From positions 620,001-684,000 of the forward strand of contig NZ_AZUP01000001.1 in assembly GCF_000527135.1 (NCBI RefSeq): DNA of 64,000 nucleotides, read 5' to 3'. The DNA comes from Methyloversatilis discipulorum (GTDB lineage: Bacteria; Pseudomonadota; Gammaproteobacteria; Burkholderiales; Rhodocyclaceae). Positions 1-64,000 of the stretch are shown here, one piece after another. Each line of letters begins with the position of its first letter. Position 1 is the stretch's first letter. A model generated the notes under the pieces. The model was not told where the DNA came from. It worked only from the letters and a program-made list of their open reading frames with translations, and did no database searches. A program made the position numbers and the translations under genes.

Positions 1-1538
1 ACGGTCTGCGCGATCGGTATCCGGAAGGCCGCCAGCAGCGCCTTCGATTCCATCTCGGTCAGCACGGTGCGGCGTTCCGACAGCGCGGTTTCGATCACCA
101 GCCGGGCCGATTCCACCGACGGCGGATCGAGGTCCTGCGCCAGCGAGGCCGGCGCGTGGCGCAGCAGCTGCTGGTTGCGGTAGTAGGACGAAATGTGATG
201 GAACAGTTCGACCGCCGGCTCGGGCGAGCGGAAGGTCGGAATGTGCGCCGCCTCGAACAGCGAGCGTGCGGCGCGCACCTGGTCGCAGCCCATCCAGCAG
301 GTCATCAGCGGCTTGTTGGCGGTCTTGGCGATATCGATCACCGCCTCCGCCACCGCGGTCGGATGGGTCATCGCCTGCGGCGTCAGCAGTGTCAGCACGC
401 CATCGACGCCGGGGTCGGCCAGCACCGCTTCCAGCGCCGCGCGGTAGCGCGCATCGTCGGCATCGCCGATCAGGTCGACCGGGTTGGCGTGCGACCAGGT
501 CGGTGGCAGCGCGCGGTTCAGCGTCTCCAGGGTTTCCGGTGCCAGCTGGGCGAGCGGAATGCCGAGGTCGGCGGCGCGATCGGCGGCCATCACGCCCGGC
601 CCGCCACCGTTGGTGACGACCGCCAGCCGCTTGCCCGCGGGCTTGAAGCCGGTAAACAGCGCATTGGCGGCGGAGAACATCTGGCCCAGCGTGGACAGGC
701 GCACCACGCCGGCACGGCGCAGCGCCGCGTCGAACACGTCGTCAGCGCCCACCATGGCGCCGGTGTGCGAGGCAACCGCCCGGGTGCCGGCCGGATGACG
801 GCCGACCTTGATCGCCAGCACCGGTTTCACCCGGGCGGCGGCGCGTACCGCGCTCATGAAGCGGCGCGCATCGCGGATGCCTTCGATGTACATGAAAATG
901 CTTTCCGTCTTCGGGTCGGCAATCATGTAGTCGAGGATTTCACCGAAATCGAGATCGATCGAGGCGCCCAGCGACACCACGGTCGAAAAACCGACGCCAT
1001 TCGATTGCGCCCAGTCGAGCAATGCGGTGCAGACGGCGCCTGATTGCGAGATGAGACCGATGCTGCCCGCCTTGCCGGGCGAGCGCGCGAACGTGGCGTT
1101 CAGACCTATCGGCGGGCGCATCAGGCCCAGACAGTTGGGGCCGATGATGCGCACGCCATTGCGTTTGGCGGCGGAGCGGGTGCGGCGCACCAGTTCGGCA
1201 CCGGCCGGACCGGTCTCGGCGAAGCCGGCGCTGATCACGATGGCCGCCTTGATGCCGGCGCGACCGCATTCGTCGATCAGGCCGGGTACCGTGCGTGCCG
1301 GCGTGCAGATGATGACCAGGTCGGGCCGCTTGCGCAGATCGTCGATGCGCGCCACGCAGGGCACGCCGAATACCGCCTTGTGTTTCGGATTGATGGCGTG
1401 CAGCTCGCCGCTGAACTGCGCGTCCAGCATGTTGCGGACGATGACCGCGCCGATCGAGTCGGGCCGCTCGCTGGCGCCGATGATGGCCACCGACTGCGGC
1501 TCGAACATGGATTTGAGGTAGTGCTCGTACTGCATCAT
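1..1538 (-). CDS. Acetate--CoA ligase (ADP-forming type) family protein, 3' end outside window
   Basis: The reading frame enters from the left edge on the minus strand and begins at one of two adjacent ATGs (1538 or 1535); a GGGAG lies just upstream and fits the second ATG slightly better. The 512 visible residues read as the CoA-binding and ligase domains of NDP-forming acyl-CoA synthetases: an N-terminal Rossmann segment with SVAIIGASERPDSIG near residue 15, then RIIGPNCLGLM and ISQSGAVCTALLDWA, and later TNGGGPGVMAAD. These proteins make acetyl- or acyl-CoA from the acid, ATP and CoA; in proteobacteria the same frame often continues into an ATP-grasp and a GNAT lysine acetyltransferase domain (Pat/AcsA-regulating type), which would lie outside the window. 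The family is clear; whether this copy is a ligase or a protein acetyltransferase cannot be decided here. Confidence 0.85.
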   Translation of the reverse strand, partial: MMQYEHYLKSMFEPQSVAIIGASERPDSIGAVIVRNMLDAQFSGELHAINPKHKAVFGVPCVARIDDLRKRPDLVIICTPARTVPGLIDECGRAGIKAAIVISAGFAETGPAGAELVRRTRSAAKRNGVRIIGPNCLGLMRPPIGLNATFARSPGKAGSIGLISQSGAVCTALLDWAQSNGVGFSTVVSLGASIDLDFGEILDYMIADPKTESIFMYIEGIRDARRFMSAVRAAARVKPVLAIKVGRHPAGTRAVASHTGAMVGADDVFDAALRRAGVVRLSTLGQMFSAANALFTGFKPAGKRLAVVTNGGGPGVMAADRAADLGIPLAQLAPETLETLNRALPPTWSHANPVDLIGDADDARYRAALEAVLADPGVDGVLTLLTPQAMTHPTAVAEAVIDIAKTANKPLMTCWMGCDQVRAARSLFEAAHIPTFRSPEPAVELFHHISSYYRNQQLLRHAPASLAQDLDPPSVESARLVIETALSERRTVLTEMESKALLAAFRIPIAQT

Positions 1539-1630
1539 GAACTCCCGTGTCTGGGAAGGCTTTCAGGCAGTGTGGGGTGTCCGCCCTGCGCGCTTCCGTG
1601 AGCAGTGCGCCCGTGCACGTTGGACCCCAG

Positions 1631-1672
1631 TATATTGCATTGCAACATAAATGCCGCTTGTGGAAATCCACA
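1631..1672. promoter_or_regulatory. Two short palindromes upstream of the acyl-CoA synthetase gene
   Basis: The 182-bp gap between the synthetase gene and the kinase gene holds an 11-bp palindrome, TTGCA-T-TGCAA (1635-1645), and a second, TGTGG-AAAT-CCACA (1659-1672). On the minus strand a TATACT (possible -10) abuts the first palindrome, so a protein bound there would sit on the promoter of the synthetase gene. Seen: the symmetry. Inferred: operator function. I know no regulator with exactly this site. Confidence 0.3.
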
Positions 1673-1720
1673 CTTCGCGGCGAGTGTGGTGCGCAGCCTA
1701 CATCCTTGCGTCGGCTGCCG

Positions 1721-3427
1721 TCAGTGTGTCGGGTCGGGCAGCGTGAAGTAGAAGCAGGCGCCCTTGTCCGGTGCGCCTTCGGCCCAGATGCGGCCGCCGT
1801 GGCGGTTGACGATGCGCTGCACGGTGGCCAGGCCGATGCCGGTGCCGCTGCGGTCCGACTGATCGTGCAGACGATTGAAAGGCTTGAACAGCTGCGCTGC
1901 GTGCGCCATGTCGAAGCCGATGCCGTTGTCGCGGATGTGGAACACCACTTCGCGGTTGCGCAGGCGGGCATCGAACTCGATCTCGGCCGTCTCGCGGCCG
2001 GCGGTGAAGGTCCAGGCATTGCGCAGCAGGTGCTCCAGCAGCACGCGCGCCAGCATCGGGTCGACGCGCGCCATCAGGTGCATGCCGATGGCCAGTTTGC
2101 CCTCGCGCTCGGGCGACTCCGCACGCAGGTCGCGCATGATGGCGCGCGCCAGCGCCGACAGGTCGACCTCGGCGCGGCTGATCGGCGTGCGCGTGAGCCG
2201 GCCCAGTTCGAGCAGATCGTCGATCAGCGTGGACAGCTTCTGCGAAGCGGCGCGGATGCGTGCGAGGTGGCTGTGCGCCTGCGTATCCAGCTGGTCGCCG
2301 TAGTCTTCCAGGATGATCTGCGAAAAGCCGTCGATCGCGCGCAGCGGGTTGCGCAGGTCGTGCGATACCGAGTACGAGAAGGCCTCCAGTTCGCGGTTGG
2401 ACGCCTCCAGCTCGGCGGTGCGGCGCTTCACGCGGCGCTCCAGTTCGGCATTCATGTCGTACAGCGTCGCCTCGGCCTGTTTGCGCTGGGTGATGTCCTC
2501 GATGCTGCCGGACAGACTCTCCAGCTTGCCGTTGCCGTCGAAACGGGCGCCGATGGCGATTTCCAGCCAGCGTGCCGACGCGCTGCCGGTACCGGTACGC
2601 ACCTCGATCTGCATCGAATCGCGGCGGCCGTCGAGCATGGGCTCCAGCCGTGCCAGCAGATAGCGCGCCTCGTCCTTGCTGAGCCAGCGCAGGATGCGCT
2701 GGCCGATGGCCTGGTTCACCGGCTGACCGGTCAGCGTTTCCCAGGCGCGGTTCAGGTAGGTGAAACGGCCGCGGGCGTCGATGCGGAAGATGACTTCGCG
2801 CAGGTGATTCACCATTTCGCGGTGTCGCGTCTCGACTTCGCGCAGTGCCCGGGTTGACTGCACGAAGGCGGTTTCGTCGCGGCCGGTACCGCGATAGCCG
2901 CACAGCTGGCCGCTGCCGTCGGTGATCGGGCGCCCGCGCAGCTCGATGTGGCGCACCACGCCGTCCGGCCGGTGCAGCACCAGGTGAAGCTGCAGCGATT
3001 TGCCGCTCTGGAACTGGCGGTGACATTCCTCCCAGTCGCCGTGCACCGGCGACAGGGCGTTGATTTCCCACAGGCGACGGTTGCGCACGGCGCGCTGGTC
3101 CAGTGCGCTGGCCAGGTGACCTTCGGCGCGCGAATACTGAAGGCGCAACGCGGCGTCGGTTTCCCAGTGCCAGTCGGTTGCCAGATCGGTGTAGTCGCGC
3201 AGGCGAGCGGCGTCGAGCCGGTGCTGCTCGACCTCCCGTGACAGCCTGTCCTGCTCGCGCAGCGCGAGCACGCCGATGCCGAGGCTGGCGGCCAGCACCG
3301 CGAGCCCGACCGGCAGCGACTCGGTGGCGGCGAGCGCAGCGGCGAGCAGGGCGAGCGGCAGTGCGCGCCACAGAAAGAATGTCCGTGCGCCACGGGTGGG
3401 CGGCGGAAGGTCCGGAGAGCGGAACAT
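1721..3427 (-). CDS. Membrane-anchored PAS sensor histidine kinase
   Basis: Sensor kinase of 568 residues. The ATG at 3427 is preferred over a 29-residue longer frame because AGGA lies six bases upstream and the extension has no family character. A hydrophobic N-terminal stretch (about residues 15-55) looks like one or two membrane helices, followed by two PAS-like segments (roughly 80-190 and 200-320, with RFTYLNRAWETLTGQP in the second), a short coiled linker, the phospho-acceptor box with SYSVSHDLRNPLRAIDGF (His356), and an ATPase domain with DNGIGFD and GTGIGLATV. It resembles the phytochrome-type kinases without the photosensory domain. No response regulator is adjacent, so it is an orphan; its signal is unknown. 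The methyltransferase gene starts divergently 69 bp away. Confidence 0.88.
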   Translation of the reverse strand: MFRSPDLPPPTRGARTFFLWRALPLALLAAALAATESLPVGLAVLAASLGIGVLALREQDRLSREVEQHRLDAARLRDYTDLATDWHWETDAALRLQYSRAEGHLASALDQRAVRNRRLWEINALSPVHGDWEECHRQFQSGKSLQLHLVLHRPDGVVRHIELRGRPITDGSGQLCGYRGTGRDETAFVQSTRALREVETRHREMVNHLREVIFRIDARGRFTYLNRAWETLTGQPVNQAIGQRILRWLSKDEARYLLARLEPMLDGRRDSMQIEVRTGTGSASARWLEIAIGARFDGNGKLESLSGSIEDITQRKQAEATLYDMNAELERRVKRRTAELEASNRELEAFSYSVSHDLRNPLRAIDGFSQIILEDYGDQLDTQAHSHLARIRAASQKLSTLIDDLLELGRLTRTPISRAEVDLSALARAIMRDLRAESPEREGKLAIGMHLMARVDPMLARVLLEHLLRNAWTFTAGRETAEIEFDARLRNREVVFHIRDNGIGFDMAHAAQLFKPFNRLHDQSDRSGTGIGLATVQRIVNRHGGRIWAEGAPDKGACFYFTLPDPTH

Positions 3428-3496
3428 TATTGTCCTTGGTATGCCCGGGATGATAATGCGACCCCTCGACACGAAAACCCGAATAAGGGCCCGCAG

Positions 3497-4048
3497 ATGG
3501 CATCTCATCCTCATTTTTCAATGCAGGACGCGTCGGATTGGGTCGCGCGTTTCGGCGCACTGATCCCGCACGGCGCCGACGTGCTCGACCTGGCCTGCGG
3601 CGGTGGTCGCCATGCGCGCTGGCTGGCCGGGCGCGATCTGAACGTGCTGGCGGCCGACCGTGACGCCGCCGCGCTGGCGACGCTGGACGGGCAGCCGCGC
3701 ATCCGCACGCTGTGCGCCGACCTTGAGGAGGGCGACTGGCCGTGGGGCGAAGCCTGCTTCGATGCCGTGGTGGTGACCCGCTACCTGTTCCGGCCGCGGC
3801 TGAATCGAGTCGCCGCATTGCTCAAGCCCGGCGGCCTGCTGATCTACGAAACCTTCATGGACGGCAATGCGCGCTTCGGCAAGCCGTCGAACCCCGATTT
3901 CCTGCTGCGCCCGCACGAACTGCTGGATTGGGTGCGCGGCTGGGGCAGCGTGATCGCTTTCGAACAGGGCGAGATCGCCCGTCCGGTGCCAGCGATGATT
4001 CAGCGCATCTGCGCGGTGCGCTCGGACGTGCTGCCGGTGCTGAGCTGA
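3497..4048 (+). CDS. Class I SAM-dependent methyltransferase (TehB-like)
   Basis: A 183-residue soluble methyltransferase. The SAM-binding motif I is VLDLACGGGRHARWLAG at about residues 30-46, an acidic residue ends strand 2 (VLAADRD), and FDAVVVTRYLFRP plus LKPGGLLIYETFM give motifs IV and VI. It resembles small TehB-type/thiopurine-type methyltransferases that act on small molecules, but the substrate cannot be read from the sequence. AAGGG lies seven bases before the ATG. Its last 49 bp overlap the 3' end of convergent mnmH (stop at 4000), so the two genes share coding DNA on opposite strands. The neighbourhood has selenium-related genes, so an organo-selenium or tellurium role is possible but unproven. 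Confidence 0.8.
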   Translation: MASHPHFSMQDASDWVARFGALIPHGADVLDLACGGGRHARWLAGRDLNVLAADRDAAALATLDGQPRIRTLCADLEEGDWPWGEACFDAVVVTRYLFRPRLNRVAALLKPGGLLIYETFMDGNARFGKPSNPDFLLRPHELLDWVRGWGSVIAFEQGEIARPVPAMIQRICAVRSDVLPVLS

Positions 4049-5118
4049 GCGGCGGCGGCGGCGATCTGCCCGGCCAGACTATCGATGCCTGCATCGTCCA
4101 GCCGCTCGGCGGTGACGGTCGGGGCATCGGTGTGGCGGCTGAAGTTGTTCGACTGCGAGCGGCGGTACAGCGGGTCGTAGTGCTGTTCGAGCAGGCCCGC
4201 AACCAGCTCGGCCCACTGCCCGGCGCGCGCGAGTGCGGACCAGGTCGCCACAGTGTCGCGGCCGCGTAGCTCGATCAGACGCTCCAGCCGTTCGATCAGC
4301 GCTTCGGCGTCCTGCGTCATGTAGTCGTAGTCGCGCAGAAGGAATTCGGTGCGTGGCGCCGCCGGCACCTCGATGCGGATGCAGGGGGCGGCGCGCAACC
4401 GGTCGATCAGTGCGTCCGGCACGGTGACCAGCCCGATGCGGCGGCTTTCCGCCTCGGCGAACACCGGGCGCGCCGGGTCGAGTGCCGACAGCACGTGCAG
4501 CAGGCGCGACTCGAACAGTTTCTGCGGCGGCTGGTCGATGCCGGGCTGGCGGCCGAGTACCGAGCCCTTGTGCGCCGCCAGCGCCTCCAGGTCCAGCACC
4601 TGTTCGCCGCGTGCGGCCAGGCGTTCGAGCACGCGGCTCTTCGCGCTGCCGGTCGGGCCGCTGACCACGCGGAAATCGAAAGCGGCCGGCAGTGCCGCCA
4701 GCCGCGCCAGCACGTCGCGCCGATAGGCTTTGTAACCGCCTTCGAGCTGGTGGGCATCCCAGCCGACCTGGCGGAATATCGTGACGAAGGCGCCGCTGCG
4801 CTTGCCGCCGCGCCAGCAGTAGATCAGCGGCCGCCAGTCCGGCCCCTTGTCCTGGAAGCGTTCGAGCAGGTGACGGCCGATATTGATCGCCACCAGCGCC
4901 GCGCCGCGCCGCCGGGCGACGAAGGGCGACACCTGCTTGTACAGCGTACCGATCTCCGCCCGCTGTTCGTTGTCGAGCGCCGGGCAGTTGATGGCGCCCG
5001 GTACATGGTCGAGCGCGAATTCGGCCGGTGAGCGGGTGTCGATGATGGCGTCGAAGCCGTAGAGCTGGTCGACCTGGGCGATGCCGGCCGGGCGGCGCTG
5101 GCCGGAAGGGGCGTTCAT
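4000..5118 (-). CDS. mnmH: tRNA 2-selenouridine/geranyl-2-thiouridine synthase
   Basis: MnmH (SelU/YbbB) replaces the sulfur of 2-thiouridine at the wobble base of Lys, Glu and Gln tRNAs with selenium, using selenophosphate, through a geranylated intermediate. The 372-residue protein has the two expected parts: an N-terminal rhodanese domain with the catalytic YCWRGGKRSGA (Cys101), and a P-loop domain with VVSGPTGSAKSRVLERL near residue 155, then LDLEALAAHKGSVLG and FAEAESRRIG. The P-loop has Ala where a Gly is usual (GSAKS rather than GSGKS). The start at 5118 matches the family N-terminus; 42 upstream codons of the open frame were dropped. A selenophosphate synthetase (SelD) is required but none lies in the window. 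The 3' end overlaps the convergent methyltransferase gene by 49 bp. Confidence 0.93.
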   Translation of the reverse strand: MNAPSGQRRPAGIAQVDQLYGFDAIIDTRSPAEFALDHVPGAINCPALDNEQRAEIGTLYKQVSPFVARRRGAALVAINIGRHLLERFQDKGPDWRPLIYCWRGGKRSGAFVTIFRQVGWDAHQLEGGYKAYRRDVLARLAALPAAFDFRVVSGPTGSAKSRVLERLAARGEQVLDLEALAAHKGSVLGRQPGIDQPPQKLFESRLLHVLSALDPARPVFAEAESRRIGLVTVPDALIDRLRAAPCIRIEVPAAPRTEFLLRDYDYMTQDAEALIERLERLIELRGRDTVATWSALARAGQWAELVAGLLEQHYDPLYRRSQSNNFSRHTDAPTVTAERLDDAGIDSLAGQIAAAAAQLSTGSTSERTAQMR

Positions 5119-5161
5119 GCAGCGGGTGTCCTGTCTGTTCGTGGTGTGCGCGTCGGCGTGC

Positions 5162-5785
5162 TCAGCGCCGCGCCAGCGGCTTGCCGAGCAGGGCGCGGAG
5201 CGGCGTCCATACATTGTCCACGATGCGCGGCTGCGCCGCAGCAACCGGATGGATGCCGTCTGGCAGGAACTGCTGCGGATCGGTGGCGAAGCCGTCGAGC
5301 AGGAAGGGCAGCAGCGCCGAGCCGGTGGACTTCGCCACCTCGGAAAAGGTGGCGGCGAACTTTTGCGTGTAGTCGGGGCCGTAGTTCGGCGGCAGCTGCA
5401 TACCGGCGATCAGCACCTTGGCGCCGCCAGCCTGCGCCTTGCGCGTCATGCTTTCCAGGTTGTCGCGCATCGTTTTCAGCGACAGGCCGCGCAGGCCGTC
5501 GTTGGCACCCAGTGCGATGATGACGATGGCAGGCTTGTGTGCGGCCAGCGCGGCGTCGATGCGCGACAATCCGTTGGCGGTGGTGTCGCCGCTGGTGCTG
5601 GCGTTGACCACCGCATGACCGTAACCGGACTGCTTCAGCCTGTCGCCGAGCAATACCGGCCAGGCTTCCTGCTGGCGCAGGCCGTAGCCCGCGGACAGAC
5701 TGTCGCCGACCACCAGCACGGTCTGCGCGGCGGCGGGCAGGGCGGTAAGAAACACGACAAACAGGGACCACAGAAGCTTCTTCAT
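5162..5785 (-). CDS. tesA: SGNH esterase TesA (acyl-CoA thioesterase I / arylesterase)
   Basis: Periplasmic multifunctional thioesterase/lysophospholipase of 207 residues. A signal peptide (residues 1-20, ending ALPAAA) is followed by block I VVGDSLSAGYG with nucleophile Ser29, block III GANDGLRG, and block V DGIHPVA with the catalytic Asp/His pair. The start at 5785 is chosen because it begins the signal peptide; 24 further upstream codons lack family character. The start codon shares two bases with the start of divergent ybbA (CATG), the arrangement also known for tesA/ybbA in Escherichia coli. It lies 43 bp beyond mnmH on the same strand. Confidence 0.92.
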   Translation of the reverse strand: MKKLLWSLFVVFLTALPAAAQTVLVVGDSLSAGYGLRQQEAWPVLLGDRLKQSGYGHAVVNASTSGDTTANGLSRIDAALAAHKPAIVIIALGANDGLRGLSLKTMRDNLESMTRKAQAGGAKVLIAGMQLPPNYGPDYTQKFAATFSEVAKSTGSALLPFLLDGFATDPQQFLPDGIHPVAAAQPRIVDNVWTPLRALLGKPLARR

Positions 5786-6473
5786 GCCTACAGACACTCC
5801 GCAATCAGGCCCGCTGCTCGAAGTCAGCGGGCTGGGAAAACAGGTCAGCAGCGGCAACGCGCCACTGCAAATCCTTCAGGATATCGCCTTCGAGGTCGGG
5901 GCCGGCGAGGCGCTGGCCATCGTCGGTGCCAGCGGTTCCGGCAAATCGACGCTGCTCGGGCTGCTTGCCGGTCTTGACCTGCCGAGCGCCGGTTCGGTTC
6001 GCATTGCCGGCCAGGACATCTTTTCGCTCGATGAGGACGCACGGGCCGAATTGCGCGGCGACAAGGTGGGCTTCGTGTTCCAGTCCTTCCAGCTGCTGCC
6101 GGCGCTGACGGCGCTCGAAAACGTCATGCTGCCGCTGGAACTGGCCAACGCCGAGCGTGTGCGCGAGCGCTCGGTCGCCCTGCTCGAACGCGTCGGCCTG
6201 GGCGGCCGGCTGACCCACTATCCGCGCCAGCTGTCCGGCGGCGAACAGCAGCGCGTCGCACTCGCCCGCGCCTTCGCGCCCGAGCCGCAGCTGCTGCTGG
6301 CCGACGAACCGACCGGCAACCTCGATGCGGCGACCGGCGCCTCAATCATCGACCTGATGTTCGAAATGAACGCCGAACAGGGTACGACTCTGGTGCTGGT
6401 GACGCACGATGAAGCGCTGGCCGCCCGCTGCAGCCGACGCATCCGGCTGGCTGCCGGGCGCATGGCGGCTTAG
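5784..6473 (+). CDS. ybbA: ABC transporter ATP-binding protein YbbA (LolD/MacB class)
   Basis: A 229-residue ATPase of the lipoprotein-release/MacB class. Walker A is GASGSGKSTLLG, Q-loop FVFQSFQLLPALTALENV, signature LSGGEQQRVALARA, Walker B LLLADEPTGNLD, and switch His in VTHDEALA. In enterobacteria ybbA is followed by the large permease gene ybbP, and the pair is thought to move substrates across the periplasm with TesA encoded divergently. Here no permease follows: the next gene is on the other strand after a 123-bp gap without recognisable signals. The permease is either elsewhere in the genome or lost. Confidence 0.9.
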   Translation: MPTDTPQSGPLLEVSGLGKQVSSGNAPLQILQDIAFEVGAGEALAIVGASGSGKSTLLGLLAGLDLPSAGSVRIAGQDIFSLDEDARAELRGDKVGFVFQSFQLLPALTALENVMLPLELANAERVRERSVALLERVGLGGRLTHYPRQLSGGEQQRVALARAFAPEPQLLLADEPTGNLDAATGASIIDLMFEMNAEQGTTLVLVTHDEALAARCSRRIRLAAGRMAA

Positions 6474-6596
6474 CGGCCGGAGGTCGCCGTCGCCTGCGGG
6501 CCTCTGACCGTGCCCGCGCGCGGATTGCCGGAGCGACACTGGCCGCGACGCGGCTTCGGCACGGGCGCCGCGCCTGTGCCCCCGAACTGATCGTCC

Positions 6597-7694
6597 TCAG
6601 CCCGCGGCCGTCTCGCTGTCAGCCTGCGGATCGAAGCGGCGCACGAAGCCGCGGTCTATCACGTCCTTCCAGCGCCAGACCCAGTCACCCTTGAGCACCC
6701 AGCCGCCGCGCGCGGCGATGGCGTGGCGGCGGCCGCAGGCGAGGAGCATCAGCGCGTGCCGCTGCGCACGCCAGTCGAGCGGCGGCTGACCGGCCAGCAC
6801 GCGTGCGATGTTGGCGGCCAGCGGTGGTCCGGCGCGCACCGCGTAGACCCCCGACTTCGGCCGCGGCGATGCACTCAGCGTTGCGACGTCGCCGGCGGCG
6901 AACACCTCGGGGTGCGAGGTCGATTGCAGCGTGGCACCGACATCGACGAAGCCGCGCGCGTCCAGCGCCAGTCCGCTGCCCCGCAGCCAGGCCGGTGCTG
7001 CGGCGCCGGTGGCGAGCACGGTGAAATCGCTGGCGAGGGTGCGGCCGTCGTCCAGCCGGATGGCGTCCGCGTCGATCCGCGTGACGGCTGCGCCGGTGAC
7101 GACATCGATGTGCTGACGAGCGAGTTCGGCGCCGATGCTGCGCTGCAGCCGCTCTCCCAGTCCGCCGAGTGGCGTGGCGCCGCGCTCGATCAATGTGCAG
7201 TGCGCTGCGGGCCAGCGGTGGTGCAAGGCCATCACCACCTCGACGCCGGCCGCGCCGCCGCCCAGCACGCTGACGGCAGCCGGCGTCACGACTGCGCAGC
7301 GCGCGAGCAGGTCGGCGATCGGCTTCACCGGCTGCGCGTACTCGGCCGCGCCGGGAATGTCGGGGCGCTGCGGGGTCGAACCAGTGTCGATGGACAGCAG
7401 GTCGTAGTCGATCACTTCGCCGCCGGCCAGCGTGATCCGGCGGTGTGTGCCGTCGATGCCGATGGCGCGATCCAGCATGAGCTGGCAGCCGGCGCGTTCG
7501 GCCAGCGGGCGCAGGTCGATGCAGGCCTGACGCGCACCGTAGTGACCAGCCAGCACGCCGGGCAGCATGCCGGAGTAGGGCGTCAATGCCTCGGGCGTGA
7601 TCAGACGGATGTCGGCGTCCGGCCGCTGTCGGGCGAAGGCTTCGAGCACGAAGAGCTGGGCGTGGCCGCCGCCGAGCAGTACCAGCTTTGTCAT
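6597..7694 (-). CDS. FAD-dependent oxidoreductase of the SelD N-terminal domain type
   Basis: A 365-residue pyridine-nucleotide-disulfide-type flavoprotein. It has the FAD dinucleotide motif LVLLGGGHAQLFVLEAF at the N-terminus, the family-typical YSGMLPGVLAGHY near residue 41, a second nucleotide-binding motif SVLGGGAAGVEVVMAL around residue 143, and an FAD-closing VFAAGDVA. This subfamily (as I recall, TIGR03169) also occurs fused to the N-terminus of selenophosphate synthetase SelD; here it is free-standing and no SelD domain follows. It is the last gene of the eight-gene operon and overlaps the DUF3047 gene by 4 bp. An NDH-2-like or sulfide-quinone-reductase-like activity is possible, but the electron partner is unknown. 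Confidence 0.85.
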   Translation of the reverse strand: MTKLVLLGGGHAQLFVLEAFARQRPDADIRLITPEALTPYSGMLPGVLAGHYGARQACIDLRPLAERAGCQLMLDRAIGIDGTHRRITLAGGEVIDYDLLSIDTGSTPQRPDIPGAAEYAQPVKPIADLLARCAVVTPAAVSVLGGGAAGVEVVMALHHRWPAAHCTLIERGATPLGGLGERLQRSIGAELARQHIDVVTGAAVTRIDADAIRLDDGRTLASDFTVLATGAAAPAWLRGSGLALDARGFVDVGATLQSTSHPEVFAAGDVATLSASPRPKSGVYAVRAGPPLAANIARVLAGQPPLDWRAQRHALMLLACGRRHAIAARGGWVLKGDWVWRWKDVIDRGFVRRFDPQADSETAAG

Positions 7695-8422
7695 GGCAGC
7701 GGCTGGGCGTCGAGCGACAGGTCGCCGAAATGGCCGAGCGAACTGCCGGCGGTGTTGTCGGTGTCGGCCGCGACGACGACGCCGATCACCGGCGGAGCGT
7801 CCTCGCCGAAGGCTTCGCGGAAGTCGTCGCGCAGGTTGCGGCTGGCATTGCGCCAGACGCCGGTCGGCGCGCCGTCGCCCTCGACCGCGATCATGCGCAC
7901 GCGATCGGTGTAGGCGCTCCAGGCGCGCGTGCCCGCAGGCACGCGGTTGTCCCAGACGTAGCAGAGCACGGCGGCGGGCACCTGGTCGCCGTGCAGCGCG
8001 CGGGCGATGCGCAGCTTCGTGCGGGCTCCGAAGGGCAGCTTGGCGATGTCGTAGTCAAACAGCACATAGACGCGCAGCACGTAGTCGTCGCCGTCGCGAG
8101 TGGCGAAGCGGTTGCCGGCCGGCAGACGGTCGGCGCGCCAGCGCCAGTTCAGCCAGGGCGTTGCGGTGGTGTCGAAGCGGCCGGCGTGGATCAGCGCCGA
8201 CGCGGCATTGACGGCTTCGGCGCGCAGCACGGTCTGCCCGTCCAGCGCGCTCAGGCGGAAGTCGGCCGGTGCGGCCTTCCCACCCAGCGTCCACGGTGTC
8301 CAGCCGGCGATGGCGGCACCGGCTGACTGCGACGAAAAGCGCGGCAATGCGCTGTCCGCACACACCTCGCCGGCCAGCGCCAGCGCGGCCGCCCACAGCA
8401 GCAGGCGCAGACGGGTCAGCAT
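7691..8422 (-). CDS. Exported DUF3047 family protein
   Basis: A 243-residue protein of unknown function. The start at 8422 gives a clear signal peptide (MLTRLRLLLWAAALALAGEV, then CADSALP), so it is probably periplasmic; a lipoprotein is less likely because the box before Cys is GEVC. The mature part has the DUF3047 pattern: an aromatic-rich segment LNWRWRADRLPAGNRFATRDGDDY, then LCYVWDNRVPAGT and VVAADTDNTAGSS near the end, which suggests a jelly-roll or carbohydrate-binding-like fold, though that is a guess. It overlaps the upstream glycosyltransferase gene by 7 bp and the downstream flavoprotein gene by 4 bp, so it is translationally coupled to both. Confidence 0.8.
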   Translation of the reverse strand: MLTRLRLLLWAAALALAGEVCADSALPRFSSQSAGAAIAGWTPWTLGGKAAPADFRLSALDGQTVLRAEAVNAASALIHAGRFDTTATPWLNWRWRADRLPAGNRFATRDGDDYVLRVYVLFDYDIAKLPFGARTKLRIARALHGDQVPAAVLCYVWDNRVPAGTRAWSAYTDRVRMIAVEGDGAPTGVWRNASRNLRDDFREAFGEDAPPVIGVVVAADTDNTAGSSLGHFGDLSLDAQPLP

Positions 8423-9045
8423 GCGTCGCCCTCCAGCAGGCCTTCGCGCAGCGCGCGCTGCCAGTCGGCCGGGTGATCGACGTCGTAGCCGGTCGGCAGC
8501 ACGCTGGTGCGCAGGCCCAGCACGTCGAGGCGCGCGCGTGTCTGCGTCCATACCGAAGGGGTGCCCCAGATCGGGCCGTCGAACAGCGCCGGCTGCCGGC
8601 TGCGCAGCGCCACCAGCAGGTAGCCGCCGTCCTCGGCGGGCGCGAAGGCGGCGTCGTGGTCGCGCAGCGCAGCGGCGGCGGCCGCCAGATCGGCGGCCTG
8701 CAGCGACACCGCGTCGGCGCCGATCAGCACGACGCGCGCGTGCCGCGACAGTGCGTCGTCGAAGGCCTGCGCCATGCGCCGGCCGACGTCGCCTGCCGAC
8801 TGTGCATGCAGCGTGACCCCGAAGTCGCGCGCGCAGTCGGTAAAGAAGGGGTGACCGCAATCGGGTGCGCACCACAGCTCGACCGTGCCGATGCCGGCCT
8901 CGATCGCGGCGCGCAGCGCTCTCCTTGTCAGCGCTGCGCTGGCGCGCGCCGCGCCGTCGGCGCCGAGTGCTGGCATCAGCCGCGTCTTTGCAGCGCCCGG
9001 TACTGGCGCGCGGGCGAACACCAGTACCGCAGTCGACTCAGTCAT
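8416..9045 (-). CDS. TIGR04282-type arsenosugar-biosynthesis glycosyltransferase (DUF2064)
   Basis: A 209-residue nucleotidyl/glycosyl-transferase-fold protein. The N-terminus VLVFARAPVPGAAKTRLMP is the DUF2064 signature, related to MobA and CofC nucleotide-binding loops; later VVLIGADAVSLQAADLAAA and FAPAEDGGYLLVALR give the metal and donor-binding segments. Members are annotated as arsenosugar biosynthesis glycosyltransferases because they sit beside radical SAM ArsS genes, as here. Direct biochemical evidence for the family is thin, as far as I know. It overlaps the TIGR04283 partner upstream by 8 bp and the DUF3047 gene downstream by 7 bp. Confidence 0.87.
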   Translation of the reverse strand: MTESTAVLVFARAPVPGAAKTRLMPALGADGAARASAALTRRALRAAIEAGIGTVELWCAPDCGHPFFTDCARDFGVTLHAQSAGDVGRRMAQAFDDALSRHARVVLIGADAVSLQAADLAAAAAALRDHDAAFAPAEDGGYLLVALRSRQPALFDGPIWGTPSVWTQTRARLDVLGLRTSVLPTGYDVDHPADWQRALREGLLEGDAC

Positions 9046-9724
9046 GGTGCGGCCGATAGCTGCGTGCCAGCGCCTGCGGGTCGGCGCCGAAGAAGTAACG
9101 CAGGCGAAGGCGCCACATCAGCCACACAGTACGCAACACGCCATGCTTCTCCCAGCGGCGCCCCGAGGTGCGTACGCGTGCCCGCAGACAGGCTGGCGCA
9201 CTGAGGCTCAGTGCGCGGCGCGAGAAGTCGATGTCTTCCATCAGCGCGATCGGGGCGAAGCCGCCGAGGTGGTCGAACAGCGCACGCGTGCAGAAAATCG
9301 CCTGGTCGCCGGTGGCGATGCCGGACAGGCGCGAGCGCAGATTCATCATGAAGGCAACCACGCGCAGCAGCGGCGAGCGGCCTTCGATCGCGACGTCGAA
9401 GCGGCCCCACTGCGCGCCGCTGTCGAGCGCGTTGTCGATCAGCAAGGTCGCGCCGTCCGGCAGCGCGCTGTCGGCGTGCAGGAAGAGCAGCACCTCGCCG
9501 CGGGCACGCGCGGCGCCGGCATTCATCTGCAGCGCGCGCCCTCGCGACGACGCGACCAGCACGTCGCACAAGGGCCGCGCCAGCGCGCAGCTGTCGTCGC
9601 GGCTGCCGCCGTCGGCGACGATGATCTGCGCACCGGCCGCGCGCAGCGGCTGCAGCGCCTGCAGCGTCGCGACGATGCCCGGCGCCTCGTCCAGCACCGG
9701 CACGATGATGGACAGCCGGTTCAT
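9038..9724 (-). CDS. TIGR04283-type arsenosugar-biosynthesis glycosyltransferase (GT2)
   Basis: A 228-residue family 2 glycosyltransferase. It opens with LSIIVPVLDEAPGIVATL, then IIVADGGSRDDS (nucleotide-sugar binding), GEVLLFLHADSALPDG (DxD-like HAD motif) and FLHADS-to-ALMEDIDFSRR acceptor region with MEDIDF near residue 165. This compact form with LHAD and MED motifs is the type paired with TIGR04282 and ArsS genes. The start at 9724 creates a 4-bp overlap with the upstream flavoreductase gene; the longer open frame (to 9793) would run inside that gene and is rejected. It probably transfers a sugar to, or from, the product of the radical SAM enzyme. Confidence 0.88.
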   Translation of the reverse strand: MNRLSIIVPVLDEAPGIVATLQALQPLRAAGAQIIVADGGSRDDSCALARPLCDVLVASSRGRALQMNAGAARARGEVLLFLHADSALPDGATLLIDNALDSGAQWGRFDVAIEGRSPLLRVVAFMMNLRSRLSGIATGDQAIFCTRALFDHLGGFAPIALMEDIDFSRRALSLSAPACLRARVRTSGRRWEKHGVLRTVWLMWRLRLRYFFGADPQALARSYRPHHD

Positions 9725-11871
9725 CCGCGCATCCACGCGTGATAGCGGCCCACCCATTCGAGCAGCTTCTGCGGCGCGTGCGCGCGCTTCCACACGCCGG
9801 CGGCGTACTTGTTCGCCTCGTTCATGGTCGGGTAGATGTGTATCGTGCCGAGCAGCTTGTTCAGTCCCAGTCCGTGGCGCATCGCCAGCACGTATTCGGC
9901 GATCAGTTCGCCAGCGTGTTCGCCGACGATGGTGACGCCCAGTATGCGATCGCGCCCGGGCACCGTCAGCACCTTGACGAAGCCGTGCGCGGCTTCGTCG
10001 GCGATGGCGCGGTCGAGGTCGTCAAGCCCGTAGACGGTCGCTTCGAAGGGCACGCCCTTTTCGGCGGCTTCGCTTTCGTTGAGGCCGACGCGGGCGACCT
10101 CCGGTTCGGTGAAGGTGGCCCAGGGGACGACCGAGTAATCGACGCGGAAACGGCGGAAGCGGCCGAACAGCGCATTGACCGCCGCATACCAGGCCTGATG
10201 GGCCGCCATGTGCGTGAACTGGTAAGGACCGGTCACGTCGCCGCAGGCGTAGATGTTGGGATACAGCGTCTGCAGGTAGTCATTGGTGTCGACCGTGCGG
10301 TTCGGGCGCAGCGCGATGCCCAGTTCCTCCAGTCCGTAGCCGCTGACATTCGGCGTGCGGCCGACCGCGCACAGCAATGCGTCGAATGCCACGCGCACCT
10401 CGCCGGCCGCGCCTTCGGCGTACAGCACGCGCTCATCGCCTTCGACCGCGAAGCGTACCGCCTTGTGCCGGGTCAGCACCTGCACGCCGTCGGCGGCGAA
10501 CTGCTTCTCGACCAGCGCCGACACCTCGGGATCTTCGCGCAGCATCAGCCGCTCTGCCATCTCGACCTGGGTCACCGCGGCACCGAAGCGGGCGAAGGCC
10601 TGCGCCAGCTCGCACCCTATCGGCCCACCGCCCAGCACCAGCAGGCGTTGCGGCAGCGTGCGCAGCGACCATACGGTGTCCGAGGTCAGTACCTCCATCT
10701 CTTCGATGCCCGGTATCGGCGGCACGAAGGGGCGGGCGCCGGCGGCGATGACGATGTTGCGCGTGCTCAGCGTGCGCGCTCGGCCGTCTTCGCCATAGAC
10801 CTCGACCGTCCATGGCGAGGTGATGCGCGCATTGCCTTGAATGCAGTCGACGCCGAGCGCGTGGTAGCGCTCGACCGAGTCGTGCGGCTCTATCGTGCGT
10901 ACGACGCGGGCGACGCGCTCCATCACGTCGGCGAAATCGAAGTCCACCTGCGCCGACTTCATGCCCAGCGATTGCGCCTTCGCGGCCTGCGCGACGAAGC
11001 GCGCCGAGCGGATCAGTGCCTTCGACGGCACGCAGCCGGTATTCAGGCAGTCACCGCCCATGCGGTGCTTCTCGACCAGTGCCACGCTGGCCTTCACGGC
11101 GGCCGCGATGTAGGCCGTAACCAGCCCGGCACTGCCACCGCCGATCACCACCACGTTGTGGTCGAAGCGCGCCGGCTGCGGCCAGCGTTTGTAGACGGCA
11201 CGGGCGCGCACGACATCGATCAGCTTGCGCGCGATCAGCGGGAACAGGCCCAGCAGCACGAAGGCGCCGATCAGGCCGGGCGACAGGATGCCGGCGAGCG
11301 AGTCGATCTGCCCGAGCTGGGTGCCCGCATTCACGTACACCGCGGTGCCGGCCAGCATGCCGACCTGACTCACCCAGTAGAAGGTGCGTGCCGGCAGCCG
11401 GGTCAGTGCCATCGCCAGGTTGATGACGAAGAAGGGGAATGCGGGCACCAGACGCAGCGTGAACAGGTAAAGAGCGCCGTCGCGTTCGACGCCGCGGTTA
11501 ATCGCGTCGAGTGACTTGCCCACTTTGGCCTGTACCCAGTCACGCAGCAGGAAGCGCGCGATCAGGAAGGCGAGCAGGGCGCCCAGGCTGGAGGCGAAGG
11601 ACACCAGCGCGAGCGCCACCCAGAAGCCGAACAGCGCGCCGCCGGCCAGCGTCATCACCGCTGCGCCGGGCAGCGACAGCGCGGTGACGGCGACATAGAC
11701 CACGAAGTAGATTGCCGCCGCCGTCCATGGCGCTGCGGCGACGCGCTCGTTCAGCATCTGCTGCTGCGCCTTGAACCAGGCGAGATCGAAAAAGCGGCCG
11801 AGGTCGAACACGAAAAAGGCGCCGACCAGCGCGAGCAGTACCAGCAGCAGGGCCAGTTTGCGCGCGTTCAT
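9721..11871 (-). CDS. TVP38/TMEM64 membrane domain fused to mercuric-reductase-like flavoreductase
   Basis: A 716-residue two-domain protein. Residues about 1-235 are a TVP38/TMEM64 (DedA-like, VTT) membrane domain with several helices (for example YFVVYVAVTALSLPGAAVMT) and the SNARE-like motif region FGFWVALALVSFASSLG. From about residue 240 it is a class I pyridine-nucleotide-disulfide oxidoreductase: VVVIGGGSAGLVTAY, redox pair GGDCLNTGCVPSK, NADPH-binding VLGGGPIGCELAQAF, IYACGDVTG, and a C-terminal dimerisation domain with HIYPTMNE. It lacks an N-terminal heavy-metal domain and the C-terminal Cys pair of true MerA. The start at 11871 gives a 4-bp overlap with the phosphoesterase gene. 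A membrane-attached dithiol reductase for an oxidised sulfur, arsenic or selenium species is plausible; the substrate is unknown. Confidence 0.88.
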   Translation of the reverse strand: MNARKLALLLVLLALVGAFFVFDLGRFFDLAWFKAQQQMLNERVAAAPWTAAAIYFVVYVAVTALSLPGAAVMTLAGGALFGFWVALALVSFASSLGALLAFLIARFLLRDWVQAKVGKSLDAINRGVERDGALYLFTLRLVPAFPFFVINLAMALTRLPARTFYWVSQVGMLAGTAVYVNAGTQLGQIDSLAGILSPGLIGAFVLLGLFPLIARKLIDVVRARAVYKRWPQPARFDHNVVVIGGGSAGLVTAYIAAAVKASVALVEKHRMGGDCLNTGCVPSKALIRSARFVAQAAKAQSLGMKSAQVDFDFADVMERVARVVRTIEPHDSVERYHALGVDCIQGNARITSPWTVEVYGEDGRARTLSTRNIVIAAGARPFVPPIPGIEEMEVLTSDTVWSLRTLPQRLLVLGGGPIGCELAQAFARFGAAVTQVEMAERLMLREDPEVSALVEKQFAADGVQVLTRHKAVRFAVEGDERVLYAEGAAGEVRVAFDALLCAVGRTPNVSGYGLEELGIALRPNRTVDTNDYLQTLYPNIYACGDVTGPYQFTHMAAHQAWYAAVNALFGRFRRFRVDYSVVPWATFTEPEVARVGLNESEAAEKGVPFEATVYGLDDLDRAIADEAAHGFVKVLTVPGRDRILGVTIVGEHAGELIAEYVLAMRHGLGLNKLLGTIHIYPTMNEANKYAAGVWKRAHAPQKLLEWVGRYHAWMRG

Positions 11872-12815
11872 GGTGCGGCGTCGCGGGGTGTCCACTGCGG
11901 TCCGCGCAGGATGCGTTCGCGGTAGTTCAGCGCGGCGGGCGAAGCGGCCGGCCACTGATTGTCGAATTCGTCCAGCCAGCGGGCGTGGTCGTAATGCAGC
12001 GGCAAGGCGTCGATATGCACGCCACGGACGCGGGTGCCGTACAGAGGACTATGCGGCGACGGCGTGACGGCGATGCGCGATACGACGCCATGCAGCGCGC
12101 CGCGGAAGTTGGGCATGCCGGCGGCGCCGTTGTTGATCACTGCGCCCTCTCCGAAGCGCGCAAGCGCGGGCAGACAGGTGTGGCTGCAGGCGAACACGTC
12201 GCAGCGGGCGGCAGCGAAGGCCGCTTCGTGCGCTGCGCGCTGCGCCGGGTCGTGCAGCGCGCGCGCGTCGAAAGTCCAGCCGGCGAGCGCATGGGCGTCG
12301 CCGTGGACCACACCGACGCGTGCCTCGCCGACGCGCACCGCGCGCCAGTAATCGAGCGCCGCCAGTTCGCCGCGCCACATCGGGTCGTGGCGCACGGTCT
12401 GCGACAGCCGGGCGTGGATCAGATTCGAGCGGGTGACCACTGCTTCCGGCACCTCGTCCGGGTAGGCGCAGCCGCAACCGGCGTCGTCCGTGTCATCGGC
12501 CAGTTCGGCCTCGACATTGCCGGCGATTGCATCGAAGGCGAGCACGCGGCGCTGCACGTCGGCGAAGTGGGCGGCGTCGATGTCGAACCAGTGGAAGTCG
12601 CCGTTGAACAGCACGCGCACCGGGCCGCGCTCGCCTTCCAGCAGGCGGACGAGCGCGTCGAGCGCGGGGCGGTTGCCGTACAGGCCGCCGACCACGTACA
12701 GCGTGTCGGCCGCGAGGTCGTGCGCGGTACTGGCGAGTGCGCCTGCACCGTAACGGTAGTGCAGCGGGCAGCTGCGGCCGGGCCTGCTGTGCGCGATGTC
12801 GTCGTCCATAGTCAT
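11868..12815 (-). CDS. Metallophosphoesterase-like protein
   Basis: A 315-residue calcineurin-like phosphoesterase candidate. Motifs seen: LYVVGGLYGNRPALDALVRL (in place of the usual GDxHG, so degenerate), VLFNGDFHWFD (GD metal motif), AIAGNVEAELA (GNxE), VGVVHGDAHALAGW (HGD), and CDVFACSHTCLP (GH-type end changed to SH). Enough metal ligands remain for activity, but the first motif lacks the Asp and His pair in canonical form. The start at 12815 overlaps the symporter stop by 4 bp (ATGA). Similar proteins accompany the glycosyltransferase/ArsS genes; it might dephosphorylate a pathway intermediate. Confidence 0.78.
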   Translation of the reverse strand: MTMDDDIAHSRPGRSCPLHYRYGAGALASTAHDLAADTLYVVGGLYGNRPALDALVRLLEGERGPVRVLFNGDFHWFDIDAAHFADVQRRVLAFDAIAGNVEAELADDTDDAGCGCAYPDEVPEAVVTRSNLIHARLSQTVRHDPMWRGELAALDYWRAVRVGEARVGVVHGDAHALAGWTFDARALHDPAQRAAHEAAFAAARCDVFACSHTCLPALARFGEGAVINNGAAGMPNFRGALHGVVSRIAVTPSPHSPLYGTRVRGVHIDALPLHYDHARWLDEFDNQWPAASPAALNYRERILRGPQWTPRDAAP

Positions 12816-14206
12816 GGCGCCCGTCGTGTCAGCAGGGAAGGCAGCAGGTAGCCGGCCGTGCACAGCAGCAGCCCGTAAAGATTGACGCCGAGCAGCTTGG
12901 CGTACTTGCCGCTGCCGATGGCCCAGCTGTCCGGTATCAGATTGGCGGCAAGCAGCACGCCGAGGATCATGCCGGTCCAGAAGGCGAGATGGAAGGAGAG
13001 CGCGGCGGCGCGCGTGCCGGGCTGCGTGAAACCGGCCAGCAGGAAGATCGGCGCCAGCCCGATCACCATGGTGCCGCTGATCGTCGTCGCCTTCAGGATG
13101 TCGGTGCCGGCGATCATCGGAATGTTGCCGAGCAGCGCGATCGCCGCCATCGCCAGCATGCCGACGCCGATGGCGCGCACCGGCTCCGGGCGGCCGGCCA
13201 GTTGCGGCAGTTCCTGCGCGACGTGGCGGGCGACCGAAGAGAAGGTCGAGTCCAGCGTCGAACCGGCGGCCGCGACCATCACGATGGTCATCACGAACAG
13301 CGCCGCCGGTCCCATGCTGCGGGCGAGTGCCGCCGGCACGTTGTCGCCGCCGGCGATGCCTTCCAGCCGTGCGTGCACGCCGACCAGCGAAAACAGCAGG
13401 ATGCAGGCGAAGCCGAGCACGCCGGCCCAGACGAAGGCGCGCAGCATGCGGCGCTCGTCGGTGATGAAGCCACGGTCGGTCAGCACCGGGTCGTGGAAGG
13501 GGTATGACAGTACCTGCAGTGCGGCCACCAGCAGCAGGTCGACGCCGGCGTCGAGGCGCCAGTCGCCGGTCGACAGCAGCGTCGCCGGTCCGTGCGTCGG
13601 CAGCACCATCAGCATGACGACGGCGAAGAAGCCGACGAACAGCACGGTCTGCAGCACGTCGGTGTAGATGGAAGACCGCAGTCCACCCTTCAGGCTGTAG
13701 AACAGCGTGGCCGCGGTAAACAGCAGCGCCGCACCGATAAAACCGGCCGAACCCGCTTCGCCGTAGTAGCCACCAACCACCGAGGTGTTGCTCCACACTT
13801 CGTTGAACAGTCGAACGAGGATGGCCAGCGAAAAAGCCAGCGCCGCCAGACGGCCGTGACGGGTGATCAGGAAGGACAGCAGACCGGTCGCCGCATACCT
13901 GCGACGCAGCCGCAGGATGGCCCAGCCGGCGAGCGGGATGGACAGCCAGTAGGTGGCGTAGGCGAGGCCGCCGACGATGCCGTAGGTGGCGCCGAGGTTG
14001 GCCGCGTTGGTGATGGACTTGGCGAATATCCACGAAATGAAGATGCTGGCGCCGAGCGCCCATGTGGCAGCCGGGCGGCCCGCTTCGTCGTGGCCGCGGA
14101 AGAAGCCGGCGTGACCGACCGCGCGCGGCGACAGCGCGTACATGCCGGCGCCGTACAGGATGAGAAAGCCCCAGAAGGCGGCACCGAAAAGCAGCGGATC
14201 GTTCAT
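12812..14206 (-). CDS. Sodium:solute symporter family (SSS) transporter
   Basis: A 464-residue integral membrane protein with about 12-13 hydrophobic segments in the SSS/LeuT-fold pattern. Diagnostic pieces are GASIFISWIFAKSITNAAN near residue 52, LFYSLKGGLRSSIYTDVLQ around 180 (the SSS signature region, GGLxSxxxTDxxQ), and VMVAAAGSTLDSTFSSVARH around 310 with a likely Na2-site Ser/Thr. Its position directly after the radical SAM gene (10-bp gap) and overlap with the phosphoesterase gene imply uptake or export of a pathway substrate or product. The ligand cannot be inferred from the sequence; proline, pantothenate, sugars and organic acids are all carried by this family. Confidence 0.88.
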   Translation of the reverse strand: MNDPLLFGAAFWGFLILYGAGMYALSPRAVGHAGFFRGHDEAGRPAATWALGASIFISWIFAKSITNAANLGATYGIVGGLAYATYWLSIPLAGWAILRLRRRYAATGLLSFLITRHGRLAALAFSLAILVRLFNEVWSNTSVVGGYYGEAGSAGFIGAALLFTAATLFYSLKGGLRSSIYTDVLQTVLFVGFFAVVMLMVLPTHGPATLLSTGDWRLDAGVDLLLVAALQVLSYPFHDPVLTDRGFITDERRMLRAFVWAGVLGFACILLFSLVGVHARLEGIAGGDNVPAALARSMGPAALFVMTIVMVAAAGSTLDSTFSSVARHVAQELPQLAGRPEPVRAIGVGMLAMAAIALLGNIPMIAGTDILKATTISGTMVIGLAPIFLLAGFTQPGTRAAALSFHLAFWTGMILGVLLAANLIPDSWAIGSGKYAKLLGVNLYGLLLCTAGYLLPSLLTRRAP

Positions 14207-14216
14207 CGCGTCGACC

Positions 14217-15179
14217 TCAGTTCAGTGCGCCGCCACAGGACGAACCCTGTCCGGCGGTGCAGCCATAGCAGTGATCGGCCACCACCACCGGATTGCCGTC
14301 GAGGTCGCGCCCCAGCAGTTGCGACAGATGGGTGCGCGGCCGCCCCTCGACGCGCAGCGGCAGGCCCAGCATCTGGTTGAAATCGCAGTCGTAGACGTGG
14401 CCCTGCCAGTCCACGCTCAACTGGTTGCGGCACATCACGTGCTGAAGGTTGTCGTCGCGGTGGGCGCCGCGCAGCAGTTCCATGTAATCGGCGAACTGGC
14501 CTTTCGATACCAGCGTCGAGCCGAAGCGCTGGATCGGCATGTTGGCCAGCGTCAGCAGCCGGGTGAACACGATGCCGTACTCGCGGCCCAGATGCTCGCG
14601 ATACGCCGCTTCGAGCTGGGCTTGCGGCGGCGGCAGGGCAGGGCCTTGCGGGTTGAACACCAGATTCAGTTCGAGACCGCTGCCGGCACGGCCGTAGCCG
14701 AGCGCGTTCAGTTGCTTCAGTCCGGCGATGCTGCGCGCGAACACGCCATTGCCGCGCTGGCGGTCGACGTTATCCTCCAGGTAACAGGGCAGCGACGCGG
14801 TCACCTGCACGCCCTGTTCGGCCAGGAATGTCGCCAATCCCTCGTGGCCCGGTTCGGACAGGATGGTGAGGTTGCAGCGGTCCATCACCGCGACGCCGAG
14901 CGCGCGCGCCTCGGTAACCACGCTGCGGAAGTGCGGATTCATTTCCGGCGCGCCGCCGGTCAGATCGAGCTGACGGATGTCGCTGGCGCGGATGAAGTCG
15001 AGCACGGCGCGGATGTTCTCGGCGCTCATCTGTTCGGTGCGCGTCGGTCCGGCATTCACGTGACAGTGCAGGCAGCTCTGGTTGCAGGTGTAGCCCAGAT
15101 TGACCTGCAGCACTTCGGTGTGGCGCCGGCGCAGCGGCGGAAAATCGGTGCGGGACAGCAGCGGCAGGGTGGCGTGCAT
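14217..15179 (-). CDS. arsS: ArsS-like radical SAM protein with Cys-rich C-terminal domain
   Basis: A 320-residue radical SAM enzyme. The cluster motif CNQSCLHCHVNAGP (CxxxCxxC) lies near residue 33, followed by LDLTGGAPEMN. The C-terminal DUF3641-type domain has FNPQGPALPP, a Cys at HVMCRNQLSVDW, VYDCDFNQ, and ends CYGCTAGQGSSCGG. Many relatives are selenoproteins with selenocysteine in this last motif; this copy encodes Cys. Characterised ArsS joins a methylated arsenical to the 5'-deoxyadenosyl group on the way to arsenosugars. The ATG at 15179 has AGGA nine bases upstream and is preferred over one 14 codons earlier. It is the first gene of the eight-gene operon; no arsM methyltransferase is visible, so the real substrate remains open. 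Confidence 0.88.
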   Translation of the reverse strand: MHATLPLLSRTDFPPLRRRHTEVLQVNLGYTCNQSCLHCHVNAGPTRTEQMSAENIRAVLDFIRASDIRQLDLTGGAPEMNPHFRSVVTEARALGVAVMDRCNLTILSEPGHEGLATFLAEQGVQVTASLPCYLEDNVDRQRGNGVFARSIAGLKQLNALGYGRAGSGLELNLVFNPQGPALPPPQAQLEAAYREHLGREYGIVFTRLLTLANMPIQRFGSTLVSKGQFADYMELLRGAHRDDNLQHVMCRNQLSVDWQGHVYDCDFNQMLGLPLRVEGRPRTHLSQLLGRDLDGNPVVVADHCYGCTAGQGSSCGGALN

Positions 15180-15318
15180 GCAGAGAGGTCCTCGATGTCT
15201 GTACGGCAGCAGACCGCCCACGGGCGGAAAAGCTTACGGTCAGGGTGCAGTATGCTTGCCCGGCACCGGGATACGTCATCGACGACGTACCCACGCCAAC
15301 GACCGGAGGAAGGAAAGA

Positions 15319-16308
15319 ATGTTCAAAGGCATATTGCTGGAGCAGGGCGAGGGCGGCAAGACGATCGCCAGCCTCAAGGATCTTGACGAATCAGCGCTGC
15401 CGGAAGGCGATGTGCGCGTCGCCGTCAGCTGGTCCAGCCTGAACTACAAGGACGCGCTGGCCATCACCGGGCGCAGCCCCATCGTGCGCAAGTGGCCCAT
15501 GGTGCCGGGCATCGATTTCGCCGGCACGGTGGAGCAGAGCAGTCACCCGCTGTGGAAGGCCGGCGACGCGGTGGTGCTGACCGGTTTCGGGGTTGGCGAA
15601 GGTCACTGGGGCGGTCTGGCTCAGCGCGCGCAGGTGAAGGGCGACTGGCTGGTGGGTCTGCCGGCCGGGCTCGATGCGATGCATGCAATGGCGGTCGGCA
15701 CGGCCGGTTTCACCGCCATGCTGTGCGTCATGGCGCTGGAACGTCACGGCCTGCAGCCGGGCGACGGCGAGGTGCTGGTGACCGGCGCCAGCGGCGGCGT
15801 TGGTTCGGTCGCAGTAGCGCTGCTGGCCAGGCTCGGTTACCGCGTGGTGGCCAGCACCGGCCGGCTGGCAGAGACCGACTACCTGAAGTCGCTGGGCGCC
15901 GAATCGGTGATCGACCGCGCCACGCTGTCGGCGCCCGGCCGGCCGCTGGCGAAGGAGCGCTGGGCGGGCGTCGTCGACAGCGTCGGCTCGCACACGCTGG
16001 TCAATGCCTGCGCGGCGACGCGCGAGAACGGTGCGGTGGCGGCCTGCGGACTGGCGCAAGGCATGGACTTCCCGGCTACGGTGGCGCCGTTCATCCTGCG
16101 TGGTGTCACCCTCTATGGCATCAACAGCGTCACCGTCGCGCGCGCCCCGCGCGAGGCGGCCTGGGCCCGCATCGTGCGCGACATGCCGCTGGACCTGCTG
16201 GATCGCATCACGCAGGTGGTGCCGCTGTCCGACGTGATCGCGGTGGCGCCGCGTTTCATCGACGGACAGGTGCGCGGCCGCCTCGTGGTCGATACCTCGG
16301 TGGCCTGA
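15319..16308 (+). CDS. acuI: Acryloyl-CoA reductase AcuI/YhdH-type oxidoreductase
   Basis: A 329-residue zinc-independent medium-chain dehydrogenase of the AcuI/YhdH quinone-oxidoreductase group, which reduces acryloyl-CoA to propionyl-CoA with NADPH and so detoxifies acrylate. Diagnostic stretches are SSLNYKDALAITG near residue 38, VPGIDFAGTVE, GTAGFTAMLCVMALE, the Rossmann motif VTGASGGVGSVAVALLA, and VDSVGSHTLVNA. Length and N-terminus fit the family (about 325 residues). GAGGAAGGA lies just before the ATG, a strong ribosome binding site. It diverges from arsS across a 139-bp gap. Confidence 0.9.
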   Translation: MFKGILLEQGEGGKTIASLKDLDESALPEGDVRVAVSWSSLNYKDALAITGRSPIVRKWPMVPGIDFAGTVEQSSHPLWKAGDAVVLTGFGVGEGHWGGLAQRAQVKGDWLVGLPAGLDAMHAMAVGTAGFTAMLCVMALERHGLQPGDGEVLVTGASGGVGSVAVALLARLGYRVVASTGRLAETDYLKSLGAESVIDRATLSAPGRPLAKERWAGVVDSVGSHTLVNACAATRENGAVAACGLAQGMDFPATVAPFILRGVTLYGINSVTVARAPREAAWARIVRDMPLDLLDRITQVVPLSDVIAVAPRFIDGQVRGRLVVDTSVA

Positions 16309-16358
16309 CGGGAGGCGCCTGCGGCGCGGTCGACAAGCACTGTTGCGGCGCACTAATT

Positions 16359-16387
16359 TTGACGCTCATCAAGTACTTGGCTAAACT
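16359..16387 (+). promoter_or_regulatory. Sigma-70-type promoter of the cytochrome pair
   Basis: TTGACG at 16359-16364, a 17-bp spacer, then TAAACT at 16382-16387, 50 bp before the first cytochrome ATG. Both boxes are close to the housekeeping consensus and the spacing is ideal. Confidence 0.65.
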
Positions 16388-16437
16388 GCGCCGCGATTTT
16401 GCAGGAATCCACTTCAACCCATAAGAAGAGAGACTCG

Positions 16438-16755
16438 ATGAGCGCCAGGACCCTTCTTGCTGTCGTAGCCGTCTGCGCCAGCCCGCTCGCCTTCGCTGCT
16501 GAGGGCAATGCCGACGCAGCCAAGGACAAGATTTCGATGTGCGTCGGCTGTCACGGCATTCCGGGCTACCAGACCGCATTCCCGAAGACCTACAAGGTGC
16601 CCCGCATCGGCGGTCAGTACCCGGAGTACATCGTGGCCGCGTTGCAGGCCTACAAGAACGGTGACCGCAAGCACCCGACGATGACCGGTATCGCTGCCAG
16701 CCTGACCGAGCAGGACATGGCCGACCTCGCCGCCTACTACGGCGCCCAGAAATAA
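16438..16755 (+). CDS. Small periplasmic c-type cytochrome (class I)
   Basis: A 105-residue secreted mono-haem cytochrome c. The signal peptide MSARTLLAVVAVCASPLAFA is followed by the haem-attachment site CVGCH and, 30 residues on, GGQYPEYI; the distal Met is probably in HPTMTGIA. It is of the cytochrome c553/c4-like kind that shuttles electrons to terminal oxidases or reductases. The start at 16438 gives a proper signal peptide and has a purine-rich site upstream; 13 earlier codons are not needed. It is followed after 12 bp by a second similar cytochrome, probably a tandem duplicate and co-transcribed. Confidence 0.9.
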   Translation: MSARTLLAVVAVCASPLAFAAEGNADAAKDKISMCVGCHGIPGYQTAFPKTYKVPRIGGQYPEYIVAALQAYKNGDRKHPTMTGIAASLTEQDMADLAAYYGAQK

Positions 16756-16767
16756 GGAACGCAGGCC

Positions 16768-17091
16768 ATGATGAAGAAATTCGCATTCGTTGCGCTCGCC
16801 GCCATGGTGGGCATGTCTGTCGCCCACGCCGGCGATGCCGCCAAGGGCAAGGAAAAGTCCGCTGCCTGCGCCGCCTGTCATGGTGCCGACGGCAACAGCC
16901 CGGCGCCGGCCTTCCCGCGCATCGGTGGTCAGCACGAGGACTACCTGCTGCAGGCGCTGCAGCAATACAAGAAGGGCACGCGCAAGAACGCCATCATGGC
17001 GGCTCAGGTCGGTGCGCTGAGCGACCAGGACATGGCCGATCTGGCCGCCTACTTCGCGTCGCAGGCCGGTCCGCTGGTCACCCGTCGCTGA
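16768..17091 (+). CDS. Small periplasmic c-type cytochrome (c553-like)
   Basis: A 107-residue secreted mono-haem cytochrome. Signal peptide MMKKFAFVALAAMVGMSVAHA, then haem site CAACHGADGN, IGGQHEDYLLQALQQYKKG and a distal Met in NAIMAAQ, ending with the typical DMADLAAYFASQ helix. The same last helix (DMADLAAYYGAQ) ends the preceding cytochrome, supporting tandem duplication. AAGGA upstream serves either of two adjacent ATGs. A strong terminator follows directly. Confidence 0.92.
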   Translation: MMKKFAFVALAAMVGMSVAHAGDAAKGKEKSAACAACHGADGNSPAPAFPRIGGQHEDYLLQALQQYKKGTRKNAIMAAQVGALSDQDMADLAAYFASQAGPLVTRR

Positions 17092-17105
17092 GTTCGCCTT
17101 CGCGC

Positions 17106-17140
17106 CAACAAAAAAGCCGGCATTGCCGGCTTTTTTGTTG
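17106..17140. terminator. Bidirectional intrinsic terminator
   Basis: A perfect 16-bp inverted repeat with a 3-base loop: an A-rich arm running into GCCGGC, loop ATT, then GCCGGC running into six T residues. It ends the cytochrome operon on the plus strand and the minE-proximal methyltransferase-like gene on the minus strand, which stops at 17146. Confidence 0.93.
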
Positions 17141-17145
17141 CCCGC

Positions 17146-17943
17146 TCAGAGCGTGAGCCGGCCGCCGGGGCAATAACCTGCCTTTTCCAGACGGCTCAGG
17201 GTGGGCGTCAGATTCAGCGTGGTCTGCGCGCGCAGCTGGCGGGCGCGCTCGCGCAAGGTGTCGAGCGACAGGTCTATCGTTTCGGCGCCGCCGGCGATAC
17301 AGATCGCGTTGCCTTCGTCCAGCGAGGGCAGCACCAGCGCCCGCCCGTCGTGGGCGTCGATCAGGCGCTGCGCACTAGCACGGAAGCCGCGCGTGCGGCC
17401 GAACATGTTCAGGCTGACGCGCCCGTCGGCGGCCAGGTGTGCGCGGCAGTGCTGATGGAAGGCGGCGGTGTCGAGCGCATTGGCACGCGCCCGGTGGTCA
17501 TAGCCATCGACCAGGATGAAATCCCACTCCGTCTCGCTTTCGGCGATGAATTTCGCGCCGTCGTCGATGACGATGCGCAGGCGCTCATCCTCGGCCGGCA
17601 GCCGGAAATGCATCGCCGCAATGGCCGGCATGCGCGGATCGATCTCGACCACGGTGATGGTCGACTGCGGGCAGTAACGATGCAGGAATTTGGTAACTGA
17701 GCCCGCGCCCAGCCCGATCACCAGCACGCGCGCAGGCCACGCATCGTTCGGCGCGAACAGCAGCGGCAGCATCATTTCGCGCGTGTATTCGAGCTCCAGC
17801 GCGAACGGGCGCGCGACGCGCATGGCGCCCTGCACCCATTCGGAACCGAAGTGCAGGTAGCGCACGCCGGCCGCCTCGGACACGTCTATCGAGTTACGCG
17901 GTGTCTTCGTGCGGCCGCTGCCCAACAGCGTAGCGAGGCTCAA
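17146..17943 (-). CDS. Spermidine-synthase-like methyltransferase-fold protein
   Basis: A 265-residue protein of the spermine/spermidine synthase fold. It shows [18 protein letters not shown] (nucleoside-binding glycine loop) near residue 71, [25 protein letters not shown] and [13 protein letters not shown] (the catalytic Asp region, but with GYDH rather than the DSTD/DSSD of SpeE). The changed acidic loop argues against true putrescine aminopropyl transfer. It overlaps minE by 4 bp, so it is co-translated with the Min operon; I know no Min-related function for it. A terminator lies 6 bp beyond its stop. Confidence 0.78.
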
Positions 17944-18197
17944 TTGCGCTGCTCGGGCAGCACGATGTTGACTTCGAGTACCTCGTAGTTGTCCTGCTTT
18001 TCGAGCTGGACCTTGATGTCTTCCGGGTTCACGCGCACGTACTTGGAAATCACCGCCACCAGTTCCTGCTGCAGCGCCGGCAGGAAGTCGGGCGCCGAGT
18101 TCGATCCGCGTTCGCGCGCGATGATGAGCTGCAGGCGTTCCTTCGCGATCGAAGCGGTCTTCTGCTTCTGGCCGAAGATCAGGGAAAGCAGGGACAT
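17940..18197 (-). CDS. minE: Cell division topological specificity factor MinE
   Basis: An 85-residue MinE. The N-terminal amphipathic segment [20 protein letters not shown] binds membrane, the next stretch [11 protein letters not shown] is the MinD-ATPase-stimulating helix/strand, and the rest ([16 protein letters not shown]) is the dimeric topological-specificity domain. It stimulates MinD ATP hydrolysis so that MinCD oscillate pole to pole and leave the division septum to mid-cell. It starts 2 bp after minD and overlaps the next gene by 4 bp. Confidence 0.97.
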
Positions 18198-18199
18198 GC

Positions 18200-19015
18200 T
18201 TACTTCCCTCCGAACAGGCGCTTGAGCAGGCCGGGCTTTTCGTAGTCGACGAAGCGCAGCGGACGCTCCTCGCCGAGGAAGCGCGCGACCACGTCTTCGT
18301 ACGCCTGGGCGACGTCGCTGCCTTCCATGTGGATGGCCGGCGTGCCCTGGTTCGAGGCCTGCAGCACGATTTCCGATTCCGGGATCACGCCCAGCACCGG
18401 AATGCGCAGGATTTCCTGCACGTCGACGTGGCTCAGCATCTCGCCTTCAACGGCGCGCTTGGGCGAGTAGCGGGTGACCACCAGATGTTCCTTCACCGGC
18501 TCGCGGCCGTCGCGCGCGCGGCGCGATTTCGATTGCAGGATGCCGAGGATGCGGTCCGAGTCGCGCACCGAACTGACTTCCGGATTGGTCACGATGACCG
18601 CCTCATCGGCGAAGGTGAGCGCCATCACCGCACCGTGCTCGATGCCGGCCGGCGAGTCGCAGACGATGTAGTCGAAACCCATGTCGGCGAGGTCCTTCAG
18701 CACCTTCTCGACGCCTTCCTCGGTCAGTGCGTCCTTGTCGCGCGTCTGCGAGGCCGGCAGCACGAACAGGTTGTCGCAGTGCTTGTCCTTGATCAGCGCC
18801 TGCGTCAGGTTGGCTTCGCCGTGGATCACGTTCACGAAGTCATACACCACGCGGCGTTCGCAGCCCATGATGAGGTCGAGGTTGCGCAGGCCGACGTCGA
18901 AATCGATCACCGCGGTCTTCTTGCCGCGCAGTGCAAGGCCGGACGAAAACGCGGCGCTGGTGGTGGTCTTGCCCACGCCGCCCTTGCCGGATGTCACGAC
19001 TACGATACGGGTCAC
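18200..19015 (-). CDS. minD: Septum site-determining ATPase MinD
   Basis: A 271-residue deviant-Walker ATPase. KGGVGKTT carries the signature Lys11 and Lys16, [10 protein letters not shown] is switch I, and [12 protein letters not shown] the Walker B region. The C-terminal [10 protein letters not shown] is the amphipathic membrane-targeting helix. ATP-bound MinD dimers sit on the inner membrane and recruit MinC to block FtsZ rings; MinE, encoded next, releases them. Order minC-minD-minE on one strand with short gaps is the common one. Confidence 0.98.
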
Positions 19016-19035
19016 TGTGTTCTCCCTCTTGTGAT

Positions 19036-19836
19036 TCAGGTGGTCGCCAAAGCGGCGACGGTCAATACCTGTTTGTCCGAATGGTCTTCCAGGCGCACGT
19101 GCGCCGGTCGGCGCAGCAGTTCGCCGCTGGCCGTGTGTTCGAAGGTCCTGTACACGCCGGCGATCGATACCAGTTCCGCCTCGAAGCAGGTGGTGAAGAT
19201 GCGCGCCTGCGTGTCGCCCGAGGCGCCGGCCAGCGCGCGGCCGCGCAGCGGTGCGTAGATGTGGATGTTGCCGTCGGCGATCACTTCGGCGCCAGCGCTG
19301 ACCATGGCCAGCACGACCAGATCGCAGCCGCGGGCATAGATGCGCTGACCCGAGCGCAGGGGCTTGTCGATGATTTCGGTGCGTCGCTGCGCCTGCGTGA
19401 CCACGGCTTCCGGCACAGCTGCCGCCACCGGTTCAGGGGCTGGTGCAGGCGCCGGGGCCGAAATTTCCGGCGTCGGCACGGGCTCCGGCGCCGGGGTGGG
19501 CACGGAGCGGGGTGCGCTGTCGGCGGCCAGTACGGCCATGCCGAGCGCGCGCGCGTCGTCCGCTGCTGCATCGCACGCGGCCTGCACGGCGACTGCGGTC
19601 AGCGCGTGACGGCCCAGTGCGTCGCGGATGGCCGGCAGATCGGGGCGGGCGTCGGCCGGCAGTTCGCTGCAGTCGATCACCACCGGTTCGCCGGAAAAGA
19701 AGCCGGGCATGCTGCCGAGCCGCGCGTCGAGCGCTGCGGCGATGGCTATGCTGTCGTTGCTGCGCAGCACGGCACGCATCGCTTCGAGCGTGGCGCTTTT
19801 AAGTTCTATGGCCGAAGTATCGGGCTTGCGCGCCAT
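19036..19836 (-). CDS. minC: Septum site-determining protein MinC
   Basis: A 266-residue FtsZ assembly inhibitor. The N-terminal domain (about 1-110, VVIDCSELPADARPDL) contacts FtsZ; a Pro/Ala-rich linker of roughly 40 residues (PTPAPEPVPTPEISAPAP) is longer than in E. coli; the C-terminal beta-helix begins near IIDKPLRSGQRIYARGCDLVV and holds GAEVIADGNIHIYAPLRGRA, the MinD-binding and dimer surface. First gene of the minCDE operon; 20 bp before minD. Confidence 0.96.
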   Translation of the reverse strand: MARKPDTSAIELKSATLEAMRAVLRSNDSIAIAAALDARLGSMPGFFSGEPVVIDCSELPADARPDLPAIRDALGRHALTAVAVQAACDAAADDARALGMAVLAADSAPRSVPTPAPEPVPTPEISAPAPAPAPEPVAAAVPEAVVTQAQRRTEIIDKPLRSGQRIYARGCDLVVLAMVSAGAEVIADGNIHIYAPLRGRALAGASGDTQARIFTTCFEAELVSIAGVYRTFEHTASGELLRRPAHVRLEDHSDKQVLTVAALATT

Positions 19837-19898
19837 GGGGAGTCCGCGGGAAATGTCGAAAGTCTACTCAGTGCCCGACCTGCGGGCAACACGGCGCT

Positions 19899-20771
19899 TC
19901 AATGCACCGCAGCCGGCGGATCGCCGAACAGGCGGGCGATGTCGGCCGCGCTGAAGCGGTAGTCGTGATTGCACATGTCGTCATGGATGTGCAGCTCGCC
20001 CTTCTCGGCGAGGATGGATTCGACCTCGGCGCGGCCCAGCGACAGCACGAGTCGACGGACCTTTTCCTCGTCACGCGGGCAGTGATGGCGCGGCGTCTGT
20101 GCCTCGAACACGCGGATTCCGCCGGCCTGTATCTCCTCGTGGAACAGTCGGCTGAGCAGTGTTTCGGTGTCCAGCGTCTTCAGTTCGTCGGGCGTCACCG
20201 TGGCGGCCAGATGGCACACACGGGCCCAGCCGTCGGTGTCGCGCTGATCGGCGCCCGGCAGCTTCTGCAGGAACAATCCGCTCGCCGTGTCGCCGTCGGC
20301 AGCCAGCCACAAGGCGGTGGGCTGCTGTTCGGACTGTTCGAGGAAGTGTTCGAACACCTCGGCCACGGTGGCGCCTTCGAGCGGTACCACGCTCTGGTAA
20401 GGCGTAGGCGAGCTTTCGGGCTGCATGGTCATCACCAGATGGCCGTCGCCCAGCAGTTCGGGCAGCGGTGCTTCGACCAGATCGGCCGGCGCACTCGCCA
20501 TGCCGCGGATGCGCAGTTGCTGGTCGCAATCGACCACCAGCATGCCCATGGCGCCATTGCCGCGCACCTGAACCGTCAGCCGGCCCGGCTGCTTGAGCTG
20601 GCCGCCCACCATCAGCGACACCACGGTCACTTCGCCGAGCAGGCGCGTCACGACGGGTCCGTAGCCGCGGCCGCGCAGCATGGACTGCCAGCCCTCGGAC
20701 AGGCGCACGCGGGCGCCGCGTATGTCCAGACCTTCGAACATGAAGCGCTGGATCAGGTCAGATGCGCTCAT
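19899..20771 (-). CDS. hslO: Hsp33 family redox chaperone with altered zinc site
   Basis: A 290-residue Hsp33-type holdase that protects unfolded proteins under oxidative stress. The substrate-binding fold is intact (VSLMVGGQLKQPGRLTVQVRG, GMLVVDCDQ, MTMQPE, ATVAEVFEHFLEQSEQQPT). The C-terminal redox switch is unusual. The canonical switch is two Cys pairs (CxC and CxxC) that bind zinc; here the segments read RHHCPRDEEK and HIHDDMCNHDYRF, so one Cys of each pair is replaced (by His and by Asp). LGRAEVESILAEKGELHIH between them aligns well, so the register is secure. Zinc might be held by His/Cys/Asp/Cys or the switch may be weakened. It overlaps the next gene by 4 bp. Confidence 0.9.
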   Translation of the reverse strand: MSASDLIQRFMFEGLDIRGARVRLSEGWQSMLRGRGYGPVVTRLLGEVTVVSLMVGGQLKQPGRLTVQVRGNGAMGMLVVDCDQQLRIRGMASAPADLVEAPLPELLGDGHLVMTMQPESSPTPYQSVVPLEGATVAEVFEHFLEQSEQQPTALWLAADGDTASGLFLQKLPGADQRDTDGWARVCHLAATVTPDELKTLDTETLLSRLFHEEIQAGGIRVFEAQTPRHHCPRDEEKVRRLVLSLGRAEVESILAEKGELHIHDDMCNHDYRFSAADIARLFGDPPAAVH

Positions 20772-21112
20772 CCGAGCACCTCCGACCAGCGTTGCGGGTC
20801 GAAACCGATCAGCAGTTCGCCGTCGTGGTCGACGATGGGCCGGCGGATGGCCGACGGGTTGGCGCTGAGCAGCGCGAAGGCGCGATCGGCGTCGAGATCG
20901 GCGGTTTGCTCGGGCGGCAGCTTGCGGAAGGTGGTGCCGCGCGTATTGACGACGGCCTGCCAGCCGGCGCGGCGTATCCAGTCGGCCAGCGCGTCCGCCG
21001 GCACGCCATCCTTCTTGTAGTCATGCAGCTGGAAGTCGATGTGCCGGTCGGCAAGCCAGGCGAAGGCACGCGACATGGTGTCGCAACGCTTGATACCGAA
21101 GACGCAAAGCAT
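20768..21112 (-). CDS. ArsC/Spx-family thiol protein YffB
   Basis: A 114-residue protein of the ArsC/Spx thioredoxin-like family. It begins MLCVFGIKRCDTM, with a single N-terminal Cys in the position of the arsenate-reductase nucleophile but in the YffB context (GIKxCDT), and continues DYKKDGVPADALADWI, NTRGTTFRKL and RRPIVDHDGELLIGF. Relatives bind glutathione; arsenate reduction has not been shown for YffB as far as I know. The start at 21112 matches the family N-terminus, although no good ribosome binding site is visible; the ATG/GTG 12 codons earlier adds unrelated residues. Its stop overlaps hslO by 4 bp, which suggests shared stress-related expression. Confidence 0.85.
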   Translation of the reverse strand: MLCVFGIKRCDTMSRAFAWLADRHIDFQLHDYKKDGVPADALADWIRRAGWQAVVNTRGTTFRKLPPEQTADLDADRAFALLSANPSAIRRPIVDHDGELLIGFDPQRWSEVLG

Positions 21113-21316
21113 GGGGGTGTTCAGGGGTGGAATCCGGAGAGCGCGCATTGTACGTTGCGCCGCCGGCGCCTGCTGCGGGCGACGAATGGCCTCCCGGGGC
21201 TGGCGTCATCGTGCTGCAATGGTTAAGATTTGGAAAATTTATCCGAAACAACAAACTGGCACGCGAAATTGATCGGCTTTCAAGATCGTTCGCGGCATCA
21301 ACAGTGGGAGACGTGC

Positions 21317-21799
21317 ATGATGTTTCGACGCCCGGGCCTCTATGCCCTGACGCTGGTTTTCGGATTTTCGATGTTTGCCGCCGACGTTGCGCATGCCGCG
21401 CGTTCGGTCGCCAGCGGCAAACAGGTCAAGTCGGCGGTCCGCCCTGCGGCCAAGATCGCCTCCAAGAAACGTGTTTCGCCCACCGTGCAGGCGGCGGCCA
21501 AGCGCTCGGCGCCGCTCGCTGTCGCGGTGCCGGCCTTCCGTCCGCCCAAGCCGCCGGCGCAGCGCCACTACGCCGTCGATGGCAGCACCTTCTACGCGGA
21601 CGGCGTCCGCGTCCGTGCAGCCGGCCTGGACGGCATAGAAATGGCTGGCGCGTCCGGCATGGCCAAGCAGCGCCTGCAGCAACTGCTGGATTCGGGCCGT
21701 GTCAGCATCGAACCGCTGGGCATGGATGCCGGCGACGTCACGCTGGCCCGGGTAAGGGTCGATGGACGCGACGTGAGCGAACTGGTCAGCGCGCGCTGA
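21317..21799 (+). CDS. Exported staphylococcal-nuclease-like (SNase fold) small protein
   Basis: A 160-residue exported protein. GGGAG lies six bases before the ATG at 21317, and a signal peptide (GLYALTLVFGFSMFAADVAHA) follows; a 28-residue longer frame lacks these. A basic, Ala/Lys-rich linker leads to an SNase-like fold: YAVDGSTFYADGVRVRAAGLDGIEM then VTLARVRVDGRDVSELV. Compared with staphylococcal nuclease, the positions of Arg35, Asp40 and Glu43 are present (RAAGLDGIE), but the catalytic Arg87 position appears to be lost and the segment between is short. It is therefore probably a non-catalytic or nucleic-acid-binding relative. A terminator follows. Confidence 0.7.
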   Translation: MMFRRPGLYALTLVFGFSMFAADVAHAARSVASGKQVKSAVRPAAKIASKKRVSPTVQAAAKRSAPLAVAVPAFRPPKPPAQRHYAVDGSTFYADGVRVRAAGLDGIEMAGASGMAKQRLQQLLDSGRVSIEPLGMDAGDVTLARVRVDGRDVSELVSAR

Positions 21800-21810
21800 G
21801 TCCAGCGCCG

Positions 21811-21849
21811 AATGAAAAAGGGCCCGGTAATCACCGGGCCCTTTTTCAT
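21811..21849. terminator. Bidirectional intrinsic terminator
   Basis: A long perfect inverted repeat: AATGAAAAAGGGCCCGGT, loop AAT/ATC region, ACCGGGCCCTTTTTCATT. The GC core is flanked by A and T runs on both sides, so it works for the exported SNase-like gene (plus) and the lipoprotein gene (minus) that converge here. Confidence 0.92.
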
Positions 21850-21867
21850 TGTCCTGTCGACTGAGGA

Positions 21868-22266
21868 TCAGCCTGCGGTCAGCGCAGGGTTCCGGCTGCC
21901 GTGTGTTTCCTTCGCGGCCGGTGCGTCGTCCGCCACTGCCTCGTCGGCGACCGTTTCGGCGTCGACCGGCTTCAGTTTGCGGGTGTTTTTCGGGCTGACC
22001 GTCGGCAGCACGACCTCGATCTTGTTCTGCGTCATGTAGTCGTTCATTTCGCGCCAACCGGCGAAGATGGCGGCCTTCGACGCCTTCGGGTTCAAGGCGT
22101 AACAGTCCTCGAGTGCGCGGCCAGCGTGGCGGCAGGCGCCGCCGACGGCCTTGGCCTCCAGCTCCTTCTGCGCCGCGGCGCGATTGGGATCGGGAATGGG
22201 CAACTTGTCGCACGCGGTCAGGGCGACTGCGCACGCGATCAGCACGATGGAGGGGACAGCTTTCAC
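21868..22266 (-). CDS. Small lipoprotein of unknown function
   Basis: A 132-residue predicted lipoprotein. From a GTG at 22266 (GGAAG about nine bases upstream) the product begins with a textbook lipoprotein signal, KAVPSIVLIACAVALTAC, with lipobox LTAC; an alternative GTG at 22293 would add nine residues before it. The mature part has KELEAKAVGGACRHAGRALEDCYALNP, with two Cys spaced about nine apart, then KAAIFAGWREMNDYMTQNKIE and a Glu/Ala/Asp-rich tail. The middle looks like a small helical domain. I do not recognise a named family. Confidence 0.75.
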   Translation of the reverse strand: MKAVPSIVLIACAVALTACDKLPIPDPNRAAAQKELEAKAVGGACRHAGRALEDCYALNPKASKAAIFAGWREMNDYMTQNKIEVVLPTVSPKNTRKLKPVDAETVADEAVADDAPAAKETHGSRNPALTAG

Positions 22267-22343
22267 CTGGGGGCGCTTCCGGAGATTGGGCACACACCCC
22301 GTCTACGGCAGCGCGCCCCCGCCGCTTGAGTGCCGTGAGGCGC

Positions 22344-24440
22344 TCACAGAGCGCCGCGCGAATACTCCGCCAGTAGCGTGTCCTGTGCGCAATGCCGCGC
22401 GGCGCGCGATACCCGTCGCCGGTAGCGGCCATCCGGTTCCATTTCCCACGACTGGCTGTTGTCCAGCAGATAGGGGCGCAGACCCTCTTTCATGATGCGT
22501 CGCTTCAGCTTCGGATCGAGCACCGGGAAGGCCACCTCGATGCGGCGGAAGAAGTTGCGCTCCATCCAGTCGGCGCTGGCGAGGTAGAGCTTTTCTTCGC
22601 CATCGGCATGGAAGTGATAGATGCGCGAGTGTTCGAGGAAGCGACCGACCACCGAGCGTACGGTGATCTTGTCCGACAGGCCGGGCACGCCCGGGCGCAG
22701 CGCGCAGACGCCGCGCACGATGAGGTCGATGTCGACACCGGCCTGGCTGGCCGCGTAGAGCGCTTCGATGGTTTCGTCCTCGACCAGCGAATTCATCTTG
22801 GCGATGATGCGACCCTTGCGGCCGGCGCGGGCGTTCTCCGCTTCCTGCCCGATGGCGGCGATGACATTGCTGTGCAGCGTGAAGGGTGCCTGCCAAAGGT
22901 GGGTGAGCGTGCCGGCGTGGCCGAGGCCGGTCAGCTGCTTGAATACTTCGTTCACGTCTTCGCCGATCTGCTCGTTCGCGGTCATCAGGCCGAAGTCGGT
23001 GTAGAAGCGCGCGGTGCGCGGGTGGTAGTTGCCGGTACCGAGGTGCACGAAGCGGCGGAAGCGATGCACGCCGTCCACCTGTTCGCGCCGCACCACCATC
23101 AGCAGTTTGGCGTGCGTCTTGTAGCCGAATACGCCATACACGACATGCGCGCCGGCCTCTTCGAGGCGCGACGCCCAGTTGATGTTCGCTTCTTCGTCGA
23201 AGCGCGCCATCAGTTCGACCACGACAGTGACTTCCTTGCCCTTCAGCGCGGCACGTACCAGGGCTTCCATCAGCACGGAATCGGTGCCGGTACGGTACAC
23301 CGTCATCTTGATCGCCACGACTTCCGGGTCGTCGACCGCCTGCTGTACCAGGTCGATCACCGGCTTGAAGGACTGGAAGGGGTGATGCAGCAGCAGGTCC
23401 TGCTTGCGGATCATCGCGAAGATGTCGTAGCGCTTCTCCATCGCGCGCGGCACCTGGGGCACGAAGGGCGGGTATTTCAGATCCGGGCGCTCGACCCAGT
23501 CTGGCACCTGCATCAGGCGCACGAGGTTCACGATGCCCGGTGCGCGGTAGAGGTCGTCGCGCGTCAGGTTGAACTGCTGCAGCAGGAAATCCGCCATGTG
23601 TTCGGAGCAGTTGTCCGCGACTTCGAGGCGCACGGCGTCGCCGTAGTGGCGCTGCGGCAGTTCGCCCTGCAGCGCCTGGCGCAGGTTCTTCACCTCTTCC
23701 TCGTCGAGGAAGAGGTCGGAGTTGCGGGTGACGCGGAACTGGTAGCAGCCGAGCACATTCATGCCTTCGAACAGGTCGCCGACATTCATGTGCATGGCCG
23801 ACGACAGGAACACGAAGCCGTGGTCAACGCCGGTCAGGTCCTTCGGCAGCTTGATCACCCGCGGCAGCGCGCGCGGCGCTTGCACGATGGCATAACGCGA
23901 ACTGCGGCCGAAGGCGTCGCGGCCTTCAAGCTCGACGGCGAAGTTCAGGCTCTTGTTCAGCACGCGCGGGAAGGGGTGTGAGGGGTCGAGTCCGATCGGC
24001 GTCAGCACCGGCATCAGCTCGCGCATGAAGTAGTCGCGTACCCACTCGCGCTGCGCCTCGGTCCAGTCGCCGCGGCGCAGGAAGACGATGCCTTCCTTCT
24101 CCAGCAGCGGCAGGATGACGTCGTTCAGCAGCGAATACTGTTCGGCGATCAGCTGGTGCGCCTCGGCGGCGATCAGGCGCAGCGCCTCCTGAGCCGAGCG
24201 GCCGTCGGAGGTAACGCCGCGTGCGCCCATGCGGATGTGTTCGCGCAGGCCGCCGATGCGCACCTCGAAGAACTCATCGAGGTTGCTCGACACGATGCAC
24301 AGGAATTTCAGCCGTTCGAGCAGCGGCACGCGCTCGTCCGCCGCCTGCGCCAGTACGCGCCGGTTGAAGGCGATCAGCGACAGTTCGCGGTTGATGAAGT
24401 GATCGGGTGCGTAGCGGGGCACCGGCAGGATGGACGGCAT
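22344..24440 (-). CDS. ppk1: Polyphosphate kinase 1
   Basis: A 698-residue PPK1, membrane-associated enzyme that builds inorganic polyphosphate from ATP. It opens FINRELSLIAFNRRVLAQA (N domain), has the H domain with HMNVGDLFEGMNVLG, and two phospholipase-D-like C domains containing KTHAKLLMVVRRE with the expected phospho-His443 and HLGTGNYHPRTARFYTDF with His466, plus RTGTDS and MARFDEEANINWA. Length and order match E. coli PPK (688). Divergent from ppx; the two genes share a compact 155-bp control region. Confidence 0.98.
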   Translation of the reverse strand: MPSILPVPRYAPDHFINRELSLIAFNRRVLAQAADERVPLLERLKFLCIVSSNLDEFFEVRIGGLREHIRMGARGVTSDGRSAQEALRLIAAEAHQLIAEQYSLLNDVILPLLEKEGIVFLRRGDWTEAQREWVRDYFMRELMPVLTPIGLDPSHPFPRVLNKSLNFAVELEGRDAFGRSSRYAIVQAPRALPRVIKLPKDLTGVDHGFVFLSSAMHMNVGDLFEGMNVLGCYQFRVTRNSDLFLDEEEVKNLRQALQGELPQRHYGDAVRLEVADNCSEHMADFLLQQFNLTRDDLYRAPGIVNLVRLMQVPDWVERPDLKYPPFVPQVPRAMEKRYDIFAMIRKQDLLLHHPFQSFKPVIDLVQQAVDDPEVVAIKMTVYRTGTDSVLMEALVRAALKGKEVTVVVELMARFDEEANINWASRLEEAGAHVVYGVFGYKTHAKLLMVVRREQVDGVHRFRRFVHLGTGNYHPRTARFYTDFGLMTANEQIGEDVNEVFKQLTGLGHAGTLTHLWQAPFTLHSNVIAAIGQEAENARAGRKGRIIAKMNSLVEDETIEALYAASQAGVDIDLIVRGVCALRPGVPGLSDKITVRSVVGRFLEHSRIYHFHADGEEKLYLASADWMERNFFRRIEVAFPVLDPKLKRRIMKEGLRPYLLDNSQSWEMEPDGRYRRRVSRAARHCAQDTLLAEYSRGAL

Positions 24441-24466
24441 GATCGGTTTCTGTCTCTGAACTTGTT

Positions 24467-24513
24467 GTTATGCGACCCGGTATTTTGTGACACAAGTGCT
24501 ATGGAATTATTAC
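24467..24513. promoter_or_regulatory. Divergent ppk1/ppx promoters overlapping a TTGTG-A-CACAA palindrome
   Basis: In the 155-bp gap between ppk1 and ppx two face-to-face promoters can be read. Minus strand: TTGTGT (24490-24495) with 17 bp to CATAAC (24467-24472), toward ppk1. Plus strand: TTGTGA (24485-24490) with 17 bp to TATTAC (24508-24513), toward ppx. The perfect 11-bp palindrome at 24485-24495 contains both -35 boxes, so a single bound protein could control both. I could not find a convincing two-copy Pho box here. Confidence 0.45.
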
Positions 24514-24595
24514 AGCGTCCGGGCGCTTCGTGCTTGACGGCGCGCGGCGTGCGCGCTGCTACACTCCGCGCTGGCCTCTTTTATTGCATCGCCGC

Positions 24596-26098
24596 ATGAG
24601 CTACGAACTTCTCGCCGCCGTCGACCTCGGGTCCAACAGTTTCCGGCTCCAGGTGGCGCGGGTGATCGATGACCAGATCTACCCGCTCGACGGCGTGAAG
24701 GAAACCGTCCGCCTGGCGGCCGGTCTGGGGCACGGCAAGCTGCTCGACGGCGCCTCGCAGCTCAGGGGGCTGGAGGCGCTGTCCCGTTTCAACGAGCGTC
24801 TACGTGGCTTCGCGCCGGACCAGGTGCGCGCGGTGGCGACCAATACGTTGCGCGTGGCGAAGAACGCGCCGCAGTTCCTGCCGCAGGCCGAGGCGGCTCT
24901 GGGCTTCCCGATCGAGGTGATCGCCGGGCGCGAGGAGGCGCGGCTGATCTACGTTGGCGTTGCTCACACGCTGCCCAATCCTTCCAGTCAGCAACTGGTG
25001 GTCGATATCGGCGGTGGCTCGACCGAGTTCATCATCGGTCGCAGCTTCGAGCCGATGGCGCTCGAATCGCTCTACATGGGCTGCGTCGCCTTCAGCCTGC
25101 GCTATTTCCCGGACGGTCGGATGGACAAGAAGTCGCTGCGCGAGGCCGAACTGGCGGCGCGACGCGAACTGGAGACCATAGAGCAGGACTACCGTTCGCT
25201 CGGCTGGGACGAGGCGGTCGGTTCCAGCGGCACGGCCCGTGCGCTGCTCGACATCATGGAACTGAACGGCTGGTGCCAGGGCGCGCTCACGCGTGAAGGC
25301 ATGGACAAGCTGCGTTCGCTGCTGCTGCGGGTCGGCGACGTGAATCGCCTCGGTGTGGCAGGGCTTCGTCCGGATCGGCTGCCAGTGCTGGCCGGTGGAT
25401 TCGCTATCATGTCTGCGGTGTTCGACGCCTTCCGTCTCGAACGCATGAGCTTTTCCGAGGGAGCGCTGCGACTGGGCGTGCTGTACGACCTGCTCGGGCG
25501 CTATCACCATCGCGACCTGCGCGATGCGACCGTGCTGCAATTCGTGCGCCGCTACCAGGTGGATCAGCGCCAGGCCGATCGTGTTCACGCTACGGCGCTC
25601 AAGCTGTTCCGGCAGCTCGAACCGAATGCCGGCGACGATCATCCGGATCTGCACCTGCTGAGCTGGGCCGCGCGCCTGCATGAGCTGGGCATTTCGGTGG
25701 CGCATGCCGGCTACCACAAGCACAGCGCTTACATCGTCGGCAACGCTGACATGCCCGGTTTCTCGCGCATGGACCAGGCGCGACTCGCGCGGCTGGTGCT
25801 GGCCCATCGCGGCAAGCTGGAAAAGGTGAATTCCGCCGCCGCCGACCTGCGCGACTGGCCGCTCATCCTCTGTCTGCGGCTGGCCGTGCTGCTGCATCGC
25901 AGCCGCGACGACTACGACGAACTGCCGCTGCGCCTTGATCGCAGCGGCGCGGGCTACGTCATGTCGGCGCGCGCCGAATGGCTGTCGGCGTCACCGCTGA
26001 CGGCTGCCAGCCTGCAGGACGAGCAACGCCTGTGGGCGGCCATAGGCATCGAGCTCAAGCTGCGTCCGCAGCGCGCCAAGGGCCAGTCGGCCGCCTGA
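24596..26098 (+). CDS. ppx: Exopolyphosphatase (Ppx/GppA family)
   Basis: A 500-residue exopolyphosphatase/pppGpp phosphatase with the actin-like ATPase fold: AAVDLGSNSFRLQVARV (phosphate 1 loop), RAVATNTLRVAKNA, the catalytic ISGREEARLIY-type segment IAGREEARLIYVGV, and VVDIGGGSTEFIIG (phosphate 2). A C-terminal HD-like helical domain holds LHELGISVAHAGYHKHSAYI. The ATG at 24596 matches the family N-terminus; 22 upstream codons were dropped. It opposes ppk1, so the pair sets polyphosphate levels; the Mla-type operon follows 10 bp later and may be co-transcribed. Confidence 0.95.
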   Translation: MSYELLAAVDLGSNSFRLQVARVIDDQIYPLDGVKETVRLAAGLGHGKLLDGASQLRGLEALSRFNERLRGFAPDQVRAVATNTLRVAKNAPQFLPQAEAALGFPIEVIAGREEARLIYVGVAHTLPNPSSQQLVVDIGGGSTEFIIGRSFEPMALESLYMGCVAFSLRYFPDGRMDKKSLREAELAARRELETIEQDYRSLGWDEAVGSSGTARALLDIMELNGWCQGALTREGMDKLRSLLLRVGDVNRLGVAGLRPDRLPVLAGGFAIMSAVFDAFRLERMSFSEGALRLGVLYDLLGRYHHRDLRDATVLQFVRRYQVDQRQADRVHATALKLFRQLEPNAGDDHPDLHLLSWAARLHELGISVAHAGYHKHSAYIVGNADMPGFSRMDQARLARLVLAHRGKLEKVNSAAADLRDWPLILCLRLAVLLHRSRDDYDELPLRLDRSGAGYVMSARAEWLSASPLTAASLQDEQRLWAAIGIELKLRPQRAKGQSAA

Positions 26099-26108
26099 AC
26101 GCCAGATC

Positions 26109-27230
26109 ATGGACGTCCCGACGATTACGTTCGAGATGTCCGGGCCGTTGCGCGTTGCCGTGCTGACCGGCGACTGGACGCTGACGGGACTGGAAGGGCG
26201 CCTCGACGCCTTGCGCGCGCAACTCGCCGCGGCCGAAACAGGCCGGATCGAGACCTGGAATCTCGCCGCCGTGAGCCGCCTTGATTCGCTCGGCGCCAGC
26301 GTGCTGTGGCGTGGCTGGGGCGACCGGCTGCCGGACGGGCTGGAAGCCGATCCGCGCACGCGCCGGATGCTGGAGTCGGCGGCGGCGCTGGGTGTGCGCC
26401 GCCGCGCCGGTGCGCCGAAGTCGCGCGCAGGCGATTCGATCGTCGCGCTCGGGCGCGTCGGCATCGCGTTGTGGCGCCAGCTGATCGGCATGATCGCGCT
26501 GACCGGCCAGATGCTGTTCGATCTCGCCGCCGCATTGCGTCGCCCGCACGACGCGCCGCTGCGCGAGCTGTCGGCCAATCTGTACAAGACCGGCGTGACG
26601 GCGCTGCCGATCACCGCGCTGGTGGGCTTCCTGATCGGCGTCGTGCTGTCCTATCTGTCGGCGCTGCAGCTGAAAACCTTCGGCGCCGACGTATTCATCA
26701 TCAACATCCTCGGCATCGGCATCGTGCGGGAACTGGGGCCGGTGCTGGTGGCGGTGCTGGTGGCCGGTCGCTCCGGTTCGGCGATGACCGCGCAGCTCGG
26801 CGTGATGCGGGTGACCGAAGAGATCGATGCGCTGACCACGATGGGCGTGCCGGCCACGCTGCGGCTGGTATTGCCCAAGGTGCTGGCGCTGCTGGCTGCG
26901 ATGCCGCTGCTGGTGCTGTGGACCTCGTCGGCGGCGCTGTTCGGCGGCATGGTGGCGGCGTCGATACAGCTCGACATCAGCTACGGTTTCTTTCTCGAAA
27001 CGCTGTCGCGCGTAGTGCCGATCGCCAATCTGTGCATCGGTCTGGGCAAGGGCCTGGCTTTCGGTCTGGTGATCGCGCTGGTCGCCTGCCACTTCGGACT
27101 GACCGTCAAGCCGAACACCGAAAGCCTGTCGGCCAACACGACGCGTTCGGTGGTCAGTGCGATCACCTGCGTCATCCTGGTCGACGCGGTGTTCGCCATT
27201 GCCACGCGCCACATCGGCATGCCGACATGA
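26109..27230 (+). CDS. mlaE: MlaE-type MCE permease with fused N-terminal STAS domain
   Basis: A 373-residue inner-membrane permease of lipid ABC importers/exporters. Residues about 1-110 form a STAS-like domain (LTGDWTLTGLEGRLDALRAQL, LAAVSRLDSLGASVLWRG); in E. coli this is a separate protein, MlaB. The rest is the MlaE/YrbE fold with about five membrane segments: NLYKTGVTALPITALVGFLIG, LGIGIVRELGPVLVAVLVAGR (coupling region with the conserved Glu), GVMRVTEEIDALTTMG and GLGKGLAFGLVIALVACHFG. It is followed by the ATPase gene with a 4-bp overlap. This fused form is common outside the enterobacteria. Confidence 0.93.
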   Translation: MDVPTITFEMSGPLRVAVLTGDWTLTGLEGRLDALRAQLAAAETGRIETWNLAAVSRLDSLGASVLWRGWGDRLPDGLEADPRTRRMLESAAALGVRRRAGAPKSRAGDSIVALGRVGIALWRQLIGMIALTGQMLFDLAAALRRPHDAPLRELSANLYKTGVTALPITALVGFLIGVVLSYLSALQLKTFGADVFIINILGIGIVRELGPVLVAVLVAGRSGSAMTAQLGVMRVTEEIDALTTMGVPATLRLVLPKVLALLAAMPLLVLWTSSAALFGGMVAASIQLDISYGFFLETLSRVVPIANLCIGLGKGLAFGLVIALVACHFGLTVKPNTESLSANTTRSVVSAITCVILVDAVFAIATRHIGMPT

Positions 27231-27997
27231 ACGACGCGGTCATCGACATTCGCGGCTTGGTCACGCGCTTCGGCAGCAACGTCGTGCACGAGGGGCTGGA
27301 TCTCGCCCTGCCGGCAGGCGAGGTGCTGGCGCTGGTCGGTGGTTCGGGCAGCGGCAAGACCACACTGCTGCGCCAGGTGATCGGCCTGCTGCGGCCGCAG
27401 CAGGGCCAGATACGCGTGTTCGGTCAGCCGCTCTTTTCCGGCGATGCGCTGGCCGACCGCCAGCTGCGGCGACGTTTCGGCGTGCTGTTCCAGCAGGGCG
27501 CGCTGTTTTCCGCACTCAACGTGCTGGAGAACATCGCCTTTCCGCTGCGCGAACTGCGCTGGCTCGATCGCGATGCCATCCATGATCTGGTCATGATCAA
27601 GCTCGCCATGGTCGAGCTGGAGCCGCAGCATGCCTGGCTGATGCCGGCCGAGCTGTCCGGCGGCATGATCAAGCGGGTCGCGCTGGCGCGCGCGCTGGCG
27701 CTCGAACCTGAGCTGCTGCTGCTCGACGAACCGACCGCGGGCCTGGATCCGGACCGTTCGGAGGCCTTTGTCGCGCTGATCCGCCGCTTGCGCGATCAGC
27801 TTGGTCTGACCGTGGTGCTGGTGACCCACGATCTCGATACGCTGGCGGCGCTGGCGACGCAGGTCGCCGTGCTCGGCGAGCGACGTATACTCGCTTACGG
27901 TCCACTTGATCACGTCATGAAACACGATCATCCCTTCATCCGCAGTTTCTTCTGTGCCGAACGCATGTCGCGCGTGCTCGCGCGCAGCGGGAGCTGA
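27227..27997 (+). CDS. mlaF: MlaF-type lipid ABC transporter ATPase
   Basis: A 256-residue ATPase. Walker A GGSGSGKTTLLRQV, Q-loop FGVLFQQGALFSALNVLEN, signature LSGGMIKRVALARALAL (the GGM form is typical of MCE ATPases), Walker B LLLLDEPTAGLDPD and VTHDLDTL. It powers movement of phospholipid between the inner membrane and the periplasmic MCE protein encoded next. The ATG overlaps the permease stop (ATGA). Confidence 0.95.
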   Translation: MNDAVIDIRGLVTRFGSNVVHEGLDLALPAGEVLALVGGSGSGKTTLLRQVIGLLRPQQGQIRVFGQPLFSGDALADRQLRRRFGVLFQQGALFSALNVLENIAFPLRELRWLDRDAIHDLVMIKLAMVELEPQHAWLMPAELSGGMIKRVALARALALEPELLLLDEPTAGLDPDRSEAFVALIRRLRDQLGLTVVLVTHDLDTLAALATQVAVLGERRILAYGPLDHVMKHDHPFIRSFFCAERMSRVLARSGS

Positions 27998-27999
27998 TC

Positions 28000-28968
28000 A
28001 TGGAAAGCCGCGCCCACGCACTGGCTGCAGGTCTGTTCCTGCTGCTGATGAGTGTCGCCGTCGGACTGGCCATCTGGTATCTGTCCAGCGGGGACGACGC
28101 CGGACAGGAGTATCTGCTGGTGACCACGGCCGATGTCGGTGGCCTGAGTCCGCAAGCGCAGGTGCGCTACCGCGGCATCCGTGTCGGCAAGGTGAGGGAT
28201 ATTTCCATCAACCCGGACAACCCGCGCGAAATCCACGTCCGCATCTCGATTCCGGCGCGCTATCCGGTGACCGCGGGCACGCGCGCCGAGCTGGGCTATC
28301 TTGGCGTGACTGGTCTGGCGCTGATCGACATGACGGACGACGGTTCCGACCCGACGCCGCTGTCGCCGGCCGACGCGCGCATCCCGCTGCGTGGTTCGCA
28401 GTTCGGCGGGCTGGGCAACAAGGCCAGCGACACGATGGACGTGATGCGTCAGGTGATGTTGCGGCTGCATGTGCTGCTCGACGACCGCAATCTCGAACGC
28501 ATAGGCGCGACACTGGGCAGCCTGCAGTCGGCGACCGCGCACCTGGACCGGACGCTGGTCCATCTGCCGGGCGTCGCCGGCGATCTGCGTGAAACGCTGC
28601 AACGCGCACAGGCGTTGCTGTCGGCAGAAAATATCGAACGCAGCGGGCGCATCCTCGGTCAGCTCGAGGCGGTCAGCGCCCAGGGCGCGCCGCTGGCGCA
28701 GGAACTGCGGACAGTGCTGGCATCGATGCAGCAGCTGTCATCGCGGCTCGACGCGCTGGCTGCGAGCATGGGGCAGCAGATCAACGGCGATACCTTGCCG
28801 CGGCTGCAGACGCTGCTTGATGAAGCGAACCGCGACGCCCGCCAGTTGCGCCGTGTGCTGGGCGAGCTCGAGTCTTCGCCACAGATGCTGCTGCTCGGAC
28901 GCGAGGCGCAGCAGCCCGGACCCGGCGAGCCCGGTTTCGATCCCGCCGCCGGCAGCGCGCGCGACTGA
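28000..28968 (+). CDS. mlaD: MCE (MlaD-type) periplasmic lipid-binding protein
   Basis: A 322-residue MCE protein anchored by an N-terminal membrane helix (ALAAGLFLLLMSVAVGLAIWYL). The single MCE domain (about residues 38-115) shows GLSPQAQVRYRGIRVGKVRDI, ISIPARYPVTAGTRAELGYLG and GLALIDM. The remaining ~200 residues are long amphipathic helices with many Leu, Gln and Glu (RETLQRAQALLSAENIERS), predicting a coiled, needle-like or barrel assembly as in PqiB/YebT-type or mycobacterial MCE proteins, unlike short E. coli MlaD (183). It starts 3 bp after mlaF stops. Confidence 0.9.
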   Translation: MESRAHALAAGLFLLLMSVAVGLAIWYLSSGDDAGQEYLLVTTADVGGLSPQAQVRYRGIRVGKVRDISINPDNPREIHVRISIPARYPVTAGTRAELGYLGVTGLALIDMTDDGSDPTPLSPADARIPLRGSQFGGLGNKASDTMDVMRQVMLRLHVLLDDRNLERIGATLGSLQSATAHLDRTLVHLPGVAGDLRETLQRAQALLSAENIERSGRILGQLEAVSAQGAPLAQELRTVLASMQQLSSRLDALAASMGQQINGDTLPRLQTLLDEANRDARQLRRVLGELESSPQMLLLGREAQQPGPGEPGFDPAAGSARD

Positions 28969-28980
28969 GGAGCATCGGAG

Positions 28981-29571
28981 ATGAAATCATTTTGGGCGAG
29001 CGCGCTGCTGTCGATCACGCTGGCCGCTTGCGGGCCGCTGCTGCCGCGTTCGCCGACGTCCGAACTTCACGATCTGGGCAGCCAACGTGCGGCCCGCCCG
29101 CTGGCGCGCGTGCCGGTGCTGACCGACGTGCGTGCCCCGAATTGGCTGGACGGCACCGCCATCCACTATCGCCTTGCCTACGAGAGCGAAACACGCCGAC
29201 GCAGCTACGCATTGAGTCGCTGGGCGGCACCACCGGCGGAGCTGCTGTCGGTCGCGCTGCGACGCATGCTGGACAGCCCGGGCGCGCCGTCAACCTGCCG
29301 CCTGGTGGTCGAACTGGACGAGTTCATACAGGTGTTCGACCGGCCGGACGACTCGGCGGCGCTGATATCCGGCGTCGCCACATTGGTCGGCGCCAATGGC
29401 AGGACCATCGTCGATCGCATGCGCTTCTCGCTGACCGAGAAGGCGACCGGCGCCGATGCGCCGTCCGGTGTTGCGGCGCTGTCGCGTGGTGTCGATGCAC
29501 TGGGTGTGCGGATCGCCGACTGGCTCGATCGGGCGGAGGCTGAAGGGCTGAGCAGGAGGTGTGAATCATGA
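28981..29571 (+). CDS. PqiC-like ABC-transport auxiliary lipoprotein (DUF330)
   Basis: A 196-residue lipoprotein. Signal and lipobox: MKSFWASALLSITLAACGPL with LAAC. The mature part matches the PqiC/YmbA (ABC-type transport auxiliary lipoprotein) pattern: YELG-like HDLGSQRAARPL, LTDVRAPNWLDGTAIHYRLAY, RWAAPPAELLSVALRRML and FIQVFDRPDDSAA. These outer-membrane lipoproteins work with MCE proteins of the Pqi type, so the operon combines Mla-like core parts with a Pqi-like outer partner. It lies 12 bp after mlaD and overlaps the GAF gene by 4 bp. Confidence 0.88.
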   Translation: MKSFWASALLSITLAACGPLLPRSPTSELHDLGSQRAARPLARVPVLTDVRAPNWLDGTAIHYRLAYESETRRRSYALSRWAAPPAELLSVALRRMLDSPGAPSTCRLVVELDEFIQVFDRPDDSAALISGVATLVGANGRTIVDRMRFSLTEKATGADAPSGVAALSRGVDALGVRIADWLDRAEAEGLSRRCES

Positions 29572-30284
29572 ATCCGGGAAATGCAGCGCCTCGCGACAAC
29601 GGTCTGCTGCAGGCGGCATTGGATCAGGTGGCCGAGACGTGCTGGGCGCGCCTGCCGTGCGAGCGCGTCACCATCATGCTGGCCGACGGTGAGGGGCACG
29701 ACGCCGTGCTGGGCATTGCGGCCTGGCGTGGCGAACTGGCGCAGGAAGTGGTCAATGCGCGGGTGAGCAGCGGCAGTTCGGTGGCGGGCGAGGTGTTCGC
29801 CAGCGGCCGGGCACGTCGCGTCATCGATGCCGACGCGCAGCAGGCGGCCGGCCGGGCGCGCGGCGAGGGCGGCAGCTTCATCTGCACGCCGCTGCCGCTC
29901 GACGGACGCATACTGGGCGTGATCAACGTGCGACGCGGTCGTGGTCAGCCGGCGTTCTCGGAGGCGGAAGAGGGCATGCTCGACTGTCTCGCACTGTTCG
30001 GCGGGAAGTCGGTGCAGACCGCGCAATTGGCCTTCCTGGTCAAATCGGAGTTCGCGCAGCGGGCGCTGCAGGGCGAGGAGGTGACGGCGCTGGCGGAAGC
30101 CTTCTCGCAAGGCGCGGCGCAGCCGGCGCAGGTGGCGCGCATGCTGGCGAAATCCTTCTATCGGGAAATGAAGGCGGCCGGTTTCGGCAACAACCAGATC
30201 GTCGGCGCGGCCGGCGAGATCATCGACCAGCTGTCTGCCAGTCTGCGCAAGCACGGCCAGCGCATGGAGCGCGGCCGGCAGTGA
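29568..30284 (+). CDS. GAF-domain protein at the end of the MCE operon
   Basis: A 238-residue soluble protein. Residues about 15-160 form a GAF domain (CERVTIMLADGEGHDAVLG, VSSGSSVAGEVFASGRARRV, ICTPLPLDGRILGVINVRR). The C-terminal third is helical with PAQVARMLAKSFYREMKAAGF then NNQIVGAAGEIIDQLSASL. No kinase, cyclase or DNA-binding domain is present, so it is probably a small ligand-sensing or protein-binding partner. It is co-translated with the PqiC-like lipoprotein (ATGA overlap). A link to membrane lipid transport is suggested only by this position. Confidence 0.78.
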   Translation: MNPGNAAPRDNGLLQAALDQVAETCWARLPCERVTIMLADGEGHDAVLGIAAWRGELAQEVVNARVSSGSSVAGEVFASGRARRVIDADAQQAAGRARGEGGSFICTPLPLDGRILGVINVRRGRGQPAFSEAEEGMLDCLALFGGKSVQTAQLAFLVKSEFAQRALQGEEVTALAEAFSQGAAQPAQVARMLAKSFYREMKAAGFGNNQIVGAAGEIIDQLSASLRKHGQRMERGRQ

Positions 30285-30289
30285 ATCAT

Positions 30290-30313
30290 CGGCGCCGGGG
30301 CTGACCGGCGCCG
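30290..30313. terminator. GC-rich hairpin between convergent genes
   Basis: CGGCGCC (30290-30296) pairs with GGCGCCG (30307-30313) across a 10-base loop. No T run follows, so it is a weak terminator candidate for the GAF gene and gcvH that converge here. Confidence 0.4.
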
Positions 30314-30320
30314 CGTCGCG

Positions 30321-30698
30321 TCAGCCGAGTGAGGCGCTGTAGGCGTCGGCGCTCAGCAGATCATCAAGTTCCGCCGCATTGTCCGGCTTGATGACGAACA
30401 TCCAGGCGCCGTAGGGATCCTGATTGACCGATTCGGGCTGGTCGGCGACCGGGGCGTTGACCGCGGTGACCGTGCCCGACACCGGGGCGTGGATGTCGGA
30501 GGCAGATTTGACCGACTCGATCACCGCCATCGCCTCGGTACGGGCGACGGTGCGGCCGACATCGGGCAGCTGCAGAAAGACCACATCTCCGAGGGCATCC
30601 TGCGCGTGGTCGGTGATGCCGACCGTCACGGTGCCATCCTGTTCGACCCTGACCCATTCGTGTGTGTCGGTGTAGCGAAGATTGTCCGGATGATTCAT
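30321..30698 (-). CDS. gcvH: Glycine cleavage system H protein
   Basis: A 125-residue lipoyl carrier of the glycine cleavage complex. It begins NLRYTDTHEWVRVEQDGTV, includes GITDHAQDALGDVVFLQLP, and the lipoylation site is IESVKSASDIHAPVSG with Lys64; it ends WMFVIKPDNAAELDDLLSADAY. The ATG at 30698 has AGGA seven bases upstream; the open frame extends far further but through the opposite gene. gcvT and gcvP are not in the window, so this is a stand-alone copy; a role as lipoate carrier for other enzymes cannot be excluded. No glycine riboswitch is visible upstream. Confidence 0.96.
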   Translation of the reverse strand: MNHPDNLRYTDTHEWVRVEQDGTVTVGITDHAQDALGDVVFLQLPDVGRTVARTEAMAVIESVKSASDIHAPVSGTVTAVNAPVADQPESVNQDPYGAWMFVIKPDNAAELDDLLSADAYSASLG

Positions 30699-30779
30699 TG
30701 CTTTTTCCTGGTGGGTTTGACCGGGCACGATTGTAGCCGCGCGGGACGTGCTGCGGCCGCCTGCTAGAATCCCGAGGCT

Positions 30780-31637
30780 ATGAATGCCGATCTGCACTGT
30801 CACTCCTGCCACTCCGACGGCGTACTGTCGCCGGCCGCGCTCGCCGCGCGCGCAGCGGCCAATGGCGTCGAGCTGTGGTCGCTGACCGATCACGACAACC
30901 TGGGCGGACTCGACGAAGCGCGTGAGCATGCGCGTGCGCTGGGCATGCGTTTCATCGACGGTGTCGAGGTCTCTGTCACCTGGCACGGCACAACTGTCCA
31001 CGTCGTCGGTCTTGGCATCGATCCGCGCCACGCGCCACTGGAGCAGGGCCTGGCCAGTGTGCGCGGCGGCCGCGACGAGCGCGCATTGCGCATGGCCGAG
31101 GCGCTGGAAGCGCTGGGCGTGCGCGAGGCCTACGCCAACGCGATGCGCCATGCCGGCAATCCGTCGCTGGTTGGTCGCTCACACTTCGCTCGCGTGCTGG
31201 TCGAGCAGGGTTATGCGCCGGACGTGCACGCGGTGTTCCACAACTATCTGGTGCGCGGTCGCCCCGGCTACATCGAACACCAATGGACGGCGCTGGAGCA
31301 GGCGGTGGCGTGGATACGTGGCGCCGGCGGCGTCGCCGTGGTCGCCCATCCGGGCCGCTATCGCATTTCCGGCGATCAGTTGCTGCGCTTGCTCGGCGAC
31401 TTCCGTGATGCCGGAGGGCAGGCCATCGAAGTGGTGTCCGGCTCGCACGGCGACGCCGAGGTCAGACATTTCGCCCGGCTGGCCCGCGATTTCGGTTTCT
31501 ACGCCTCGCGCGCGTCCGATTTCCATGCGCCGGACGAAAGTCCGATCGACCTTGGACGAGGCGCCCAGCTGCCGGCCGGTGTCGAACCGGTGTGGCATGC
31601 GCCCGAGCTCGGCTCGCGTGTCGCCTGCCCGGCCTGA
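30780..31637 (+). CDS. rnm: PHP-domain 5'-3' exoribonuclease / 3',5'-nucleotide phosphatase (RNase AM type)
   Basis: A 285-residue PHP phosphoesterase. Metal-binding motifs are clear: NADLHCHSCHSDG, SLTDHDNLGG, FIDGVEVS, VAVVAHPGRY and ASDFHAPDES. These match YciV/TrpH (RNase AM), which trims the 5' ends of rRNA and removes 5' nucleotides, and also hydrolyses 3'-phosphoadenosine 5'-phosphate. The next gene is a yciO homologue, the same order as yciV-yciO in E. coli, supporting this over a histidinol phosphatase. Confidence 0.92.
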   Translation: MNADLHCHSCHSDGVLSPAALAARAAANGVELWSLTDHDNLGGLDEAREHARALGMRFIDGVEVSVTWHGTTVHVVGLGIDPRHAPLEQGLASVRGGRDERALRMAEALEALGVREAYANAMRHAGNPSLVGRSHFARVLVEQGYAPDVHAVFHNYLVRGRPGYIEHQWTALEQAVAWIRGAGGVAVVAHPGRYRISGDQLLRLLGDFRDAGGQAIEVVSGSHGDAEVRHFARLARDFGFYASRASDFHAPDESPIDLGRGAQLPAGVEPVWHAPELGSRVACPA

Positions 31638-31673
31638 CGCCGCTTTTCCACACCCTCTGACGAATACATCCAC

Positions 31674-32300
31674 GTGGCACAGCTTTTCACCGTACATCCC
31701 GACAATCCGCAACCCCGCCTGATACGACACGCCGCCGACATCCTCCGCGATGGCGGACTGGCGGCCATTCCGACCGACTGCGCCTGGTCGCTGGTGGGCC
31801 ATATGGGTGACGCGCGCGTGCTCGAACGCATCCGTCGCATCCGCGACGTGGATGTGCATCATCACTTCACGATGATGTGCCGCGACCTGTCTGAAATCGC
31901 CACTCTGGCGAAGGTCGATAACGCGCAGTTCCGTCTGCTCAAGAGCGCGACGCCGGGGCCCTACACCTTCATTCTGGAGGCGACGCGCGAGCTGCCGCGG
32001 CGCATCCTGCATCCGAAGCGCAAGACCATCGGCCTGCGGGTGCCGGACCATCCGGTCGTGTCGGCATTGCTGGAGGCGCTGGGCGAACCGCTGCTCGGCT
32101 CGACCCTTTTGCTGCCCGGCGAAGATCTGCCGCTGACTGACGCCGAAGACATCCGCGAGCGCCTGCAGCACGAGCTCGATCTGGTGATCGACGCCGGTCA
32201 CTGCGGTACGCAACCGACCTCGGTGATCGACCTGTCGTCGGGCACGCCCGAACTGGTGCGCGCCGGCGCGGGCGACGTCGCGCGCTTCGGCCTGGACTGA
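31674..32300 (+). CDS. yciO: YciO/TsaC-family Sua5-like protein
   Basis: A 208-residue Sua5/YciO/YrdC-fold protein with a GTG start at 31674. PTDCAWSLVGHMGD takes the place of the usual PTDTxYGLG motif, then MMCRDLSEIATLAKVDN, TPGPYTFILEATRELPRRIL, KTIGLRVPDHPV and TSVIDLSSG. TsaC proteins make threonylcarbamoyl-AMP for tRNA t6A; the YciO branch has this divergent CAWSL motif and much lower activity, and its role is unsettled. It follows the PHP gene by 36 bp. A genuine tsaC is expected elsewhere. Confidence 0.9.
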   Translation: MAQLFTVHPDNPQPRLIRHAADILRDGGLAAIPTDCAWSLVGHMGDARVLERIRRIRDVDVHHHFTMMCRDLSEIATLAKVDNAQFRLLKSATPGPYTFILEATRELPRRILHPKRKTIGLRVPDHPVVSALLEALGEPLLGSTLLLPGEDLPLTDAEDIRERLQHELDLVIDAGHCGTQPTSVIDLSSGTPELVRAGAGDVARFGLD

Positions 32301-32335
32301 CGTGCCGGCCACGTTCTGCTAGCATCCGCCCGCCT

Positions 32336-32992
32336 ATGGACGAAAGCATTGCACGCTTGGCGGTCATCGTGCTGCCGGTCGTGCTTGCCATTACGCTGCA
32401 CGAGGCGGCCCACGGATACGCCGCACTGATGAAGGGGGACCCGACCGCGCATCTGGCCGGCCGGATCACCGCCAACCCCTTGAAGCACATCGATCCGGTC
32501 GGCACGATACTGGTGCCGCTGGTCATGTACTTCGTCGGCGCGATGGCGGGTCACGAGGGCCTGCTGTTCGGCTGGGCCAAGCCGGTGCCGGTCGACTTTT
32601 CGCGGCTGCGTCGCCCGAAGCAGGACATGTTCTGGGTTGCGGCAGCCGGTCCGGCCGCCAATCTGGTGATGGCAGTGGGCTGGGGGCTGGCAATGAAGCT
32701 GGCGCTCGGCATGCCCGGTCACTACTTCGCCGAGCCGCTGCTGCTGATGGCCAAGGCCGGCATACTGATCAATCTGGTGCTGATGGTGCTGAACCTTCTG
32801 CCCATACCGCCGCTCGACGGCGGACGCATCATGGTGAGCCTGCTGCCGCGCGGGCCGTCCATGGTGTTCGCGCGCATCGAGCCTTACGGCATGTTTATCC
32901 TGATCGCGCTGCTGGTGTCGCACGTACTCGACGACATCCTGCGTCCGCTGCTCGTGCTGGCGAACGCGCTGCTGATGTCCCTGCTTTTCTGA
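32336..32992 (+). CDS. Site-2-protease-family (M50) membrane metalloprotease
   Basis: A 218-residue membrane zinc peptidase of the compact M50B type without PDZ domain. Zinc-binding HEAAH is at residues 22-26 inside the first hydrophobic helix; the third ligand is in LLPIPPLDGGRIM near residue 160. Other helices are MYFVGAMAGHEGLLFG, FWVAAAGPAANLVMAV and IALLVSHVLDDIL. Substrates are unknown for this group. It is the first of a run (protease-trpS-scpA-scpB-rluB) with little or no spacing. Confidence 0.9.
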   Translation: MDESIARLAVIVLPVVLAITLHEAAHGYAALMKGDPTAHLAGRITANPLKHIDPVGTILVPLVMYFVGAMAGHEGLLFGWAKPVPVDFSRLRRPKQDMFWVAAAGPAANLVMAVGWGLAMKLALGMPGHYFAEPLLLMAKAGILINLVLMVLNLLPIPPLDGGRIMVSLLPRGPSMVFARIEPYGMFILIALLVSHVLDDILRPLLVLANALLMSLLF

Positions 32993-33010
32993 ACCGGATG
33001 AATCGATAAC

Positions 33011-34213
33011 ATGTACGCAGAACGCGTTCTTTCCGGCATGCGCCCCACCGGTCGCCTGCATCTTGGTCATTACCACGGCGTGCTGAAGAACTGGGTCAAG
33101 CTGCAGCACGAATACCCCTGTCTGTTCTTCGTCGCCGACTGGCACGCGCTGACCACCAATTACGAAGACACCCAGGTGATCGAGCGCAGCGTGTGGGACA
33201 TGCTGATCGACTGGCTGGCCGCTGGCGTCGATCCCAACCAGGCGACGCTGTTCATCCAGTCGCGGGTACCGGAGCACGCCGAACTGCACCTGCTGCTGTC
33301 GATGATGTGTCCGCTCGGCTGGCTGGAGCGGGTGCCGACCTACAAGGACCAGCAGGAAAAGCTGGCCGACCGCGATCTCGCGACCTACGGCTTCCTCGGC
33401 TATCCGCTGCTGCAGTCGGCCGACATCCTGATCTATCGCGCCAATCTGGTGCCGGTGGGCGAGGATCAGGTGCCGCACGTCGAACTGACGCGCGAAGTGG
33501 CCCGCCGCTTCAATCACCTGTACGGACGCGAGCCGGGCTTCGAGGACAAGGCGCGCGAGGCGGTGAAGAAGCTGGGCGGCAAGCGCGGCAAGCTGTACGA
33601 GGAACTGCGCCGCCTGTACCAGCAGGAAGGCAAGGAGGACGCGCTGGCGCAGGGCAAGGCGCTGCTCGAAGAGGCGCAGAGCCTGAGCCTGGGTGACCGC
33701 GAGCGTCTGTACGGTTACCTTGAGGGCGGCGGCAAGATGATTCTGGCCGAGCCGGGTGCGCTGCTGACCGAGGCGGCGCGCATGCCGGGTCTGGACGGTC
33801 AGAAGATGTCCAAGTCCTACAACAACACGCTGATGCTGCGCGAGGAACCCGAGGTCGTCACCAAGAAGATCCGCGGCATGATGACTGACACCCAGCGCGT
33901 GCGCCGTACCGATCCGGGCGATCCGGACCGCTGCCCGGTGTGGCAGTTCCACGTCATCTACTCGGACGACTCGGTCAAGCAGTGGGTGCAGGAAGGTTGC
34001 CGCTCGGCCGGCATCGGCTGCCTGGAGTGCAAGCAGCCGGTGATCGACGCGGTGCTGAAGGAACAGGCGCCGATCCACGAGCGGGCGAAGCAATATGAGG
34101 AGGATCCGATGCTGTTGCGCAACATCGTCGCCGATGGCTGCGAACGGGCGCGAAAGCTGGCGTCGGAAACGATGCGCGATGTGCGCGAGGCCATGGGTCT
34201 GAACTACGCCTGA
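33011..34213 (+). CDS. trpS: Tryptophanyl-tRNA synthetase
   Basis: A 400-residue class I synthetase that charges tRNA-Trp. Class I motifs: SGMRPTGRLHLGHYHGVLKNW (HLGH for HIGH) and MSKSYNN inside GLDGQKMSKSYNN for KMSKS. Trp pocket residues lie in FVADWHALTT and QSADILIYRANLVPVGEDQ. It is ~65 residues longer than E. coli TrpS (334) because of a charged insert (about residues 180-250, KKLGGKRGKLYEELRRLYQQ), which I recall in other betaproteobacterial TrpS. It overlaps scpA by one base (TGATG). Confidence 0.96.
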   Translation: MYAERVLSGMRPTGRLHLGHYHGVLKNWVKLQHEYPCLFFVADWHALTTNYEDTQVIERSVWDMLIDWLAAGVDPNQATLFIQSRVPEHAELHLLLSMMCPLGWLERVPTYKDQQEKLADRDLATYGFLGYPLLQSADILIYRANLVPVGEDQVPHVELTREVARRFNHLYGREPGFEDKAREAVKKLGGKRGKLYEELRRLYQQEGKEDALAQGKALLEEAQSLSLGDRERLYGYLEGGGKMILAEPGALLTEAARMPGLDGQKMSKSYNNTLMLREEPEVVTKKIRGMMTDTQRVRRTDPGDPDRCPVWQFHVIYSDDSVKQWVQEGCRSAGIGCLECKQPVIDAVLKEQAPIHERAKQYEEDPMLLRNIVADGCERARKLASETMRDVREAMGLNYA

Positions 34214-35052
34214 TGTCCGGCGAGGCGCTCATCGCTGAACCGGTGCCGGCCGAAAAGGCCGCGCCACCGGCGCGCCTGTACGGCGAGGCGCTGGAAAAAC
34301 TTCCGCTCGACCTGTACATTCCGCCCGACGCGCTCGAAGTGTTCCTGGATGCGTTCCAGGGGCCGCTCGATCTGCTGCTCTACCTGATACGCAAGGCCAA
34401 CGTCGATATTCTCGACATTCCGATGGCGCCGCTGACCGCGCAATACCTCGTCTACGTCGAGGCGATGCGCTCGCAGCGCCTGGAACTGGCGGCGGAATAC
34501 CTGTTGATGGCCGCCATGCTGCTCGAGATCAAGTCTCGCATGCTGCTGCCGCGGCCGCCGCGCGAAGCCGCCGACGAGGGCGAGGACCCGCGTGCGGAAC
34601 TGGTGCGCCGGTTGATCGAGTACGAACAGATGAAGGCGGCCGCGCTGGCACTGGACGCGATTCCGCGCATTCAGCGCGAGCACGAATGGGTGGGCGTGCA
34701 GGTGGCCGAGCGGCTGGTCGAGATCCAGCCGAACGTCAGTGCGACCGATCTGCAACTGGCCTGGCTGGCGCTGATGCGCCGTGCCGACATGACTCGCCAT
34801 CACAAGGTGACGCGCGAGGCGCTGTCGGTGCGTGAGTTCATGTCCGGAATCCTGCGCCGGCTGCACGAAGAAGGCGACCTGCGTTTCGACCAGCTGTTCG
34901 AGGTCGGCGCGCCGGCCGCCCAAATGGTGGTGAATTTTCTCGCGGTGCTCGAACTGGCCCGCGAGAACCTGATTGAACTGCTTCAGCTCGAAGCCTTTGC
35001 GCCGATTTATGTCCGAACTGCCCGAACAGCCGCAGTCGCCGAGCCCGTCTGA
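34213..35052 (+). CDS. scpA: Segregation and condensation protein ScpA
   Basis: A 279-residue kleisin subunit of the SMC-ScpAB complex. Typical pieces: [29 protein letters not shown] near residue 37, [27 protein letters not shown], and a C-terminal winged helix ([21 protein letters not shown]). It bridges SMC heads and binds ScpB during chromosome condensation. The ATG overlaps the trpS stop by one base and its last 44 bases overlap scpB. An SMC gene is not in the window. Confidence 0.95.
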
Positions 35053-35581
35053 GGTCAAGCGCGTACTCGAAGCCGCGCTGCTCGCCAGTCAGGACGCGAT
35101 GAGTACGGGCGAACTGCGCAAGCTGTTCGAACAGGAGCTCGACCACGCGCTGATCCGTCGTCTGCTCGACGAGTTGCGCGAGGACTGGGCGGGGCGGGGC
35201 ATCGAACTGGTCCAGGTGTCGTCAGGCTGGCGTTTCCGCACCACAGCGGACGTCCAGCCCTACCTGGATAGACTGAAGAACGAAAAGCCCGCGAAGTATT
35301 CCAGAGCGGTGCTGGAAACGCTGGCGATCATTGCGTACCGCCAGCCGGTGACGCGCGGCGACATCGAGGACATCCGCGGTGTGGCGGTGTCGCCGGGCAT
35401 CATCAAGGCGCTCGAAGGGCGCGGCTGGATAGACAGCGTGGGTTACCGCGAAGTCCCCGGCCGGCCGGCGCTGTATGCAACGACACGACGTTTTCTCGAC
35501 GATCTGGGCCTGCGCACGCTCGCTGAGCTGCCGCCATTGGCCGAACTACAGAAGGTGATGGAATTCAATGATGCAAGGTAG
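35009..35581 (+). CDS. scpB: Segregation and condensation protein ScpB
   Basis: A 190-residue ScpB, two winged-helix domains, partner of Scp[23 protein letters not shown] begins the first domain and [28 protein letters not shown] (the ScpB hallmark) the second; [18 protein letters not shown] follows. The start at 35009 keeps the conserved N-terminal helix although it overlaps scpA by 44 bp; a later ATG at residue 31 would delete it. It overlaps rluB by 14 bp, so the genes are tightly coupled. Confidence 0.94.
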
Positions 35582-36665
35582 ACGCAGACCGGGCGGCGGT
35601 GGCGAGGTCAATGGCAACGTGGCCAATTACCGCTCGCAGGACAGCAAGAACAAGCGGCGCGGCCCGGTGGTGTTCAACGAGCCGCAGAAACTGCACAAGA
35701 TGCTGGCCGACATGGGCCTCGGTTCGCGCCGCGAACTGGAAGACTGGATCGTCGCCGGTCGCATCAGCGTCAATTCGCTGCCGGCGCACGTCGGCCAGCG
35801 GGTCGGGCCGGAGGACAAGGTCCGCGTCAATGGCAAGCTGATCCACATCCACTTTGCCCAGCGTGCCCCGCGCGTGCTCATCTATCACAAGCCGGAAGGC
35901 GAAATCGTGTCGCGCGACGACCCGGAAGGCCGGCCGTCCGTGTTCGACAAGCTGCCCAAGGTGGGCGGCGGCCGCTGGATCGCGGTCGGTCGTCTCGACT
36001 TCAACACGTCAGGTCTGCTGGTATTCACCACCAGCGGTGAGCTGGCCAACAAGCTGATGCACCCGAGCTACGAGCTCGAACGCGAGTACGCGGTGCGGCT
36101 GATCGGGGAACTCACGCCGGAACAGTCGAAGAAGCTGACCGAGGGCATCGAGCTCGAAGACGGCATCGCCAAGTTCAACTCGCTGGCCGACGGTGGCGGC
36201 GAGGGCTCGAACCACTGGTACCGCGTCACGCTGTCCGAAGGCCGCAACCGCGAGGTGCGTCGCATGTTCGAGGCGATCGGCCTGACGGTGAGCCGCCTGA
36301 TGCGCGTGCGCTACGGCCCGTTCGAGCTGCCGCGACGTCTGGCGCGCGGCAAGTCGGAGGAGCTCAAGGCGGAACAGGTCGAGAAGCTGCTGTCGGTGGT
36401 GCCGGCCAAGGGCAAGCAGCGCAAGGGCCCGGCGGAAGAAGCCCGGCCGCCGGTCGACGGCGAGGCGCCGACCTCGCCCAAGCGCGGCCGTCGCCGCGGT
36501 CCGCGCAAGCCGCGCGAAGCGGGTGAGGGCGGCAATCGCGCTGCGCCGCAACAAAGCGCTCCGTCGCCGCAGGGCGGTGAGGGCGATGCGCCGGCGCGCA
36601 AGCGCGCGCCGCGACGCCGTCGCCGCCCGTCCGCCAAGCCTGCGGCAGGCGGCGGCGAGGCCTGA
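35568..36665 (+). CDS. rluB: 23S rRNA pseudouridine(2605) synthase RluB
   Basis: A 365-residue RsuA-family pseudouridine synthase. An N-terminal S4 domain ([21 protein letters not shown]) precedes the catalytic region with [19 protein letters not shown] (catalytic Asp in GRLDxxTxG) and [16 protein letters not shown]. After about residue 275 comes a ~90-residue basic, low-complexity tail ([30 protein letters not shown]) likely to bind RNA. RluB modifies U2605 of 23S rRNA. Linkage to scpAB is common in proteobacteria. Confidence 0.93.
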
Positions 36666-36686
36666 CGACATACCACCGTTGAGCGG

Positions 36687-36734
36687 GGCCGTCCATCCTT
36701 GCAGCTTGAGGGGATGGATGGCCTCTGTTACACT
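36687..36734 (+). promoter_or_regulatory. rimP operon promoter embedded in a 12-bp-arm palindrome
   Basis: TTGAGG (36706-36711), 17-bp spacer, TACACT (36729-36734) with TG one base before it gives a strong sigma-70-type promoter for rimP-nusA-infB. The same DNA holds an inverted repeat, GGCCGTCCATCC (36687-36698) and GGATGGATGGCC (36712-36723), perfect but for one G-T wobble, with the -35 box in its loop. It may double as the rluB terminator hairpin (no T run) or as an operator. Confidence 0.6.
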
Positions 36735-36771
36735 CCTCGGCTTGTTGCGCTGGCCCTGCCGGCGTTTTTCG

Positions 36772-36797
36772 ATGGGCGGTCAGCCCATTTTTTATTT
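36772..36797 (+). terminator. Leader hairpin with T run before rimP
   Basis: ATGGGC (36772-36777), loop GGTCA, GCCCAT (36783-36788), then TTTTTTATTTG. It lies between the rimP promoter and the rimP ATG, so it looks like an attenuator or intrinsic terminator in the leader of the rimP-nusA-infB operon. NusA itself acts at such structures, which allows feedback; that is inference. Confidence 0.65.
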
Positions 36798-36822
36798 GTA
36801 CATCCGGAAGTGTGTTGCTGGG

Positions 36823-37275
36823 ATGAGTGTTGCGGAACTGATCGAGCAGGCGGTAACAGGGCTCGGCTACGAATTCGTCGATCTTGAAACCTCGCCAAGA
36901 GGCCGTCTGCTGCGTGTCTTCATCGACACCGACAAGGGCATCATGGTGGATGACTGTGTAACGGTGAGCAATCACCTGACCCGTCTTTTCATGGTCGAAA
37001 ACGTCGATTACGACCGTCTTGAAGTGTCCTCCCCGGGGCTTGATCGCCCGCTGCGCAAGGCCGCCGACTTCGTTCGCTTCACCGGGCAGGAGGCGCAGCT
37101 GCGCCTGCGCGTGCCGGTGGGCAATCAACGCAATTTCACCGGTCGACTGGCCGGCGTGGCCAACGACCGGCTCACCCTTGATGTCAAGGGCGAAGCCTAT
37201 GAGTTCGAACTGTCGCAGATCGAACGTGCCCGCCTGGTGCCGGACTTTGAACGCAAGCAGGAGTTGAAACGATGA
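36823..37275 (+). CDS. rimP: Ribosome maturation factor RimP
   Basis: A 150-residue RimP, needed for 30S subunit assembly. Signature segments are [22 protein letters not shown] near residue 15, [14 protein letters not shown], the family hallmark [21 protein letters not shown], and a C-terminal Sm-like domain ([16 protein letters not shown]). The ATG at 36823 has GGGA-type purines just upstream. It overlaps nusA by 4 bp (ATGA), as is usual. Confidence 0.96.
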
Positions 37276-38744
37276 GTCGCGAGATTCTGTTGCTGGTCGA
37301 TGCACTGGCACGCGAAAAGAATGTGTCCCGCGAAGTGGTTTTCGGCGCTCTCGAAACCGCGCTGGCTTCGGCCACCAAGAAACGTACCCATGATGACGCC
37401 GACGTGCGCGTGTCGATCGACCGCGAAACCGGCGAGTACGAAGCCTTCCGTCGCTGGCATGTGCTGCCGGACGAACTGGTCGAGAACGACGAGGCCGAGA
37501 TCGGCCTGATCGATGCGCGCGAGCAGATCGCCGACATCCAGGTCGACGACTACATCGAAGAAGCGCTGGAGCCGGTCGATTTCGGCCGCATCGGTGCGCA
37601 GGCCGCCAAGCAGGTCATCCTGCAGCGCATCCGCGACGCCGAGCGCGAACAGATCCTGAACGACTTCCTCGAACGCAAGGACCATCTGGTCACCGGCACC
37701 ATCAAACGCATCGAGCGCGGCAATGCCATCGTCGAGGTGGGTCGTCTGGAGGCGCTGCTGCCGCGCGAACACATCATTGCCCGCGAGAACCTGCGCGTCG
37801 GCGACCGCGTCAAGGCAGTGCTGCTGCGTGTCGATCGTCAGGCGCGCGGCCCGCAGATCATCCTGTCGCGTACCGCGCCCGAGTTCATCATGAAGCTGTT
37901 CGAACTCGAAGTGCCGGAGATCGAAGACGGCCTCATCGAGATCAAGGGTGCTGCCCGTGACCCGGGCATCCGCGCCAAGATTGCTGTCAAGTCGAACGAT
38001 CCGCGCGTCGATCCGCAAGGCACCTGCATCGGCATGCGCGGTTCGCGCGTGCAGGCGGTGACCAACGAGCTGGGCGGTGAGCGCGTCGACATCATCCTGT
38101 GGTCGCCTGATCCGGCGCAGTTCGTCATTGGCGCGCTGGCGCCGGCCGAAGTCGCCTCCATCGTGGTGGATGAGGACGCGCATAGCATGGACGTCGTGGT
38201 CAGCGAGGACAATCTTGCGATCGCCATCGGCCGCAGCGGCCAGAACGTGCGCCTCGCGTCCGAGCTGACCGGCTGGAAGATCAACCTGATGACGGTCGAG
38301 CAGTCGGCCGCCAAGTCGGACGCAGAGAACGCCGCCATCCGCCTGCTGTTCATGGCCAAGCTGGACGTGGATGAAGAAGTGGCGGACATCCTGATCGAGG
38401 AGGGTTTCTCGACGCTGGAGGAAGTGGCCTACGTGCCGCTGGCCGAAATGCTCGAGATCGAGGCGTTTGACGAAGACACGGTGAACGAACTGCGCACTCG
38501 CGCACGTAACGTGCTGCTGACCGAAGCCATCGTCGACGAAGAGCAGCTGGAGCAGGTCGATGACGCCCTGCTTGCACTGGACGGCATGGACAAGCAGCTG
38601 GCGGCGCAGCTGGCGCGCGCCAATGTGCGCACGCGCGATGATCTGGCTGATCTCGCTGTTGATGAACTGGTCGAGATCGCCGGCATCGATGCTGCGCGCG
38701 CGACATCGCTGATCACCACTGCGCGCGCGCACTGGTTTGAATAA
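37272..38744 (+). CDS. nusA: Transcription termination/antitermination factor NusA
   Basis: A 490-residue NusA. Order: N-terminal RNA-polymerase-binding domain ([20 protein letters not shown]), S1 domain ([20 protein letters not shown]), two KH domains ([17 protein letters not shown] [19 protein letters not shown] and [21 protein letters not shown]), and two acidic C-terminal repeats ([34 protein letters not shown]) that bind RNAP alpha or lambda-N-type partners. It promotes pausing, hairpin folding and rRNA antitermination. Same length class as E. coli NusA (495). Confidence 0.98.
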
Positions 38745-38755
38745 TTGAGGACGGT

Positions 38756-41518
<2,763 letters not shown>

Positions 41519-41536
41519 GCCTGACGTGCACACTCG

Positions 41537-41908
41537 ATGAGCGAACGTTACTCCCGCAGTGACCGTGTATCGGAGGCGATCCGCCGCGAACTCGCGAAGC
41601 TGATCGCCACCGAACTGAAGGACCCGCGCGTCGGCATGGTGTCGCTGACCGCGGTCGAGCTGACGCCGGACTATGCGCACGCCAAGATCTACTACAGCAC
41701 GCTGGCCGAAGGTGATGCGCAGAAGCTGATTCATGAAGGTCTGGTGCGCGCGTCCGGCTTCCTGCGCCGCGAAATCGGCCGCCGCGTGCGCATACACACC
41801 ACGCCGCAGCTGCACTTCGTGCATGACCAGACGATGGAACGTGCCGACCAGCTGTCCCGCCTGATCGACAAGGCCCTGCATTCCGGCCCCTCCACCGGCG
41901 AGGATTGA
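41537..41908 (+). CDS. rbfA: 30S ribosome-binding factor RbfA
   Basis: A 123-residue KH-type cold-shock assembly factor for the small subunit. It shows RVSEAIRRELAKLIATELKDPRVGMVSLT near the N-terminus and YYSTLAEGDAQKLIHEGLVRASGFLRREIGRR, RIHTTPQLHFVHDQTMERA, all standard. It follows infB by 18 bp and precedes truB by 1 bp. Confidence 0.96.
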   Translation: MSERYSRSDRVSEAIRRELAKLIATELKDPRVGMVSLTAVELTPDYAHAKIYYSTLAEGDAQKLIHEGLVRASGFLRREIGRRVRIHTTPQLHFVHDQTMERADQLSRLIDKALHSGPSTGED

Positions 41909-41909
41909 G

Positions 41910-42839
41910 TTGCAGCCACGCTCGCGCTGGAAGGCGATCAACGGTGTGCTGTTGCTCGACAAACCCATAGGTCTCAGTTCGAACGACGCGCTGCAGAAGG
42001 CGCGTCGTCTGTTTCAGGCCGCCCGCGCCGGGCACACCGGCACGCTCGATCCGCTGGCCAGCGGCCTGCTGCCGGTCTGCTTCGGCGAGGCGACGCGCTT
42101 TGCCGGGCTGATGCTGGATGCCGACAAGGAGTATGTCGCCCAGGTGCGGCTCGGTGTGCGGACGACGACCGGAGATGCCGAAGGCGAAGTACTCGAAACC
42201 CGCGAAGTCGCGATCGACGAAGCTGCGCTGCGCGGCGCCGTCGATGCGCATACCGGCGACATCGAGCAGATACCGCCGATGCACTCGGCGCTCAAGCACG
42301 CCGGCAAACCGCTCTACGAATACGCCCGCGCCGGCGAAACCATCGAGCGTGCGGTCCGCCATGTGCGCATCCACGAGATCGAACTGCTGGATGTCGCGCT
42401 GCCGTCATTTTCGATGCGCGTGCTGTGCAGCAAGGGCACCTATATCCGTACGCTGGCTGAAGACATCGGCGCGATGCTGGGCTGCGGCGCTCACCTGACC
42501 GGACTGCGCCGAACGCGCACCGGGCCCTTGCGACTTGATCGTGCGGTGACGCTTGAGCAGATCGCCGCGCTTGACGATGACGCGCGCGCGTCGCTGTTGA
42601 ATCCCGCCGACATCCTGTTGCAGGACATGCCGCTCTGCCGGATTGCCGACGCGGATGCGCAGCGCCTGATCAATGGCCAGTCGGTGTCGCTTTCAGCGGT
42701 CGACGCGGACATTGCGTTGCAAGAAGAAGGCGTGTTGCGCGCCTATGCCGGACCGGCTTTTCTCGGTCTGGTCGTCGTACGCGGCGCCCGCTTGCGGGTG
42801 AAGCGCCTGTTGCCGCAGGAAAGTGCGCAAAAGCCTTGA
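41910..42839 (+). CDS. truB: tRNA pseudouridine(55) synthase TruB
   Basis: A 309-residue TruB with a TTG start directly after rbfA. VLLLDKPIGLSSNDALQKARR and the catalytic box GHTGTLDPLASGLLPV (Asp47) are near the N-terminus; YEYARAGETIERAVR, GTYIRTLAEDIG and a C-terminal PUA-like domain (LINGQSVSL) follow. It makes pseudouridine 55 in the T arm of all elongator tRNAs. Last gene of the rimP operon before the separate rpsO promoter. Confidence 0.95.
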   Translation: MQPRSRWKAINGVLLLDKPIGLSSNDALQKARRLFQAARAGHTGTLDPLASGLLPVCFGEATRFAGLMLDADKEYVAQVRLGVRTTTGDAEGEVLETREVAIDEAALRGAVDAHTGDIEQIPPMHSALKHAGKPLYEYARAGETIERAVRHVRIHEIELLDVALPSFSMRVLCSKGTYIRTLAEDIGAMLGCGAHLTGLRRTRTGPLRLDRAVTLEQIAALDDDARASLLNPADILLQDMPLCRIADADAQRLINGQSVSLSAVDADIALQEEGVLRAYAGPAFLGLVVVRGARLRVKRLLPQESAQKP

Positions 42840-42846
42840 AATAGGC

Positions 42847-42874
42847 TTGAGATTGCGCAACTGTGGCGTATAAT
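42847..42874 (+). promoter_or_regulatory. rpsO promoter
   Basis: TTGAGA (42847-42852), 16-bp spacer, perfect TATAAT (42869-42874), 33 bp before the rpsO ATG. This is the best -10 box seen in the window. Confidence 0.75.
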
Positions 42875-42906
42875 TTTGGGTTTTCCAAACGAGAGAGTTT
42901 AGATCA

Positions 42907-43176
42907 ATGGCTATCGTTTCCGCCGATAAAGCCCGCATCGTGGCCGACTTCCAGCGCGCGGCCGGCGATACGGGGTCGCCCGAAGTTCAAGTCGCCCTGC
43001 TGACCGCACGCATCAACGACCTGACCGGTCACTTCAAGGAACACGTCAAGGACCACCACTCGCGTCGTGGTCTGCTCAAGATGGTGAGCCAGCGTCGCAA
43101 GCTGCTTGACTACCTGAAGCGCACCAACGCAGACGGCTATCGTTCGCTGATCGGCCGCCTCGGTCTGCGCAAGTAA
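42907..43176 (+). CDS. rpsO: 30S ribosomal protein S15
   Basis: An 89-residue S15. [31 protein letters not shown] and [32 protein letters not shown] are the standard helices that bind the 16S rRNA three-way junction. It has its own promoter and lies just before pnp, the conserved rpsO-pnp order. A GAGAGA site precedes the ATG at a slightly long distance. Confidence 0.98.
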
Positions 43177-43223
43177 TTGCATCCGAAGGCAATGTCTGAG
43201 CCTTCGCAGGCTTGACACCACAT

Positions 43224-43264
43224 ACCGGCGTGAGTCCTTTGCGGCTCCGCCGGTTTGTTTTTTC
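43224..43264 (+). terminator. rpsO terminator (probably partial)
   Basis: ACCGGCG (43224-43230) and its complement around 43248-43254 enclose GAG/CTC pairs, then TTTGTTTTTT. A separate smaller hairpin, CGAAGGC/GCCTTCG (43184-43206), precedes it. Readthrough would feed pnp, as in E. coli. Confidence 0.7.
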
Positions 43265-43265
43265 T

Positions 43266-43286
43266 GGCGGGCGGACGATGCCCGCC
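43266..43286 (+). promoter_or_regulatory. pnp leader hairpin
   Basis: GGCGGGC (43266-43272), 7-base loop, GCCCGCC (43280-43286), a perfect 7-bp stem 26 bp before the pnp start codon. In E. coli a stem-loop in this leader is cut by RNase III and then by PNPase for autocontrol; this hairpin is a candidate for the same role. Confidence 0.5.
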
Positions 43287-43311
43287 ACTCATCGAATCGA
43301 AAGGAATCGAC

Positions 43312-45426
43312 TTGCTTAACGCTACCCGCAAGGAATTCATGTTCGGCACCCAGAAAGTGGTGCTGGAAACCGGCGAGATCGCGCGTCAATCGAGCGGCGC
43401 CGTCATCGTAAACGTCGAAGAAACCGTCGTGTTGGCGACCGTCGTGGCCCAGAAGTCGGCAAAGGCCGGCCAGGATTTTTTCCCGCTCACCGTTGATTAC
43501 GCAGAAAAGTTCTACGCCGCGGGCCGTATCCCCGGCGGTTTCTTCAAGCGCGAGGGCCGTCCGACCGAGAAGGAAACGCTGACCTCGCGTCTGATCGATC
43601 GCCCGATCCGCCCGCTGTTCCCGGAAGGCTTCTACAACGAAGTTCAGGTCATCGTTCAGGTGCTGTCTCTGAACCCGGAAGTCGATGCCGACATTCCGGC
43701 CATGATCGGCGCATCCGCCGCACTGGCGATCTCCGGCATCCCGTTCAGTGGCCCGATCGGCGCCGCCCGCGTGGGCTATATCGATGGCCAGTACATCGTC
43801 AACCCGACTGCCTCGCAGCTGAAGGACAGCAAGCTGAACCTGGTCGTCGCCGGTACCGAAGCAGCCGTGCTGATGGTCGAGTCGGAAGCGATGGAACTGT
43901 CGGAAGAAGTCATGCTGGGCGCCGTGGTCTATGGCCACGAGCAGATGCAGGCCGCGATCAATGCGATCAATGAACTGGTCGAAGTCGCCGGCAAGCCGGA
44001 GTGGGACTGGCAGGCGCCGGCCCGCGACGAAGCGCTGTGGAACCGCATTTCCGAGCTGGCCGAAGCCAAGCTGCAGGATGCCTACCGCATCACGCAGAAG
44101 CAGGTGCGCAGCCAGAGCGTGAACGCCCTGCGCGACGAAGTGATCGCTGCGCTGACCGCCGACGCCGCGACGGCGCCGGACGTGAACACGATCAAGAACT
44201 ACTTCTTCGACATGGAAGCGCGCATCGTGCGCAGCCGCATCCTGAACGGCGAGCCGCGCATCGACGGTCGCGACACGCGCACCGTGCGTCCGATCGCGAT
44301 TCGCAACAGCGTGATGCCGCGTACCCACGGTTCGGCGCTGTTCACGCGCGGCGAGACGCAGGCGCTGGTGATCGCCACGCTGGGCACCGGCCGCGACGAG
44401 CAGATCATCGACGCGCTGGGCGGCGAGTACCGCGACCGCTTCATGCTTCACTACAACATGCCGCCGTTCGCCACCGGTGAAACCGGCCGCTTCGGCGCAC
44501 CGAAGCGCCGCGAGATTGGCCATGGTCGTCTGGCCAAGCGCGCGCTGCTCGCTGTGCTGCCGTCGCCGGAAGAGTTCAGCTACTCGATGCGCGTGGTGTC
44601 GGAAATCACCGAATCGAACGGTTCGTCGTCGATGGCTTCGGTGTGCGGCGGCTCGCTCGCACTGATGGACGCCGGCGTGCCGCTGAAGGCGCATGTTGCC
44701 GGTATCGCGATGGGCCTGATCAAGGATGGCAACCGTTTCGCGGTGCTGACCGACATCCTCGGCGACGAGGATCACCTCGGCGACATGGACTTCAAGGTGG
44801 CCGGTACCGACAGCGGCATCACCGCGCTGCAGATGGACATCAAGATCCAGGGCATCACCAAGGAAATCATGCAGGTTGCGCTGGCCCAGGCCCACGAAGC
44901 GCGCAAGCACATCCTCGGCATCATGCAGGAGTCGATGTCGGGCGCCCGTGAAGGCGTGTCGACCTACGCACCGCGTCTGCTGACGATGAAGATCAATCCG
45001 GAAAAGATCCGTGACGTGATCGGCAAGGGTGGTGCGGTGATCCGCGCGCTGACCGAAGAGACCGGCGCCACGATCGACATCGGCGACGACGGCACCATCA
45101 CCATCGCATCGGTGAATTCGGAAGCGGCCGAGCACGCCAAGCGCCGCATCGAGGCGATCACCGCCGAAGTGGAAGTGGGCAAGGTTTATGACGGCACGGT
45201 GCTGCGTCTGCTGGACTTCGGTGCAATCGTCAGCGTGCTGCCGGGCAAGGACGGTCTGCTGCACATTTCGCAGATCGCTAACGAGCGCATCGCCAACGTC
45301 GCCGATCACCTGAAGGAAGGTCAGCAGGTGAAGGTGAAGGTGCTCGAGACCGACGAGAAGGGTCGCATCCGCCTGTCGATGAAGGCACTGCTGGCTGCGC
45401 CGGAGGCAAACGGCGAGCAGGGCTGA
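43312..45426 (+). CDS. pnp: Polyribonucleotide nucleotidyltransferase (PNPase)
   Basis: A 704-residue 3'-5' phosphorolytic exoribonuclease of the RNA degradosome. The start is a TTG at 43312 with AAGGA six bases upstream, giving [12 protein letters not shown], which matches the usual MLN... N-terminus; the longer open frame is leader RNA. Two RNase-PH-like domains ([71 protein letters not shown]) flank a helical linker; KH ([18 protein letters not shown]) and S1 ([20 protein letters not shown]) domains end the protein. Confidence 0.98.
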
Positions 45427-45487
45427 TGTCCTGCGGGGCGTCCAGCGAATTTCTTTGAAGATATTTCGCTGAAACGCTCTGCAGGCA

Positions 45488-45516
45488 TTGACCGCACCCC
45501 GGTCGGCCGGTAATAT
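45488..45516 (+). promoter_or_regulatory. Promoter of the tRNA-Pro/Arg/His cluster
   Basis: TTGACC (45488-45493), 17-bp spacer, TAATAT (45511-45516), 10 bp before the first tRNA. The C/G-rich stretch after the -10 is the discriminator type found at stringently controlled stable-RNA promoters. A stem (CAGCGAA/TTCGCTG, 45443-45471) just before it may end pnp transcription. Confidence 0.75.
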
Positions 45517-45526
45517 CTCGGCCTCT

Positions 45527-45603
45527 CGGGGTGTAGCGCAGCCCGGTAGCGCGCTTGCTTTGGGAGCAAGATGTCGGGGGTTCGAATCCCTCCACCCCGA
45601 CCA
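45527..45603 (+). tRNA. tRNA-Pro (anticodon TGG)
   Basis: Seventy-seven bases including encoded CCA. Acceptor CGGGGTG pairs with CACCCCG; anticodon stem CTTGC/GCAAG encloses TTTGGGA, anticodon TGG; T arm GGGGGTTCGAATCCCTC is standard. Confidence 0.96.
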
Positions 45604-45632
45604 TAATCGGTCCGCAACACCGTTCTTAGTAC

Positions 45633-45709
45633 CTGCCCGTAGCTCAACTGGATAGAGCAACGGCCTTCTAAGCCGTAGGTTGCGGGTTCGATTCCTGCCG
45701 GGCAGGCCA
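45633..45709 (+). tRNA. tRNA-Arg (anticodon TCT)
   Basis: Seventy-seven bases with CCA. Acceptor CTGCCCG pairs with CGGGCAG, discriminator G; anticodon loop CTTCTAA within ACGGC/GCCGT gives TCT, reading AGA and AGG; T arm GCGGGTTCGATTCCTGC. Confidence 0.96.
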
Positions 45710-45762
45710 GCAAAGGCCTGAGAGAGTTTCAAAGCGGTTGCCCGTTTGGCATCCGTTCCAGT

Positions 45763-45839
45763 GGTGGCTGTAGCTCAGTTGGTAGAGTCCTGGATTGTGA
45801 TTCCAGTTGTCGTGGGTTCGAGTCCCATCAGCCACCCCA
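45763..45839 (+). tRNA. tRNA-His (anticodon GTG)
   Basis: Acceptor GTGGCTG pairs with CAGCCAC, discriminator C, CCA encoded. The extra 5' G (45763, the G-1 identity base opposite C73) is included. Anticodon stem CTGGA/TCCAG with loop TTGTGAT gives GTG. Confidence 0.96.
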
Positions 45840-45983
45840 CCCAATTCCCCTGTTGTTGATTGTGCGAGCCCGTCGCGCCGACATTTGTCGCGCGCGAGGT
45901 GCGCGTCGTCATGGCACGTGCCGAGGCATGGCATCGTGCAGCGATGGCGGAGCGCACGCCCCGGCCATCGCCGCCGTCAGCAT

Positions 45984-46451
45984 TCAGCCCGCAGCGCTCT
46001 GCAGGTAGTTCTGCTCGCCCATCAGCTTGATCAGGCGCAGTTGCTGTTCCAGCCAGTGCGCGTGGTCCTCTTCGGTGTCCTTCAGCATCGGCAGCAGCAG
46101 ATCACGGGTGACGTAATCCTGCTCCTTCTCGGTCAGTGCCATCACTTCGCGCAGATGCTTCACGACTGAAATCTCCACCGCCAGATCGTTCTCGAAAATG
46201 CTGACGACGTCGTGGCCGACATTGAGCGGGGCGGGTTTCATGTCAGGCGTACCGCTCAGCATCAGGATGCGGCGTATCAGCGCGTCGGCGTGGCCCGTTT
46301 CGTCTTCCATTTCATGCGCGATGCGCGCGGCGGCCTTGCTGAAGCCCCATTCGTCGAGCATGCGCGAATGGATGAAGTACTGGTCGCGTGCCGCCAGTTC
46401 GTAGACCAAGAGCGCGTTCAGCGCGTCGAGGATGACCTGTTTTCCTTGCAT
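45984..46451 (-). CDS. bfr: Bacterioferritin-family ferritin lacking the haem-binding Met52
   Basis: A 155-residue bacterioferritin. The di-iron ferroxidase ligands are all present in place: Glu18 (VYELAARDQYF), Glu51 and His54 (EDETGHADAL), later Glu94 and the LKDTEEDHAHWLE pair. However residue 52, the Met that ligates haem between two subunits in E. coli Bfr (DEMKHAD), is Thr here, so this subunit is not expected to bind haem in the usual way; Met-less partners form mixed shells with haem-type subunits in some species. It stores and detoxifies iron. A possible Fur box lies upstream. Confidence 0.93.
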   Translation of the reverse strand: MQGKQVILDALNALLVYELAARDQYFIHSRMLDEWGFSKAAARIAHEMEDETGHADALIRRILMLSGTPDMKPAPLNVGHDVVSIFENDLAVEISVVKHLREVMALTEKEQDYVTRDLLLPMLKDTEEDHAHWLEQQLRLIKLMGEQNYLQSAAG

Positions 46452-46555
46452 GGCTTATCTCACTTCCCGGATGTCCGGCGCATACGAAGATTGTTCGATG
46501 ATGCGCCCATTCTGGCTTCTGTGCTGGGTTTGGTGGCGTCCCGCGAAGTCGTGGT

Positions 46556-46574
46556 GAGAACCGTATTCATTCGC
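46556..46574. promoter_or_regulatory. Possible Fur box upstream of bfr
   Basis: The 19-bp sequence GAGAACCGTATTCATTCGC matches 12 of 19 positions of the E. coli Fur consensus and lies about 105 bp before the bfr start. That score is at the usual lower limit for real boxes, so this is suggestive only; the rdgC stop is 36 bp away on the other side. Confidence 0.35.
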
Positions 46575-46609
46575 AGTCGCCGTATCGGTCTTTCTTCCCG
46601 GTGATGCGC

Positions 46610-47506
46610 TCAGTTCGACGTGACGCCGCCCAGCGCTTCTTCGAGGTGATCGATCAGGCGGCTGACCTCGCCGGTCATCAGCGCGAAATCGGTGTCGAAA
46701 CGCTCGGCTTCATCGCCGCTGCCGTCGTCGTTCTCGGTCAGCACATCCAGCGGCGCGACCCGCTTGACTGCGAGGTTCTCCGTCAGCGTGAACGAAACAC
46801 GGTCCATCCAGCTCAGCGCCAGACGGGTGCACTGCTTGCCGGCTTCGATGTGGCGACGCAGGTCGTCCGCTTCCAGCGCATGGCGCACGTAGCGCACGGT
46901 CGCTTTGGACTGCGTGCTGGAGCGCAGTTCGGTGTCCTGATCGATGCTGAAGCCGGCAGGCGCTTCGTCGGCGGCCAGCCAGGAGGTCATCGCCGATACC
47001 GGCGACAGCGCGGTCTGCAGCGGTCGGGCGCCCAGCTGTTCGACGCACTCGTTCAGCAGCTGCATCACCTCGTCGCCCTTGGCGCTGGCGGCTGCGTCGA
47101 CCACGATGCGACCCTTGACCGGGTCTATCCACACCTGCGTATCGCGCCAGATGGCGAAGGCGCGCGGCAGCAGTTCGTTGGTGACGCTGTCCTTCAGCTC
47201 GCGCATTTCCTTGCGGCCGGGTTTGTAGCCCTGCTTTTCCTCGATTTCCTGGGCACGTGCCTTGGCGACCTGATTGATGACGGTGGCCGGCAGCAGCTTC
47301 TTTTCGGTGCGCAGCGTGATCAGCATCTGACCGCCGACCGCGTGCACCAGCGCGCCGTTGTCGCGCGGCGACATCCAGCCCATGCGCTGCATTTCCGCGC
47401 TGCTGCCCGGCTGGAAGGCCTTGGCGGCGAGCTTTTCGTCGAGTTGTTCAGGTGCGAGCGCGAAGGGGGCGGTGAGGCGGTAGATCTGCAGGTTCTTGAA
47501 CCACAT
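46610..47506 (-). CDS. rdgC: Recombination-associated protein RdgC
   Basis: A 298-residue RdgC, a ring-forming dsDNA-binding protein that restrains RecA and matters in replication-fork repair. It begins [17 protein letters not shown], the family N-terminus, which favours the ATG at 47506 over a TTG four codons earlier. Further marks are [59 protein letters not shown] and [20 protein letters not shown]. Confidence 0.95.
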
Positions 47507-47669
47507 GGCGTCGGGCAAAAAGGGACGCAGTGTATATGAGTGGAGTCGGGCGGCAGGCGCTGCCGCGTCGGTGGGCGCATGTCAATATCGACGGCCGCGC
47601 CCCTCTCCGTGCACACTAGCGGCCTTCCGCGCGGCGCGTGCCGCGCTCCCGTTCCGCTGATTCACTCCG

Positions 47670-49601
47670 ATGACGACTCCCAGCTACAACGCCGCTGAAA
47701 TCCAGGTGCTCGAGGGCATTGCGCCGATCCAGAAGCGGCCGGACATGTACACCCGGACCGAAAGTCCGAACCACATCATCCAGGAAATGATCGACAACGC
47801 CTGCGACGAGGCGCAGGGCGGCTTCGCCGACGGCATCCGCGTCGTGATGCACGGCGACGGCTCGGTGTCGGTCGAGGACAACGGTCGCGGCATTCCGGTC
47901 GATATCCACCCGACCAAGAAGGTGCCGGCGATCGAGGTCATCTTCACCATCCCGCACTCGGGCGGCAAATTCGAGGGCAAGGCCTACAAGATCGCCGGCG
48001 GTCTGCACGGTGTCGGCGTGACGGTGACCAATGCGCTGTCGACCCGGCTGGAGGCGACGGTCAAGCGCGGCGGCAAGGAACATTCGATCACCTTCGACCA
48101 CGGCATTTCGCAGGGACTGACCGAAGTCGGCAGCTGCCCGAAGTCGCATACCGGCACCCGCGTGCGCGCCTGGCCGGATCCGAAGTACTTCGCCAGCTCG
48201 AAGGTGAAGCGTGCCGACATCGAGCATCTGCTGCGCGCGCGCAGCGCCATGCTGCCCGGCGTGCGCATCCGTTTCGAGGACGAAGAGAGCGGGGCGGTGC
48301 AGGAGTGGCAGTACGCCAATGGTCTCGAAGGCTATCTGCGCGAGGAGATCGGCGACGCGAAGTGCGAGCTGTTCTGCGGTGCGCGCACGGCGATCGCCGG
48401 CTACGACGAGGGCGAGGGCGCCGAATGGGCGATCGCCTTCCCCGAGGGCGTGTCGGTGCGCGAGTCCTTCGTGAACCTGATTCCGACGCCGGGCGGCGGC
48501 ATGCACGAGTCCGGCATGCGGCAGGCGCTGTTCGAATCGGTGAAGGACTACGCCACCCACCACGGCCTGATGCCGGCCAAGCTCGCGCTGCAGTCGGAAG
48601 ACGTGTCGCAGCATGCGAGCTATGTGCTCAGCGCCAAGGTGCTGGAGCCGCGCTTCCAGGGGCAGACCAAGGACAAGCTGAACAACCGCGAGGCGGTGAA
48701 GCTCGTGTACGAAGCGATCAAGGACACGCTGGACCGCTGGCTCAACGACCACGCGACCGAGGCGCAGCGCATCGCCGGTCTGGCGATCAAGAGTGCGCAA
48801 ACCCGCGCGCGGGCGGGCAAGGTGGTGGAAAAGCGCGCCGGTTCCGGCGTCACGCTGCTGCCGGGCAAGCTCACCGACGCCACCGGCACCTCGCCGGAAC
48901 AGAACGAAATCTTCCTGGTCGAGGGCGACTCCGCCGGCGGTAGCGCCAAGCAGGCGCGCGACCGGCAGTTCCAGGCGGTGCTGCCGCTGCGCGGCAAGGT
49001 GCTCAACACCTTCGAGATCGACTCGTCGGAGATCTTCGCCAACAACGAAGTGCACGACATCGCGGTGGCGCTGGGCATCGACCCGCACAAGCCGGACGCG
49101 CCGGACGCGGTGCTCGACGGCCTGCGTTATCACAAGATCATCATTCTGTCGGATGCCGACGTCGATGGCGCCCACATCCAGACGCTGCAACTCACGCTCT
49201 TCCTGCGTCACTTCCCGAAGCTGATCGAACGTGGCCACGTGTTCATCGGCCAGCCGCCGCTGTACTGCGTGAAGATCGCGCCGACCAAGACCCGACCGGC
49301 GCGCCGTCTTTACGCGTTGGACGAGGCCGAGCGCGACACCATACTGGCCAACCTGATTGCCGACGGTATTGCCGAGAGCGCGCTGACGGTGAGCCGCTTC
49401 AAGGGTCTGGGCGAAATGAATCCGGACGAACTGAAGGAAACCGCGATGAATCCGGAAACGCGCCGGCTCATCCGCATCACCCAGGGGGCCGACCCCGATC
49501 TGGTGCTGAACACCTTCACCATGCTGATGGGCAAGAAAGAAGCCGAACGCCGCCGTCGCTGGATGGAACTGGAAGGCGACAAGGTCGTGCCGGATGCTTG
49601 A
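47670..49601 (+). CDS. parE: DNA topoisomerase IV subunit B
   Basis: A 643-residue type IIA ATPase subunit that unlinks daughter chromosomes with ParC. GHKL motifs: [10 protein letters not shown] (Glu39/Asn43), [12 protein letters not shown] and [15 protein letters not shown]. The TOPRIM domain has [18 protein letters not shown] and [17 protein letters not shown], followed by [19 protein letters not shown]. Length matches ParE (about 630-640) rather than GyrB (about 800), so topoisomerase IV is preferred. parC follows after a repeat-like 137-bp spacer. Confidence 0.96.
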
Positions 49602-49738
49602 GGAGGGCAGGGACTAGGGACTGGAGCGCCGCGCGGTGTTGCGTTCATCCCGTGTGGCAAAGCCACACCTCTTCCCTAGTCTCTAGCCCCTCGTCCCCAG
49701 CCCCTCCAAACACACAACGAAACACCCGGAGCACTCCG
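49602..49738. repeat. Repeat-like intergenic spacer between parE and parC
   Basis: The 137-bp spacer between two genes that are usually adjacent is filled with partly symmetric, low-complexity DNA. GGGACTAGGGACTGGAG lies near 49610-49626 and a loosely complementary CTTCCCTAGTCTCTAGCCCC begins near 49671; between them is a perfect hairpin GTGTGGC-AAA-GCCACAC (49652-49668). This resembles dispersed palindromic elements that some beta- and gammaproteobacteria carry in many copies, but only one copy is visible here. Confidence 0.5.
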
Positions 49739-51991
49739 TTGACTGACAACCTGTTCGAACCCGACATCGCCGACATTCCGGTCGATGCGCACGCGGCGCA
49801 GGCCTATTTGACCTATGCGATGTCGGTGGTGACCTCGCGCGCGCTGCCGGGGCTGGAAGACGGCATGAAGCCGGTGCAGCGCCGCATCCTGTTCGCGATG
49901 GACGGCTTCGCCCGGCCCGATGCCGCGCACAAGAAATCCGCCCGCGTGGTCGGCGACGTGATCGGCAAGTACCACCCGCACGGCGATTCGTCGGTATACG
50001 AAGCCATGGTCCGTCTGGCCCAGCCCTTCACGCTGCGCTATCCGCTGATCGACGGGCAGGGCAATTTCGGTTCGATGGACGGCGACAACGCGGCCGCCAT
50101 GCGTTACACCGAGTGCCGCCTGACGCCGTTCGCGCGCCACGTGCTGCTGTCCGAGCTGAACGCCGGCGTGATCGAGTTCCAGCCCAACTACGACGGCACG
50201 CAGCAGGAACCTTCGCTGCTGCCGGCGCGCTTGCCCGTCGTGCTGGCCAATGGCGCCTCCGGCATCGCGGTCGGCATGGCCTGCGAAATCCCGCCGCACA
50301 ATCTGCGCGAAATCGGCGACGCCACCTGCAAGCTGCTGATCGATCCGCGCATGCCGGACGACGACGTGATCGACTGCTTCCAGGGACCGGACTTCCCGAA
50401 CGGCGCCACGCTCATTTCGTCGCGCGAGAGCATCGTCGCCGCCTACAAGGAAGGGCGCGGCTCCTTCCGCATGCGCGCCAATTACGAGGTCGAGGCGCTG
50501 GCGCGCGGCCAGTGGCAGATCGTGGTTACCGCGCTGCCGCCGGGCGTGAGTACCGGTGCCGTGATGAGCCGCATCGACGATCTGGCGAACCCCAAGCCCA
50601 AGGGCGACAAGAAGAAGATCAGTGACGACCAGGCGCGCACCAAGACGCTGGCGACCTCGCTGATCGATTCGGTGCGCGACGAATCCGACGCGCGCCACCC
50701 GGTGCGTCTGGTGATCGAACCGAAGTCGCGCGCGGTGAGCCAGGAAGACCTGCTGGCCTTCCTGTTCGCTTATACCGACCTCGAGTGCAACGCCAGCCTG
50801 AACCTGACGCTGCTCGACACCCACCGTCGCCCGGGCCAGATCGGCCTGCCGGCCGTGTTGCGCCAGTGGTGCGACTACCGTCTCGCTGCCGTGTCGCGAC
50901 GGCTCACGCAGCGCATCGCCGACATCGACGAGCGCATGCACATCCTCGATGGCCGTCTGGCCATCCTGCTCGACATCGACCGCGCGATCGCCATCATCCG
51001 CGCCGCCGACGATCCGAAGGCCGACTTGATGGCCGGCTTCGGCATCACCGAGCGTCAGGCCGAAGACGTGCTGGAAATCCGGCTGCGCCAACTGGCCAAG
51101 CTGGAGGCCATCAAGCTGCAGGGCGAGCGCGACGCACTGGACGCCGAACGCACCGGCCTGCTCGGCATTCTCGGCAGCGATGCCGCACTGCGCACCTTCG
51201 TGCGCGACGAGGTGCGCGCCGACGTCGAGCGTTTCGGCGACGAGCGCCGCACGCTGATCAATGCCGACGCGCAGGCGACTCGCTCGCGCGAAGTGCCGCA
51301 GATCGACGAGGCGGTCACCGTCATCGTGTCACGCGGTGGTTTCGGCCGGCTGCGCTCCGGCCATGACGTGGACGAGGCCGCGCTGACCTGGAAGGCCGGC
51401 GATGGTCCGCTGGCGGTGCTGAAGTGCCGCACCGTGTGGCCGGTCGTGCTGATCGACGGCGACGGCCGCAGCTACACCATCAAGCCGACCGATCTGCCGA
51501 GTGGCAAGGGCGACGGCGTGCCGGTGTCCTCGCTGGCCGATCTCGCCGGCAAGAAGCTGGTGGCCGTGCTGACCGGCGAGCCGGGCAGCCGTTTCCTGGT
51601 GGCGTCCGACGGCGGCTACGGCTTTGTCTGCGCGATCGAGGACATGGTGAGCCGCCAGCGCGCCGGCAAGGCCTTCCTCAACACGGACGGCAGTACTGCG
51701 CTGCCGCCGGTGAAACTGCGGCCGGGCGACAAGTGGGTGGTCGCGCAGGGCGGCGACCGCCTGCTGGCCTTCCCGCTGGAAGAGATGAAGGAGCTGTCGG
51801 GCGGCAAGGGCGTCAAGATCATGACCTTGCCCGACGGCGAGTCGCTGCAGTTGCTCGACGTGTTCCGCGAACGTCTCGCGCTGACTGTGCCGGGCTCGCG
51901 CGGCCGGCCGAAGACGCTGAACATCGACGAAGCGTCGCTGATGAACTGGCGCGGCGTGCGGGCGACCAAGGGCAGGAAGCTCGAAGGCTGA
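49739..51991 (+). CDS. parC: DNA topoisomerase IV subunit A
   Basis: A 750-residue breakage-reunion subunit. The start is a TTG at 49739 with GGAG about seven bases upstream; the open frame continues upstream through the repeat spacer and is not real. The active-site Tyr123 is in [14 protein letters not shown]; the quinolone region [12 protein letters not shown] keeps the sensitive Ser84/Glu88-type residues. [13 protein letters not shown], then a coiled-coil gate ([39 protein letters not shown]) and a C-terminal beta-pinwheel domain with repeated blade motifs. Confidence 0.96.
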
Positions 51992-52012
51992 ACGGGTCTG
52001 CAGCGTCGGCAG

Positions 52013-52026
52013 GCTCCCGAGGGAGC
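52013..52026 (+). terminator. Short GC hairpin after parC
   Basis: GCTCCC (52013-52018), GA, GGGAGC (52021-52026), 22 bp after the parC stop, without a T run. A longer-range inverted repeat, GCGGGTGAC/GTCACCCGC (52040-52048 and 52089-52097), reaches into the end of the kinase gene. Either might help end convergent transcripts. Confidence 0.3.
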
Positions 52027-52089
52027 TTGCTCGATTGCAGCGGGTGACGAAGGGGGCGCTCTGTAGATGCCGCACGCTGGCGGCGTCGG

Positions 52090-53466
52090 TCACCCGCGCG
52101 GCGCTGCCCCGGCGCGCGGCACCGTAACGGTGAAGGTGCTGCCGTGACCGGGGCGCGAGCGCACCGCGAGTGCGTGGCCGAGTGCGTCGGCCTGACCGCG
52201 CGCCAGCGCCAGTCCGAGGCCCTGACCTTCGTCGTGGCGGGCGCTGCGGTCGTCGAAGCGACGATACGGAACGAAGATGAGCGGCAGATGCTCGGCGGCG
52301 ATGCCGGGGCCGGTGTCCCACACCTGCAGCTGCACGCTGTCGCCTCGCGGCCGGGCGGCGACCAGCACGCGGCCGCGCTCGGTATAGCGCACCGCGTTCG
52401 ACACCAGGTTGTCGAGAATGGACTGCAGCATCATTGCATCGCTGTCTGCCACCCGCGCAGTCGGACGGAAGCGCAGGTCCAGTCCCTTTTCCTGCGCCAG
52501 CGGCATGAACTGCGCGGCGCAGGCGGCCCACACCTCGGACAGTGGCACTGCCCGCCGCAGCACACGGGCTTCGCCGGCCTCCAGTCGCGACAGTTCGAGC
52601 AGCCGCGTGAGCTGCCGGCTCATCGCACGTACCGCGGCGTCCATGCCGCCGCAGACTTCTTCGAGCTGGTCGCGGCCGAGACCCGCCGGGTCCTGCGAGC
52701 GCAGGTAGCGCACATGCAGTCCGACCGCGTGGACCGGCTGGCGCAGGTCGTGCGTGACGCCGGCCAGAAAGAGGTTCTTGGCGCGCATGGCGGCCTTGAC
52801 GGCGTCGCGTTCCTGCCGCAGATCGTCCGCCAGACGAGCGTTCTGACGGGTCAGCAGCAGTGCGTTGCGCATCGTCGCGTGTGCGTTGCGGCCGAAGGAC
52901 ACCAGCACCAGCAGGTAGAACAGGAAGGTGAGGCCGCCGCCGATATTGATCAGCCCGCCCATCAGCCACGACTTGACGATGAAGGGCAGCAGCGCGCAGA
53001 CGAGGTAGAGGTTGAGTGCGCGCGGCAGGGCGGTGGTGGCGGTGACCGCGCCGCCGGCCATGCCCGCCAGCATGGCGACGCTGAAGAAGTCCATGAAGGG
53101 GTCGCGCCCCTCGTAGCCTAGCCAGGGCAGCAGGCCCCAGGCCAGACCGGTGAATCCGGCAACAGTGGTGTAGGCCGCCTCGACACGGTCGAGACCGCCA
53201 CCCTGCAGCGTGGCCAGTTGCGGCCGCAGCTGGCGGACCAGCGCGTAACGCAGGCCGACCAGAACCCATATCGCGGCCAGCCAGAGCCAGACGATGCCGT
53301 GCCCCTGGGCGCTCACCAGCACCGCGGACGCGGTCAGCGACACCGCCAGATTGCCGGCGACGATGGTGGGCGTGTGACCGAAAAGCACACCCAGCAGGTC
53401 GCGCCGGACGGCGTCCGAATCGCCGGGCGACGTGGCGTCGTCGAGCGTGGCGGATGTTCCGGTCAT
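52090..53466 (-). CDS. Membrane sensor histidine kinase, divergent from its regulator
   Basis: A 458-residue sensor kinase. About six hydrophobic helices occupy the first ~200 residues (NLAVSLTASAVLVSA, IVWLWLAAIWVLVGLRYALV, FFSVAMLAGMAGGAVTATTAL, FLFYLLVLVSFGRN), then LFLAGVTHDLRQPVHAVGLHV with the phospho-His, and an ATPase domain with LQSILDNLVSNAVRYTE, VWDTGPGIAAEHLPLIF and GQGLGLALA. The ATG at 53466 has GGAA a few bases upstream and is preferred over one at 53484 that would overlap the regulator start. The adjacent divergent response-regulator gene is the likely partner. Confidence 0.9.
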   Translation of the reverse strand: MTGTSATLDDATSPGDSDAVRRDLLGVLFGHTPTIVAGNLAVSLTASAVLVSAQGHGIVWLWLAAIWVLVGLRYALVRQLRPQLATLQGGGLDRVEAAYTTVAGFTGLAWGLLPWLGYEGRDPFMDFFSVAMLAGMAGGAVTATTALPRALNLYLVCALLPFIVKSWLMGGLINIGGGLTFLFYLLVLVSFGRNAHATMRNALLLTRQNARLADDLRQERDAVKAAMRAKNLFLAGVTHDLRQPVHAVGLHVRYLRSQDPAGLGRDQLEEVCGGMDAAVRAMSRQLTRLLELSRLEAGEARVLRRAVPLSEVWAACAAQFMPLAQEKGLDLRFRPTARVADSDAMMLQSILDNLVSNAVRYTERGRVLVAARPRGDSVQLQVWDTGPGIAAEHLPLIFVPYRRFDDRSARHDEGQGLGLALARGQADALGHALAVRSRPGHGSTFTVTVPRAGAAPRG

Positions 53467-53482
53467 GGTAGTTTCCGCAGTC

Positions 53483-54115
53483 ATGGACGCCCGCGAGATT
53501 AGCATCGTCGTTGCCGAAGACCACGCGCTGGTGCGCCAGGGCTTGCGTCTGATGCTGTCGGCCGAGCCGCGCGTGCGCTGGCTGGGCGACTGTGGCGACG
53601 GCGAGCGGGCGCTTGAGCTGGTGCGCAGCCTGTCGCCCGACGTGCTGCTGCTCGATCTCGGCCTGCCCGGTCTGGACGGCCTTGGCGTGATGCAGGCCAT
53701 CGCCGCCGCCGGTCTGGCGACGCGGGTGCTGGTGGTGACCGCGCGTCAGGACGCCGCCTCCTTCCAGGCCGCGCTGGCCTTCGGCGCCCAGGGCTACATG
53801 CTGAAGACGGACGACGCCGACGCGCTGGTCGCCGCAATGATGACGGTGTCCGAGGGCGGCTATTACGTGAGCCCGGAACTGGCGACCCTGTTCGCGCACG
53901 GCACGGACGACGCGCACGAAGGACTGACCACGCGCGAAATGGACATTGCCGGGCGTGTCGGGCGCGGTCTGTCGAGCAAGCAGATCGGTGCCGAACTGGG
54001 CATTTCCGAACACACCGTGCGCAAGCACCGCGAAAACATCGCGCGCAAGCTCGGACTGCGCAATGCAGCCGAACTGGTGGCCTGGGCGGTGCGGCACCGG
54101 CTGCCCGAAGCGTGA
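53483..54115 (+). CDS. NarL/FixJ-type response regulator
   Basis: A 210-residue two-domain regulator. The receiver has IVVAEDHALVRQGLRLML (acidic pocket), phospho-acceptor Asp58 in DVLLLDLGLPGLDGLG, LVVTARQ and GYMLKTDDADAL. The C-terminal LuxR-type HTH reads LTTREMDIAGRVGRGLSSKQIGAELGISEHTVRKHREN. It is paired head-to-head with the histidine kinase; a 16-bp gap separates the chosen starts. Targets unknown; the PEP-CTERM and adhesin genes just downstream are candidates by position only. Confidence 0.93.
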   Translation: MDAREISIVVAEDHALVRQGLRLMLSAEPRVRWLGDCGDGERALELVRSLSPDVLLLDLGLPGLDGLGVMQAIAAAGLATRVLVVTARQDAASFQAALAFGAQGYMLKTDDADALVAAMMTVSEGGYYVSPELATLFAHGTDDAHEGLTTREMDIAGRVGRGLSSKQIGAELGISEHTVRKHRENIARKLGLRNAAELVAWAVRHRLPEA

Positions 54116-54343
54116 GCAATTCCCTGCCTGCCTGCTGATTGCCGCCGCGCTACGCGCTTGTGCGTATTTACCCCCGCCGGGTGGGCGCGCTCCAATGCGG
54201 TATGGATTTTCCGGGTAGCCGGGGCATTCCTCATTCCGCATCCACCCGTGAGCGCCGGACGCCGCTGCCGCATGCGCAGCGCGCGCCGGCAACCGCGGGG
54301 TCTGCGACCAGGCTACGTAAAAGACCAATACAAGGGGGTTCAG

Positions 54344-54985
54344 ATGATCAACCGTTTCCCGGCGGCAGCGGCGCTCGCCTTCGGCCTGTGCGCCGGCGCC
54401 GTGCAGGCGGTGCCGATCAGCTTCAGCACCACGGGTTCCCCGGTGCAGACCTATTTCCAGTCCACCCCGGCCGTCTCCGCCACCGTGCAGTTCGTCGGCC
54501 TGAGCGCGGCGCTGGACCTGACCCCGGACGTTGGCCAGCAGACCCGGTTCTTCACCTTCTTCGCCGGGACCGGGCCGGCGGACCCCGGAATGACCGGCAT
54601 CGAGTACCAGCCGTACTCGGTCGGTCTGACGGTGCTCGGCATCACGAAGTATTTCGAGTTCGATCTGGGCGTGCAGGAGATCGCCAACGACCAGTATCAG
54701 ATCAACGCCTTCGCCATGCAGTCGCTCTCGTTCGACCTCGGCGCCACCGGCACGCTGACGGTGACGCCGAATGCCTTCTACACGCAGGCGGTGCAGTTGC
54801 CGGCCAACACGCCGGCGTACCACCTGCGCGACCTGTACGCGACCTTCCTGCTCACCGGCCCGACGGTGACGCCGATCCCGGAGCCGGATTCGCTGATGCT
54901 GGCGATGCTGGCCGTCGGCGCGCTGTGTGCACGCCGTCGACGCAGGACCGAACTTCCGACCGTGACGGACGGCTCGGAATGTTGA
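54344..54985 (+). CDS. PEP-CTERM sorting-domain secreted protein
   Basis: A 213-residue exported protein. Signal peptide FPAAAALAFGLCAGAVQA, then a beta-rich middle (PISFSTTGSPVQTYFQSTP, FDLGATGTLTVTPNAFYTQ). The C-terminus is a PEP-CTERM signal: VTPIPEPDSLMLAMLAVGAL followed by CARRRRR. Such proteins are cut and anchored or released by exosortase (EpsH/XrtA), usually with an exopolysaccharide locus; no exosortase gene is in the window. The start at 54344 follows AAGGGGG and begins the signal peptide; 62 upstream codons of the open frame are unsupported. Confidence 0.88.
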   Translation: MINRFPAAAALAFGLCAGAVQAVPISFSTTGSPVQTYFQSTPAVSATVQFVGLSAALDLTPDVGQQTRFFTFFAGTGPADPGMTGIEYQPYSVGLTVLGITKYFEFDLGVQEIANDQYQINAFAMQSLSFDLGATGTLTVTPNAFYTQAVQLPANTPAYHLRDLYATFLLTGPTVTPIPEPDSLMLAMLAVGALCARRRRRTELPTVTDGSEC

Positions 54986-55043
54986 TGAAAGTCAAAGAAA
55001 ACAATCGGATCCGGCAGCCGGTGGCGGAAAGAATTCACATCAC

Positions 55044-55075
55044 TTCTTACACATCGGCTTACACTTGTGTAAGAA
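55044..55075. promoter_or_regulatory. Triple half-site operator upstream of the giant adhesin gene
   Basis: A perfect 10-bp inverted repeat, TTCTTACACA (55044-55053) and TGTGTAAGAA (55066-55075), encloses a further CTTACAC (55058-55064) that itself forms a perfect 7-2-7 palindrome, CTTACAC-TT-GTGTAAG (55058-55073). So the half-site TTACAC occurs twice directly, 12 bp apart, and once inverted. It lies 56 bp before the adhesin ATG, ideal for a repressor or activator. No binding protein is known to me for this motif. Confidence 0.65.
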
Positions 55076-55130
55076 ATATTCCTACATGTGGACAGCATCC
55101 ACGGGCACTGCAGCACTCAGGAGCCAGGTC

Positions 55131-58100
55131 ATGAAAACCGCACAACGTCGCCGCAGCCAGCCCCGGCTGCGCACTCTGGTTGCCACCCTCCGTAACGGCC
55201 ACGGACTGATGGTCGGGGTGGCCAGTCTGCCGCTGCTGATGTCGCCCGCGGCCTGGGCGCAGGCGATACAGGCCGATGGCCAGACCTTGACCACGGTGAC
55301 GACGGCGGGCGCGGTGACCGACGTGCGGACCGCGACGGTGTCCGGCAACACCGGCTTCAACTCCTTCAAGCACTTCAGCGTCAACGCGGGTCACACGGCC
55401 AACCTGCACGTGCCGGGCGGCGCTCTGAACCTGGTCAACATCGTGCGCGACACGCGCACCGACATCCACGGCACGCTGAACGCCATCCGCGACGGGCGCA
55501 TCGGCGGCAACGTCTATTTCGCCAATCCGCACGGTTTCGTGGTCGGTGCCGGCGGCATCGTGAACGTTGGCGCAGTGTCGATGAGCACGCCTACGCAGGC
55601 GTTCGTTGACCGCTTCTTCACCGCGCCGGGCGTGGTCGACGCCGGCGCGCTGGCTCAGTTGCTGAACGGCACGGCGCCGCTGTCGTCGGCGGCCATCCGC
55701 ATCGACGGCCGCATCAACGCGATCGACGGCGTAGAACTGGCGGCCGGCACGGTGAGCGTCAAGGGTGCCGTGCTGACTGGCGCCCGCTTCGAAGGCCAGG
55801 CACCCGATTTCACCGACGTGGTCAATGCGCAGGGCCTGGCCATCGGCAGCCGGGTGGTCGAGCGCGCCGGCCGTATATATATAGCGGCGGCGGACGACAT
55901 CGAAATCGCCGGCACGCTGGACGCCCGCGGCGGCGCCGGCACCGACGGCGGCGACATCACGCTGCGCGCCGGTCGCGACATCGTGGCCGATATCGACGCG
56001 ATGGTGACGGCCGCCGGTGATGGCGAAAGCTCCGATGGTGGCCGCATCGATTCACTGGCGCAGCGCAACGCGGTCATCCGCAGCGGCGCGGTGATGGACG
56101 CCAGCGCGGGCTCGCGCGGTGACGGCGGCTTCGTCGAGTTTTCGGCCAAGGACACGGTCGAGCTGGCTGGCGGCCAGTTCTATGCGGACGGCCGTGGCGG
56201 CGGTACGGCCGGCCTGGTGCTGATCGACCCGCTGAACATCGTGCTCAGCCAGAACCTGCTGCGCGGCGCCACCGCATACAGCGGCGTACCGGGCGGCGCC
56301 GACAGCGGCGTCACCGTCAGCGGCGCCAACCTGCTGCTGCAGGCGACCAACAGCATCACGGTCAACGACAACATCGTCGTGTCCAGCCGACTGGTCAGCA
56401 GCGACCACGTGGGCGGCGTATCGACCGGCGACTCCGGCAACATCACCTTCGAAGCGCCGAATATCCTGCTCAAGTCCGGCAGCAAAGTGCTGGCGCACGG
56501 CGGCGGCCTTTTCAGCGGCGGTGATGTCACCTTCACCGCGCACAAGGTGTCGTCGGTGAGCATCCTCGGCTACCGCGAAGCCAGTGCGTCGATCGAACTG
56601 GACAACGCGACGGTCAAGGGTCGCAACGTGTCGATGACCGCATCGACCGACGTGCAGAACCGCTGGGTCTTCGACGAAGGCAGTTTCGAACAGAACGCGG
56701 CGAACTTCGCCACCGAAGGCGCCACCGGCCTGCTGGGCATCGGCGCCACGCTGCTCGGCCTGAACATCGTCCATTCGCAGGCGGTCGGCACCTCGACCAT
56801 CACGCTGAAGGCGGGCTCGGTGGTCGAGGCGACGCAGGACCTGACACTGCTGGCCGACAACCTCACGTCGGCCGGTGCTGCGCCGGACACCGGCATCAGC
56901 GGCCCGGGCACCCAGGTGAACACGCCGCTGGGTCTGGGCGCGCTGTATGCGCGCAACAGTTCCACCGCGACCGTGGACGTGAAGTCGGGTGCCACCGTGC
57001 GCGCCGCCAACCTCAACGTGCGCGCCAACAACGACGCCACGCTCGAAGCATCGGTCGAAGCGGCCGATCCGGGCGAGGACGCCAGTTCGCAGATGAGCTT
57101 TGCGCTCGGCCTCACCTTTGCCGACGTTCAGGCAAACGCGACGGTAGAGGCCGGCGCCACGGTGCAGGTGTCGGGCGACGTGACGGTGGCGGCGACCAAT
57201 CGCAACACCTTCACCAACTCGGTCACCGCGTCGCTCGGCAACGAAGGCAAGGCGGCGGCCGCGATCGCGGTAAGCCAGCTGTCGTCGGAAGCGAATGCAT
57301 CGCTGAACGCCAACGTCGCCGACGCGACCAAGGTGCAGGTGCTGGCGATCAATGACAACACCTCGAATGCCACCACGGCCGAAGCCAAGGTCGGCACCTC
57401 GCTGAACGACGCCATCCTCGACGCGGCGAAGGAGAAGGCCAAGCCGATCACCGACACCGGCGGCTTCATCGAGGAAAAACTGTGGGAAAAGCTGCTCTCC
57501 GGTGCCGAGCCGGACGCCAAGGCGCAGAAGCCGCAATCGACCTCGCTGCGCATTGGCGGCGCCATCGCCTGGGTGGACAGCGACGCGACGGCGTCGGCCA
57601 GCATCGGCCCGAACGCCAACGTGCATGCCAGCGACCGCGCGGTCGTGGCGGCGCGCACGCTGGGCTCGGACATCCAGGTGGTGGCCGAGGCCTCGGCGAT
57701 TTCCCAATCGAAGGACCGCGCCACCGGCAACACCGCCCGCAACACCTTCTCGGCCGGCATCGCCATCGGCAATTTCAGCCATGACGCGCTCGCCACCATA
57801 GGCCGCAGCGCCACGGTGACCGCACCGCGCATCGCGGTCGCGTCGGACGTGATCATTCCGGTGCGCGAGACGCTGATCACCGGCGGCAGTTTCACCCGCT
57901 GGGACGGCCTGTCCACGGTGAAGGACTGGTTCAACGACCTCACCGGCATCCTCGACGTGTTCAACGGCGCCTCGGCCGCCAAGTCCACGTCCGACAACTC
58001 GAACAACGCGATTTCGCTGTCCGGCTCGTTCAGCCTGCTGCAGTTCGATCACGCGGCGAAGACCGAGGTGCAGGAATCGGCGAAGCTGAACCTGACCGGC

Positions 58101-61100
58101 AACGCCAGCGGCGCCTGGACGGCAAGTTACGAAACCGTGGCCGACGACAGTTCGACCTCGGAAGACGAACAGGTCTTGCAGGACTGGTCCTTCGGTGCGC
58201 CAGCCGACATCAGTGCGAAGCGTGACGTGACGCTGCTGTTCCACGGCGGTCACTTCCTGCCGGGCGGCACCGGTGGTGGCAGCGGCAGCAAGGGCCTGGG
58301 CATGGCCTATACGCAGGAAATCCTGAACGGCGACAGCCTGGTGTTCGTGCGCGAGGGCGCCGCCATCCAGGGCGTAACCGAAAGCGTCAGCGGCAGCACC
58401 GCCGGCCAGCGCAGCTACACCGTCACCGGCACGCGCGCGACCGACGAAGTGAACATTTCTGCCGGGGGCAAGGATCTGGTCATTTCGCTGGCGACGATCG
58501 CTGGCTACGGATCGAGCTTCGGCATCAACGGCTCGGTGTCCATCGTCGAGGTGACGAACAACACGCGGGCGCTGGTCGACGACGAAGCCACGCTGCGCGC
58601 CGGCACGCTGTCGATCACCGCGCTTGACGAACCGGTGCTGTGGTCGATCGCCGGCGGCTTCAACAAGTCGGAATCGGCCGGCGTCGGCCTCGGCATCGCC
58701 TACAACGGCGTCACCGGCACCACCGAGGCGCTGGTCGGCGACAACGACAGCGAGGCGCTGAACGAAGGCGACACGCGAAGCAGCCAGCGCGCGATCACCA
58801 ATGCCGTCATCCAGTCCGGCGACGTGACGGTGGAGGCGCGCGCCAGCGGTCGCATGGAGGCGATCGCGGTGACCGGCGCGGTGGCGGTCAGCGGCAGCAG
58901 CAGCGAAAGCAGTTCGCAGGGCGGCTTCTTCGGCAGCATCAAGAGCAAGTACGAAGAGGTGCAGACCAAGATCGCCGGCATGGTCGAACTGAAGCCGACC
59001 TCGACCTCGAAGCAGGGCAATACCAGCAGCCAGGGCACGCAGTCCAAGCCCAGCTTCGGCCTGTCAGCCGCCGGCAGCGCGGCGGTCAATGACGTGACGC
59101 TCGTGACGCGCGCGAAGCTGGCCGGCGTGACGGTGGATCAGGCGGATGGGGGCAGCGCGGCCAAGCTGACCGTGCTCGGCGTGTCAGACCTCGACATCGT
59201 CACCGCCTCCGGTGCGGCCGCCTTCACGCGCGCCAACAACCCGAGCCAGAACAAGTCGGCCGCGGTCACCGGCAGCGTGTCGGTGAACATGATCGACAAC
59301 ACGGTCGAAGGCCTGGTCGAGAACGCCGACCTGAACGACACGCAGGACGTGACGGTGCAGGCGCTGGCCGGCGGCGAGCAGCTGTCGATCGCCATCGGCG
59401 TTGCGGCCAACGCGAGCAGCAATCAGAACCAGAGTTCGTATTCGCTGACCGGCTCGCTGTCGCTGTCCATCATCGACAACACGATACGCGCCGCGCTGAA
59501 TTCGACCGATCTGACCGGCGCTGCCGGCGGCGGCCGCGCGCTCGACGTGACCGCCTACAACCGCATGTTCATCGGTACCGGCGGCGGCACGCTGGCCATC
59601 GGTGGCAAGACCGGCGCCGGCGGCGCGGTCACCTATTCCGATGTCGCCAACATCGTCACCGCCGAGATCGCCGGCGGTTCGACGGTGAGCGGCGTCGACA
59701 GCGCGGCCGTGCGCGCCTTCAACGCGACCGAGATCGGCGCCGGTGCTGCGCACGGACAGGCGTCTGCGTCGAACAACGCGAATTCGATCGGCGGTGCGGT
59801 CGTCATCACCGAAATCGACAACGACACCACGGCGCAGATCGTCGGCCTGTCCTCGGTCACGGCCACTGGCGCGGTCGACGTACTGGCGCAGGACCGCGGC
59901 GCCGATGCGGCACTCGAAGACACGATAGAGCCCGGCAACCAGCGCGAGAACACGGTCAAGGGGCTGGACTACTGCGGTCGCAGTGGCGCCGGCGCGACGC
60001 CCAGCGGCAACTGCATCACCTCGGTGGCCGGCATCCTGCAGGTCAATATCGGCAGCAACAGCAATGCGGTCGGCGCGTCATTCAACTGGAGTTCGATCGA
60101 CAACGACCTGACCGCGAAGGTCGAGAATTCGAAGGTCGACGTCACCGGCGCGGCCGGCCGGCTGAACGTGAAGGCGGAATCCGACGTGCTGATCACCTCG
60201 ATCGCCGTCGGTGTCGGCGCGTCGAGCAAGGTGTCGGGTGTCGGCTCGGTGTCGGTCAATTTCATCGACAACGATCTGCTGGCGAACGTCAGTGCGCCGC
60301 AGGGCAACACCGCCTTCGACGACGTGTCGGCCGCCAGCGTCACGATAGAGGCGAAGGACCGCTCGCGCATCGACACGCTGGCCGGCGGTTTCTCGGCCAG
60401 CATGAACAGCGTGGCCATCGGCGCCTCGGTCGCCTACTCGGAAATCTTCAACACGGTGCAGGCGCAGATCGACCGCGCCCATGTCGACGCCGCGGGCACG
60501 CTGAGTCTTACTTCGCTGTCCGACGCGCGCATCCGTAGCCTGTCGGTCGCCGGCGGGCTGGCGCTGGGCAGTTCGCCAGCGGTCAGTGCGTCGATCTCGG
60601 TGAACTTCATCGGCAACCGGACCGAATCGACGGTCGATGACGCGCTGCTGGAAGACAGCGGCGACGGCAACACGGTCACCGTCAGTGCGACCGACAGCTC
60701 GCGTCTGCAGTCGCTGGCCGGTGCGGTCGCTGTGGGCATCGGCGGCAGCGCGGTCGGCGGCGCCTTCGGCTACAACAAGATCGGCAATACGACGCTCGCC
60801 TCGATCGATGACGCGACCGTGCGCAACGCGTCGGCGCTGAGCCTGACCGCGCTGGAGACGGCCACCATCGAGACGCTGGCGCTGGCCGCTGGCGGCGCAC
60901 AGAGCGTGGCGCTGTCCGGTTCGATCACCCTCAACCACATCGGCATGTATTCCGGCGACACCAATGCCGGTGGCGAAGGCGGCAACGTCACCACCGCCGA
61001 AATCGTCGGCAGCACGCTGGAGAACGTCGACAACGACTCGGCCATCACGCTGCAGGCATCCGACACATCGACCATCAAGTCGCTGGCCGGTGCCGCCGCC

Positions 61101-64000
61101 TTCTCGGGCAACGCAGCGGTGGGCGGAGCGGTCGGCGACAACTGGGTGCGCAACACGGCGAAGGCGCGCGTCCATGACAGCACCATCGGCGGCGCGGCTT
61201 CGCTGACGCTGACCGGCAGCAACACGGCGCTGATCGAATCCGGCTCGGTGGCCGGCGCCGGTGCGGCTACCGGTGCCTTCGCCGGTTCGGCATCGAGCAA
61301 CCGCACGGACAACAAGACGGTCGCCGAGGTCACCGGCTCCGACATCAGCGGCGGCACCGCTGCGGTGTCGGTCAACGCGGTCGACAGCGCGCGCATCAAT
61401 GCGCTGGCCGGCGCGGTCGGCATCAGTGGCTCGGCCGGCGTCGGCGCCGCCATCGCGGTGAACAAGATCGCCAATTCGACGCACGCCACGGTGTCCGGTC
61501 TGAAGAGCAGCGGCTTCGACGTGACCAACCTGATCCTCAGCGCCGATTCGCTGGCGACGATCAAGACCGCGGCAGTCGGCATTGGCGGTGGCGTCGATGT
61601 CGGCGTTGGCGGATCGGTGGCGGTCAACCTGATCAACTCGGACACCCGTGCGGTGATCAAGGAAGGCGCCGACATCGAAGCGCGCGACAACGTCGCGGTG
61701 CTGGCCGAGTCGGACGACAAGATCACGGTGCTGGCCGGCGCGGCCGGCATCGGCATCACCGCCGCCGGCGTCGGCGCGTCGGCCACGGTGAACGAGATCG
61801 GTGGTGCGACCGAAGCGGCCATCCGCGGCAGTTCGGTGGCGGCACGCGCGCAGCAGGGCAGTGGCGTCAGCGTGAACACCGGCGAGATCGGCGGCGTGAA
61901 CCTGCGCGCCAGCATCGACCGGATGAACCAGAGCGGCGGCGGCTATTCTTCGTCCAACCCCTTCGTCGCGCCCGACCTCGTCGCGTCGCGCACGCGCGAG
62001 AACGTGCGCGGCATCGCGGTCAATGCGACCTCGACCCACCAGACAACGACGGCTGTCGCCAACGTCGCCGGCGGCAGCTTCGCCGGCGTCGCGGCCACCG
62101 TTAGCATGAACATCATCGGCGGCGAAACCACCGCCACGGTGACCGACTCGGTGCTCAATGGCGGCGACAACAGTGCCGCCAGCACTGCGCAGGCGGTCAG
62201 CATCAAGGCGGCCGACCACGCCTACGGCAACACCTTCATCGGCTCGATCGCGGTCGGCCTCGCCGGTGTCGGCGCGTCGGCCGACGTGAACGTGTTCGAT
62301 CGCGACACACGTGCCGGCGTCAGCGGCAGCACAAGTTCGGTCACCGCCAAGGGCGCGGCGACGGTGAAGGCGCGCTCCAGCCAGGGCGTGTCGTCCATCG
62401 TCGTCGGCGCCGCTGGCGGTGCAGTGGCGGTGGTGGGCAGCGGCTCGGTCGCCAAGTTCACCAGCACCACCGAAGCCTATTCGGACGACGCCGTCTGGCG
62501 CGTCGGCGCGCTCGACATCCGCGCCGACCACGACTCCGTCTTCCTGGTGGCCGGAGGCGGCCTGGCGGCCGGCGGCGTGGCCGGTTCGGGCACCTTCGCG
62601 GTGGGCCTCGATACCAGCACGACCGAGGCCCGCGTCGATGGCGGCGGTATCGATGCCGACGGTCAGGTCAACGTGATGGCCGACAGTTCGACCGAAATGC
62701 GCACCTGGGCCATCGGCGGTGCCGGTGGCGGTGCGGCCGGCATTGCCGGCGCGGTGGCGGTCGGCATCATCGATAGCACGACCACCGCCAAGGTGGTCGA
62801 CAGCCGGGTCGGCAGCGCAGCGGACCGCAGCGGTGGACTGGCGGTGCAGGCGACCGACAGCGTGGTGACCGAAAGCCGCGCCGGCGTGGCGGCGGTCGGC
62901 GGCATCGGCGGTGCAGGTGCCGGTGCCTCGGTGACCAAGGTGGACAACACGACGACGGCCACCATCCAGGACAGCAATGTCGACGTAGACAACGACATCG
63001 CGGTCACCGCGCGCGCCGAGCGCAATATGTCGAATGCGGCGGTCGCTGCGGCGGCCGGCGGCACCGTCGGTATCGGCGGTGCAGTGGCGGTCACGGTGAT
63101 GAATGCCGGCCTGAGCGGCGACGCGTCGGACGAGGCGGACAAGGACAACAATGGCACGCTGAGCAAGGCCAATGCCTTCTCCAGCGGTGACCAGCTCAAG
63201 ACCGGTGATGACGAAGGGAACATCAGCACCGGCAGCAACTTCTCGCAGTCGGACATCACGCGCATCAACGCCAGCGGCAAGGTGGCAGCCAAGGGCAGCG
63301 TCAGCGCCGCGCCGGACGGCTCGACGCGCGCGACCGTGGTCGATACCGCCAATACGGCGGCCAATACGCTGCGCGCCGGCGGCAACATCCGCATCACGGC
63401 GTCCGAGAAGGACAAGGTGGATGTGCTGGTCGGTGGCGGAGCGTTGGGCGGCATTGCCGGCGTTGGTGCAGCGGTCGGCGTGCTCGACGTGCGCCACGAT
63501 GTGCGGGCGACGACCGACGGCGCGATCACGTTGCGTGCCGATACGGGTGACATCGAACTCGACGCCAGCACCGGACGGCTGGAGGCCGGCACGGCGGCGG
63601 TGAACGTGAAGAGCTATCAGGCGGCCGGCGGTCTGGTCGGCGTCGGCGCTGCGGTGGCGACGGCCGATCTGGCCAATACCGTCGTCGCCAAGCTGGGTGA
63701 TGGCACCCAGGCGACGGTCGGCAGCGCGGCCGGCGACGTGCGCGTGCTCGCCGGTGACGCGATGGACGCCAGTGCGCACGCCGAAGGCTACGCAGTAGGC
63801 GTGGTGGCGGCCGGCATCGTCATCGCACGTGCCGACAAGGCGGGCAGCAGTACGGCGCAGATCGGCGAAGCCGATACCACCAGTCAGGCGGCTGCGACTT
63901 CGGTCACTCTGGGCGGCGGCGCGCTGGCGGTCGAGTCGACACGCAGCGACGCCGTCAGTGCAAGTTCGAAAGCCGGCTCCGGCGGCGTGGCAGCCGGTTC
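55131..64000 (+). CDS. Giant LktA-type filamentous adhesin (TpsA/haemagglutinin family), 3' end outside window
   Basis: One open frame from the ATG at 55131 to the right edge, at least 2,956 codons with no stop (checked at about 30 points). An extended signal peptide typical of two-partner-secreted proteins (basic KTAQRRRSQPRLR, hydrophobic MVGVASLPLLMSPAAWAQ) precedes the TPS/haemagglutination domain, which keeps NVYFANPHGFVVG and a FNSFKHFSVNAG segment. The rest is a very long beta-helix of degenerate repeats with runs such as VDNDTTA-like DNDTTAQIVG, SIDNDLTAKV and LAGAVAVGIGGSAVGGA: acidic DN turns alternating with Ala/Gly/Val strands. It is probably a surface adhesin exported through a TpsB pore, which is not in the window. 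Confidence 0.88.
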   Translation, partial: MKTAQRRRSQPRLRTLVATLRNGHGLMVGVASLPLLMSPAAWAQAIQADGQTLTTVTTAGAVTDVRTATVSGNTGFNSFKHFSVNAGHTANLHVPGGALNLVNIVRDTRTDIHGTLNAIRDGRIGGNVYFANPHGFVVGAGGIVNVGAVSMSTPTQAFVDRFFTAPGVVDAGALAQLLNGTAPLSSAAIRIDGRINAIDGVELAAGTVSVKGAVLTGARFEGQAPDFTDVVNAQGLAIGSRVVERAGRIYIAAADDIEIAGTLDARGGAGTDGGDITLRAGRDIVADIDAMVTAAGDGESSDGGRIDSLAQRNAVIRSGAVMDASAGSRGDGGFVEFSAKDTVELAGGQFYADGRGGGTAGLVLIDPLNIVLSQNLLRGATAYSGVPGGADSGVTVSGANLLLQATNSITVNDNIVVSSRLVSSDHVGGVSTGDSGNITFEAPNILLKSGSKVLAHGGGLFSGGDVTFTAHKVSSVSILGYREASASIELDNATVKGRNVSMTASTDVQNRWVFDEGSFEQNAANFATEGATGLLGIGATLLGLNIVHSQAVGTSTITLKAGSVVEATQDLTLLADNLTSAGAAPDTGISGPGTQVNTPLGLGALYARNSSTATVDVKSGATVRAANLNVRANNDATLEASVEAADPGEDASSQMSFALGLTFADVQANATVEAGATVQVSGDVTVAATNRNTFTNSVTASLGNEGKAAAAIAVSQLSSEANASLNANVADATKVQVLAINDNTSNATTAEAKVGTSLNDAILDAAKEKAKPITDTGGFIEEKLWEKLLSGAEPDAKAQKPQSTSLRIGGAIAWVDSDATASASIGPNANVHASDRAVVAARTLGSDIQVVAEASAISQSKDRATGNTARNTFSAGIAIGNFSHDALATIGRSATVTAPRIAVASDVIIPVRETLITGGSFTRWDGLSTVKDWFNDLTGILDVFNGASAAKSTSDNSNNAISLSGSFSLLQFDHAAKTEVQESAKLNLTGNASGAWTASYETVADDSSTSEDEQVLQDWSFGAPADISAKRDVTLLFHGGHFLPGGTGGGSGSKGLGMAYTQEILNGDSLVFVREGAAIQGVTESVSGSTAGQRSYTVTGTRATDEVNISAGGKDLVISLATIAGYGSSFGINGSVSIVEVTNNTRALVDDEATLRAGTLSITALDEPVLWSIAGGFNKSESAGVGLGIAYNGVTGTTEALVGDNDSEALNEGDTRSSQRAITNAVIQSGDVTVEARASGRMEAIAVTGAVAVSGSSSESSSQGGFFGSIKSKYEEVQTKIAGMVELKPTSTSKQGNTSSQGTQSKPSFGLSAAGSAAVNDVTLVTRAKLAGVTVDQADGGSAAKLTVLGVSDLDIVTASGAAAFTRANNPSQNKSAAVTGSVSVNMIDNTVEGLVENADLNDTQDVTVQALAGGEQLSIAIGVAANASSNQNQSSYSLTGSLSLSIIDNTIRAALNSTDLTGAAGGGRALDVTAYNRMFIGTGGGTLAIGGKTGAGGAVTYSDVANIVTAEIAGGSTVSGVDSAAVRAFNATEIGAGAAHGQASASNNANSIGGAVVITEIDNDTTAQIVGLSSVTATGAVDVLAQDRGADAALEDTIEPGNQRENTVKGLDYCGRSGAGATPSGNCITSVAGILQVNIGSNSNAVGASFNWSSIDNDLTAKVENSKVDVTGAAGRLNVKAESDVLITSIAVGVGASSKVSGVGSVSVNFIDNDLLANVSAPQGNTAFDDVSAASVTIEAKDRSRIDTLAGGFSASMNSVAIGASVAYSEIFNTVQAQIDRAHVDAAGTLSLTSLSDARIRSLSVAGGLALGSSPAVSASISVNFIGNRTESTVDDALLEDSGDGNTVTVSATDSSRLQSLAGAVAVGIGGSAVGGAFGYNKIGNTTLASIDDATVRNASALSLTALETATIETLALAAGGAQSVALSGSITLNHIGMYSGDTNAGGEGGNVTTAEIVGSTLENVDNDSAITLQASDTSTIKSLAGAAAFSGNAAVGGAVGDNWVRNTAKARVHDSTIGGAASLTLTGSNTALIESGSVAGAGAATGAFAGSASSNRTDNKTVAEVTGSDISGGTAAVSVNAVDSARINALAGAVGISGSAGVGAAIAVNKIANSTHATVSGLKSSGFDVTNLILSADSLATIKTAAVGIGGGVDVGVGGSVAVNLINSDTRAVIKEGADIEARDNVAVLAESDDKITVLAGAAGIGITAAGVGASATVNEIGGATEAAIRGSSVAARAQQGSGVSVNTGEIGGVNLRASIDRMNQSGGGYSSSNPFVAPDLVASRTRENVRGIAVNATSTHQTTTAVANVAGGSFAGVAATVSMNIIGGETTATVTDSVLNGGDNSAASTAQAVSIKAADHAYGNTFIGSIAVGLAGVGASADVNVFDRDTRAGVSGSTSSVTAKGAATVKARSSQGVSSIVVGAAGGAVAVVGSGSVAKFTSTTEAYSDDAVWRVGALDIRADHDSVFLVAGGGLAAGGVAGSGTFAVGLDTSTTEARVDGGGIDADGQVNVMADSSTEMRTWAIGGAGGGAAGIAGAVAVGIIDSTTTAKVVDSRVGSAADRSGGLAVQATDSVVTESRAGVAAVGGIGGAGAGASVTKVDNTTTATIQDSNVDVDNDIAVTARAERNMSNAAVAAAAGGTVGIGGAVAVTVMNAGLSGDASDEADKDNNGTLSKANAFSSGDQLKTGDDEGNISTGSNFSQSDITRINASGKVAAKGSVSAAPDGSTRATVVDTANTAANTLRAGGNIRITASEKDKVDVLVGGGALGGIAGVGAAVGVLDVRHDVRATTDGAITLRADTGDIELDASTGRLEAGTAAVNVKSYQAAGGLVGVGAAVATADLANTVVAKLGDGTQATVGSAAGDVRVLAGDAMDASAHAEGYAVGVVAAGIVIARADKAGSSTAQIGEADTTSQAAATSVTLGGGALAVESTRSDAVSASSKAGSGGVAAG

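Follow-up and report, generated by a model that had tools for sequence, protein, structure and literature searches.

What does an operon make that carries an ArsS-like radical SAM protein together with other core genes of arsenosugar biosynthesis, without arsM? This question is raised by a locus of Methyloversatilis discipulorum, situated in a stretch of 64,000 nucleotides that we refer to as the window. ArsS-like proteins are widespread and are labeled arsenosugar enzymes by the NCBI model, and many of their carriers are without a detected ArsM. The original prediction described an eight-gene overlapping operon on one strand, with a possible organo-arsenic or organo-selenium product.

An ArsS operon without ArsM

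The coordinates bear out the operon layout: the eight genes are all encoded on the minus strand (window 15179→6597), and neighbors abut or overlap. The first gene (14217..15179) encodes the ArsS-like radical SAM protein of 320 aa (TIGR04167, PF04055 and PF12345), and the start of the second, a 464-aa SSS/SSF-family sodium:solute symporter (12812..14206; PF00474), lies 10 bases past its stop. The third gene (11868..12809) starts 2 bases past the symporter stop; it encodes a calcineurin-fold phosphoesterase-like protein, here termed PPE, of a family without a name. The starts of the remaining five genes overlap the preceding gene by 4 to 8 bases. They encode a 716-aa fusion of a VTT/TVP38 membrane domain with a MerA/lipoamide-dehydrogenase-like flavoreductase (9721..11871; PF09335, PF07992, PF02852), a TIGR04283 glycosyltransferase (9038..9724; 263 bits, cut-off 182), a TIGR04282 CofC-like transferase (DUF2064) (8416..9045; 181.9 bits, cut-off 134), a DUF3047 protein (7691..8422; 217.2 bits, cut-off 27), and a stand-alone TIGR03169 (Nterm_to_SelD) flavoprotein (6597..7694; 382.8 bits, cut-off 310). 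The VTT, Pyr_redox_2, and dimerization domains of the flavoreductase each exceeded their Pfam cut-offs, and the DUF3047 protein has a signal-like N-terminal stretch, as judged by eye, and a predicted beta-sandwich structure. The SSF match of the symporter is weak (PF00474, 32.4 bits with a gathering cut-off of 22.8); it scored 41.4 bits with NCBIfam TIGR00813, under the cut-off of 184, and its sequence matched SGLT1 structures weakly. A downstream neighbor, the tRNA 2-selenouridine synthase MnmH/SelU (4000..5118, minus strand; 490.5 bits, cut-off 266), was absent from the original prediction and was counted outside the operon.

With 453.7 bits against a TIGR04167 cut-off of 300, and 184 bits for DUF3641, weak homology to ArsS can be excluded. 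The cluster cysteines 32, 36, and 39 were kept in all 133 aligned sequences, and the C-terminal cysteines 304, 307, and 315 in 131 to 132 of them. The predicted absence of arsM held for the entire genome: model NF008823 gave no match at an E value of ≤1e-30 (15 of 20 candidates scored), and alignment A1 found no ArsM, with a best E value of 3.2e-4 (23 of 23 candidates scored). Neither arsR nor an arsenic pump was present among the eight operon genes. An ArsS operon without arsM therefore likely departs from the described arsenosugar route.

PPE and ArsM as alternative modules

Of 149 class genomes, 79 had ArsS over its cut-off, as did 88 of 300 genomes of the order Burkholderiales; 61 of these 88 were without ArsM among the matches listed. 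PPE was closely linked to ArsS, which was present in 43 of 44 PPE-positive Burkholderiales genomes versus 45 of 256 PPE-negative ones (p=4e-26). The genomes of 79 of 80 PPE loci contained ArsS, in the same locus in 55 cases and elsewhere in the genome in 24 of the other 25. PPE was found without ArsS in G051 (PPE 426 bits, no ArsS over the cut-off), G389, and the genome of L186, and apart from ArsS in the class-panel genomes G055 and G138. On the ArsS tree the PPE label takes 22 changes, at least 8 of them on supported branches.

Among 179 ArsS loci, 55 contained PPE, 33 contained ArsM, and none contained both. Neither was found in 92 of 183 ArsS rows, so the two modules account for only part of the picture. 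ArsM was present in 53 of 78 class-panel ArsS genomes (the genome of the window left out) versus 8 of 50 genomes with PPE and ArsS (p=8e-9), and the comparison without G055 and G138 was similar (52 of 76, p=7e-9). Within the order, the corresponding numbers were 19 of 45 ArsS genomes without PPE versus 8 of 43 with PPE (p=0.021). Some PPE genomes thus also encode ArsM; G348 holds both operon kinds on separate contigs, one with the arrangement PiT-ArsS-ArsM and the other with ArsS-PPE-GT-GT. The paired comparison on supported tree branches (0 same, 1.4 opposite) agreed in direction and was not significant.

These data bear on the idea of an ordinary arsenosugar operon whose arsM was merely lost or lies elsewhere, which was already disfavored and which we consider very unlikely. 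The core genes do bear NCBI arsenosugar biosynthesis names, and 26 of 79 class-panel ArsS genomes were without ArsM at the threshold used, but the genome of the window is a single contig in which both models failed to find it, 42 of the 50 genomes with PPE and ArsS are without ArsM, and the mutual absence of the two modules recurs from locus to locus.

The original prediction had also taken the flavoreductase, the exported DUF3047 protein, and the SelD-type flavoprotein as possible marks of another element. This was not sustained, since they occur in 12, 11, and 4, respectively, of 34 ArsM-containing ArsS loci and are thus not foreign to such operons. Of 78 class ArsS loci, 52 contained the TIGR04283 transferase (GT83), and 52 likewise contained the TIGR04282 transferase (GT82). 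The distinctive parts of the operon are the SSS transporter and PPE. No conserved residue separates PPE-linked (n=55) from ArsM-linked (n=20) ArsS sequences, and the largest column difference (0.75) fell on a variable site; this likeness suggests that the chemistry of ArsS is probably the same in both operon kinds.

Transporters associated with PPE

The transporter had been flagged as unusual, and this was confirmed: an SSS or PhnCDE importer was encoded in 35 of 55 ArsS loci with PPE, in 0 of 33 with ArsM, and in 0 of 91 with neither. PiT-type transporters, counted at >100 bits, showed a different distribution, with 9 of 33, 0 of 55, and 0 of 91 loci with ArsM, PPE, and neither, respectively. 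SSS adjoined PPE in 31 of 80 PPE loci and was found in 0 of 78 class loci; the position just upstream of PPE was taken by PhnCDE-like genes in 14 of the 80. The two were never found beside the same PPE and hence look interchangeable. The paired comparison of PPE with transporter on supported branches gave weak evidence (5.1 same, 0 opposite of 8 pairs, median p 0.06).

None of 80 PPE loci contained ArsR or ArsM at the bit thresholds applied, and two ArsM-like matches of 53 to 62 bits occurred in L155 and L167. No arsenic gene beyond the ArsS and glycosyltransferase set was thus seen there, which leaves arsenic itself unproven. One can imagine that PPE-type operons make a product of another element, with ArsS adenosylating an imported phosphite-, phosphonate-, or selenium-type oxyanion, which we judge unlikely. 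The PhnCDE-like importer and the phosphoesterase fold hint at phosphorus-like oxyanions, the PhnD-like protein matches TIGR04553, a putative selenate-binding family (109 bits, under the cut-off of 250), and the PPE loci showed no arsenic-resistance gene; against this, ArsS shows no difference at conserved sites between the two operon kinds, the glycosyltransferase and flavoreductase genes also occur in ArsM loci, and SelD is not associated with ArsS. It is similarly doubtful that the PPE-type operon represents a distinct pathway forming a carbon-element bond on an imported non-arsenic oxyanion (e.g., of the phosphite or phosphonate type), in which the Cys-rich PPE would be the element-handling partner in place of ArsM. 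Of the two products originally proposed, the organo-arsenic one is the better guess, selenium is not supported, and another element is less likely.

Selenium

A selenium-metabolite operon was already disfavored and appears highly improbable. This idea draws on the TIGR03169 protein inside the operon, which we take to correspond to the SelD-linked oxidoreductase COG1252, on the nearby MnmH, and on G104, where ArsS lies ~4.4 kb from SelD in a 793-residue open frame. The genome search did retrieve SelD, but at G000:C1:738622, ~100 kb from the operon. SelD did not co-occur with ArsS (20 of 79 ArsS-positive versus 16 of 70 ArsS-negative genomes, p=0.85), only 7 of 80 PPE loci, each closely related to the window, had MnmH nearby, and TIGR03169 is shared with ArsM loci.

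The PPE family

The AlphaFold model of PPE has a calcineurin fold (pLDDT 96). The window protein scored under the Pfam gathering score (Metallophos_2, 19.4 with a cut-off of 27), 21 of 57 members matched PF12850 at an E value of ≤0.01, and no sequence match was found in the PDB. At least 7,808 of 7,996 scored candidates belong to the family at an E value of ≤1e-10, and members among the matches listed are named "hypothetical protein." Cysteines are near-invariant at positions 10, 108, 110, and 208 (numbering of window:11868-12797). As read from the sequence, PPE keeps Asn65-Gly-Asp67, Asn94, His165, and His206, with GGLYGN as first and SHTC as last motif. Canonical calcineurin-like metallophosphoesterases have GDxHG and GHxH, respectively.

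The folds nearest to the model include that of SapH, an asymmetric Ap4A hydrolase and phosphodiesterase, which would suit a role of PPE downstream, where it might act on a sugar intermediate that is phosphorylated or linked to a nucleotide; inorganic arsenic would then be used unmethylated, or an unrecognized methyltransferase would replace ArsM, and the transporter would be accessory. We regard this as a rather improbable alternative, albeit one to be taken seriously. In its favor, 20 of 55 loci with PPE and ArsS have neither SSS nor PhnCDE nearby, and TIGR04282 is similar to the guanylyltransferase CofC. A downstream step would be expected with ArsM too, yet no locus examined combines PPE with ArsM, and, judged from sequence, PPE appears to be without part of the metal ligands expected from the canonical motif.

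A possible ArsM-independent route

The presence of an importer and PPE in place of ArsM suggests a second way of feeding an arsenosugar-type pathway. We tentatively favor, with confidence a little short of even, that the window operon is an ArsM-independent variant of this route, in which uptake of a phosphonate-like arsenical, perhaps dimethylarsinate, takes the place of methylation by the cell itself. A shared set (ArsS, VTT-flavoreductase, TIGR04283, TIGR04282, and often DUF3047 and the TIGR03169 flavoprotein) would be fed by one of two supply modules. One consists of ArsM, in some loci together with a transporter of the PiT type (PHO4 family); the other is PPE, in many loci accompanied by SSS or by a PhnCDE-like ABC importer of the phosphonate/phosphite type. 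The window represents PPE plus SSS. Dimethylarsinate, methylarsonate, or a similar anionic arsenical that resembles a phosphonate and is produced by other organisms would presumably be taken up and may be reduced to As(III) by the flavoreductase and the TIGR03169 protein. The Cys/metal site of PPE might handle or release the substrate; under plain dimethylarsinate import, a phosphoesterase-fold protein has no obvious job. ArsS would add the 5'-deoxyadenosyl group, TIGR04282 may activate the arsenoribose and TIGR04283 transfer it, and the putative sugar-bearing product could be bound by DUF3047 in the periplasm.

The split into two supply modules would explain a considerable share of the ArsM-less ArsS carriers in concrete terms. 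It predicts that one operon kind makes its product from inorganic arsenic, and that the other starts from an imported substrate, either organic or an oxyanion. Organisms without ArsM may thus use methylated arsenic of others, or else the automatic name "arsenosugar" is wrong for a large group. The large PPE family gains a functional context through its linkage to ArsS.

Comparison with known systems

ArsM-ArsS arsenosugar biosynthesis, for which PMC12159101, in an excerpt, cites Cheng et al. 2021 as a study of ArsS adenosylation, has ArsS, TIGR04283, and TIGR04282 in common with the window operon, all over curated cut-offs, whereas ArsM was found in neither operon nor genome and PPE and SSS are present instead. 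The ArsM operons of the same order (L195, L199, L200, L207, and L208) share the order ArsS - VTT-flavoreductase - (DUF547) - TIGR04283 - TIGR04282 - DUF3047; ArsM comes next, a PHO4/PiT-type transporter is present in 4 of 5, and PPE, SSS, and PhnCDE are absent.

The PhnCDE phosphonate/phosphite importers are represented by PhnC, PhnD, and PhnE family matches upstream of PPE, a position occupied by the SSS symporter in the window. In the one example of each that was scanned, PhnC and PhnD scored under their equivalog cut-offs and PhnE above its own, and the PhnD-like protein exceeded the cut-off of TIGR01098 (phosphate/phosphite/phosphonate subfamily). As a precedent for the proposed route, an excerpt of PMC6426599 describes assays of the uptake and oxidation of [14C]dimethylarsenate by Pelagibacter and reports that phnD rose 2-fold when dimethylarsenate was added. 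In the SelD-linked system, the NADH oxidoreductase (COG1252) is predicted to make the SelD substrate (PMC2432076, in part), whereas the TIGR03169 gene that ends the window operon is neither fused nor adjacent to SelD. Compared with SapH/PH1004-type calcineurin-fold phosphoesterases, with which it shares 14 to 17% identity, PPE has four near-invariant cysteines, and GGLYGN and SHTC in place of GDxHG and GHxH.

Organization and conservation of the operon

The operon occupies positions 15179 to 6597 of the minus strand and encodes, in this order, an ArsS-like radical SAM protein, a sodium:solute symporter (SSS), the calcineurin-fold phosphoesterase-like protein that we term PPE (11868..12809, minus strand), a VTT-MerA-like flavoreductase fusion, TIGR04283 and TIGR04282 glycosyltransferases (GTs), a DUF3047 protein, and a TIGR03169 protein. 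The original prediction of an eight-gene, one-strand operon was borne out: 10 and 2 bases separate the genes at the first two junctions, and at the remaining five the genes overlap by 4 to 8 bases, so that, judged from the sequence, the genes are likely co-translated. A promoter scan did not find a sigma70-like site. Among the nearest relatives of the radical SAM protein, the named proteins came from Methyloversatilis. The same gene order, followed by TesA and the tRNA 2-selenouridine synthase MnmH/SelU, was present in seven of the PPE loci (best 80 of 179), namely, L111, L113 to L115, L117, and L128 from Methyloversatilis and L112 from a "Gammaproteobacteria bacterium." In the accessible portions of the open-licence literature, neither a PPE-type ArsS operon nor one lacking ArsM was found described; these portions included passages of PMC3597751, PMC5322559, PMC13188914, PMC9312934, PMC2432076, PMC12159101, and PMC6426599.

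Near the divergent neighbor of the operon, two small tandem ORFs (16399-17091, plus strand) resemble c-type cytochromes by eye (CxxCH). Elsewhere in the genome, beyond the window, G000:C1:1125433-1126158 (locus L001) matches ovoA_Cterm (TIGR04345) with 354 bits against a cut-off of 170, so that this genome may make ovothiol.

ArsS is linked with arsenic methylation and not with selenium

The radical SAM family TIGR04167 (ArsS) scored above its cut-off in 79 of the 149 genomes of the class panel (Gammaproteobacteria). ArsM was scored in this panel with alignment A1, consisting of long ArsM proteins encoded directly downstream of ArsS, at E<=1e-10. It was detected in 53 of the 79 ArsS-positive and in 13 of the 70 ArsS-negative genomes (p=1.8e-9); the model NF008823 exceeded its cut-off in 29 genomes, each of them among the 66 A1-positive ones. 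ArsS therefore accompanies arsenic methylation in this class, and the window's genome carries ArsS without a detectable ArsM: neither of the two models matched there, which speaks against a hidden copy and agrees with the absence of arsM noted for the operon.

An organo-selenium product had been considered as well. The search for selD found the gene in the window's genome, ~100 kb from the operon, and in 36 of the 149 class-panel genomes, at similar frequencies in ArsS-positive (20/79) and ArsS-negative (16/70) ones (p=0.85). The selenium link was consequently rejected, and the family name "rSAM_SeCys," TIGR03169, and the nearby MnmH/SelU gene (4000-5118, minus strand, downstream of the operon) do not together make a selenium pathway. 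In the best 80 of 179 PPE loci, MnmH occupied this place in 7, all near kin of the window. The nearest ArsS-SelD pair of the class panel was observed in genome G104, where SelD lies in a 793-residue open frame ~4.4 kb from ArsS; this ArsS locus (L091) also contains a TIGR03169-like match.

PPE is tied to ArsS

Scanning contigs with PPE yielded 237 matching stretches, 179 of which encoded a relative; the best 80 were kept as PPE loci. At >=45 bits, these 80 contained ArsS in 55 cases, the VTT-flavoreductase in 49, TIGR04283 in 40, TIGR04282 in 36, SSS in 32, and DUF3047 and TIGR03169 in 28 each. In 24 of the 25 loci without ArsS, the gene was present elsewhere in the genome (23 above cut-off, one partial). 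In the order panel (300 Burkholderiales genomes), PPE was found in 44 genomes, ArsS in 88, and both in 43 (odds ratio about 200, p=4e-26). PPE was rare in the class panel (6/149, including one partial match of 51 bits). Of the five genomes with a strong match, G000 (the window's own), G055, and G138 had ArsS above cut-off, G076 had a partial ArsS at a contig end, and G051 had none. The link was thus broken in three genomes, G051, G389, and that of L186. Mapping PPE onto the ArsS tree requires 22 changes, at least 8 of them on supported branches, indicating repeated gain or loss of PPE beside ArsS.

ArsM was less frequent in genomes with PPE and ArsS (8/50) than in class-panel ArsS genomes other than the window's own (53/78, p=8e-9), also after removal of G055 and G138, in which PPE lies away from ArsS (52/76, p=7e-9). 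This search covered 50 of the 55 PPE loci with ArsS, the other five (L113, L115, L117, L128, and L154) comprising a very short contig and four near kin of the window. Within the order panel, ArsM occurred in 19 of 45 genomes with ArsS alone, 8 of 43 with ArsS and PPE (p=0.021), and 15 of 212 without ArsS. The effect was clearly weaker than in the class comparison, so part of the class-level difference reflects lineage. At most 13 to 15 (class) or 6 to 7 (order) candidates were scored per genome, so that ArsM and PPE counts may be too low; many assemblies are incomplete, and contig ends cut many loci. An alignment comparison found no residues distinguishing PPE-linked from ArsM-linked ArsS proteins.

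Two gene sets beside ArsS, mutually exclusive in the loci examined

In the best 80 of 179 PPE loci, the gene directly upstream of PPE was SSS in 31 cases and a PhnC-PhnD-PhnE-like importer in 14, never both; the other 35 had neither at this position, some of them lying at contig ends or carrying the Phn genes at another place in the locus. One PhnD-, one PhnC-, and one PhnE-like protein were scanned, and each matched the corresponding family of phosphonate/phosphite-type PhnCDE importers. At the bit thresholds applied, ArsM and ArsR were counted in none of these 80 loci. Conversely, the 78 class ArsS loci (<=9.5 kb per side) contained ArsM in 20 and ArsR in 12 cases and lacked SSS, PhnC, PhnD, PhnE, and PPE. 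The ArsR-type regulator at L058:6758-7459 (minus strand) and its relatives have a C-terminal part that resembles rhodanese; matches to this protein at >=60 bits occurred in 12 of these 78 loci and in none of the 80 PPE loci.

As a lineage control, we turned to the 45 order genomes that have ArsS but lack PPE and analyzed 46 of their ArsS loci. ArsM was present in 13, in 10 of which it was preceded on its strand by ArsS, VTT-flavoreductase, (DUF547), GT, GT, and (DUF3047). It was on the opposite strand in L201 and L212, and adjoined ArsS, with the other genes upstream, in L226. A PHO4/PiT-type transporter (counted at >100 bits) was encoded in seven of these 13 loci and in two class loci, always with ArsM. 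Weaker PiT-like matches were seen in L211 (57 bits, without ArsM) and, weaker still, in L087 and L082 (with ArsM).

The proposed comparison of ArsS neighborhoods with and without arsM thus separated two kinds of locus: among 179 ArsS loci, 33 contained ArsM, 55 PPE, none both, and 91 neither. SSS or PhnCDE was present in 35 of the 55 loci with PPE and PiT in 9 of the 33 with ArsM, each being absent from the rest of the 179. Since the 80 PPE loci were picked for their PPE and the 46 order loci for its absence from their genomes, PPE status in these sets results from selection, unlike that of ArsM, SSS, PhnCDE, and PiT. Paired comparisons on supported branches agreed in direction but gave a median p of about 0.06 for PPE plus transporter, and the pairwise tree test of PPE versus ArsM had no power. 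Genome G348 harbors both kinds of locus on separate contigs (L239 and L240; PiT-ArsS-ArsM and VTT-DUF547-ArsS-PPE-GT-GT), a natural test pair.

The two-module picture is incomplete, since 92 of the 183 ArsS rows of the tree had neither ArsM nor PPE and no third replacement gene stood out in such order loci. A protein of the DUF547 family that seems to carry a signal stretch, and that is absent from the window's eight genes, was observed in L173 (6745-7578) and 15 other PPE loci (best 80 of 179), mostly between VTT-flavoreductase and TIGR04283; it occurred in 6 of 34 ArsS loci with ArsM, 17 of 56 with PPE, and 12 of 92 with neither.

PPE is an unnamed family with a predicted phosphoesterase fold

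Neither Pfam nor NCBIfam has a model that gives the PPE family a name. The window protein scored 19.4 bits against the Metallophos_2 cut-off of 27 and had no NCBIfam match; among PPE members, 21 of 57 matched Metallophos_2 at E<=0.01, and two single-member NCBIfam matches were obtained (E 0.004-0.007). At least 7,808 of 7,996 scored protein-database candidates matched PPE at E<=1e-10, and among the 120 matches listed, those that carry a name from their source are called "hypothetical protein." PDB sequence searches with PPE, DUF3047, and ArsS gave no useful match.

In an alignment of the window protein with 79 others from the best 80 of 179 PPE loci (numbering of window:11868-12797), Cys10, Cys108, and Cys110 were present in 80/80 sequences and Cys208 in 79/80. 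Asn65-Gly-Asp67, Asn94, His165, and His206 were invariant, and the motifs begin with GGLYGN and end with SHTC. Set against the calcineurin-fold motif, PPE would keep the ligands of one metal, those of the other being altered. The AlphaFold model of PPE is confident, and the folds nearest to this predicted structure are those of SapH and PH1004-type phosphoesterases.
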